Source of the DNA: a virus
DNA length: 33,249 bases
Direction: 5' to 3' (one strand)
IMG/VR virus record: IMGVR_UViG_3300031951_000715
Span: 1-33,249 of that record
A program made the translations under genes and the position numbers. Under the pieces are notes generated by a model. It did not search any database. It saw only the letters and a list, made by a program, of their open reading frames with translations, and was not told where the DNA came from. Of the stretch, positions 1 to 33,249 are shown piece after piece. Each line of letters begins with the position of its first letter. Position 1 is the first letter of the stretch.

Positions 1-1252
1 TACCATCAGGTAAAGTAACAGCCTCTTCACCTTTAACACCAGTTTCAGTCTTTAGTAACTTTTGATTTTTACCAAGTAAAGCTCTTGTCTTACCATCCTT
101 ACCAACACCAAGCCATTTTGCTAATGCTGTATTAGCCTCTCTTGACTTTACTGCTTGCTGATCTGGTGGTAATGAAAGGTATGAAGAAAGAGCATTATCA
201 AATGATCCAGATAAAGTTTTTACGCTAGGCTGCACTGGTATAGGCTCATCATAGATAGCCATATTTACTTCAGCTGCTTTACCTTTTTTAACTTTACCTG
301 CTTTATCTGTAACAGGAGTTACTACTTGAGCAGCTGTTTGTGTTTGCTGTTTAGCTGGCAATACAAGTAACTGATCTGGAGTGTATGCTTTTAGATCACC
401 AACATTTCTTATAAGCATTGGCATCTCATCCATCTCGGCAAATGCAAATACTCTGTCACCATTTGATAATGCTTTCTCAGCTTCCATTATTGTTTTTGGC
501 TCAACACCAGCAGTGCTTAATTCGGTTATGGTGTTTGTAATATCAGACAATTTTCCTTTAGCTGTGAATGGAACTATGTCTGCAATCATTCCAGTTTTAC
601 GCAAACCAGATTCGATTACATCAGCAGCAGCAGGAGCTAACGCTTCAGCGCCAGCCATTAATCCTTTAGCACCATACTTAACTGCTTTACTAGCAGCTTG
701 GAATGCAGGTATAGCATTCAACAAATCTAGCGCTTCTGGTGTAGGACGTAATGTCTGACCTTCGCCAGTAGTAGGAGTAAAGCCATAGCTCATAGCCTCC
801 ATTACTTTGCCAAGATCTCCTACAGTGAGATCCTTCAAAGTAAGAGTGCCAACATCAGGCAAACCAATTACAGCAAAATCTAGATACTCTGCACCAGACT
901 GTATTGCAGATCCAATGTTACCCATAAATTCCTGCAAATCATTTCTAGGTATACTTTGGATTGATGCTGTGTCTTCTGGAAATACACGACCAGCAGTTGG
1001 CATGGCGCCAGTTGCTGGAGCAGGTTTAGCAGCAGGTACTTCCTGACCAATAATACTAGCTGGTGTGCTTCGTCCAGCAGCAATCCTAGCAGCAGCCTCT
1101 GGTGAATCAGGAGTCAAAACAATCTCACCCATTGGAGCTTCTAACTGTGCAGCTGGTGGAACTGGCCCACGAAAGTTAGGATCACCCTCATCTAACTCAC
1201 CAGTAGGTAATGCAGCCGCAGCAGAGTTTAAAAACTTTTCTTCCAAGTTCAT
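1..1252 (-). CDS. large internal virion protein, gp16-position (partial, C-terminus off window)
   Basis: The frame opens at an ATG that overlaps the stop of the gp15-like gene as ATGA, and stays open for 417 codons to the window edge. The start is MNLEEKFLNSAAAALPTGEL. The N-terminal ~100 residues are rich in Pro and Ala. A mixed region around residues 100-230 follows, with small hydrophobic stretches such as LPDVGTLTLKDLTVGDLG. No catalytic motif was recognised in the visible part. Position directly after the gp14-like and gp15-like genes matches T7 gp16, the large ejected core protein that helps DNA cross the cell envelope; that role is inferred from synteny only. Phages of this type often have very long proteins here, so most of it may lie outside the window. 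Six-frame shadows on the + strand in this interval were discarded. Confidence 0.75.
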   Translation of the reverse strand, partial: MNLEEKFLNSAAAALPTGELDEGDPNFRGPVPPAAQLEAPMGEIVLTPDSPEAAARIAAGRSTPASIIGQEVPAAKPAPATGAMPTAGRVFPEDTASIQSIPRNDLQEFMGNIGSAIQSGAEYLDFAVIGLPDVGTLTLKDLTVGDLGKVMEAMSYGFTPTTGEGQTLRPTPEALDLLNAIPAFQAASKAVKYGAKGLMAGAEALAPAAADVIESGLRKTGMIADIVPFTAKGKLSDITNTITELSTAGVEPKTIMEAEKALSNGDRVFAFAEMDEMPMLIRNVGDLKAYTPDQLLVLPAKQQTQTAAQVVTPVTDKAGKVKKGKAAEVNMAIYDEPIPVQPSVKTLSGSFDNALSSYLSLPPDQQAVKSREANTALAKWLGVGKDGKTRALLGKNQKLLKTETGVKGEEAVTLPDG

Positions 1253-2937
1253 TTCATAGCCTCTTTCATTCTCTCTTGGGCTGTCATTAACTTTTCCATG
1301 TCATCTTTTGAGAATTTATAGTCTGGATTTTTTCTTCTTATTTCTTCCTCTGAAAAGAATTTTCCTTTTTCTGGAGGAGGTACTCCATTTTTCATTTTGC
1401 CAAATGTCTTTTTTAATGCTTTATATTCTTCATCAATATTTTTTAATTTTTGATCAGACTGACCAGCGCTAACTAATTGTTGCGCTCGTGTAGTAACATC
1501 AAATGGCTCGCCTTTTTTACGAGCCTCTAAATACTCAAATGTAATTTGATTCTTTAATGAAGCAGACTTTCTCTTGGCATCATCCATACCAGCTTGGAAT
1601 GGATCAGATATACCAAGACCATTGTCAATAATATTTTTAGCCATAGACAAATCTTTGTCTTGTGACCGTATTTGCTTGCCAAGAGTATGAGCCTCCTCCC
1701 AACTAATTTTTCCGTCTTTTGCAAATTGCCTTAATTCATTTTCGCCAATTTTATTTAATGCAATTTGCTGCTCTAAGCTAAACATAAATTCAAAATTAGC
1801 AGGAGATTTATCCTGACCATTTCTAATGGCTTTTATTTCTGCACTGCTTGCTTGACCAGTGCTGAGTAATATATTTACAAGATCATCACCAGTTATTTTT
1901 CCAGTGTAGAAATCATCTCTTGCAAGCATTGCCTCTTCTTTATTTAACTTTTCTTTACGAGAAAAATCATCCTGCCTAAACTTTTCTTTTTTGCTTTCGG
2001 AGTTGTAAAATTGATCCACAACTTTATCTCTTGTTTCCGTAGAAAGTGTATTCCACAAAGCCTGATATTTACCTGTACTCCCTTCTTGAATAGCTTGCAG
2101 TTTTGATGCCAAACTATTTTCAGGAGTAGATTGTCCAAACTCATCAGAAGAAAAGTAATTTGAAAGCCTATCAACATAAGCTTTTTCAGTTCTTGTATCT
2201 AAATTCTTTTGAGCATTTGCAAACGCAATAGGATCATTTGTCTGCATGATCATGTCTAATCTTTTATTGCGCTCACTTAATACCATTCCATTTAATTTTT
2301 GCGGATCTGGTTCAGCGTCAATACTTGCTCTAACTACAGAGTCAAAATCACTTAAAGATCTATTGACGTTTTCCTCAATAATCTTTGCATTAAGTTCACC
2401 AATTCTCTTGGCCGCAGCTTGATACACTACGTTTGACGCAGTAGCTACTGATGCTCTAAAAGCATTAGCTTGCTCTGGATCTATCCTTGCAATTACATCA
2501 CCGTTACCTTTTGCAATACCGTAAAACTGTTCATCCAGCTGTCTAATATTTGTAATCTGACCAGCTTCAACTTGTTTGTATACGGTAGCAATCTCACTTC
2601 TAGCAGCAAGTTCAAGCGTAGATCTAAGTTGACCAGCCTGTATCTTTCTAGCTGCATCACCAAAGTATGTGCCAGCAGCAGGAGCTTTTAAAGCAATGTC
2701 ATAGGATCCCTGCTTTGCAGCCATGATCTGCTCATCAGAGATAGGGTTGTTATATGCCCATTGCTCACCTTCACGAATAGCAGTTTTTGCAGCAGCCTTA
2801 AATGCAAACTCACTCAAACGATCAAGAGACTGACCAATCATTTGTGAAGTTCTCTCGCTCTCACGCAAGTCAGCAAAGTCTAACTTTTGCGTAGGCTGAG
2901 ATAGCAATCCAGATTGTTGGTATGTTGGTAATGGCAT
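1249..2937 (-). CDS. internal virion protein, gp15-like
   Basis: A 562-residue, highly charged and largely helical protein that starts MPLPTYQQSGLLSQPTQKLD. Residues ~25-330 are dominated by Ala/Glu/Gln/Lys helices (for example LRESERTSQMIGQSLDRLSE), and residues ~330-562 are very rich in Lys and Glu. It lies between a gp14-like gene and a large gp16-position gene, the T7 order 14-15-16. In T7, gp15 and gp16 form the internal core that is ejected to build the DNA translocation conduit through the periplasm. There is no signal peptide or membrane segment, as expected for a protein packaged in the capsid. Family assignment rests on length, composition and order rather than on a recognised motif. 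Confidence 0.7.
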   Translation of the reverse strand: MPLPTYQQSGLLSQPTQKLDFADLRESERTSQMIGQSLDRLSEFAFKAAAKTAIREGEQWAYNNPISDEQIMAAKQGSYDIALKAPAAGTYFGDAARKIQAGQLRSTLELAARSEIATVYKQVEAGQITNIRQLDEQFYGIAKGNGDVIARIDPEQANAFRASVATASNVVYQAAAKRIGELNAKIIEENVNRSLSDFDSVVRASIDAEPDPQKLNGMVLSERNKRLDMIMQTNDPIAFANAQKNLDTRTEKAYVDRLSNYFSSDEFGQSTPENSLASKLQAIQEGSTGKYQALWNTLSTETRDKVVDQFYNSESKKEKFRQDDFSRKEKLNKEEAMLARDDFYTGKITGDDLVNILLSTGQASSAEIKAIRNGQDKSPANFEFMFSLEQQIALNKIGENELRQFAKDGKISWEEAHTLGKQIRSQDKDLSMAKNIIDNGLGISDPFQAGMDDAKRKSASLKNQITFEYLEARKKGEPFDVTTRAQQLVSAGQSDQKLKNIDEEYKALKKTFGKMKNGVPPPEKGKFFSEEEIRRKNPDYKFSKDDMEKLMTAQERMKEAMK

Positions 2938-2942
2938 AGTAT

Positions 2943-3470
2943 TTACATAGTCGCAGTTTTTTGCATTAATCTTGGAGAATAACTTCCAGCCTCAACAACT
3001 GGCACAGTGCTACCGCCAGCAGCAGGAGCAGATCCTAGTTGGCTATACTGGAATCCAGCAGAAGCTAATGACATAGCTGCTTGAAAGTATCCTTGCTTTT
3101 CTGCTTGGTTAGCAGCTGATGCATACATAGCTTTTTGAGCCTCACCCATTCTTTCAGCACCAGCAGCACCAGATAAAGATATTTCAAACTCCTTACCAGC
3201 TCTACGAGTATTTACATCTTGAATTAATGCAGCAGATCCTTGGAATGATTGAACACCACCAGCTGATCCTCTAGCTCTAGCTGCTGCATTTGTTTCATTT
3301 AATTTCTGCAAAGTCATGTTTGCTTGCTGCTCGTATTGCAATGCACGTTGCTTACTTTCAAGGCTTGCTTGCTCTGCTTGCAAATGTAATTGCCGACCAC
3401 GAGCTTGACCAGCTTGAATGCTATTAACAGCTGACAATGCCGCAAATGCAATAAGTGCTACTTGTGCCAT
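2943..3470 (-). CDS. internal virion protein, gp14-like
   Basis: A 175-residue protein. Its start MAQVALIAFAALSAVNSIQA is a hydrophobic Ala-rich segment, followed by a long Gln/Glu/Ala helix (about residues 25-75) and a Gly/Ala/Ser-rich middle. This layout, a short hydrophobic N-terminus then coiled-coil-like helices, is typical of T7 gp14 relatives, which leave the capsid and insert in the outer membrane during infection. It starts one base after the tail tubular protein B stop and ends five bases before the gp15-like start, so it is clearly cotranscribed with the tail genes. The internal repeat of RARGSAGG-type sequence is low complexity. Function is by family resemblance and gene order. 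Confidence 0.75.
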   Translation of the reverse strand: MAQVALIAFAALSAVNSIQAGQARGRQLHLQAEQASLESKQRALQYEQQANMTLQKLNETNAAARARGSAGGVQSFQGSAALIQDVNTRRAGKEFEISLSGAAGAERMGEAQKAMYASAANQAEKQGYFQAAMSLASAGFQYSQLGSAPAAGGSTVPVVEAGSYSPRLMQKTATM

Positions 3471-3471
3471 G

Positions 3472-5469
3472 TTAAGTCCCCTGATGTACAGCTACTTTAT
3501 ACTCAATACCAAGTAGCGTCATTTTTAATGGGAGATTCTGAGATACGGTAATCTTTGCGTCCTGAGAATATCCCAAGATCCCATGTAATACCTTAATGCC
3601 AGTGAAGTCTGGAATGTCAGCATCCAATATGCTGGCAGTATCAAAGCTTCTAATAGGCACTTCGATATTATTAATCTTTAAATGCTGTGTATCTTTTAAT
3701 ACAGCATTCACTTCCACAATACGTTTTTTAAATCCAATGCGAGTGCCTGATGCCAGTCTTAATTCAATTGGCTGGGTAGCTACAGTAACTTCATATGGCA
3801 ACCCAACTTCATATGATGAAGTAGACGCACGAGGAAAAGTAACAGTACCACCAGCGGGTACTACCTGATCAGGCTGGATAGTGCCATCTAGCTTTACATT
3901 AACCGTCTTAGCAATCAAGTGTGATGCTGATGCACTAGCAGCTGCGCCACCTTTGACAGCGCAATCTGTGTATGTATCGTCATCAAAATACTCGACATAG
4001 TATTGAGTAGCGCCATTAATAGTACGTTTAACGACTGTGTAGATTGTAGTGATATCTACACCAACATCTATGAACTCGCCATCAGTAACAAACTCTGATG
4101 GAGCGATAACATTCTGTTGACGTAGCAATGAGAAGACAGCCATTGTGCCAGCTGTGCTGTTGATGATTAACAGCAAATCATTCTCGTCTGTAGCTACAGT
4201 CCTACGCAATCCTAGTCTAGTTGGATTCTTTAATAGATGACCAGCCAGCAAAGAGATCTTGTTCGTTAAATACGTCAGCTGAGTATCCGAGAAAGCCATC
4301 TCATTTAGCGCTTTACCTTGGCGCTGAATAAACAGAGTGCCAGACTCTAGCTGCTGTACTCGAATGCCTTCCTTGCTGCCGTTACGACTAATTGTCTTTA
4401 CAAAAAAGTTAGTAGGTGTAATTGGCTCTAATCCATTTTGAGGAATATAGAACTCACCACCAGTTGTGAATACTTGCAGATCTCGACCTGAGATCATGTC
4501 AGTAATTGAGTTATAAGTATTCGTGTCTAGCGTAGCTTCTACTGCATCATCATCTAATCCTTCGGTAGCTTCAAAGTCAAAGAATATACCTACCTTGCTA
4601 CCCCAAATAGTAGATGGTCTAGATTCACTACCGCCAAAGTAAAGCCTACCTTCATGGAATGTAACTGTGGCCGGATAGCCTTTTGTGCTTGACCATACAG
4701 CCTCATAGCCAGATTCATAATCCCAACTACCTGATGCAATAGCCGATGAGTTAAAGAATGGGAACTCTGTAATAGCGCTCACCACTGTGCCTGATGTATA
4801 GGCAACAATCTTAGCTCTACCTTGTGGACTAGCATTCACGTATTGTCCAACACTACCAGCCGTAAATACTGATGCACTAGCAGTTAATGTGATCTTTCCA
4901 GCTACGGCTGATGGTGTCAGCGTAGCAGCTGGATTAGTTACGCTAAGAGTAAAAGCATACTTAGGTACAGAGTCAAAAGTAATTACTGATGCAGTCCAAT
5001 CAGCATTGGTGGCTCCACGAACAATCTTAATTGGCGCTATAGATGGATGAACCACAATCAAAGTGTCAGCTGATTGAGTCCAGCAAATTCTAGCCAGCCT
5101 TGCTCCAGTTAAACCTACAGCCGATGTACTGAGATAGCTGTTGCCAGTTCCGTTGATGTTCGTAATTAATACCTTGTTTCTATACACATACATTCTGTTA
5201 TGTGTGAAAACAAGCATATAACTATCAGAAGTTGAGAACTCAAACGCAACGCATCTCACACCATTAGCAGCAGATTCTGATCCACTATTAGGTAATGCTG
5301 ATAAGTACCTTAAACCTGCTCTACGTCTCAATCCACCTTGTGGCTGGATCACTACGTTAGTAGCCTCAGACAAAGCATTCTGATAGGCAGCAAGATCCAC
5401 ACGAGCCAACAGTAGTGGATCCATCTCTCCTGAAGAGAAGTTTGTCTGGAGTGATACAAAACGTGTCAT
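3472..5469 (-). CDS. tail tubular protein B (gp12-like nozzle)
   Basis: A 665-residue beta-rich protein. The N-terminus contains the family's familiar run of FSSGEMDPLLLARVDLAAYQ followed by NVVIQPQGGLRRRAGLRYL (residues ~10-60), which marks T7 gp12-type tail nozzle proteins. In T7, gp12 forms the hexameric nozzle below the gp11 ring and closes the tail until DNA ejection. The gene overlaps the stop of the gp11-like gene by one base and is followed after one base by the gp14-like gene. Length is somewhat below that of T7 gp12 (about 790 residues), common in T7-like tails outside the T7 group. No truncation is evident. Confidence 0.88.
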   Translation of the reverse strand: MTRFVSLQTNFSSGEMDPLLLARVDLAAYQNALSEATNVVIQPQGGLRRRAGLRYLSALPNSGSESAANGVRCVAFEFSTSDSYMLVFTHNRMYVYRNKVLITNINGTGNSYLSTSAVGLTGARLARICWTQSADTLIVVHPSIAPIKIVRGATNADWTASVITFDSVPKYAFTLSVTNPAATLTPSAVAGKITLTASASVFTAGSVGQYVNASPQGRAKIVAYTSGTVVSAITEFPFFNSSAIASGSWDYESGYEAVWSSTKGYPATVTFHEGRLYFGGSESRPSTIWGSKVGIFFDFEATEGLDDDAVEATLDTNTYNSITDMISGRDLQVFTTGGEFYIPQNGLEPITPTNFFVKTISRNGSKEGIRVQQLESGTLFIQRQGKALNEMAFSDTQLTYLTNKISLLAGHLLKNPTRLGLRRTVATDENDLLLIINSTAGTMAVFSLLRQQNVIAPSEFVTDGEFIDVGVDITTIYTVVKRTINGATQYYVEYFDDDTYTDCAVKGGAAASASASHLIAKTVNVKLDGTIQPDQVVPAGGTVTFPRASTSSYEVGLPYEVTVATQPIELRLASGTRIGFKKRIVEVNAVLKDTQHLKINNIEVPIRSFDTASILDADIPDFTGIKVLHGILGYSQDAKITVSQNLPLKMTLLGIEYKVAVHQGT

Positions 5470-6083
5470 TAGTATCTAACCGCTATCAATGAGTAGTCTT
5501 CAATAGACTGCACAGGATTATTCTGTCCATCAATATTGATCGATGTACGCATATAGCCACCACGACCATTCTCAGCCGGAGAGCCTACAGCTACGCTCTG
5601 CCAGTATTGAGCCTTATCTACCTGATCTGTGATTGGTAAAGCAAAGTGCCAAGCCATTACATATTTAAGCAGCTGCACAAAGTACGATGGCATAGCATAT
5701 TCTGGAGTTGAATACTGATATTCAGCGTAAATAGTTTGCTCATTCGTCAGTACCTTATCACCCATGATTTTGTAGTTTTGGATTGGATAAGCGCCAACAT
5801 TTCCAGTGTTGAATATCTTGCGAGGAGATCCTAAACGATCACCAGACAAAGCATATTCATAACGATATTCATTAGTTGGAGTAGTTACTAGCTGTGCTAG
5901 TTGTTCTTTTTTAAAACTAAATGACCAAGGATAGGTCATTAAGATTTGATTTTTGATGTCGTGATAAAGTCGATCAGCTACATTAGCCTCATCAGTACCG
6001 TCATTAAATGACGATATTGGACGAGCGCCCAACATGATCAATGCATCAGAGCAAATCGATAGACTGGTATCGCCAGCAGCCAT
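5469..6083 (-). CDS. tail tubular protein A (gp11-like adaptor)
   Basis: A 204-residue protein with the characteristic N-terminus DTSLSICSDALIMLGARPIS, then a helical region with LYHDIKNQILMTYPWSFSFK. These are hallmarks of T7 gp11, the adaptor ring that links the portal to the nozzle. The gene directly precedes the gp12-like gene and overlaps it by one base. It lies just downstream of a hairpin (6104-6136), so transcription reaching it from the coat gene may be reduced. Residues ~125-170 (YAMPSYFVQLLKYVMAWHFA) hold the conserved helix of the family. Assignment is strong from sequence pattern and position together. Confidence 0.9.
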   Translation of the reverse strand: MAAGDTSLSICSDALIMLGARPISSFNDGTDEANVADRLYHDIKNQILMTYPWSFSFKKEQLAQLVTTPTNEYRYEYALSGDRLGSPRKIFNTGNVGAYPIQNYKIMGDKVLTNEQTIYAEYQYSTPEYAMPSYFVQLLKYVMAWHFALPITDQVDKAQYWQSVAVGSPAENGRGGYMRTSINIDGQNNPVQSIEDYSLIAVRY

Positions 6084-6103
6084 GTCCAGATCCTTAATGT
6101 GAT

Positions 6104-6136
6104 AAAGGGCTACCCTCGGAAACCAAGAGCAGCCCT
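6104..6136 (-). terminator. strong hairpin terminator or attenuator between coat and tail genes
   Basis: On the minus strand AGGGCT pairs with AGCCCT (6131-6136 with 6106-6111). Inside it CTCTTGG pairs with CCGAGGG around a TTT loop, giving about 14 stem pairs with two G-T wobbles. It is followed by only TTTAT, so it may leak. It lies in the 72-base gap between the small post-coat gene and the gp11-like gene, a sensible place to make much more coat than tail protein. Confidence 0.6.
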
Positions 6137-6155
6137 GTGTTTGACACTGACTAGA

Positions 6156-6431
6156 TTAGTCAGTATCTGTTGCGCTTACAGTTGTACCGTCAGCGATATC
6201 AACAACACCAGCTGTCGTAACTTGGTTTACATATGTTAATACCAAGCTAGGAGTAGTGCTGTCGTAAACAAAGATAATATCGCCAACTTTTAACAGCGAT
6301 GCAATGCTGTTGAAGTAGCCAGCGGTATTAACAGTTGCTTGTGTATCAGCTGTTTTGTACGAGTAAATTGATGGTGCATTACCAGCTTTACTCGCTGCGA
6401 TTGTTGCAAAGCCATCTGCAGAAAATGCCAT
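6156..6431 (-). CDS. small post-coat virion protein (putative decoration or cement)
   Basis: A 91-residue, Thr/Ala/Ser-rich, mostly neutral beta-like protein: it starts MAFSADGFATIAASKAGNAP and ends in TVSATDTD. A central VGDIIFVYDSTTPSLVLTYV (residues ~48-67) looks like two beta strands. Genes of this size and composition are common just after the coat gene in T7-like and Bordetella BPP-1-like podoviruses, where some are capsid cement or decoration proteins; that role is inferred here. It starts 12 bases after the coat stop and is followed by a strong hairpin, so it shares the coat transcript and is probably made in large amounts. Confidence 0.6.
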   Translation of the reverse strand: MAFSADGFATIAASKAGNAPSIYSYKTADTQATVNTAGYFNSIASLLKVGDIIFVYDSTTPSLVLTYVNQVTTAGVVDIADGTTVSATDTD

Positions 6432-6443
6432 ATTAGCCCCCTA

Positions 6444-7286
6444 TTAAGATTCGCGGCAGGTAATCGCTACGATACCTTCTGCGTCAATGGTTACAGCGCC
6501 AGCGCTGAATACTTCATTTACCAGCCAAGATGTCTTTTCTGGAATGTAGTTGATCTCCGAGCGCATACCTATACCTTCAGCGTAGCCGATTGCATCTTTG
6601 TGGAATGCGAAACATACACGATCCAGCGAACCATCGATAGCCAAGCCACCTTCAGAGCGATCACCTAATACGTGGAAAGTGAAACCCAAGTATGTGTTGA
6701 TCTCGCCTTGTACTAGCGCTTTGATGCTATTGAAGTCAGAGGAAGTTACAGCTGTCTCAGACAACAAGTTAGATAAGCCGTTTGCATGGATGATGATGTT
6801 ACGACCTTCAGAAGGTACGTTGTTCTTATCCAGTAAACGCTTTGCTTCACGCAGTTTAGCTAAGTTCATATTGGTGTCAGCGCCACCGATATCATTAGAT
6901 ACTGTCAATGAAGTGCCAGAAGCAGCCAATGCATCCAATACTAATTGGTCTTGTCTACGACCCATAGCAGAAGCTACAACTTGTACGAGTTCTTGACGCT
7001 CGTCAAAGTTTACTTTTTGCTGGGAGAAAATGTCCGAATACTCAGCTGCATTCCAGTCTTGCAATGTGCAAGTTACTGAGCTGAAGCCTACGTTCATTGG
7101 GGTTACATCGGTTTGTGTAATGCGAGCAGTCGCAACACCTTTACCGACTTTTGGGAATTTTACGGTTGAGCCTTCGACACCACGACGTTGACGCACAGCG
7201 CCCACAAGCATTGCTTTCGCTTGGTATGCTTGTTTGACTTCTGCATCAAACAGGGTGACAAAAGCGTTTGATAAAGATACGCTCAT
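6444..7286 (-). CDS. major capsid protein
   Basis: A 280-residue protein with the pattern of podovirus coat proteins. The N-terminus is FVTLFDAEVKQAYQAKAMLV, then RQRRGVEGSTVKFPKVGKG, then ITQTDVTPMNVGFSSVTCTL with a long helix FDERQELVQVVASAMGRRQD (residues ~95-115). The HK97 fold is presumed from family. An excellent ribosome site, AAGGAG, lies 6 bases before the ATG. A 231-base non-coding leader and an upstream terminator separate the gene from scaffold, so the coat gene probably has its own promoter. It builds the icosahedral shell around the scaffold core. Confidence 0.9.
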   Translation of the reverse strand: MSVSLSNAFVTLFDAEVKQAYQAKAMLVGAVRQRRGVEGSTVKFPKVGKGVATARITQTDVTPMNVGFSSVTCTLQDWNAAEYSDIFSQQKVNFDERQELVQVVASAMGRRQDQLVLDALAASGTSLTVSNDIGGADTNMNLAKLREAKRLLDKNNVPSEGRNIIIHANGLSNLLSETAVTSSDFNSIKALVQGEINTYLGFTFHVLGDRSEGGLAIDGSLDRVCFAFHKDAIGYAEGIGMRSEINYIPEKTSWLVNEVFSAGAVTIDAEGIVAITCRES

Positions 7287-7465
7287 GTTGTACTCCTTAG
7301 TAGTTTGATAAGATTGTTTTGCGCCACGATATGCCCATCGCTGGGGTCTTAGCTTGCCTTTTACGTTAGCCTAAACGTCTACATCCGTAGTGGTAAGGGT
7401 CAGTCTGATATCAGCCTGATATGCCTTGATGCTGTTTTACACTATTTTTTAAAAAACGCAAAACG
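7287..7465 (-). promoter_or_regulatory. coat-gene leader with ATAT repeats and hairpins
   Basis: Non-coding leader between the scaffold terminator and the coat start. It holds a 12-base TTTTTTAAAAAA palindrome (7445-7456) and a palindrome CTGATATCAG (7405-7414). CTGATAT is repeated 11 bases on (7416-7422). A small stem ACGTT/AACGT lies at about 7364-7379. The stretch 7314-7332 matches 17 of 19 bases of 19301-19319 in the RHH leader. No convincing -35/-10 pair was found, so the promoter is inferred from position. Confidence 0.4.
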
Positions 7466-7491
7466 AAAAAAAGCCCAGCACTTGGCTGGGC
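7466..7491 (-). terminator. rho-independent terminator after scaffold gene
   Basis: On the minus strand GCCCAGC pairs with GCTGGGC (7 G/C-rich pairs, loop of 5), followed directly by seven T. It lies 26 bases past the scaffold stop. This is the clearest intrinsic terminator in the window. It separates the terminase/portal/scaffold transcript from the coat transcript. Confidence 0.9.
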
Positions 7492-7517
7492 AAACTCCAA
7501 GACAGAGGAGGGAGACT

Positions 7518-8288
7518 CTAACCGAATGTCTGTGCAAACATCCGTTCTACTTTCTGCCTGTAGGCTGGATCCGTTTTGTACTTTGGATCATTGACCATGC
7601 CGTACAACTCTTCTTTACTTGGTGCGCCATCTACTGGCACTGAGTTGGTAGGAATCTTAGTGCCTTCATAGGTTTCACGCAACTTTGCCAACGCTTTAAT
7701 TCCCTTGGCTGTGCCACCCATAATCTTGAATTCTTCAAAATCATCAGCACCCCATATGCCTTTATTGACCAATCCCCTACCCCAATCAGTCATAGACTTG
7801 ATCATAGCGTTTGCATTTGGCCCAAGTGCCTTGAGTTCAGCATCACGATTAAATGCTGCTTGCTGTTGTTGAGCGCCACCCATCTCAACTACTTGCCCTA
7901 CCAGCTTATCCAAAGCCAGCTGGCTGATGCCGAATTCCTGCGCCCAGCCCATTACCGTATTTCTTACAGGATCGTCTTCGGGAATTGAACCAAATGCGCT
8001 GGTATCGTATTTACCATCGGCTGGTGGTTTGTGTTTGCCTTGGCTGATCTGCTTTCTGAGATCGCCCCAGCTTTTTGCTATTGCCTCCAAGTCTGGCTCG
8101 GACTCGTCTTTCTTCCAGAAGTTTTCAGGCCACCAGTCTGGACGTTCTAGAGGACTATCATCATCCTCTGGTGTCGCTGCTTTATGTTCTACTGCTGTGG
8201 CTACTGGATTAGCTTGGCTTTGTGTATCGTCAGTTGCGGTTGCACCATCCAATAGGCCAGCATCACTGCTGGGTTGGTTGTCTTCCAT
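7518..8288 (-). CDS. capsid scaffolding protein
   Basis: A 256-residue acidic protein. The disordered Asp/Ser/Gln-rich N-terminus (residues 1-50) leads to PDWWPENFWKKDESEPDLEA, then PDWWP-linked helices, and the C-terminus is YKTDPAYRQKVERMFAQTFG. The 'PDWxPE-F' segment, the acidic low-complexity start and a short basic C-terminal helix are typical of podovirus scaffolds (T7 gp9 and BPP-1-like relatives), whose C-terminus contacts the coat. The gene overlaps the preceding Bbp19-like gene by 26 bases and is followed by a strong terminator before the coat gene. AAAGGA upstream supports the ATG chosen. Confidence 0.87.
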   Translation of the reverse strand: MEDNQPSSDAGLLDGATATDDTQSQANPVATAVEHKAATPEDDDSPLERPDWWPENFWKKDESEPDLEAIAKSWGDLRKQISQGKHKPPADGKYDTSAFGSIPEDDPVRNTVMGWAQEFGISQLALDKLVGQVVEMGGAQQQQAAFNRDAELKALGPNANAMIKSMTDWGRGLVNKGIWGADDFEEFKIMGGTAKGIKALAKLRETYEGTKIPTNSVPVDGAPSKEELYGMVNDPKYKTDPAYRQKVERMFAQTFG

Positions 8289-8556
8289 TATTTTCCTTTG
8301 GTTTGAGAGAGCGTTTTATCCTCGCCTCTATATCACGCACCACACTATTTTGCCCTTCACGATAATAAGCATATGAAGAGTCGCAGTCTGGTGTGGCAAC
8401 AGGCTGCTCTAACAAGGTAGACCGTAGCCACCTCATTAATTTTTGTCCGTCCTCGGTAGTCATTACCTTGGCACACAAGATATCCAGATCATCAGACATT
8501 TGTGTAGCAACACGAATGTCAGTAGGTAGTTCATCAAAATCATCCCACCCAGCCAT
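8263..8556 (-). CDS. Bbp19-like structural-module protein
   Basis: A 97-residue protein with the pattern DGQKLMRWLRS in the middle and YAYYREGQNSVVRDIEARI near the C-terminus. That pattern marks the small family named after Bordetella phage BPP-1 Bbp19, found between portal and scaffold genes in many podoviruses. Its exact role is not settled; head assembly or a minor virion part is likely from context. The start overlaps the portal stop as TAATG, and the end overlaps the scaffold start, so the three proteins are translationally coupled. Confidence 0.8.
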   Translation of the reverse strand: MAGWDDFDELPTDIRVATQMSDDLDILCAKVMTTEDGQKLMRWLRSTLLEQPVATPDCDSSYAYYREGQNSVVRDIEARIKRSLKPKENNGRQPTQQ

Positions 8557-10148
8557 TAAACCATTCCTCCACCTTGAACAGCTTTACCTACTGCTTGAGC
8601 AGCAGCCTCTGGATTAGCAGCTGCAAACTGCTGTGCCATTTGCGCTGCCTTCTGCATCTCCATTGCACGTTCTTCTGGTGAGTAACGCAACTTAGCAGGT
8701 ACACCAAGCTTCTCAGCGATCATATCCATTGCTTCACTTTTCTTCAAACCAAACTGTGCCTCTTGTCCAAAGCCAGCAATGATCTGTGCGTACTGCATAA
8801 TATTCTGAATCTCTTCCATGTTCTGCGACATAGCCAATGGTGAAGTAGGCATCACACGCACTTCCAAACCATTTACTCGCAATGGCATATCGATCAATCC
8901 ACGATCATCCATTACCTGCAAAATCTTTTCTACTAATGGAATCATCGTCTCATTAATCAAACGACCAAATGCAGATCCAAGATTCTGTGACAATTCTTTC
9001 ATACGCTCTACTACCTCAGTAGCAGATCTTGCACTCATGTTATCTGGTGGCAGTGACTCATCAAGCAATATGCGTTTGATGTTTTGTTGCAAGTCATTGA
9101 TCACTAATTGCGACACATTAAAGTCACCAGATCTTGGTAATGCTTTTAATGATTCGCCCTGTGGGCCACCGTTACGAGCTACTGGAATAATTGCACCAGC
9201 AACAATACGAATTGTGGCAGGATTTATAACACCATCATCAGCAGCAGTGTAAACACCAGAAATAGCAAGTGCAGCATTCTTCAATAAAAGTTCTTTTGTT
9301 TTGTTTAAAGTTTTAATATCTGGCAGTGCTGTGATAACGGGGCCACGACCATAAATCTCACCAGCTACTTTCATGTAACGTGATACAACCCAAGGTGAAA
9401 CTTTAATTCTACGACTTACAATTTCAGTCTTCGACTCTCTATGAATAACGCAGTAACTATAGTCACCACGCTTTTGATCAAAGATAGTTGCCTCAACTAA
9501 CTCTACTTCCTCGGTAGGTTTTTCTTCTACGAGTCTAGCTAACGTGCCAGTAATTTCTGCATCAGACCATTGACGCTGAATTGCTTCAGCCTTGATACGC
9601 ATACGTCTGTATACGTTATCGACTGCACCATTTGCACCCTCTTCAATTGCGACTAGATACTGTGGTACTGGAATAAAGTTAATAGGATTAACATCATCAC
9701 CAGACTGTACCATCATTACAGCTGTACCTACAGACAGATCAAGTAAGAACTCACCAATAGCTATATCAAAGTTTGATTGTTTGATTACAGCAAACATCTT
9801 GTCTAAATAAATATCTAGCGCCATTTGCGCTTCCATCTTACGGTCTTCTGGTATATCAGAGCCAGCCTCTAGCTTGCACCACTTACGCTGTGGTGGGAAT
9901 ATGCCGGACTGCATACGGTTAGCAAAGCGCTGCACAGAGTTGATAGCGGTAGAGTCAAATACTCGCACCATCTTTTTCTGTCCACCTACTTTGCCTTCCC
10001 AGTACCCGTCATACAGATTGCGCTGTGGAAGAGCGAACTCGTATGCGTCTTCATACAATGCACGAAAGTCATCCTTGCGTCTTAATGCTATGTCGTGTCG
10101 TTTAAGTATCTCTTCTGGAGATAGCTTTGCTATACCTTTGGTAGCCAT
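8556..10148 (-). CDS. portal protein (T7-type head-to-tail connector)
   Basis: A 530-residue protein when read from the ATG at 10148 (MATKGIAKLSPEEILKRHDI). Longer in-frame non-ATG starts overlap the previous gene and were rejected. The family pattern is clear: ALRRKDDFRALYEDAYEFAL, then FDSTAINSVQRFANRMQSGI with FPPQRKWCKLEAG (residues ~60-105), and a C-terminal Gln/Ala-rich helix. It forms the dodecameric ring at one capsid vertex through which terminase packs DNA and to which the gp11-like adaptor binds. It starts one base after the DUF6321-like stop and overlaps the Bbp19-like gene. Confidence 0.92.
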   Translation of the reverse strand: MATKGIAKLSPEEILKRHDIALRRKDDFRALYEDAYEFALPQRNLYDGYWEGKVGGQKKMVRVFDSTAINSVQRFANRMQSGIFPPQRKWCKLEAGSDIPEDRKMEAQMALDIYLDKMFAVIKQSNFDIAIGEFLLDLSVGTAVMMVQSGDDVNPINFIPVPQYLVAIEEGANGAVDNVYRRMRIKAEAIQRQWSDAEITGTLARLVEEKPTEEVELVEATIFDQKRGDYSYCVIHRESKTEIVSRRIKVSPWVVSRYMKVAGEIYGRGPVITALPDIKTLNKTKELLLKNAALAISGVYTAADDGVINPATIRIVAGAIIPVARNGGPQGESLKALPRSGDFNVSQLVINDLQQNIKRILLDESLPPDNMSARSATEVVERMKELSQNLGSAFGRLINETMIPLVEKILQVMDDRGLIDMPLRVNGLEVRVMPTSPLAMSQNMEEIQNIMQYAQIIAGFGQEAQFGLKKSEAMDMIAEKLGVPAKLRYSPEERAMEMQKAAQMAQQFAAANPEAAAQAVGKAVQGGGMV

Positions 10149-10149
10149 A

Positions 10150-10419
10150 TCAATCCTTTTTGTGTTTATTAGCAAAGTTCCTTGCAGCCTCTTTGCTTCC
10201 AAATCCCCACGCTTTTAATGCTAATTTCAATCTTGTTGGCTTACCATTCTCATCTACAAGTGGCCCAGCCATACCGCCAAATCTCGCAGCAAAAGATACT
10301 CGTCTAGGGTTAGTGCCTTCTTTAACTGGAGCTTTTAAATTACTTCCTTCTGTACGTTTAAAATATTTACGTCCAGCCTCAGTTAATCCACCCTTTGGAT
10401 TCTTATGCTCTTTCTTCAT
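10150..10419 (-). CDS. small basic DUF6321-like phage protein
   Basis: An 89-residue, Lys/Arg-rich protein. GLTEAGRKYFKRTEGSNLKA at the start, PRRVSFAARFGGMAGPLVDE in the middle and LKAWGFGSKEAARNFANKHK at the end match the small phage family DUF6321. The ATG at 10419 overlaps the previous stop as ATGA and is preferred to a GTG three codons upstream. The basic charge suggests nucleic-acid contact. Similar proteins occur in head modules next to terminase or portal, but no function is established. It is followed one base later by the portal gene. Confidence 0.75.
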   Translation of the reverse strand: MKKEHKNPKGGLTEAGRKYFKRTEGSNLKAPVKEGTNPRRVSFAARFGGMAGPLVDENGKPTRLKLALKAWGFGSKEAARNFANKHKKD

Positions 10420-11009
10420 TCGTACCACTCCAAAGCTAAATGTGCAGCGTGAGCAGTTCCATTTACATTGGTTAGCCTAAACAAGTATGTAGTCAATGGT
10501 TTTAATACATACTCTAAAGATCCAGCTACACCACCACCAGATTTCTTACCTGCACCGCCAGCAATAATTTGTGCATCAAGTTCGCTACCTAATGCCGTAA
10601 CAGTAGGTGAAATGATCATTGCTATCTGGCTAGTATTGGTAAGTGCATAATTTCTATTTCTATTTATTGGAGTAAACGCAGTGCCACCAGTTGCGCTGGC
10701 TCCTTCATAAATATAAAACTCTGCGTCACCTAAACACATAGCATCAATATTTATGTGTGGGAATACACCAGCAGGAGCAGCAAGAGCAATATCTAAACTA
10801 GCATTAGCTGCTAATGGCGCACTATCTGGATACATCTTGTAAGCAAAGAATGCACGACCATCGTGATTGCGCTGATGGTTTACGTCCACCATAATTAATG
10901 GCGCATCAGATCCTGCGACTACATAAGTGCCAGCATTATTTTTTTGAGCAAGCGTAACGAACCTAGACTTGGTAGTTAGCGACTCAAGTTCTACTGGAGT
11001 TGTAGCCAT
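10416..11009 (-). CDS. putative minor head or decoration protein
   Basis: A 197-residue neutral, beta-rich protein starting MATTPVELESLTTKSRFVTL. It contains YVVAGSDAPLIMVDVNHQRN, a Gly/Ala-rich loop (AGGAGKKSGGGVAG, residues ~155-168) and ends in HAAHLALEWYE. There is no enzyme motif, signal peptide or membrane segment. Composition and position among head genes suggest a surface or completion protein, as seen in other podoviruses with an unassigned protein of this kind upstream of portal. The ATG at 11009 overlaps the upstream stop as TGATG; an upstream TTG start was rejected. Function remains unassigned. Confidence 0.6.
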   Translation of the reverse strand: MATTPVELESLTTKSRFVTLAQKNNAGTYVVAGSDAPLIMVDVNHQRNHDGRAFFAYKMYPDSAPLAANASLDIALAAPAGVFPHINIDAMCLGDAEFYIYEGASATGGTAFTPINRNRNYALTNTSQIAMIISPTVTALGSELDAQIIAGGAGKKSGGGVAGSLEYVLKPLTTYLFRLTNVNGTAHAAHLALEWYE

Positions 11010-11185
11010 CAATCATCCTCGTCTTCTAACTCAGCAGCCTTTTTAAAGTCCATCTCATTAGGCTTACTTCTGCCAGATTTCTGAGCAAGCATCTTTGCTA
11101 CTTTCTTTTGAAAGGCAGTAGGCGCTGACTTTTTTTCTTCGTCATGCTTGTTGCCTTCCATCTCAACTTCTAAAGAAAATTTCAT
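11009..11185 (-). CDS. small charged protein of the head module (58 aa)
   Basis: MKFSLEVEMEGNKHDEEKKS begins a 58-residue, strongly charged protein: a Lys-rich middle (FQKKVAKMLAQKSGRSKPNE) and an acidic tail (AELEDEDD). The ATG lies one base after the stop of the 51-residue gene, and its stop overlaps the next ATG as TGATG. This chain of couplings is the best evidence that it is real. No family was recognised. Helical, soluble and non-membrane; possibly a head assembly accessory, by position only. Confidence 0.65.
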   Translation of the reverse strand: MKFSLEVEMEGNKHDEEKKSAPTAFQKKVAKMLAQKSGRSKPNEMDFKKAAELEDEDD

Positions 11186-11186
11186 A

Positions 11187-11342
11187 TTATTTCTTCTTTG
11201 GTTTCATTGCGGTTTTAGCTGCTTTCTTAAATGCAGCATCAGTAGGAGCGCCCTCGGATCCAGCTTTACGCATCTTTTCACCAGATCCCTTTTCTATACG
11301 CTCTCTCTTTTTATGAATATTGGCATAAAGTCCAGCTTTCAT
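11187..11342 (-). CDS. small basic phage protein (51 aa)
   Basis: A 51-residue, very basic protein: MKAGLYANIHKKRERIEKGS, then GEKMRKAGSEGAPTDAAFKK and a Lys-rich end. The opening 'MKAGLYANIHxKRxRI' and 'GSGEKMRKxGxxGAPT' are a recurrent small-phage-protein pattern found near terminase or portal genes. Function is unknown; the charge suggests DNA or RNA contact. The ATG overlaps the previous stop as ATGA. Homologues are often missed in annotation because of their size. Confidence 0.75.
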   Translation of the reverse strand: MKAGLYANIHKKRERIEKGSGEKMRKAGSEGAPTDAAFKKAAKTAMKPKKK

Positions 11343-11491
11343 TTGCTACCTTTCTGCTTGATTCCAGCTTCAGACATAGCAATAGCAATAGCTTGATCCT
11401 TGGATGTGACCTTATCGCCACTCGATGATTTCAGTTTGCCGGATTTATACTCACGCATAACCTTGGCAACTTTCTTTTTCATCTTATCCAT
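11339..11491 (-). CDS. small basic DUF6496-like protein (50 aa)
   Basis: A 50-residue basic protein: MDKMKKKVAKVMREYKSGKL, then VTSKDQAIAIAMSEAGIKQK. The pair 'KVMxEYKxGKLxS' and 'xQAIAIAxSEA' is typical of small proteins grouped as DUF6496, present in many phages and some bacteria, with no known function. The ATG is one base after the stop of the Gly-rich gene. The stop overlaps the next ATG as ATGA, placing it in a run of four small coupled genes between the gp13-like and portal genes. Confidence 0.78.
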   Translation of the reverse strand: MDKMKKKVAKVMREYKSGKLKSSSGDKVTSKDQAIAIAMSEAGIKQKGSK

Positions 11492-11492
11492 A

Positions 11493-11720
11493 TCAGCCGC
11501 CTAGCGTATCTTTCAAACCTTCTTCACCATCCATACGCTCAGTAGACAATAACGCACGAGCGCCACCACGCTGACGAGCTTTCATGCCAGACTGCTGCTT
11601 TTCCAGCATATCTCGCTTTTCTGCTTCAGTCTGCGCTCTCATTCGTGCTGTTTCTTTTTGTTGCTCTGCCATTGCAGCTGCTGCACCACCGTCACCACCA
11701 CCACCGAACATTCCACCCAT
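11493..11720 (-). CDS. glycine-rich head-module protein (75 aa)
   Basis: Starts MGGMFGGGGDGGAAAAMAEQ, followed by a Gln/Glu/Lys/Arg helix (residues ~18-50) and a short C-terminal part ending KDTLGG. The Gly-rich start with one long helix is seen in small proteins encoded between terminase and portal in podoviruses; function is not known to me. GAGGG upstream of the ATG gives a plausible ribosome site. It lies two bases after the GNAT-like stop. The GGGG run makes beta structure unlikely at the N-terminus. Confidence 0.65.
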   Translation of the reverse strand: MGGMFGGGGDGGAAAAMAEQQKETARMRAQTEAEKRDMLEKQQSGMKARQRGGARALLSTERMDGEEGLKDTLGG

Positions 11721-11722
11721 GA

Positions 11723-12205
11723 TTAAACCCTCGCTAAAATATAAGTATCCGCACCGTCAGGACTATATTTTTTCATTAGCCCTTCGATCTCAAAACCAAG
11801 GTACTCTGCCCAGCGTAATGCCCTCGGCTCGTCAGATCTTACCGTAAGTTGGAGCCTGTGCAATGAAAGCGATTGCGCCACGATATCGCTAAATGACTTA
11901 GCGACTATGGTTAGCTGCTTTGGATAGCGTCTAGCATCGTCAGATATGATTGACCACATCTCAGCCACACCAGTCCACAGTATGATGCAGCCGAACATTG
12001 CCACAGGTTTGCCGTAAACTAGTGCAGTCACTGCGAGTCCGAGCCTAGCTTGCATTTCAAGCATGGTATCCATAGAGACAGCCTTCGCAAATGGTAGCTG
12101 ACTCTCAGTAATGCTCATGTAATGTAGGTGGCTGGGAACCATTGGTATGTAACACACACCAGCTTTTCTAGGTAATCGCTCGTTTAGCTCGATTATGTTG
12201 ATCAT
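11723..12205 (-). CDS. GNAT-fold protein, T7 gp13-like
   Basis: A 160-residue protein with a GNAT-like layout: an N-terminal strand and helix, LGLAVTALVYGKPVAMFGCI as the central beta hairpin, and a C-terminal RLQLTVRSDEPRALRWAEYL with GFEIEGLMKKYSPDG, the usual acetyltransferase ending. Phage relatives include T7 gp13 (internal virion protein A, DUF2833), which is GNAT-derived. Placement directly after terminase rather than beside gp14 differs from T7. Catalytic acetyl transfer is not established. The ATG overlaps the TerL stop as ATGA. Confidence 0.7.
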   Translation of the reverse strand: MINIIELNERLPRKAGVCYIPMVPSHLHYMSITESQLPFAKAVSMDTMLEMQARLGLAVTALVYGKPVAMFGCIILWTGVAEMWSIISDDARRYPKQLTIVAKSFSDIVAQSLSLHRLQLTVRSDEPRALRWAEYLGFEIEGLMKKYSPDGADTYILARV

Positions 12206-13752
12206 TCAAACGGATCAAAGTCTGAATTAGCAATAGTCTGTACAACTATCGTATTTTGTAGGTGTTGCGGCTTGGTTAATCGCTTATGCTCACCGCCACC
12301 CAGCAGCAAGTAGCCAAATGCGTCACCTACGTGGGAATGTTCGTTCTTGTTTGGCGCATCTCTAAACCTCTCATGACCTGCGCCCACAGCAATCCGCTTA
12401 AAGTGGTAGCCACCAGCCAGCGCTTTACGCAATAACTTGCACCGAGTGTTGACCATCAGCCCAGCTTTACCCTGTATCAGTCTTTGCATTGGCATAGCAG
12501 CTGCTTCTCTACGCACCTTAAAGTCATTTGATGGGGCTGGTTGTGCGCGCAAACCCAAGGTACGCAGGTAGTCAAAGCTTGTTACCTCATAAATTGCGTC
12601 TCGTGCCATACCTGCCGGATCGCCCCACAGCAATACTTGGAAGTTTGGGTACTTTGCGTTTAACTCTGCCAGCAGTTGCTGACCAAAACGCTCCAAACCC
12701 ATGTCTTCAGTAACGATTTCATCAAGAATATTCCACCTACCATTAGGCAAGCGCTGACCAATGACAGCAGCTGGTGTCAAACCAAAGTCTAACCCTACCT
12801 GTATAGCCTGAGTTGGATCCACATTTACATCACCAGACATCATGGAGTCATCATATTCCTGCCAGACTGGTTTTCCTTCCTGCACATAGACATATTGTCC
12901 ACCAGCGTAGCAGCGGATCCAGTCTAAATTTTTACCTAATAGCATTTGCTGGTAGTAGCCAGCAGGTAAGTTCTTAATATTTTCTGCTTTAGGGTTTAGC
13001 TTCCACCACTTTCCGGCTGCAAAAATATGATCATTCGCCTCTGGATTGTCTGGCAACTCAGCTGGATTAACTTCAACTACACCACCTTCCTGCTTGAAGA
13101 ACTTCCAAGCATACTTTCCAGTCATCTTTTCTTTTTCTGCTAACCGATACCAGTAGTGATCATCATCCATGGGATTCGTATCCATCCATATACCGTGCCA
13201 ACTACTCCCACCGTCACGCTTAGTAGGATACCTGCCAACCCTGTGAGTAAGACCATCAATAACGGCTTTAGGTAATTCTCTTGCTTCATTGACCCACGCT
13301 CCTGTAAGTTCTAAGGACAGTAGTTTTCTTACGTCCTTTGGTTGATCAAGTGCCAAAAATATGACTTCGCAATCCACACCAGCTGCACCATCTCTAGCTG
13401 GTAGCCTGATGTGATGGGTAATCGGTGGAGTCCAAAGTAATGATCCAAATGTATTCTCAGGAAATAAATCTAACCACGTTTTAATCGTAGTGGTCTTTAG
13501 CATTGGGTACGAGTTACGTACTATCGCCCAGCGAGAGTAACGGATATTGTCTATAGGGCTGGGTTTTTGTTGGATAGCCTTGATAAATATCTTGGCTGCA
13601 CACGCATAAGACTTACCGCTACCGACTGGCCCCATTAAGCCTTGGACGAAATTGTCCGACTGCATGAACTCCCACACCTTTGGCGAGTCAGAAAAGTCTA
13701 AGTTAATACCAATATCTGGTACTGCCTTACCGCTAGTTTCCTTAGTCTTCAT
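12202..13752 (-). CDS. terL: terminase large subunit
   Basis: A 516-residue packaging motor. The ATPase P-loop GPVGSGKS is at residues 41-48. The Walker B-like GAWVNEARE is near 151-159, with Asn where Asp is common, and a coupling segment MDTNP follows at about 190. The RNase H-like nuclease domain begins at VGLDFG (Asp322). Near the C-terminus HSHVGDAFGYLLLG carries a further nuclease acidic residue. It cuts concatemeric DNA and pumps it through the portal. It overlaps the TerS gene by 11 bases. The unusual Asn in the Walker B region may simply reflect the family. Confidence 0.93.
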   Translation of the reverse strand: MKTKETSGKAVPDIGINLDFSDSPKVWEFMQSDNFVQGLMGPVGSGKSYACAAKIFIKAIQQKPSPIDNIRYSRWAIVRNSYPMLKTTTIKTWLDLFPENTFGSLLWTPPITHHIRLPARDGAAGVDCEVIFLALDQPKDVRKLLSLELTGAWVNEARELPKAVIDGLTHRVGRYPTKRDGGSSWHGIWMDTNPMDDDHYWYRLAEKEKMTGKYAWKFFKQEGGVVEVNPAELPDNPEANDHIFAAGKWWKLNPKAENIKNLPAGYYQQMLLGKNLDWIRCYAGGQYVYVQEGKPVWQEYDDSMMSGDVNVDPTQAIQVGLDFGLTPAAVIGQRLPNGRWNILDEIVTEDMGLERFGQQLLAELNAKYPNFQVLLWGDPAGMARDAIYEVTSFDYLRTLGLRAQPAPSNDFKVRREAAAMPMQRLIQGKAGLMVNTRCKLLRKALAGGYHFKRIAVGAGHERFRDAPNKNEHSHVGDAFGYLLLGGGEHKRLTKPQHLQNTIVVQTIANSDFDPFE

Positions 13753-14185
13753 CGTTTACATCAATCACTGTGGGCGCTTTGATATTGATACCAATCACGC
13801 TAGGTTTATCTCCATTGTCGCCACCGTCTAAGAGTCCAGAGGCTTTAGCCAGCAGTCGCAATACCTGCACTTTGTCATGTAGCTCGATCTCGATATAGGA
13901 ATTACCTTCTCGATCTGTGCGACTGGTTAGCTTTTTGATGGCATGGAGAGCGTGTTCAGGTATGTCTTTACTAGCTTTTACCATGACGTTACCAGAGGAA
14001 TCCCATTCCATAATATCTGATAGCTTGGTATTAGCCATTGATAGTAGTGCATAAGCGACAGCCTCCCTGTTAGCCTCCAGAGTGCCGGATCTCTCCAGTC
14101 TTTTCTGGATGAGACGTACACCACCATAGTTCTTCAATGGTGGTATCTGGTTTGGAAACTTCTCTTTTTCTTTTTTAGTAGCCAT
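13742..14185 (-). CDS. terS: terminase small subunit
   Basis: A 147-residue protein. The N-terminal part (GGVRLIQKRLERSGTLEANR) is followed by LSMANTKLSDIMEWDSSGNV and HALHAIKKLTSRTDREGNSY, then VQVLRLLAKASGLLDGG. The 'xxI..W...G....K....P......I......' series ending in 'LL.K..GL' is the pattern of the TerS family that includes P22- and BPP-1-type small subunits. It recognises the packaging site and hands DNA to TerL. The gene follows a 255-base structured leader that may contain the packaging site or a promoter. Confidence 0.85.
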   Translation of the reverse strand: MATKKEKEKFPNQIPPLKNYGGVRLIQKRLERSGTLEANREAVAYALLSMANTKLSDIMEWDSSGNVMVKASKDIPEHALHAIKKLTSRTDREGNSYIEIELHDKVQVLRLLAKASGLLDGGDNGDKPSVIGINIKAPTVIDVNDED

Positions 14186-14440
14186 AATCTTTAAATTGAA
14201 GTTGGTGATCGGTGCTTATCTCCGACATATGAAGTGTCCCATACAGTGTTTGCAGCAGCTGGGTTTACTGCCTTGCAATTCATGCCCACTGATAAAGCTG
14301 CGTATCAGCCTACGCATCCACCAACACGACTGAGGACTGAACCTAGCTAGGGTTATTTAATCCTTGTTCAGCTCAAGGTAAAACACAATCCTCATGCGTG
14401 TTAGCCCTCGTCTTTCCGAGGTGTCAAATAATTTATTTAT
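14186..14440 (-). other. hairpin-rich non-coding leader between acb2 and terS
   Basis: No convincing gene. Inverted repeats seen on the + strand are TGCGTA/TACGCA (about 14299-14316), the palindrome CCTAGCTAGG (about 14343-14352), CCTTG/CAAGG (about 14362-14378) and CCTCG/CGAGG (14406-14421). The region shares TGTTAGCCC (14399-14407) and AATTGAAG plus TTGGTGA (14194-14208) with the leader at 15923-16034. Possible roles are a structured 5' leader, a packaging site or an antitermination element; none is proven. A 33-codon Cys-rich open frame within it lacks a good ribosome site. Confidence 0.45.
14398..14427 (-). promoter_or_regulatory. candidate promoter downstream of acb2
   Basis: On the minus strand TTGACA (14427-14422) is a perfect -35 hexamer. 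An 18-base spacer follows, then TAACAC (14403-14398) as a weak -10. The spacer is nearly filled by a hairpin. Orientation would drive terS, terL and the head genes. Confidence 0.4.
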
Positions 14441-14662
14441 TTAAAATGTAGTTGGTTTTGCCACAGACCTTATTAATGCCATAAAACCTTGCTGCAAATT
14501 AGTTGTTCCAATACTTAACCAACGAGGATCAATTTCAATATCAGGTTTATTTTTAATACTAGCAATCATATCCTGAACAACAATAGCCAACTCCTTAATA
14601 TCATTAATTGCAGATATTTCTTGCTCAGATAGTTCTCTATATCCAATTATATTTTTTTTCAT
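14441..14662 (-). CDS. acb2: Acb2-type anti-CBASS protein (cyclic nucleotide sponge)
   Basis: A 73-residue helical protein. IGYRELSEQEISAINDIKEL at the start and DPRWLSIGTTNLQQGFMALI at the end carry the conserved pattern of the Acb2/Tad1 hairpin family ('GYReLs..Ei...N.iKe', then 'dpRW..IG.t.LQ.GFMAL.R.va.PT.F'). Acb2 hexamers bind signalling cyclic di- and trinucleotides and so block CBASS (and often Thoeris) defence. Tyr8 and Lys23 sit 15 apart, as do Tyr11 and Lys26, described for the cGAMP pocket of Pseudomonas phage PaMx33 Acb2. No membrane part. It stands alone between two non-coding leaders, suggesting separate expression control. Cyclic-nucleotide specificity cannot be read from sequence. 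Confidence 0.88.
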   Translation of the reverse strand: MKKNIIGYRELSEQEISAINDIKELAIVVQDMIASIKNKPDIEIDPRWLSIGTTNLQQGFMALIRSVAKPTTF

Positions 14663-14815
14663 TTTTACTCCATAAATTAGGTACTGGCAGTCGCAACCCT
14701 AGCCAGCGTAGGTTTAAGGAAAACTGTGCGACTCAGCCTTAAAAGGTAGGTACTCGCTGCACTAGCTGCAATGCTATCCGCTTCACGCAGTGCCGCACAC
14801 TAGAATCCGCTTTCC
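14663..14815 (-). other. structured non-coding leader of acb2
   Basis: No gene was found. On the minus strand GTCGCA (about 14731) pairs with TGCGAC about 37 bases on. Inside this stem AACCTA faces TAGGGTT. TAGGTACT occurs twice (about 14678 and 14745), and ATCCGCTT twice near 14780 and 14806. GGAG lies 6 bases before the acb2 ATG. It does not fold as a tRNA by eye. Confidence 0.35.
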
Positions 14816-15067
14816 CTAAAACTGTCTCCTCTTCCACAGTGCCAGCTCTACAGGCTTTGCACCCAAGGCTTTCAACTCGATACCCAAATAGGTATCAAAG
14901 TTAGTAACCCCATAGCCTAACCCTACGTAGACTCGTTCACTGTAGTGAGGCAAGTAAGTTATACCTTTTAAGGTATACGCTATGCAGATATCCGTCTCCA
15001 TCATTGCCCCAGCTGGCAGACCAGCATCAGGATCTGGAGTGCGTACTCTTTTCTTGGTAGCCATCAT
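14816..15067 (-). CDS. hypothetical protein (83 aa)
   Basis: An 83-residue protein starting at tandem ATGs (MMATKKRVRTPDPDAGLPAG). It has a basic start, a middle segment ICIAYTLKGITYLPHYSERV and a basic end (LALWKRRQF). Beta strands are likely; there is no membrane segment. I recognise no family. Its first 41 bases overlap the end of the HNH-like gene in another frame, a longer overlap than most here, so the true start could be a later codon. It is transcribed toward acb2, and may be regulatory or anti-host by position only. Confidence 0.5.
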   Translation of the reverse strand: MMATKKRVRTPDPDAGLPAGAMMETDICIAYTLKGITYLPHYSERVYVGLGYGVTNFDTYLGIELKALGAKPVELALWKRRQF

Positions 15068-15488
15068 TTATTTCCTTATGCCTTTGTTTGTGGCATGGCT
15101 GGCAAAGCCACATCACATCAAGCTTTTTATCGTAATCCTCATGATGAGCATAAGCTTTTTCAGCTCCACATCTAACGCATGGACATCTAACCAAAACACC
15201 AGCTCTTAATGCTCTTGTTACAGCATTGTGAGCAGCAGCTCGTCTTTTGTCCTGCTGCCTCCAGAATTGCGATATTTCTGATGCAGCTTTACGTCTAACA
15301 GGATCTTTTGCTCGTTCCCTATCATAAGCTCTGTAATACTCTATTTTTGCATTACGACTATTAGTTGAATCTTTTTTATTGCATTCTTTGCATTTATTTA
15401 AATGACCATCAGCCATTTGAGAATGCTTATAAAATTCAATTAAAGGCTTACTTACTTCGCACTTAAAACATACTTTTGAATGAATCAT
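15027..15488 (-). CDS. zinc-binding HNH-type endonuclease-like protein
   Basis: A 153-residue protein with two parts. Residues 1-40 hold two CxxC pairs (CFKC, CKEC), a small zinc finger. Residues ~100-145 hold CPCVRCGAEKAYAHHEDYDK followed by LDVMWLCQPCHKQRHK, an HNH-like zinc fold: CxRC and CxxC bind zinc, and the HHEDY and HxxRH histidines resemble the active site. Phages carry many such genes, either as homing enzymes or packaging accessories near terminase. A GGAG site precedes the ATG. Whether it cuts DNA is unproven. Confidence 0.7.
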   Translation of the reverse strand: MIHSKVCFKCEVSKPLIEFYKHSQMADGHLNKCKECNKKDSTNSRNAKIEYYRAYDRERAKDPVRRKAASEISQFWRQQDKRRAAAHNAVTRALRAGVLVRCPCVRCGAEKAYAHHEDYDKKLDVMWLCQPCHKQRHKEINDGYQEKSTHSRS

Positions 15489-15531
15489 GCCACGCTCCTG
15501 TGCTGGATAACGTGACCATTATAGACCCATT

Positions 15532-15807
15532 CTAATTAAAAGGTATATCATCATCTACATGAGAGGCATTGCCATCAGTCCTACCTTCAGATCTAGGACG
15601 AGCATTGCTCTTACTTTCGTACTGACCATCTTTCTCAGATACTGCCAGACTAAAGTATTTTGTACCTGCTTTCGATTCCTTCAGCCAAGCAGATAAGCGC
15701 ATTTCAGTACCAGCAATATTAATAGTGCCAGTGTAATCAGGACTCTTCTCACTTTTCTTTTCTTTCGCTTTGAAAAGTGTGCCACGATTGGTATTGTCAT
15801 ATTCCAC
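15532..15807 (-). CDS. SSB-like single-stranded DNA-binding protein
   Basis: A 91-residue protein starting at GTG (MEYDNTNRGTLFKAKEKKSE) with GGGAG 6 bases upstream. YTGTINIAGTEMRLSAWLKE and GTKYFSLAVSEKD form a compact beta barrel-like core. The tail (VDDDIPFN) is nearly the DDDIPF tip that bacterial and phage SSBs use to recruit partner proteins. The core differs from classic SSB and resembles the small phage/plasmid SSB-like (DUF736-like) proteins. It probably coats ssDNA during replication or recombination. It is driven by the promoter at 15866-15893. Confidence 0.72.
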   Translation of the reverse strand: MEYDNTNRGTLFKAKEKKSEKSPDYTGTINIAGTEMRLSAWLKESKAGTKYFSLAVSEKDGQYESKSNARPRSEGRTDGNASHVDDDIPFN

Positions 15808-15865
15808 TTCTATCTCCCTTCCTAAACAGCCATCAGTATCTCAAATTCTGCAAACAAGCATATGC

Positions 15866-15893
15866 ATTTTAACTATCAGTATTTAGCAATCAA
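15866..15893 (-). promoter_or_regulatory. candidate promoter for the SSB-like gene
   Basis: On the minus strand TTGATT (15893-15888), a 16-base spacer and TAAAAT (15871-15866) give a good sigma70-like pair, about 59 bases before the GTG start. The surroundings are AT-rich. Confidence 0.5.
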
Positions 15894-16170
15894 TAGTAAT
15901 TACCAATATTGTTTTTTTCCTCAATTGAAGTAAGATTGGTGAATGGAGCCATAACCCAGCTCTCCCATCGGTAGTGAGTGACCAAGGGAATAAACGTAGC
16001 GCATGGTCAGGTCTTTCTTCTGTTAGCCCCTCGGATGAGACAAGGCAACCAGATCGGAGCCAGTTTGATCATCTTAGTTTGGCAGACTAAGTAGCTTAGA
16101 TAAACAAGAACTCACTCTCTTTTTAGAGATCATCCCTTTTTCTTCGGGTGTGGTTCCGTTAGCCGCATCT
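15894..16170. other. non-coding region between SSB-like promoter and small membrane gene
   Basis: With the promoter and the SSB leader, bases 15808-16170 form a 363-base stretch without a gene. It contains a second candidate minus-strand promoter (TTGCCT at 16048-16043, 17-base spacer, TAACAG at 16025-16020) and the motifs TGTTAGCCCC and AATTGAAG...TTGGTGA shared with the terS leader. A short stem ACTTAG/CTAAGT-like repeat lies near 16076-16098. No tRNA or small gene with a ribosome site was seen. Confidence 0.4.
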
Positions 16171-16311
16171 TTACTCTGGATCATACTTATCACTGTGATA
16201 CCTTTTATATAAAAGATATTCTTTAGCATACCCATCCAAAGATCTCAAAAACCTTTCAAACATCATTCCACCAAAAAATATCGCTAAGTTGTAGATGCAC
16301 ATTGAAATCAT
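16171..16311 (-). CDS. putative small membrane protein (46 aa)
   Basis: From the ATG at 16311 (GGAG 5 bases upstream) the frame gives MISMCIYNLAIFFGGMMFER, one membrane span, then a charged tail ending YHSDKYDPE. A longer reading from GTG at 16401 would pass through a G/C homopolymer and lacks a ribosome site, so the short form is preferred. It lies between the initiator and the SSB-like gene, in the region that may hold the origin. Codon content is ordinary, but small size makes the call tentative. Confidence 0.4.
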   Translation of the reverse strand: MISMCIYNLAIFFGGMMFERFLRSLDGYAKEYLLYKRYHSDKYDPE

Positions 16312-16360
16312 ACAGGCTCCAAGAAAACTGACGAAAAATTGTGTGGTTCCCCCCATCGAT

Positions 16361-16380
16361 AGGTGGTGGGGTGGGGGGGG
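16361..16380 (+). other. G-rich tract, possible quadruplex
   Basis: Four G runs (GG, GG, GGGG, GGGGGGGG) separated by single T on the + strand. CCCCCC 16 bases to the left could instead pair with it. It sits beside the AT-rich block and the large inverted repeat near the replication initiator. Confidence 0.4.
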
Positions 16381-16403
16381 ATAATGCCACTTTGATAACA
16401 CAG

Positions 16404-16489
16404 CGTTAATTAATTGTTATCGTAACGTACCATAATGATAATGTATTATGCCTGTACAAACTCGAATCGAACAGTTCGTTTTTGTACAG
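16404..16489. other. origin-like region: AT-rich block plus nested inverted repeats
   Basis: Bases 16406-16450 are about 22 percent G+C. They are followed by a perfect 9-base inverted repeat, CTGTACAAA (16452-16460) and TTTGTACAG (16481-16489). Nested inside it is CGAAC-A-GTTCG (16468-16478). It begins 14 bases beyond the stop of the replication initiator gene. An AT-rich unwinding block plus repeats next to an initiator is the usual look of a theta origin; a regulatory operator is the alternative. Confidence 0.45.
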
Positions 16490-16502
16490 ACACACCCACT
16501 AC

Positions 16503-17279
16503 CTAGGCTTTACGTAATGCCAGTGCTACTTGCTTGTAATAACCCAGTCCTGCTGGCGGTTGCTTACCTGTTTGCTTATGCCAAGTAATAGATTCCACCA
16601 GCATTTGCTTGAACTGATCTAGATCTACCTGATGTGTTGCTAATTCTGCAGCTATTGCTTTATCTTGCTCATTTGCTAAGCGCTCGACTCCGCAGATTGC
16701 TTGCGCTGTGCGAGAGAACTCTCGACTATAGTCTTCTCCCTTATACACCTTCCGCACTTCCTCAACCTCCTGCTGTTGTATTTTGCTCTGCTGCTTTGGC
16801 TTTGCCATTGGAATGTCCTTTAAGAATGCGCCTATCGGCTGTGGTTGATGATTACGAAATGTCATTACTGGATCCTCTTGGTTGTACTGCTCTACTTCTA
16901 AATCTATGCCGTTACCTGCTATTGAAACTGCATCCTGTGCGCTGATCTTGGGATCGTAGATGATCCTGTAAGTAATACCTTTGATGCCAACTTTGTAACC
17001 CGATACCTTCTCGATGTACCCACAATCTCTGAGCTTGCCAAGCATTCTCTGTATAGCCTGTGGTGTTACCTTGAACTCCTCACCAATCCTTTTCTGAGTC
17101 ACCCAAGTGATTCCAGCTCTGTTAGCAAATGATGACATCATGGCAAGTACAGTCCGATTCCTGTCAGTAATACGCTTATCTGTCAGCGCTCGTAGTGGCA
17201 TGATTGCGTACTGTGTCTTCCTCGGTGGTGTCTTCCTCTTCTTCAGAGTTGGAGCTGGTGGTATCTTGAACTGCGTCAT
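16503..17279 (-). CDS. winged-helix replication initiator (phage O/RepA-like)
   Basis: A 258-residue protein with a basic start (PTLKKRKTPPRKTQYAIMPL). The helix-turn-helix spans residues ~40-95: RNRTVLAMMSSFANRAGITW, then VTQKRIGEEFKVTPQAIQRM and LGKLRDCGYIEKV, the wing. The rest is Gln/Glu-rich with a C-terminal helical domain (DQFKQMLVESITWHKQTGKQ), possibly for helicase recruitment. This is the layout of phage replication proteins that bind origin repeats and load host helicase. No helicase or primase follows, so host factors are likely used. The origin-like repeats just downstream fit this role. A transcription regulator is the alternative. Confidence 0.65.
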   Translation of the reverse strand: MTQFKIPPAPTLKKRKTPPRKTQYAIMPLRALTDKRITDRNRTVLAMMSSFANRAGITWVTQKRIGEEFKVTPQAIQRMLGKLRDCGYIEKVSGYKVGIKGITYRIIYDPKISAQDAVSIAGNGIDLEVEQYNQEDPVMTFRNHQPQPIGAFLKDIPMAKPKQQSKIQQQEVEEVRKVYKGEDYSREFSRTAQAICGVERLANEQDKAIAAELATHQVDLDQFKQMLVESITWHKQTGKQPPAGLGYYKQVALALRKA

Positions 17280-17470
17280 TGGAGGCTGTTTAGCTGTGTC
17301 TGCAAATGTTTAATGTCTTCCAGCATTCTTAGGCATTCCATCTTCCACTCATCAGCCATTGATACTGGCTCTTTTAGCCTGATCACAAGCATTGTCAACG
17401 TCTCTGTACACAGATTGCCATGCGTCATATACTCAGCGTATAGCTTCCAAAGTAAGTCTCTGTCAGTCAT
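17276..17470 (-). CDS. hypothetical small protein (64 aa)
   Basis: A 64-residue helical protein: MTDRDLLWKLYAEYMTHGNL at the start, then DEWKMECLRMLEDIKHLQTQ. It overlaps both neighbours by 4 bases (ATGA), the coupling expected in a real operon. Two Cys and a Leu heptad pattern in the last 25 residues suggest a short coiled coil. I recognise no family. It lies directly upstream of the initiator. Confidence 0.65.
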   Translation of the reverse strand: MTDRDLLWKLYAEYMTHGNLCTETLTMLVIRLKEPVSMADEWKMECLRMLEDIKHLQTQLNSLQ

Positions 17471-17757
17471 AATTCCTGCCCCATATCTTCTGCTGCTTTG
17501 TTTAGGTTTGTTAGTGCTTCGCTTCTACCCCTTGCTCGGATAACATCAGCTATCTCATCACCTTCCGCTGCTCGTCTAAACCCTTGATCTGCAATATATG
17601 CACACTCCTCACGCTCTGCTGCTGCGCCAGCGTCTTTGCCGTAGTTCCAACCCATCTCTATTAAAAGTAATTCATCACTGGTGTACGCTTGTTTCCTTGG
17701 CTCACCGTCCTCAAGCCACAGCCCAGCAGCCCATTCTTTAAAAGTTTTGTAGATCAT
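17467..17757 (-). CDS. hypothetical phage protein (96 aa)
   Basis: A 96-residue acidic helical protein. The middle AAAEREECAYIADQGFRRAA leading to DEIADVIRARGRSEALTNLN is a pattern very common in small phage proteins of early regions ('AAxEREECA.ia...a...iRARG'), whose function is unknown. No membrane or enzyme motif. Both ends overlap neighbours by 4 bases. Confidence 0.72.
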   Translation of the reverse strand: MIYKTFKEWAAGLWLEDGEPRKQAYTSDELLLIEMGWNYGKDAGAAAEREECAYIADQGFRRAAEGDEIADVIRARGRSEALTNLNKAAEDMGQEL

Positions 17758-17942
17758 TTCTGCCCCCTTGCTTTCATCATGTGGTCAGCCATAACATATG
17801 CTTCTTCTGCTGTATCAATCATGATTCCAGTTGGTAATTTTCCTGAAGCAATCATTGCGTGCATAGCCTTCGCTGCAAAGTAATCACGTAAGTCCATGCC
17901 CTGATTAAGTAAGTGATAATCTAAATTTGGAAATGCTTTCAT
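17754..17942 (-). CDS. hypothetical phage protein (62 aa)
   Basis: A 62-residue helical protein containing GMDLRDYFAAKAMHAMIASG and AEEAYVMADHMMKARGQK. The 'DLRDYFAAKAM..lI..G' start is a recurrent pattern of short phage proteins from replication/early operons. Function is unknown. It is coupled to both neighbours by ATGA overlaps. Five Met in the last 30 residues are unusual but fit a helix. Confidence 0.72.
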   Translation of the reverse strand: MKAFPNLDYHLLNQGMDLRDYFAAKAMHAMIASGKLPTGIMIDTAEEAYVMADHMMKARGQK

Positions 17943-18211
17943 TTCTTCTCCCTATATCGTTTAACCATTTCATCCCTCATTACCTTCCTTGTTGGATAAC
18001 CTCTTTCCTTCTCAACCATGTCTAAGTACGTCAACTTGGTTATTTTTGGCTTTCTAGCTTTATCTGGCAGCCTCATTGCATACCGTAGTTCACATTCTGC
18101 TCTCCACTCCTCAGAATATGTGCAGACTTCCCTGCCATTTAATGTGACCACACCCATTGCCTGATGCGCTCTACCGCACAATGGACATGGACTAGGCTGT
18201 GCCTGATTCAT
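17939..18211 (-). CDS. small zinc-site hypothetical protein (90 aa)
   Basis: Read from the ATG at 18211 (MNQAQPSPCPLCGRAHQAMG), with GAGGG 8 bases upstream; upstream in-frame starts would lie inside the overlapping Cys-rich gene. CPLCGRAH near residue 9, with later CTY and CELRY, could form a small zinc site. The C-terminal 40 residues are basic (KARKPKITKLTYLDMVEKER). No family was recognised. Its first 20 bases overlap the preceding 59-residue gene. Nucleic-acid binding is plausible from charge and Cys, nothing more. Confidence 0.6.
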   Translation of the reverse strand: MNQAQPSPCPLCGRAHQAMGVVTLNGREVCTYSEEWRAECELRYAMRLPDKARKPKITKLTYLDMVEKERGYPTRKVMRDEMVKRYREKK

Positions 18212-18371
18212 ACTCATAACCCTCACAATATCCAATAGACTCACAATCCCATAGCTTGCACCACAGTCCTTCAGCATGAGCTACCGAGTGTTGGCAAGTC
18301 TGGCAACCCTTCTGGTATTGCACTCCTTGCAATTCCACCTCCGATTTAATCCTCTGTTGAACAGGATCCAT
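18192..18371 (-). CDS. cysteine-rich mini-protein (59 aa), overlaps next gene
   Basis: A 59-residue acidic protein: MDPVQQRIKSEVELQGVQYQ, then KGCQTCQHSVAHAEGLWCKL and WDCESIGYCEGYEYESGTA. Cys at 23, 26, 38, 43 and 49 (CxxC then C-x4-C-x5-C) suggest a zinc-binding knuckle. A very strong ribosome site (GGAGGGAGGAGA) stands directly before the ATG, the best evidence that it is expressed. It overlaps the 58-residue zinc-ribbon gene by 91 bases in another frame and the next gene by 20. Function unknown. Confidence 0.65.
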   Translation of the reverse strand: MDPVQQRIKSEVELQGVQYQKGCQTCQHSVAHAEGLWCKLWDCESIGYCEGYEYESGTA

Positions 18372-18457
18372 TCTCCTCCCTCCGGCTTTTTCCTTTGCCT
18401 ACAGCTGCTACACAGCCTGTCTTCAATAAAACCTTCTACTTTTTTACCAGCTGCCAT
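18281..18457 (-). CDS. zinc-ribbon mini-protein (58 aa)
   Basis: A 58-residue basic protein: MAAGKKVEGFIEDRLCSSCR, then QRKKPEGGEWILFNRGLNRR and WNCKECNTRRVARLANTR. Two CxxC pairs (16/19 and 43/46) around a 23-residue span form a classic zinc ribbon, with an Arg-rich C-terminal flank suited to nucleic acid. The start lies inside the end of the winged-helix gene (22 bases overlap), with AGAGG about 9 bases upstream. The second half overlaps the next Cys-rich gene in a different frame. A transcription or replication accessory is possible; no family was named. Confidence 0.62.
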   Translation of the reverse strand: MAAGKKVEGFIEDRLCSSCRQRKKPEGGEWILFNRGLNRRWNCKECNTRRVARLANTR

Positions 18458-18789
18458 ACATTGACACCTCTCCCATTACCGCTAGTCCTAGCTTGCTTAG
18501 TCGATACCAGCTGACCTCTATTCTCCATGCGCTTACACAGCCTAAACAGTGACTCCATGCTGATCTGCTCATGCAATAGCAAGATCTCCTCGTGCAACTC
18601 TGGTGTAGACAGGCTGCCAGCTTCACGCAGTACATGAGCCACGATTAGATCAAAGTTGGATGTCCTTGGCTTACCTACCTTGGTTGGTGTGTCACCACCT
18701 ATGCCAATATTGATGACCATCTTGCCAGCAACCCTGATGATCGGTGGATTAACACCCATCAGCTGGTCAACCAGATACTTCCATGTCAT
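18436..18789 (-). CDS. winged-helix DNA-binding protein (117 aa)
   Basis: Read from the ATG at 18789 (MTWKYLVDQLMGVNPPIIRV), which overlaps the nuclease stop as ATGA. A longer open frame upstream runs through that nuclease gene and was rejected. Residues ~50-110 form a winged helix: NFDLIVAHVLREAGSLSTPE, then LHEEILLLHEQISMESLFRL and CKRMENRGQLVST, ending GRGVNVWQLVKK, the wing. It could be a regulator or a replication accessory of the leftward early genes. Its two neighbours are a nuclease and zinc proteins. Confidence 0.6.
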   Translation of the reverse strand: MTWKYLVDQLMGVNPPIIRVAGKMVINIGIGGDTPTKVGKPRTSNFDLIVAHVLREAGSLSTPELHEEILLLHEQISMESLFRLCKRMENRGQLVSTKQARTSGNGRGVNVWQLVKK

Positions 18790-19106
18790 TCCAGTGCATC
18801 TCGTAGCATCGGGATAAAATCGTCTAGCTTCAGGCAAATCCTCCAAGGCTGCCCGTTCCTCCTGTATGCCAGTATTGGTATTTCTCCAGACTTGCTGCAT
18901 GATTCCACCTGTTCGCTCCATTTGTCCACCTGTAGTCTCTCTTGTCGTTTAACTTCGATGCGGAACTTCTGAATAGTTATGTCATCAGCTCCATCCCTTG
19001 CCTGACCTAGATTGCGCTTAACCTCGAAACCTAGATTATCTTTCAGGATCCCAGCCAGCTCACGCTCACCAGCCGCACCCTTATTGCGTTTACCTCTTCC
19101 ATTCAT
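18786..19106 (-). CDS. Holliday-junction-resolvase-like PDDEXK nuclease
   Basis: A 106-residue protein with the PDDEXK order: GERELAGIL (Glu14), GADDITI (Asp near 40) and IEVKRQERL (the E-x-K near 51-53), with a basic start MNGRGKRNKG. The layout matches the Hjc-like resolvase fold used by phages to resolve branched DNA before packaging. It would act on junctions produced by the rightward recombination module. ATGA overlaps link it to the RHH regulator and to the winged-helix gene. Another small endonuclease activity is the alternative. Confidence 0.72.
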   Translation of the reverse strand: MNGRGKRNKGAAGERELAGILKDNLGFEVKRNLGQARDGADDITIQKFRIEVKRQERLQVDKWSEQVESCSKSGEIPILAYRRNGQPWRICLKLDDFIPMLRDALE

Positions 19107-19288
19107 GCAGCCCCCAGCATCTTGTTTAGCCTGTCAGTCGTGCTGTTATAGCGCTGCTGCAAGCTTTCCAGTAACAGCTGGTCAATGATTGATGCCCTAG
19201 ATCTGCGCTGCTCACCAGCTGCACGATCCAACAATGCTCTAGTTTCAGGACGTAGCCTAATTAGCAACGTATTGTACTTATTTTCCAT
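19103..19288 (-). CDS. ribbon-helix-helix transcription regulator
   Basis: A 61-residue protein: an N-terminal ribbon NTLLIRLRPETRALLDRAAG and helices EQRRSRASIIDQLLLESLQQ, the ribbon-helix-helix (Arc/CopG-like) fold that binds DNA as a dimer of dimers through the beta ribbon. It is the first leftward gene and is divergent from the serine recombinase, the usual position for an autoregulating switch repressor. A strong site (GGGAGG) precedes the ATG. Repeated ATATC elements 11 bases apart in the divergent region fit the tandem-operator habit of this family. Confidence 0.75.
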   Translation of the reverse strand: MENKYNTLLIRLRPETRALLDRAAGEQRRSRASIIDQLLLESLQQRYNSTTDRLNKMLGAA

Positions 19289-19454
19289 CTTACCTCCCTT
19301 TTGTATTGCGCCAAGATATCACATTTGACCTGCGGAACCATGTATTTAGTTAAATTATTTTGAAATAAGTTGTTGCATATCGCTGCGATATCGCATACAT
19401 TAACGGAACTGGCACTACAAACCAGTCAATCTACCGAGAAACAGGAGATCTAAA
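19289..19454. promoter_or_regulatory. divergent control region (RHH / recombinase)
   Basis: A 166-base gap between divergent genes. On the + strand TTGACC (19325-19330), a 16-base spacer and TAGTTA (19347-19352) form a moderate rightward promoter. Downstream, ATATCGC-T-GCGATAT (19377-19391) and GCGATATCGC (19385-19394) are palindromic, and ATATCGC repeats at 19377 and 19388, one helical turn apart. AGATATCAC lies near 19314. These are likely operators. AACAGGAG before 19455 is the recombinase ribosome site. Confidence 0.55.
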
Positions 19455-20102
19455 ATGAATAAATATGTAGCTTACTTTCGTGTATCAACCACCAAGCAAG
19501 GTCAATCAGGCTTGGGTCTAGAGGCTCAACAAGACGCAGTCAAGCAGTACGCTGACAGCATCATCCACTCATTCACCGAGATCGAATCAGGCAAGAACGA
19601 TAGCCGCATCCAGTTGGCAGCAGCTATTGAGTTATGCCGTACATCTGGCGCATCTTTGCTGATCGCCAAGCTTGATCGTTTAAGTCGTGATGCAGCATTC
19701 TTAATGACTATCCGTAAGTCTGGTGTAGATATCGTGGCAGCTGATATGCCTAACTGCTCTACCTTGGAGTTCGGTATCAAGGCAGTGTTTGCACAGTACG
19801 AGCGTGAAGAGATCAGCAAACGCACCAAAGTAGCTCTGGCAGCAGCCAAGGCTCGTGGTGTAAAGCTTGGCACTAAGTCACCACAGATTAGCTCCGCAGC
19901 TGGTGTAGCAGCTCTGCAAGCTAATGCAGATCAGTTCGCACAGAAAGTATTGCCAATCATTCGTGACTTAAAAGCAGCTGGTTATACAAGCTTGCGCCAG
20001 ATTGCAGCAGCATTGACAGAGCGCCAAGTTCAGACAGTTCGTGGCAGCACCAACTGGTCAGCATCACAAGTATCCAACATCATTGCAAGGGAGGCAGCAT
20101 GA
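19455..20102 (+). CDS. small serine recombinase (resolvase/invertase family)
   Basis: A 215-residue protein. YVAYFRVSTTKQGQSGLGLE holds the nucleophile Ser11 and Arg9. LIAKLDRLSRDAAFL (Arg75 and Arg78) completes the catalytic set, and REEISKRTKVALAAAKARG is the dimer helix. The C-terminal ~50 residues (SLRQIAAALTERQVQTVRGS, then WSASQVSNIIAR) form a DNA-binding helix-turn-helix. Size matches small resolvases rather than large phage integrases. It could invert or resolve phage DNA, or integrate it; no att or inversion sites were seen. It starts the rightward operon opposite the RHH regulator. Confidence 0.88.
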   Translation: MNKYVAYFRVSTTKQGQSGLGLEAQQDAVKQYADSIIHSFTEIESGKNDSRIQLAAAIELCRTSGASLLIAKLDRLSRDAAFLMTIRKSGVDIVAADMPNCSTLEFGIKAVFAQYEREEISKRTKVALAAAKARGVKLGTKSPQISSAAGVAALQANADQFAQKVLPIIRDLKAAGYTSLRQIAAALTERQVQTVRGSTNWSASQVSNIIAREAA

Positions 20103-20335
20103 GCAAAGCAGATATAGACTTTTTATTTGATTCTATTCTTGCAGATACAGATGCACTAGAAGATGCAAAGATGACGTTAGAAGTCATTAAGAAAACAAGT
20201 CCCGATATTTACGATGAAATTATTGATAGCTCAATTGTTTTAATTGATAAAGCATTAAATAATTCTGTCATGGGTGTTATAGCAAGAATTCTTGGTGACG
20301 AAAATTGGTATATAACTAATAAGGAGAGCAAATAA
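20099..20335 (+). CDS. hypothetical acidic protein (78 aa)
   Basis: MSKADIDFLFDSILADTDAL starts a 78-residue acidic, Ile/Leu/Asp-rich helical protein that overlaps the recombinase stop as ATGA. NSVMGVIARILGDENWYITN near the end is hydrophobic, but no membrane span is clear. Its A/T-rich codons (ATT, TTA, GAT) differ from the recombinase next to it, suggesting a different origin. No family was recognised. Small acidic proteins in such places can be inhibitors or DNA mimics, but nothing here proves that. Confidence 0.55.
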   Translation: MSKADIDFLFDSILADTDALEDAKMTLEVIKKTSPDIYDEIIDSSIVLIDKALNNSVMGVIARILGDENWYITNKESK

Positions 20336-20418
20336 TGGATCACAAAGACATAATGGATAACGTAATTATCGCAATCGGCATTGCAGTATTAGTTGCAGCT
20401 GTAGCGGGGTGGCTATGA
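20335..20418 (+). CDS. single-span membrane mini-protein (27 aa)
   Basis: A 27-residue frame: MDHKDIMDNVIIAIGIAVLV followed by AAVAGWL. A short acidic/basic head leads into one clear membrane helix. It starts on the stop of the previous gene (TAATG) and ends on the next ATG (ATGA), and AAGGAG lies 8 bases before the start. These couplings support expression. The role is unknown; it might modulate the membrane during early infection. Confidence 0.6.
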   Translation: MDHKDIMDNVIIAIGIAVLVAAVAGWL

Positions 20419-20729
20419 GATCGGCATGGGATATACCTTCTGGCAAGCAGTTAAAGCTAGATATCATGCGCCACCATGAGGAAACCAAGGCTGAGTATTT
20501 AGCAGCTGCAAGATCCTTTGCCATTGACTACAGCAGATTGCATGGTAGCGTCAGCATTAATGAAGTAAGGGAGGCTGTGCCTGTGCCGGATGACATACAT
20601 CCTAGTGTACTTGGCGCTGTCTTTCGTGGTCATCAGTGGCAGCCTGATGGTTACACAGTAGCAAAGCATTCGAGCGCTCATGCTCGTACAATCCGCACCT
20701 ATAAATACTTGGGAGACATAATATGGTGA
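20415..20729 (+). CDS. hypothetical protein (104 aa)
   Basis: A 104-residue protein from the ATG at 20415 (MRSAWDIPSGKQLKLDIMRH). A GTG six bases upstream is possible but less likely. A helical N-terminal half is followed by IHPSVLGAVFRGHQWQPDGY and SSAHARTIRTYKYLG, a small winged-helix-like ending that recurs in phage proteins of unknown role (a pattern 'GAVFR...W...gY..s....HaR.Ir.yk'). DNA binding is possible. The stop overlaps the HNH gene start. Confidence 0.55.
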   Translation: MRSAWDIPSGKQLKLDIMRHHEETKAEYLAAARSFAIDYSRLHGSVSINEVREAVPVPDDIHPSVLGAVFRGHQWQPDGYTVAKHSSAHARTIRTYKYLGDIIW

Positions 20730-21154
20730 TGAGTATTATTGAAAGATTTAACAAGTTTGTACAACCAATACCATTTAGTGGCTGTTGGATCTGGATGGGT
20801 AGCATTCATCCAGAGGGGTATGGCAGGTTTGGAATTGGCAATATTACTTTAGGGGCGCATAGAGTTTCATATCGTTTACATCGTGGCGAAATAGGAAATA
20901 TGTCTGTTTGCCATAGTTGTGATGTGCCATCGTGCGTAAATCCAGATCATTTATTTCTTGGTACTAATCTAGATAATATAAAAGATAAACAAGATAAAGG
21001 AAGAGCAGCAAAAAAATTAACTAAGCAATCTGCATTTGCAATGCGTGATGAATTAAAAAACGGAGCCACATTAAATTCAATGGCTAAAAAATATAATGTT
21101 AGTCGTGCAATGGTTGTACGAATCAAACATAACAAAAACTGGATAGGAGAATAA
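20723..21154 (+). CDS. HNH homing-type endonuclease
   Basis: A 143-residue protein. CWIWMGSIHPEGYGRFGIGN is followed by AHRVSYRLHRGEIGNMSVCH, CDVPSCVNPDHLFLGTNLDN and KDKQDKGRA: the HNH_3 nuclease with its central Asn-Pro-Asp-His and zinc-type Cys. The C-terminal 50 residues (FAMRDELKNGATLNSMAKKY, then NVSRAMVVRIKHNKNWIGE) form a helix-turn-helix that recognises DNA. Such genes are selfish inserts in phage genomes. GGGAG about 7 bases before the start is the ribosome site. Codon use is more A/T-rich than the neighbouring exonuclease gene, which fits a recent insertion. Confidence 0.82.
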   Translation: MVMSIIERFNKFVQPIPFSGCWIWMGSIHPEGYGRFGIGNITLGAHRVSYRLHRGEIGNMSVCHSCDVPSCVNPDHLFLGTNLDNIKDKQDKGRAAKKLTKQSAFAMRDELKNGATLNSMAKKYNVSRAMVVRIKHNKNWIGE

Positions 21155-21156
21155 CT

Positions 21157-22116
21157 ATGGTTGGAAAAGTAACACCCGATACAATCCTGTCAGCCAGCCG
21201 TTTGCCAGCTGTCATGGGTATGAGTAAGTACCGCAGCCCTAACGATGAATTACAAGTTAGTCTAGGGGCAATTAATGGGAAAACTCCACCTAATATTTCT
21301 AATGAAGCTATGGATTGGGGCAACCAGTTGGAGCCAATGATCTTGGCTGAAACTGCAAAGAGACTGGAGTTATCCGATCTCCAGCTAATTCATGAGAAGC
21401 CATATTTCCATGAGTCCATACCTTTGTGCTGTTCGCTCGATGGTCTAGCTGATGGACGTAGCCAGCTGATCAAGCATGATCCTGATAACGGTATTTTTGT
21501 TATGGGAGCGCCAAGCATTGTGCTGGACGGACTCGGAGTGCTGGAGGCAAAGCTAACAGGCAACGCACCAGAGACTGAGCCACCATTGTGGCGAGGAGCA
21601 ATCCAGCTACAGGCTCAAATGGATATCATGCAAGCTAAGTGGGGCGCTGTAGCTACACTGTACCAAGGCACTAAGCTACACATATTCTTATTCACTCCAC
21701 ACCAAGGCACACTAGATCGCATTAAGGAGGTAGCACTAGACTTCCAGAATCGGCTGGAGATCTACAAGAATGAGCATAGGATCGAGGCATTCCCTGCACA
21801 GAATAGCAAGGACGCTGATCGTATGTATTCAGTAGCAAGCTCAGATTCTGAGCCTGTAGAGCTGGATGATGCAGCTGCTGAGTATGCAAAGCTTATCCTT
21901 GAATGCAAGGCTGAGATTGAGGCACGCACTGAATTAATAAACCAATGCGAAACTCAGTTAAAAGAATTGCTACAGGATAAACCTTTAGGTATCGCTGGCA
22001 AGTACAAGGTCAGCTGGCCTATGCGTAACTACAAAGCCCAGCCTGAGAAAATTACACCAGCGAAAGAGGCATACTCAGTGCGTCAATCTACATTAACCAT
22101 TAAGGAATTGTCGTGA
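21157..22116 (+). CDS. YqaJ-type exonuclease (recombination)
   Basis: A 319-residue nuclease of the YqaJ/lambda-Exo type. SRLPAVMGMSKYRSPNDELQ (residues ~14-33) is the family start, WGNQLEPMI has Glu59, CSLDGLAD has Asp95, VLEAKLT has Glu130 and Lys132, and IQLQAQMDI has the conserved Gln. These are the metal-binding residues of the PDDEXK fold. It would resect one strand from DNA ends to leave ssDNA for the annealing protein two genes on. The C-terminal helical part (EAIEART region) may mediate oligomer or partner contact. GGAG precedes the ATG. Confidence 0.85.
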   Translation: MVGKVTPDTILSASRLPAVMGMSKYRSPNDELQVSLGAINGKTPPNISNEAMDWGNQLEPMILAETAKRLELSDLQLIHEKPYFHESIPLCCSLDGLADGRSQLIKHDPDNGIFVMGAPSIVLDGLGVLEAKLTGNAPETEPPLWRGAIQLQAQMDIMQAKWGAVATLYQGTKLHIFLFTPHQGTLDRIKEVALDFQNRLEIYKNEHRIEAFPAQNSKDADRMYSVASSDSEPVELDDAAAEYAKLILECKAEIEARTELINQCETQLKELLQDKPLGIAGKYKVSWPMRNYKAQPEKITPAKEAYSVRQSTLTIKELS

Positions 22117-22289
22117 ATATAAATGATGGCACGTTAATCAAAGCCAGACTAGAGGCAGCCAAGGCAGTTCAGGCAGCAATAGATTATCCACTGGAAGACA
22201 GATCTCTGTTGGCAGTGGACGCTATTGTGGCTGCAACTCTCGCAACCATTCAAGCATACATGGGAGGTCATGATGTCAGAGATCAGTAA
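22113..22289 (+). CDS. hypothetical helical protein (58 aa)
   Basis: A 58-residue Ala-rich helical protein starting at GTG on the exonuclease stop (GTGA): MNINDGTLIKARLEAAKAVQ, then LLAVDAIVAATLATIQAYMG. AAGGA lies 6 bases upstream. It sits between exonuclease and annealing protein genes, with its end overlapping the latter, so it may bridge or regulate them. No known family. Amphipathic helices would suit a small adaptor. Confidence 0.6.
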   Translation: MNINDGTLIKARLEAAKAVQAAIDYPLEDRSLLAVDAIVAATLATIQAYMGGHDVRDQ

Positions 22290-23025
22290 GTTTTCAGAGC
22301 TACGCAAAATCGATGTGTCTGGAATTGTAGAAAAAAAAATGGGGCTGTCGTATCTGTCTTGGGCATGGGCAGTAGATACATTGTTAAAACATGATCCGAC
22401 TGCGACATGGGAATACAAAGAGCCAGTACGGTGGAATGATACTGTGATGGTTTTCTGTACAGTCAAAGCTTTTAATGTGGAGCGTACAGCACAGCTTCCA
22501 GTGATGGATCACAGGAATAAGGCAGTGCCTAATCCTGATGCGTTTCAGGTCAACACAGCAATGCAACGCTGTCTAGCCAAGGCAATTGCTCTGCATGGTA
22601 TTGGCCTGTACATTTACGCTGGTGAGGACGTACCAAAGGATCAGGAATCAGCTAATCCATTGGATGCTATTAAACCTGTAGCGCCAGCTGAGACTGTGCC
22701 TGTGGTTAAACCAGAGAGCAATCCTGAATGGACATGGCATCTCATGTATCCAAACAAGGCAGAGCCAGCTGCAAGCTATATGACTTCTGATGAATGGGAG
22801 GATATGTATAATCAGACAGCCATGAAGACAGCTAAGTCTGGTAGCTACACACACCGAGAGCGCATGACTAAACTGCGTGAACTCAAAGAGGCTAACCAAG
22901 ATACTCTAGATAAGCTTGATCCTGTACGTAAGCTTTGGCATAGTAAACAATATGCAGAGAGACTGAAGAGTCTTGGCGCTGCTATGCCGCCATCTCAGAA
23001 AGAGACTGAGACAGCAGCAGAGTAA
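22273..23025 (+). CDS. DUF1071/Sak-type single-strand annealing protein
   Basis: Read from the ATG at 22273 (MSEISKFSELRKIDVSGIVE), with GGAGG 5 bases upstream; upstream in-frame ATGs lie inside the previous gene. SYLSWAWAVDTLLKHDPTAT (residues ~26-45), VMDHRNKAVPNPDAFQVNTA and MQRCLAKAIALHGIGLYIYA are the DUF1071 (Sak) pattern of phage recombination proteins. The product would bind the ssDNA made by the exonuclease and anneal it to complementary strands. The C-terminal half (after DVPKDQE) is variable and charged. A hairpin follows the stop. Confidence 0.85.
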   Translation: MSEISKFSELRKIDVSGIVEKKMGLSYLSWAWAVDTLLKHDPTATWEYKEPVRWNDTVMVFCTVKAFNVERTAQLPVMDHRNKAVPNPDAFQVNTAMQRCLAKAIALHGIGLYIYAGEDVPKDQESANPLDAIKPVAPAETVPVVKPESNPEWTWHLMYPNKAEPAASYMTSDEWEDMYNQTAMKTAKSGSYTHRERMTKLRELKEANQDTLDKLDPVRKLWHSKQYAERLKSLGAAMPPSQKETETAAE

Positions 23026-23028
23026 ACC

Positions 23029-23064
23029 ACAGGCACAGGATTATGCGTATGGTCTTGTGCCTGT
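23029..23064. terminator. bidirectional hairpin between convergent operons
   Basis: ACAGGCACA (23029-23037) pairs perfectly with TGTGCCTGT (23056-23064). On the + strand G-T and A-T pairs extend the stem inward to about 13 pairs. It starts four bases past the annealing-protein stop and includes the last codons of the endolysin. No long T run follows, so it may act with Rho or only partly. Confidence 0.55.
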
Positions 23065-23469
23065 CTTATCTATGATTAACTTCTGACCACGAGGTTTAGC
23101 ATCAGCTGTATTAGGAATAGACACATGAGTCCACCTGTCAAACTCTCGTATGACCTGATCAAATGGAAGACCAGCTGCGATGATCGCTTTCACAACTTCA
23201 TCAGGAGACATTTGCGGGACTCGGATATCAGCCGCACAGCCCAGCCTGTGCTGACTCCGATCCGAACTTTTTATGGCATCATTTACCTGCTTACTCCTAA
23301 ATGCGCTATTTACGATGATCGGCTTGCCGCCTACCGCAGACTTCACCGTCTCCAAAAATGCAGCCAGTCGTTTAAGGTTCGCCAGTTCAGATTCATTAGG
23401 CGTGTTATCAAACTCTCTGTGATCCGTATGCGTAAGTTCATCAAGAGTAAAATTTTCACTTAGTTTCAT
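23041..23469 (-). CDS. endolysin, M15-type peptidase
   Basis: A 142-residue protein. NSAFRSKQVNDAIKSSDRSQ is followed by HRLGCAADI, the SxHxxGxAxD zinc motif: His74 and Asp81. RWTHVSIP supplies His115, and Glu109 or Asp111 is the likely catalytic acid. This is the M15 (VanY/D-Ala-D-Ala or endopeptidase) fold, which cuts the cross-links of peptidoglycan. No signal peptide; release depends on the holin upstream. The gene overlaps the Rz stop as ATGA. It is the last gene of the lysis cassette. Confidence 0.88.
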   Translation of the reverse strand: MKLSENFTLDELTHTDHREFDNTPNESELANLKRLAAFLETVKSAVGGKPIIVNSAFRSKQVNDAIKSSDRSQHRLGCAADIRVPQMSPDEVVKAIIAAGLPFDQVIREFDRWTHVSIPNTADAKPRGQKLIIDKTGTRPYA

Positions 23470-23954
23470 TTACGTTCTTCCTCTAGTATCATCTGACAGG
23501 CAGTTAGTTGGTAAGTAATTTGGTCTGCTCGCTCTGCTTCAGCTGCAAGATCTCTGACAAATTCTTCAGGAAGGTAGCAGATTGTTTCTGGCTGATTGCC
23601 GCTGGCACTGGTGGTAGCTTCGGGCAGTCCGTTACTATTGTTTGAACTCTTGGCGCTTGGGAGGCGCAACCCACCAGAGCCAATGTTATTAAGCAAAGCA
23701 TTCTTTTCATCCTGTACCTTTCTATTGTCTGCAATTAACTTAGCCTCCACAGTTCTAAACTGTGCAGCCTGTCTGCGCTCGGTAGCTATGGCTGCGTCCT
23801 GCGCTTTCTTAATAGCCAGTGCAGCCTGTGCATTAGCTTCTGCTTTCTCTGCTTGCCACTCAGCCTGTATTACAGCCTGTCCTTGTCTGTGTCCGTAGAA
23901 GTAGGCAGAGATAGCCACCACAAACATGGCTAGAAATATCCATGATCTAGGCAT
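23466..23954 (-). CDS. Rz: Rz-like inner-membrane spanin
   Basis: A 162-residue protein with an N-terminal membrane anchor (WIFLAMFVVAISAYFYGHRQ, residues ~5-24) and a long periplasmic Ala/Glu/Lys/Gln coiled coil (residues ~25-95), then a Ser/Asn-rich linker and a C-terminal helix. This is the Rz i-spanin plan. It pairs with the outer-membrane lipoprotein encoded inside it (Rz1) and fuses the two membranes at lysis. The start overlaps the holin stop. Its presence indicates a Gram-negative host. Confidence 0.85.
   Translation of the reverse strand: MPRSWIFLAMFVVAISAYFYGHRQGQAVIQAEWQAEKAEANAQAALAIKKAQDAAIATERRQAAQFRTVEAKLIADNRKVQDEKNALLNNIGSGGLRLPSAKSSNNSNGLPEATTSASGNQPETICYLPEEFVRDLAAEAERADQITYQLTACQMILEEERK
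23504..23710 (-). CDS. Rz1: Rz1-like outer-membrane spanin lipoprotein, embedded in Rz
   Basis: A 68-residue protein wholly inside the Rz gene in another frame. MKRMLCLITLALVGC gives a lipoprotein signal with the lipobox LVGC (Cys15). ASQAPRVQTIVTDCPKLPPV follows, Pro-rich as in Rz1, and then helices. GGTACAGG before the ATG is a fair ribosome site; the longer frame from a TTG is less likely. Such embedded genes are found with lambda-type spanin pairs. Confidence 0.82.
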   Translation of the reverse strand: MKRMLCLITLALVGCASQAPRVQTIVTDCPKLPPVPAAISQKQSATFLKNLSEILQLKQSEQTKLLTN

Positions 23955-24234
23955 TTGTTGGAGTCTCCCCAGCTTTAACCTTCTCTACGTTCTCCTGACC
24001 ACGAGTCCATGCTGCTATACCTAGGATTGCACCAAAAGATATATGAATCATGCCGCCACCCTGTAGCGTTAATGATGACCACATACCTACTGCTTGGTTA
24101 GGGTTCCAGAATTGCAGCAAGTTGTACAGGATTGGCCCAAATATAAAATCAAAGAGGCAGATCATCATGTAAGTAATAGCCATCATTGGGCGCCACTTTT
24201 TAGTCATCCAATCATCACCAAATAATTCTTTCAT
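23947..24234 (-). CDS. holin
   Basis: A 95-residue membrane protein: a charged start (MKELFGDDWMTKKWRPMMAI), then two or three hydrophobic segments (YMMICLFDFIFGPILYNLL, and ISFGAILGIAAWTRGQ, residues ~65-80) and an acidic tail ending in GETPTNA. The 'RPMM..YM.ICLFDFIFGP' pattern belongs to the phage/GTA three-span holin family. It makes the lethal holes that let endolysin reach the wall. It lies between the 207-residue membrane gene and Rz, with overlaps of 4 and 8 bases. Confidence 0.85.
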   Translation of the reverse strand: MKELFGDDWMTKKWRPMMAITYMMICLFDFIFGPILYNLLQFWNPNQAVGMWSSLTLQGGGMIHISFGAILGIAAWTRGQENVEKVKAGETPTNA

Positions 24235-24854
24235 TGACTACCTCCCTGATTAAACATCCACCGAATAAACCACGCAAACCCTGCAATGATCAGTGTAATT
24301 ACAAAGCCACCGATACAGTTGTAAAAAATTTCCCACCTACGCTGGCTGATTCTACGCAGTCTCATTTTTTCAGCAGCAAGAGCTAATCTTTTCTCAGTCT
24401 CTTCCCTGCGCTTTGCCTCTGCCTTTGCTTCACGCTCCTGCCTTAGACTATTTAACCTACTAGAGAAGTCATCCCACATACCAGCTTCATCAAAGTGATA
24501 GATGAAGTAATGCTTGATGTCATCATAGTGCTGCTTGATCTGTCGATCAATGGACATCATCTCCATTACATACTCAGCGTCAGACATGGCATCAGCTACA
24601 GGATTACCAGCGGCTATTGCCTTGTCTTGGATTTCTTTTGCTTGCTCTAGTTGAGTACGAGCAGATTCATACTTACTGGCAGCAGAGAAGAACTTTGTAA
24701 TAGGAGCCATTGAGTCTTTGAGCTGCTTACCAGACTCAACACATTTATTGATCTCATTGACTGCCTTGTTAGCCTCATCAGCAAAGCTTCTGATACCCTT
24801 AACGATAGCGCTAACACCTTGCACCACCATGATCGCAGTCGAGATAGGTTCCAT
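24231..24854 (-). CDS. C-terminally anchored membrane protein (207 aa)
   Basis: Read from the ATG at 24854 (MEPISTAIMVVQGVSAIVKG), two bases after the previous stop; a longer TTG-started frame was rejected. A helical N-terminal part holds Ala/Lys/Glu coiled coils, a charged stretch RQEREAKAEAKRREETEKRL (residues ~140-160) and one C-terminal membrane span (FYNCIGGFVITLIIAGFAWF, near 180-200). Position just upstream of the holin suggests a role in lysis timing or membrane attachment. No family is known to me; a holin accessory is a guess. Confidence 0.6.
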   Translation of the reverse strand: MEPISTAIMVVQGVSAIVKGIRSFADEANKAVNEINKCVESGKQLKDSMAPITKFFSAASKYESARTQLEQAKEIQDKAIAAGNPVADAMSDAEYVMEMMSIDRQIKQHYDDIKHYFIYHFDEAGMWDDFSSRLNSLRQEREAKAEAKRREETEKRLALAAEKMRLRRISQRRWEIFYNCIGGFVITLIIAGFAWFIRWMFNQGGSQ

Positions 24855-24855
24855 T

Positions 24856-25077
24856 TCATTTGTCCTGCTTGCTATCCAGCTTGTCAAATATCTGTTTCAA
24901 GATTGCTTTAATCTCGCCAATGTCTGCACGATAGTCATCCTTCTGGACGTACTCACGAGGCATCTCTGCTAGTTTATCCTCAAGCTTCTGAAGCTTTCTA
25001 GTAATAGTGTTAAATACAAAGACACCAAGAAAGCCAGCAATAGCCACGACAAAATTAAATACAATTTGATTCTCCAT
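24856..25077 (-). CDS. N-anchored membrane/coiled-coil protein (73 aa)
   Basis: From the ATG at 25077: MENQIVFNFVVAIAGFLGVF, a membrane span, followed by KLQKLEDKLAEMPREYVQKD and DIGEIKAILKQIFDKLDSKQ, a coiled coil. A GTG two codons upstream is an alternative start. This one-span-plus-coil layout is common in small lysis-cassette proteins, though with the reverse order from XhlA-type proteins. It lies between the assembly protein and the 207-residue protein. Confidence 0.6.
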   Translation of the reverse strand: MENQIVFNFVVAIAGFLGVFVFNTITRKLQKLEDKLAEMPREYVQKDDYRADIGEIKAILKQIFDKLDSKQDK

Positions 25078-25079
25078 GA

Positions 25080-25508
25080 TCACACATTCTCAGTCCACGT
25101 TAATTGGAGTGCAGCCAGTTCATCTACTGTAGTGCAAGCATTGATAGCAGCTTCATTATTATTACTATCATTACGAATATCTTCACGATATGCAGTAACA
25201 GCAGTGCCAATAGGAGCAGCAGATTCTATAAAGCGCACTACCTTCCAGTCTGTAGGAGCAAGCAATGACGCAGCTATCTGCTTTACCTGTGCTATCAGTA
25301 TAGTCTTGCACTGGTCTAGATCCTTTGGATTTCCAACACCCCAGTAGTAGCGATCATCATATGGCTCTGGATCTGCTATCTCTGCTATGCCTATGGCGGT
25401 GCGCTCTTCTGGTGTAGCAAGTCGCAGCCAGTTAGCTGGGTACTGTGTACCATTAGCATCAGTAAATGGTGTGTCTAGTTGTAGTGTACTTCCGTTAAGT
25501 GTAAACAT
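25080..25508 (-). CDS. tail-fibre assembly-like protein
   Basis: A 142-residue protein. MFTLNGSTLQLDTPFTDANG and YPANWLRLATPEERTAIGI resemble the head of phage tail-fibre assembly proteins. DDRYYWGVGNPKDLDQCKTI and TDWKVVRFIESAAPIGTAVT followed by AYREDIRNDSNN is the typical DUF4376-like C-terminal part. It probably helps fold or attach the adjacent LamG/SPRY-type tip protein. One base separates it from that gene. The pattern is common in phage adhesin clusters, but chaperone activity is inferred. Confidence 0.7.
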   Translation of the reverse strand: MFTLNGSTLQLDTPFTDANGTQYPANWLRLATPEERTAIGIAEIADPEPYDDRYYWGVGNPKDLDQCKTILIAQVKQIAASLLAPTDWKVVRFIESAAPIGTAVTAYREDIRNDSNNNEAAINACTTVDELAALQLTWTENV

Positions 25509-25509
25509 A

Positions 25510-27885
25510 TTACCTCGCTAAAGAATACTTGAATGGGTTTTCTGCAAATGCTGCGTATATGTATGTGCTGCCAGATGCATTAACTCCGGGATTTGTACCA
25601 TCTACTCTAATTTTAAAACCATTAGAAAGCATATCTAATACCGTTATAGTTGCTCCTGCACCTGAAGTATTTGCCAGTAAATATTCGCCAACAACATTAG
25701 ATGTGTTTCTAGAAGAATCATACATTTGCCAATTTTCAGTTGCATTTGTTCTTTTAATCATTATCCATCTTGGTCTAAATCCTAAATATACAAAAACACC
25801 ATCAGTAGCACCATTTCCAGTGTAGCTACCAAATGCAGAATAACCTGCTATTTCTGAAAAGCAGTAGGCTACAATATTATTATTTACATTAAACGTATAG
25901 TTAGATTCAAAACTTAACAGCGTAGATGTTGGTGCAGTATTTGCCCAAATTCTAGAATCATTAACTACTGCTGCTGTTGTTTGTAAAACTAAATAACTTT
26001 GTGTTTGACTGGATAATGATTGATGCCAAACTAGCCATGAGCTTGTGGTTGCTCTATCTTTAAAAATTACCATGGCTGGTTTAACACCAAGACTATGACC
26101 AACAGTTTTATTTCCTGCTGCTCCAGCATTAAAAGTAACAATACTAAATCCTGATGTTGGATTAGCACTTACTGTTGAAGTTACAGAACCTGCTGTATTA
26201 GATACCGCTGTTGCATTGGATGCTCTCCATTGCCAGCCGACATATGTGTTTGTATTTGTATTTACTTCTGAGCTTGTTCCAATTGAAAATCCATTTGAAT
26301 TAAATGAATATCCTGATCCAGCAGTTACTTCTGCACCAGTAGTATTTGAATATAAAAACTGAGTTGATCCTCTGACACTATCTCTTAATACATTATTCCA
26401 AGCTGCATTTCTTCCTTTAATCCAAACAAAGTCAGGCTGCATTGATGTGTTATTAACAGTATTTACTATAGATAAATTTGCACCTGTACCAGTATATGTA
26501 GTTGCCGCAAATTGATTAGCACCATTAGCAATAATAGGATCAGGTAAGTTAAAGGTATTGAGTGCTACAAATCCTGTTGGTGGAGTGTATGTAAATGGAC
26601 GCTGACCAAAGTTAAGTGTAATTTGATCATTTGTTGCAAATGCCCAGCAAGCAGGAACCCATGTTCTACCGTCAGTAAATCTAGCTGTACCAGTTACGAT
26701 TGTTGTCCAAGTAGATCCATTTGATGAATATGAAAACTCTCCTGTTGATGCGTCATAACGCATACCAACTACAGTAGTAGCAGTCCAACTTGGATTACCT
26801 GTAGTGGCAGTGCTAGACTCAACCCACCATTGACCAGCATTATTAAATCCAATTGCACCAGTACCAACAAGAGGAGTAATAGGTAATTGTGGATTAATTA
26901 CAGCAAGACCAAATCCAAGATTATTATTTGCTTGTATAAACAAACCTTCCCAATACCATTTTCCAGTAGCTGGTAAAGCAATAGTTCCATATCCACCACG
27001 ATAAGCACCAGCACCTGTTAAATAAAGATTTCCATTTGATAGGTTTGTTGTGCCTGTGATTGGAGACATAGTAGCAAAGTTAGCATTAGTTGCGCTAGTA
27101 TTAGTAGGCACATCTAACATCGAGTCATACGTTACACCAGCAGTTACAGAGATATTATTAGGTGTCCAGTTGTTGCTGTTACCGCTAGAGTCTTTACCAA
27201 TAGTCGTAGCTGTAGCGCCAGAGTTATCTTGGAAGTTAAGGTAGAAACCGTTAGTGCCGTAAGTACCAGAATACTTACGAGGCTCCCATACACCAGTGCC
27301 AGAGTTGTATCCACCGAATGATGATGGTGTTAGTGCTTGACCGTCAATGAAGTTTACTTCTGTTAGGTAGCCATCAAAAAAATAACCTGCAATCGTCTGC
27401 AATGACCCAATGTAATGTCCAGTGTTTGTGTTTATTACGGTGTTATAGTTTTGTGGTGGATAAGTTGCTGTAGAAAAAGATGTAATTTCTACTCCATTAA
27501 CATACAGGCGCATTCGGTTAGATGCCGTTGCTTGCGTTGTGTCAACTTGCCAAACAATGTGATGCCAAGCGGAAGGATCACGAAATACTTGGTTTGTTTG
27601 TAAGACATAAGGTGTACCAGAAGATAATTGAACCCACAAATTATTGCCAATTAAAAGACGAAGACCATCGTTAGAATTGTTAAATAAAAACCTGTCGATA
27701 GAAAGAGAGCCAAGTTTTACCCAACCACTCCATGTCCATGTAGTACGGCTTGATGTGCTTGCAGGAGTTCTTACAAAATAAGCAGATGCACTTGACCTAA
27801 AACGTACACTACGCTGTACTGGAAACGTAGGATCAGTAGGATTACCTGATGCCAGCAGGAATGGATTATCATGCAACGAACTCAT
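25510..27885 (-). CDS. tail tip/spike protein with LamG and SPRY-like domains
   Basis: A 791-residue beta-rich protein. Residues ~25-200 form a LamG/concanavalin-like domain (ASTSSRTTWTWSGWVKLGSL; WHHIVWQVD; MRLYVNGVEI; YIGSLQTI). Residues ~275-440 are SPRY-like (TGKWYWEGLFIQ; GAIGFNNAGQWW; ASTGEFSYSSNGSTWTT; LNFGQRPFTYTPPTG). The last ~350 residues hold repeated beta elements (DFVWIKGRNAAWNNVLRDSV; FSIVTFNAGAAGNKTVGHSL). No enzyme motif is obvious. It likely binds host surface glycans and attaches to the fibre protein encoded next door, with which it overlaps by 4 bases. Confidence 0.8.
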   Translation of the reverse strand: MSSLHDNPFLLASGNPTDPTFPVQRSVRFRSSASAYFVRTPASTSSRTTWTWSGWVKLGSLSIDRFLFNNSNDGLRLLIGNNLWVQLSSGTPYVLQTNQVFRDPSAWHHIVWQVDTTQATASNRMRLYVNGVEITSFSTATYPPQNYNTVINTNTGHYIGSLQTIAGYFFDGYLTEVNFIDGQALTPSSFGGYNSGTGVWEPRKYSGTYGTNGFYLNFQDNSGATATTIGKDSSGNSNNWTPNNISVTAGVTYDSMLDVPTNTSATNANFATMSPITGTTNLSNGNLYLTGAGAYRGGYGTIALPATGKWYWEGLFIQANNNLGFGLAVINPQLPITPLVGTGAIGFNNAGQWWVESSTATTGNPSWTATTVVGMRYDASTGEFSYSSNGSTWTTIVTGTARFTDGRTWVPACWAFATNDQITLNFGQRPFTYTPPTGFVALNTFNLPDPIIANGANQFAATTYTGTGANLSIVNTVNNTSMQPDFVWIKGRNAAWNNVLRDSVRGSTQFLYSNTTGAEVTAGSGYSFNSNGFSIGTSSEVNTNTNTYVGWQWRASNATAVSNTAGSVTSTVSANPTSGFSIVTFNAGAAGNKTVGHSLGVKPAMVIFKDRATTSSWLVWHQSLSSQTQSYLVLQTTAAVVNDSRIWANTAPTSTLLSFESNYTFNVNNNIVAYCFSEIAGYSAFGSYTGNGATDGVFVYLGFRPRWIMIKRTNATENWQMYDSSRNTSNVVGEYLLANTSGAGATITVLDMLSNGFKIRVDGTNPGVNASGSTYIYAAFAENPFKYSLAR

Positions 27886-29504
27886 TTACGATCTCCAACT
27901 AAACGAGCAGTAATGTTAGTTGATGTGTCCACATAGTAAGCAAGTATGTCTACTGCATTAGCTGTCGTGGTAAGTGATGGCACAACTCCAGAAGGGAAGT
28001 CCCAGCTAGATCCGTATGCAAGTGTCCTACTTCCTGTACCATCCTGACTAATCTTAATGATGCCAGACTGACCAGCCACCACATTAGTTGGATTGGCTAG
28101 TGTGCGATTACCACCGAGCGTTACGCTAAAATTATTAGCAGCAGCAAAGTCTGCGGTAATAGTTGCACCATCTGTTAGCGCAACCACAGTTCCACGCTGT
28201 GCTGCCGTAAACGATTGAGTTACATTTGTCTTAGCAGTATTAGCATCATAAGCTTGTACGTTTGTGCCAATTGCTAAACCAAGATTAGTCCTAGCTGTAG
28301 CAGTGTTAGCTACGTCAGATAAGTTACTAGCCTTTGCTAACTTCTCGCTGTCTACTTCCTCGATAGCAGCTTGCACTGTGGTGGCTGCAACTCCACCAGC
28401 TGGAGTAAACGCAATGCTGGTAGCAGCGCCAGACACATAAGCAGCAACCCATGCGCTACCGTTATATAACTTCATAATACCTGCTGAACTATTGAAGTAC
28501 AGCGCACCAGCAGTTAGCGCATTACCGTCATTGTCTACAGACGGATCACTAGTCTTTGTGCCTAGGTAACGATCATCAAAGGAATCATACGCAGCCAAGG
28601 TGGCATCTCTTGCAGACTCGGCAGCAGTCTGTGCATTAGCGGCATTAGTTGCTGATGTACTTGCGTTACTTGCGCTTGTGCTTGCATTGCTTGCGCTAGT
28701 AGCGGCAGCTTGTGCGTGATACTTTGCGGAGAACTCACCACCAGCTACAGCGCTAGAAGTCTTAGTAGCCCAGTCATTAGACAGCACAGCAGAGGCAGCA
28801 GCATCACTAGCAGAGGAGGCGGCAGCATCAGCGCTAGTATCAGCAGCTTCAGCATCAACCACTAAAGCCCACTTAGCAGAGTCAGCATTAGATGTTATTG
28901 GGAGGGATCCTGATGACGTATGCGCTGTGATACAAATATAGACATTACTGTTTGTCGTATCTTTAACCTGATCTCGGTTTTGATATGATGTACCAGCAGC
29001 CCAGTTACCTCGCCACACACCAATAGGATCACCAGCTACTGGATTACCTGATGCATCGAATGCTAATGTCTTACCAGCTCTAACAGTATTAACTGGCAGA
29101 GTCATGTTGATGTTGGTAGGATCAGTTACTGGAGCCTTAATCGAGCGCTCCGCTGTCTCTGCTACCTGCTGCACAAAGATAGTCTGCGAGTCGATCTCTT
29201 CATTCAACGTATTCGCAAACAAGTCACCACCAGTTACAAAGTCTGTGGTGCGCTCAATTGCTCTAGATCCGACAATGGTAATGCGATCACTGCCAGTGGC
29301 TGCTGATACTAGAGTCACAGATCCAGTGCCATTGCTATTGATCGTTACTGTGTAGTTCGTAGTTAGTGTCAGTAGCGTGTCATTCTTATAGACATCTACG
29401 TCAGTTGAGTCGATGATCTCGAATGAGAATGCGTAAGGGCCAGCACCAGCGCTACCTGTGTAGACCACTCTTCGTGATACGTTTGATATTGGATAGTTTG
29501 CCAT
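27882..29504 (-). CDS. tail fibre, T7 gp17-type N-terminus
   Basis: A 540-residue protein. MANYPISNVSRRVVYTGSAG, then YAFSFEIIDSTDVDVYKNDT and residues up to ~125 (EEIDSQTIFVQQVAETAERS) are the T7 gp17 tail-attachment domain. Residues ~165-200 (WRGNWAAGTSYQNRDQVKDT) resemble a small carbohydrate-binding module. Residues ~215-300 are an Ala/Ser coiled region with heptad repeats, then LNDG-type fibre modules follow to a C-terminal WDFPSGVVPSLTTTA. It connects the tail to the tip protein. It starts eight bases after the 976-residue gene. Confidence 0.88.
   Translation of the reverse strand: MANYPISNVSRRVVYTGSAGAGPYAFSFEIIDSTDVDVYKNDTLLTLTTNYTVTINSNGTGSVTLVSAATGSDRITIVGSRAIERTTDFVTGGDLFANTLNEEIDSQTIFVQQVAETAERSIKAPVTDPTNINMTLPVNTVRAGKTLAFDASGNPVAGDPIGVWRGNWAAGTSYQNRDQVKDTTNSNVYICITAHTSSGSLPITSNADSAKWALVVDAEAADTSADAAASSASDAAASAVLSNDWATKTSSAVAGGEFSAKYHAQAAATSASNASTSASNASTSATNAANAQTAAESARDATLAAYDSFDDRYLGTKTSDPSVDNDGNALTAGALYFNSSAGIMKLYNGSAWVAAYVSGAATSIAFTPAGGVAATTVQAAIEEVDSEKLAKASNLSDVANTATARTNLGLAIGTNVQAYDANTAKTNVTQSFTAAQRGTVVALTDGATITADFAAANNFSVTLGGNRTLANPTNVVAGQSGIIKISQDGTGSRTLAYGSSWDFPSGVVPSLTTTANAVDILAYYVDTSTNITARLVGDRK
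28635..28697 (-). repeat. three 21-base tandem repeats in the tail-fibre coiled region
   Basis: The frame reads SASNAST, SASNAST, SATNAAN in residues 270-290 of the fibre. Unequal crossing over here could change shaft length without shifting frame. Confidence 0.7.
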
Positions 29505-29512
29505 GTTAGTCC

Positions 29513-32443
29513 TTACCGTTTATATTTACCTTCTTCACGCTGCATTTCTTTCACACCTTGAATTGCATCGTACAAGTCTCGATTCTCTGGATCAGCCAGT
29601 AATAAATACTTAGCACCCATGTTTTCTGGTGTGCCTGTGTATGCATCAGAGATCACCTTACCAAGCAAAGTCTGAGCAGCTGCCAGATCTCTTGATGCTA
29701 ATCTCTTAAAGCCATCGCTACTAGCCATCTTGATTAAGTTGTCCTCAAGTTTAAACTTAGTCGTAGCAATTTCAATCCATTGATTATATTGTTTATCTGT
29801 TAATTCAACACCATCAATTTTCTTAGGAATCTTAGGCATTGGCACACCGTATTCCACTAGTACCGCATGAGCTGGCGAATACTTACCATCGCTTGATTTA
29901 AATGGATCAAAGAACTCAGCCCAATTGCCTTTGCCAATACGCTTCTCATCGCCTGTAATTGGATCTAGCTGTACTGGTAGCGTATCTGATGTCAGTGGAT
30001 TCCTAGACTTAGCTTGTCCAAAAGCCTCCCAAAATCCTTTCTGCGCGCCAGATATAAGATCTACATCATCAGGAGATACTGCCTCCATGACAAAGCTTTT
30101 CTCTGGTTTTAGGATACGCTCAATACCTGCAATGAATGACGAGTAAGCGCCAGCCGGAGATCCACCAATCACATAGGAAGTAGTTTCCTTGGATACCTGC
30201 GCCATCACGTTATAAAGCATTGATGGTGCATCTTGTGCCTTAGACGAAAACATTTTCATCAACTCACCATAGCCTTGTAGCATAGGCTGTTCAGATGTGT
30301 ACTGGTATAAACCTAGGGTAGCTCCCATCATTAGTTTTTCCATATCTACTTCGCTACCGTCAACCATTGCATACTCACCAGCTGTGGCAGCAATAGACAT
30401 GATGGAGGAGAATGGCTCAATACCAGCGTAGCTAACATATACTTTATCTGGTGTCTCTTTGACCTGAGTGATTTCTTTATACTGAGCAAGTAATTCTGGA
30501 CTCACATCAGATCTATTAAACACAAATGAGAATTGCTGCCAGCCTGTACCTTCAAGTGCAGCTTTGTCTTGCGCTCTCATTGGTCCATATCCAGTTACTT
30601 TGCCATCAAGAGCATAAGTTCCAGCGCCATAAATAATGCCAGCACCAAGAGCAACTCTAGCCATCGACATATCTCTGCGGATACCACCAGCATTGTAATC
30701 AGCCCAAAATCTAGGTGAAGTAAGATTTATAATTGGTGTGCGACTCATAGCCTCCATCGCAATATTGGTAGGAGTCTTCACAAATGGGAAGAATATTTTT
30801 AAGACTGGAGTGTCCTTCAAGAATCTTTGAGCGCCCTGTAAACCTTCCTCAAGTTCTCTGGTAAAGGTAACAGTTGAAGCCATTGATTTAGCTGCCTCTT
30901 CTATTTCAGCTGTAGGTTCAACCAAAAGCTTTTGATGTAATGCTGCTGATTGCTGTGCAGCTGTAGCTTCATCAACACCATTCTTAATTAAGTTACTATA
31001 TTCTTTATTAGACTCTCTAGTTACTAGCGCATTCAATTCCATGCGGTATCCGACAGCTTTAAAGAATTCGTCCTCTGCCATTAATGTTCGACTAGGAATA
31101 GTTACAAAACCACCCCAAAACTTCATCGCTCCATTAAGCGCTTTTGCAGTAGTAGAGTCACCGAATGAAACGTCAAACGTGTCTCTACCATTCCTAAAGT
31201 TTTCAATCTTAGCTAGTGCATCGGTAGGCTCATTCTTTTTAAATGCAGTAACAGATATGTGTCCACCTTCACGCATACCTTGTAGCATACCCATTGCTTG
31301 TGCATAAATTTCATTTAGCTGGATAGCTTCCTCGCCACCTCTAAAAACAAAATTTCTAACCTTACCAATACCTGACGCTATAACTCTTTCTGGAAGTTGA
31401 TACGCACCAAATGCAGCATTACCTACTATGTTCTTTGCATGGGTAACTGGAGAAGACAATAGACCGTTGATCCATGTCGAGTACCATATATCACGCACTG
31501 TGCCTGATATAGTCTTCTCAGATAATGCAGCACGATCAGCACGACTATCTAAAGCAGTGTAGCTATTAGCCAACTCAAATGAATTTCTAATGCCACCAGC
31601 CTCATTAAGTATTGTCTCTAGCTGTGCGCCTCTGGCTGCGGTTGATGTACGAGCCTGTGAAAATATACCCAGCGTCCTAGCAATGTCAGCCTGTCTACCT
31701 TTAGATGCCTTTAGCAGCACACCCTCAAGAGCCACAGCCTGATGGAATTGAGTAGCAAGATCAGCCGTAAGATTGCCTGATGCAGCCGCAGCCTTTACCT
31801 GCTGACCAAGATCAAACGCACGTTTACCAGCATCAGTAATAGCCAGCAACATCTTGTATGCTTCCTCTGGACTAGCAGTGGTCTGTACTTTAGGATCAAG
31901 TATTCGAGCCAAGAATCGCTCATCATATCCATCTAATGCAGCCTTCTCAGCTACTTCCTTATAAGAGATCTTAGGTAGCTTATCAGCACCATACTCTAAT
32001 GCGGTAGCCTCAATGAATTGACGCACACCATCTACGTCCTTAATCTGATCTAGATTAAATACCGTCTTTTGCACACCAGCGTCTAACTGTTCTTGAGTAG
32101 GAGATGGCTTGCCTGATGCTGTGGTAGTGGGAGCCTTGTTTAGGATTTCATTGACTGGTGCATTTTCTCTGATTACAGAGTATGTACCAACCTTGCCAGA
32201 CTGGATATCCTTTTGCAGGATCTTGCGCTCTGCTCCAGCTGGAACTTTCTTGATCTTTTTAACTAGCTGCGTAATTAGTCCAGCCTCTGGCTCAAACTGA
32301 TCTGGCTGCTGTTCTTCAGCTGGTAGAATGGCATCAGCCTCCATGTCAATTGGTGGAGGCTCAATGTTAGGTAGCGTCTGCTGTACCTGTACGCTCTCAG
32401 GAGTTAGCTGGTCTAGGCGCTGGCTGAGTGATTCGATTGCCAT
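29513..32443 (-). CDS. large putative internal virion/ejection protein (976 aa)
   Basis: A 976-residue protein starting MAIESLSQRLDQLTPESVQV with an acidic/Pro N-terminal part. Helical Ala/Gln-rich regions follow, then IWYSTWINGLLSSPVTHAKN with IVGNAAFGAYQLPERV, a segment recurrent in very large phage proteins of podoviruses. A hydrophobic stretch (RVALGAGIIYGAGTYAL) lies in the C-terminal half. Location directly before the fibre gene corresponds to T7 gp16. No peptidase or lytic transglycosylase motif was found. It may form part of the ejected core; assignment is by place and composition. Confidence 0.6.
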   Translation of the reverse strand: MAIESLSQRLDQLTPESVQVQQTLPNIEPPPIDMEADAILPAEEQQPDQFEPEAGLITQLVKKIKKVPAGAERKILQKDIQSGKVGTYSVIRENAPVNEILNKAPTTTASGKPSPTQEQLDAGVQKTVFNLDQIKDVDGVRQFIEATALEYGADKLPKISYKEVAEKAALDGYDERFLARILDPKVQTTASPEEAYKMLLAITDAGKRAFDLGQQVKAAAASGNLTADLATQFHQAVALEGVLLKASKGRQADIARTLGIFSQARTSTAARGAQLETILNEAGGIRNSFELANSYTALDSRADRAALSEKTISGTVRDIWYSTWINGLLSSPVTHAKNIVGNAAFGAYQLPERVIASGIGKVRNFVFRGGEEAIQLNEIYAQAMGMLQGMREGGHISVTAFKKNEPTDALAKIENFRNGRDTFDVSFGDSTTAKALNGAMKFWGGFVTIPSRTLMAEDEFFKAVGYRMELNALVTRESNKEYSNLIKNGVDEATAAQQSAALHQKLLVEPTAEIEEAAKSMASTVTFTRELEEGLQGAQRFLKDTPVLKIFFPFVKTPTNIAMEAMSRTPIINLTSPRFWADYNAGGIRRDMSMARVALGAGIIYGAGTYALDGKVTGYGPMRAQDKAALEGTGWQQFSFVFNRSDVSPELLAQYKEITQVKETPDKVYVSYAGIEPFSSIMSIAATAGEYAMVDGSEVDMEKLMMGATLGLYQYTSEQPMLQGYGELMKMFSSKAQDAPSMLYNVMAQVSKETTSYVIGGSPAGAYSSFIAGIERILKPEKSFVMEAVSPDDVDLISGAQKGFWEAFGQAKSRNPLTSDTLPVQLDPITGDEKRIGKGNWAEFFDPFKSSDGKYSPAHAVLVEYGVPMPKIPKKIDGVELTDKQYNQWIEIATTKFKLEDNLIKMASSDGFKRLASRDLAAAQTLLGKVISDAYTGTPENMGAKYLLLADPENRDLYDAIQGVKEMQREEGKYKR

Positions 32444-32444
32444 A

Positions 32445-32615
32445 TCATTCCTTCATTTGCAAATCTGCTAAGTTCAAAGGCTTTCCGACTGGAATAGGCT
32501 GACCACCGTTCAACTCATACCATTCTGGCAATGACTGTTCATTATCTACAAACTTATCCTCATTTGGAAATTGCTGTAGAAAATCCTCTTCATTAAGTTT
32601 TATATTTGTTTTCAC
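32445..32615 (-). CDS. small hypothetical protein (56 aa, GTG start)
   Basis: A 56-residue acidic protein: MKTNIKLNEEDFLQQFPNED, then FVDNEQSLPEWYELNGGQPI and VGKPLNLADLQMKE. The GTG start overlaps the previous stop (GTGA), and AAGGAGG 5 bases upstream is a near-perfect ribosome site that decides the start. The stop comes one base before the 976-residue gene. It probably sits in the virion module. No family recognised. Confidence 0.72.
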   Translation of the reverse strand: MKTNIKLNEEDFLQQFPNEDKFVDNEQSLPEWYELNGGQPIPVGKPLNLADLQMKE

Positions 32616-33249
32616 TTTGCCTCCTTCATTGGAGTGTAATCATTCGTCATTGTAATCTGACCAGTACCTTGCTTGGCTATTTTTACCTGTGTATTTTGAA
32701 TCATTAAATTACCTGATTCGTCTCTAGCACGTTTTCCTTTTACCATTGGAATTTCTGGATCGTAATTCACAAAGAATCCTTTAGAATCTTTAGCTGCGCC
32801 AGTTGCTGATCTTGTAGTTGCTTTATTTTTTAATCCAACAATTACACCATCCACACCAGCAGGAACCGCATCCATTGGTCTAAAGTCATGTGCATCGCCA
32901 TTAATGACTTTATATATTTTTCCTGTTTCCTCATCCAATATAGTTTCAGGCAATAAGCTCTTATGGCTAAATGCCATAGCAACATTCTTACCCTCATCTA
33001 ATCTGCGTCTCATCTGCTTCCAGTTTTGATTAGAATTTACAACTTCAACACCATTAACATTCTGGCTGACACCTGTTGATGAATATGTATAGTGATGATT
33101 AGGCGCTATAGGATTAGTATTGTTTTTAGTGTAGTCATAGAAAGTCACATCTGGATGAGCCTTAATTAATTGCTCATGCACTCTAGGATTAATGTCAGAT
33201 AAAACATTTAAACGTAAAGCAAGATGGTTTCCATTTTGTGCAGCAATAA
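32612..33249 (-). CDS. C-terminal part of a phage protein with RLN-SDI/FYDYTK domain (partial)
   Basis: The frame is open to the right edge: upstream of an internal GTG (33181) it reads GNHLALRLNVLSDINPR and then VHEQLIKAHPDVTFYDYTKN. The series LRLNxxSDI, FYDYTKN, RRLDEGKNVAMAF, VINGDAHDFRPMD and VIVGLKNK is a domain common to phage and plasmid proteins of unknown role, possibly related to the Gp88-type families. Since it continues off the window, the true length is unknown; it could be the end of the long gp16-position protein if the map is circular. The C-terminal 40 residues are basic and poorly structured. Confidence 0.65.
   Translation of the reverse strand, partial: IAAQNGNHLALRLNVLSDINPRVHEQLIKAHPDVTFYDYTKNNTNPIAPNHHYTYSSTGVSQNVNGVEVVNSNQNWKQMRRRLDEGKNVAMAFSHKSLLPETILDEETGKIYKVINGDAHDFRPMDAVPAGVDGVIVGLKNKATTRSATGAAKDSKGFFVNYDPEIPMVKGKRARDESGNLMIQNTQVKIAKQGTGQITMTNDYTPMKEAK

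Follow-up and report, generated by a model that had tools for sequence, protein, structure and literature searches.

What does a 73-residue reading frame encode that stands alone in the gap ahead of the terminase genes of a viral genome, and what are the non-coding stretches on either side of it? The window analysed here is a whole virus record of 33,249 bases. The closest isolate found is Methylophilales phage MEP301, with a head-tail connector 75% identical to that of the window. The original prediction spoke of a T7-like virion genome. This is a fair description, since the virion genes are T7-type and the connector matches PF12236 (Pfam, E = 2.6e-95). A serine recombinase (PF00239, Pfam) is also encoded, and the frames found at the places of the MEP301 YqaJ and ERF genes match those genes, an assignment made by position only. 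PADLOC reported nothing in this genome beyond one sub-threshold PtuA match.

The acb2 frame and its neighbors

The frame, referred to here as acb2, lies on the minus strand, with its ATG at 14662, a stop ending at 14441 and 73 codons free of internal stops. No strand had been named previously; the plus-strand reading of 14441-14662 is interrupted by stops. The genes of this region are as follows.

12202 to 13752, minus strand: terL, terminase large subunit (PF04466, E = 8.1e-5; MEP301 gp45)
13742 to 14185, minus strand: terS, terminase small subunit, next gene downstream of acb2 (PF03592, E = 5.8e-5)
14441 to 14662, minus strand: acb2, 73-residue Acb2/Tad1-hairpin protein (MKKNIIGYRELSEQEI...SVAKPTTF), from PF24729, the PDB match and the predicted fold
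14668 to 14671, minus strand: GGAG, Shine-Dalgarno-like, five bases ahead of the acb2 ATG, read from the sequence
14816 to 15067, minus strand: 83-residue gene, next gene upstream of acb2, present in near relatives

The scores of terS against PF03592 and of terL against PF04466 fall slightly under the curated cut-offs; terS is syntenic with MEP301 gp49. The 83-residue gene has no Pfam match.

The acb2 product is a member of the Acb2 family

The Acb2/Tad1 hairpin pattern recognized in this frame is real. PF24729, the profile named beforehand for this check, matches the acb2 product over positions 1-58 of 58 with 54.2 bits (cut-off 27; E = 1.7e-14). A PDB search with the single sequence returned Acb2 only (E = 3e-11), and a profile search added T4 Vs.4 (profile E = 5.7e-5) to Acb2 p26. 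More than 500 viral homologues were found, and the commonest length among 75 extracted homologues is 74 residues; the 73-residue protein is therefore one more member. In an alignment of 37 sequences (36 viral homologues and the acb2 product), 15 residues are invariant and all are present here: Gly7, Tyr8, Arg9, Leu11, Asn20, Lys23, Arg47, Trp48, Thr54, Gln57, Gly59, Met61, Arg65, Pro70, and Phe73. The spacing of Tyr8 and Lys23 had been equated with that of Tyr11 and Lys26 in PaMx33 Acb2, residues that we take to line the pocket. Both pairs do align on the solved Acb2 chain 8h2j, with the numbering verified on the chain itself.

With one sequence as input the AlphaFold2 model was poor (pLDDT 73.6); with the 37 sequences it was good (pLDDT 90.7). 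The latter model, computed for a single chain, is an antiparallel hairpin of two helices (13-37 and 46-68) that carries the Tyr/Lys pair, as the original prediction would have it, and has no beta strand. In a Foldseek search against the PDB the best nine matches are all Acb2 or Vs.4 (8h2x, 8h2j, 7uq2), with a probability of 1.00 and TM scores by query length of up to 0.79; the drop to the tenth match (E = 1.6) is sharp. The profile and the predicted model together confirm the protein as a member of the Acb2 family, ordinary in kind. A chance frame or decayed gene, to which the short length and the low GC content (29.7%, against 43.0% for the window) might point, is refuted by the PF24729 match. 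The full-length profile, the fold, the residue conservation, the ribosome site and the absence of internal stops all speak against it, and we consider it practically excluded.

Proposed function

The separate pockets of the Acb2 hexamer take up three cyclic dinucleotides and two cyclic trinucleotides, which denies CBASS effectors their signal (PMC12043709, PMC10419184). By analogy, the acb2 product would form a hexamer that captures the cyclic di- and trinucleotide products of CBASS CD-NTases, and the infected cell would thereby escape being killed by CBASS effectors. The frame very probably encodes such an Acb2-type sponge, and acb2 is probably accessory cargo inserted into the gap ahead of terS.

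Alternatively, a protein with the Acb2 fold could have a narrowed or lost specificity; it might, for instance, be restricted to cyclic trinucleotides or bind no CBASS ligand. The acb2 product lacks the N-terminal QH motif and has MKKNI in place of M-D/E-NQH; QH is found in 61 of the 75 homologues and is common among them, not a known requirement. The ligand range varies among Acb2 homologues (PMC12043709). In addition, Panoptes defence is triggered by Acb2, which is a cost of carrying it and selects for phages that lose or retune Acb2 (PMC12657218); this could be why acb2-type genes come and go. In T4 Acb2 the Y8A mutation abolishes cyclic dinucleotide binding and Phe82 stacks on the ligand (PMC12657218). 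The Phe82 position is Ala68 in the acb2 product, and Ala also occupies it in the PaMx33-type Acb2 that was solved with cGAMP. Every alignment-invariant residue is kept, however, including Tyr8, Lys23, Arg47, and Thr54, and a changed specificity appears rather unlikely beside a sponge of the usual Acb2 type.

Protection against Thoeris had been suggested as a further possibility, and PF24729 does span the hairpin of Acb2 and Tad1 alike. Sponging of gcADPR is a trait of Tad1, in which the protomer with the gcADPR pocket has an N-terminal four-stranded beta-sheet (PMC12043709). This domain is absent from the acb2 product, in which the Gly-Tyr motif begins after only six residues, and the best fold matches are Acb2 and Vs.4. 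Thoeris protection is thus not borne out, and a Tad1-like sponge is highly improbable.

The original prediction described the gene as isolated between two non-coding leaders and inferred separately timed expression. The isolation stands, as acb2 is the only gene between 14186-14440 (255 bases) and 14663-14815 (153 bases), and such an arrangement would suit regulatory leaders that set its timing apart from the operon. The stretches called leaders hold structured RNA modules and no recognizable promoters. In three relatives (L011, L015, L094) RNA modules fill the same gap without acb2; the flanks are therefore not leaders made for this gene. A search of 14100-15100, itself a weak test, found no sigma-70-like promoter or intrinsic terminator. 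Separate timing is accordingly doubtful, and acb2 is probably transcribed within the minus-strand terminase/structural operon, not from a promoter of its own.

Recent gain of acb2

Acb2 was found in none of the 50 relative records scanned for it, many of which are fragments. Of 80 terminase relatives, the nearest (L009, L010, L014, L015; TerL 96-100% identical) lack acb2, and their DNA resumes beyond the gene. TerS is 96.6-100% identical across nine near relatives. Of the 63 loci scored, 56 have no space between terS and its upstream gene, which touch or overlap. Only in the cluster of the window are the two apart, by 76-255 bases up to the nearest frame of at least 50 codons. By sequence comparison, the phage lineage gained acb2 recently, and its low GC content agrees with acquisition.

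The content of the gap is nested. It is empty in L014 and holds RNA-A alone in L009, L010, and L015; L094 has RNA-A, RNA-B, and a tRNA-Tyr. In L011, RNA-A and RNA-B are accompanied by RNAs that resemble types II and I. The gap of the window contains RNA-A and RNA-B together with acb2, the constant hairpin, type II, and type I. The simplest reading of this series would be an accretion of modules in the lineage of the window. The tRNA-Tyr of L094 (12385-12471, minus strand) occupies the slot that in the window is taken by acb2 and the type I and II RNAs.

RNA modules on both sides of acb2

The non-coding stretches contain the following elements.

14197 to 14329, minus strand: type I RNA (P1, P2, variable domain, P3, kissing loops L2-L3), ending just before terS
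14321 to 14404, minus strand: type II RNA hairpin, CTAACACGCATG-AGG-ATTG, 46 variable bases, CAGT-CCT-CAGTCGTGTTGG, from pattern matches and covariation
14406 to 14421, minus strand: constant hairpin CCTCG-GAAAGA-CGAGG, directly after acb2 and ahead of the type II hairpin
14684 to 14743, minus strand: RNA-B, TTTTAAGGCTGAGTCGCACAG...TTGCGACTGCCAG, with AGTCGCA/TGCGACT able to pair
14746 to 14815, minus strand: RNA-A, constant ends GGGAAAGCGGAT ... GCAGCGAGTACCTA and a variable middle

The type I RNA consists of the stem P1, which closes it (GTTGGTG/CACCAAC or covarying variants), the hairpin P2, a middle, and the hairpin P3. The middle measures 27-177 bases (median 67) and is hypervariable, with 91 distinct sequences among 95. 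Across an alignment of 70 copies, both sides of a pair change in 87 cells, against 22.8 when shuffled and 5-48 with slid partners, and these changes are located in P1 and P3. P2 could not vary, because the copies were collected by exact patterns inside it. P3 was located by a score rewarding P1/P3 pairing (in one extraction also TCAG in the loop), which inflates the percentages of paired bases and affects the covariation less. Five poorly scoring copies were excluded from the alignment, and many loci are related. A covariance model, R1, gives the window's type I RNA 78.4 bits (E = 3.9e-18), the window being among its 70 training sequences.

The loops of P2 and P3 are complementary (L2 GCTGA, L3 TCAGC/T). 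When the L2 loop was left free in the scan, GACTGA appeared in five loci, all with TCAGT in L3, and GGTCGA in two, with TCGAC in L3; the L3 loops were chosen here without reward for complementarity to L2. On this sequence evidence, the existence of a type I RNA family is well supported.

This family is widespread. A 19-base pattern found at least 119 stretches in IMG/VR, and the type I RNA occurs in over 100 viral contigs (the window, L095-L213, and others). A longer pattern found ten loci in bacterial genomes, apparently all Pseudomonadota judged by name; the copy in an E. coli prophage (L103) is degraded. The stretch downstream of acb2 matches unannotated gaps in the unrelated Klebsiella phage ST16-OXA48phi5.2 and Alcaligenes phage CASP1, in both cases beside tRNA genes, as well as Iodobacter and Pseudomonas phages. 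Isolated phages with the type I RNA are CASP1, ST16-OXA48phi5.2, Pseudomonas ZC08, and Iodobacter PhiPLPE. Of 131 elements, 27 have a tRNA gene at a distance of about 1 kb or less; for control stretches the figures are 5 of 160 and 1 of 105. All 52 tRNAs near type I elements are on the strand of the element, which supports the strand assigned to the RNA, although these loci are not all independent. isrJ (L136, 142-220, plus strand) and abiF (L205, 1719-1755, minus strand) were also seen near type I elements.

The type II hairpin has constant ends, a covarying inner stem of 3 bp, and a variable tip of 28-103 bases. It gave 31 matches in RNA-bearing loci (L095-L223), and the sole match in the controls, L001, is a copy of the window. 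The downstream stretch folds better than its shuffles (z -2.4); its lowest-energy fold favors the type II hairpin, which is the top hairpin of the fold. Type II usually adjoins type I and shares a GTTGG segment with P1 of the latter; the two may therefore compete and be mutually exclusive. The constant hairpin, with loop GGAAAGAC, was found in six RNA-bearing loci (L097, L099, L100, L135, L145, L186) and in no control locus. It usually stands just ahead of type II, and its stem changes from CCTC/GAGG to CCCC/GGGG.

The upstream stretch as a whole folds no better than its shuffles (z +0.3). The exact 19-mer of RNA-B occurs in three viral contigs, all near relatives. RNA-A has constant ends around a middle that differs in L009, L010, L011, and L094 and is identical in L015; the middle is swapped wholesale among the phages with near-identical TerS. 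An RNA-A-like element is present in Alcaligenes phage CASP1. In L092, L114, and L174 a recurrent GTAGCATCGACATACGCGC(T/C)GGATAATCGTAACC(A/G)GC lies beside the flanking RNAs and is perhaps another module.

What the RNA array may be

Pairings on both sides of the gene raised the idea of a group I intron or ribozyme carrying acb2 as cargo. It was dropped because no Rfam intron was found at E-values up to 10 and the RNA modules occur without acb2. A general pairing of acb2 with the RNAs was likewise rejected: the type I motif was absent next to all 86 other acb2 loci, and Acb2 is present in one of 50 RNA-bearing records. Nor do the variable domains resemble rRNA: they give 32 short matches to that of E. 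coli, and their shuffled versions give 33-44. A tRNA T-loop motif is found in five of 116 variable domains (type I of L157, L195, L208, and L211; type II of L164), compared with 0.11 in shuffles; possible tRNA mimicry by these domains is only a lead.

Rfam 15 has no match on the window, with nothing relevant at permissive E-values, and on 19 RNA-bearing loci it recovers tRNA, isrJ, and abiF only, none overlapping the elements. No description of phage RNAs of the type I sequence or kind was found in the literature, most subscription journals lying outside the coverage. That the class is undescribed is judged from Rfam 15 and from a small number of text searches. Its members are strung with tRNA genes ahead of late genes and are swapped between close relatives. 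We tentatively propose that acb2 is flanked by members of an undescribed, widespread, and modular class of phage RNAs. The slot also takes acb2, and the RNAs may therefore themselves be counter-defence parts, for example decoys, a role that is speculation.

The RNA array is less expected than acb2 itself. One more phage lineage, related to Methylophilales phage MEP301, joins the Acb2 carriers, and the arrival of acb2 in an otherwise nearly unchanged terminase region provides a clean pair of relatives with and without the gene. The covarying RNAs have no Rfam entry, and their interiors change wholly between phages with almost identical terminases. Such replacement is usually the mark of an arms race or of freely exchanged cassettes and can be tested in the isolated carrier phages.

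Comparison with known systems

The acb2 product resembles Acb2 of the Pseudomonas phages PaMx33 and PaMx46 (PDB 8h2j, 8h2x, 8ixz) in its two-helix hairpin, its invariant residues, the Tyr and Lys placed 15 residues apart, and the C-terminal Phe. It is 42% identical to the PaMx46 protein. Unlike these proteins it lacks the QH motif and is 20 residues shorter, mostly in the interhelical loop; among ten aligned sequences, PaMx46 stands out as the exception by its long loop. T4 Acb2 (Vs.4, PDB 7uq2) has the same fold and also has Tyr8, whereas its sequence is remote and it carries Phe82 in place of Ala68. The short-loop Acb2 proteins of phages Kaldavass, CHOED, MQM1, and others are of about the same length (approximately 73-76 residues) and 52-56% identical; they retain the N-terminal NQH motif that the acb2 product lacks. 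Tad1 (Thoeris anti-defence 1) has the PF24729 hairpin in common with the acb2 product and differs in its additional N-terminal beta-sheet domain.

The RNAs flanking acb2 are comparable to GOLLD and ROOL, which are structured phage RNAs that also occur near tRNA genes. In contrast to GOLLD and ROOL, they have no Rfam match, are much smaller, and build a constant frame around a hypervariable interior.
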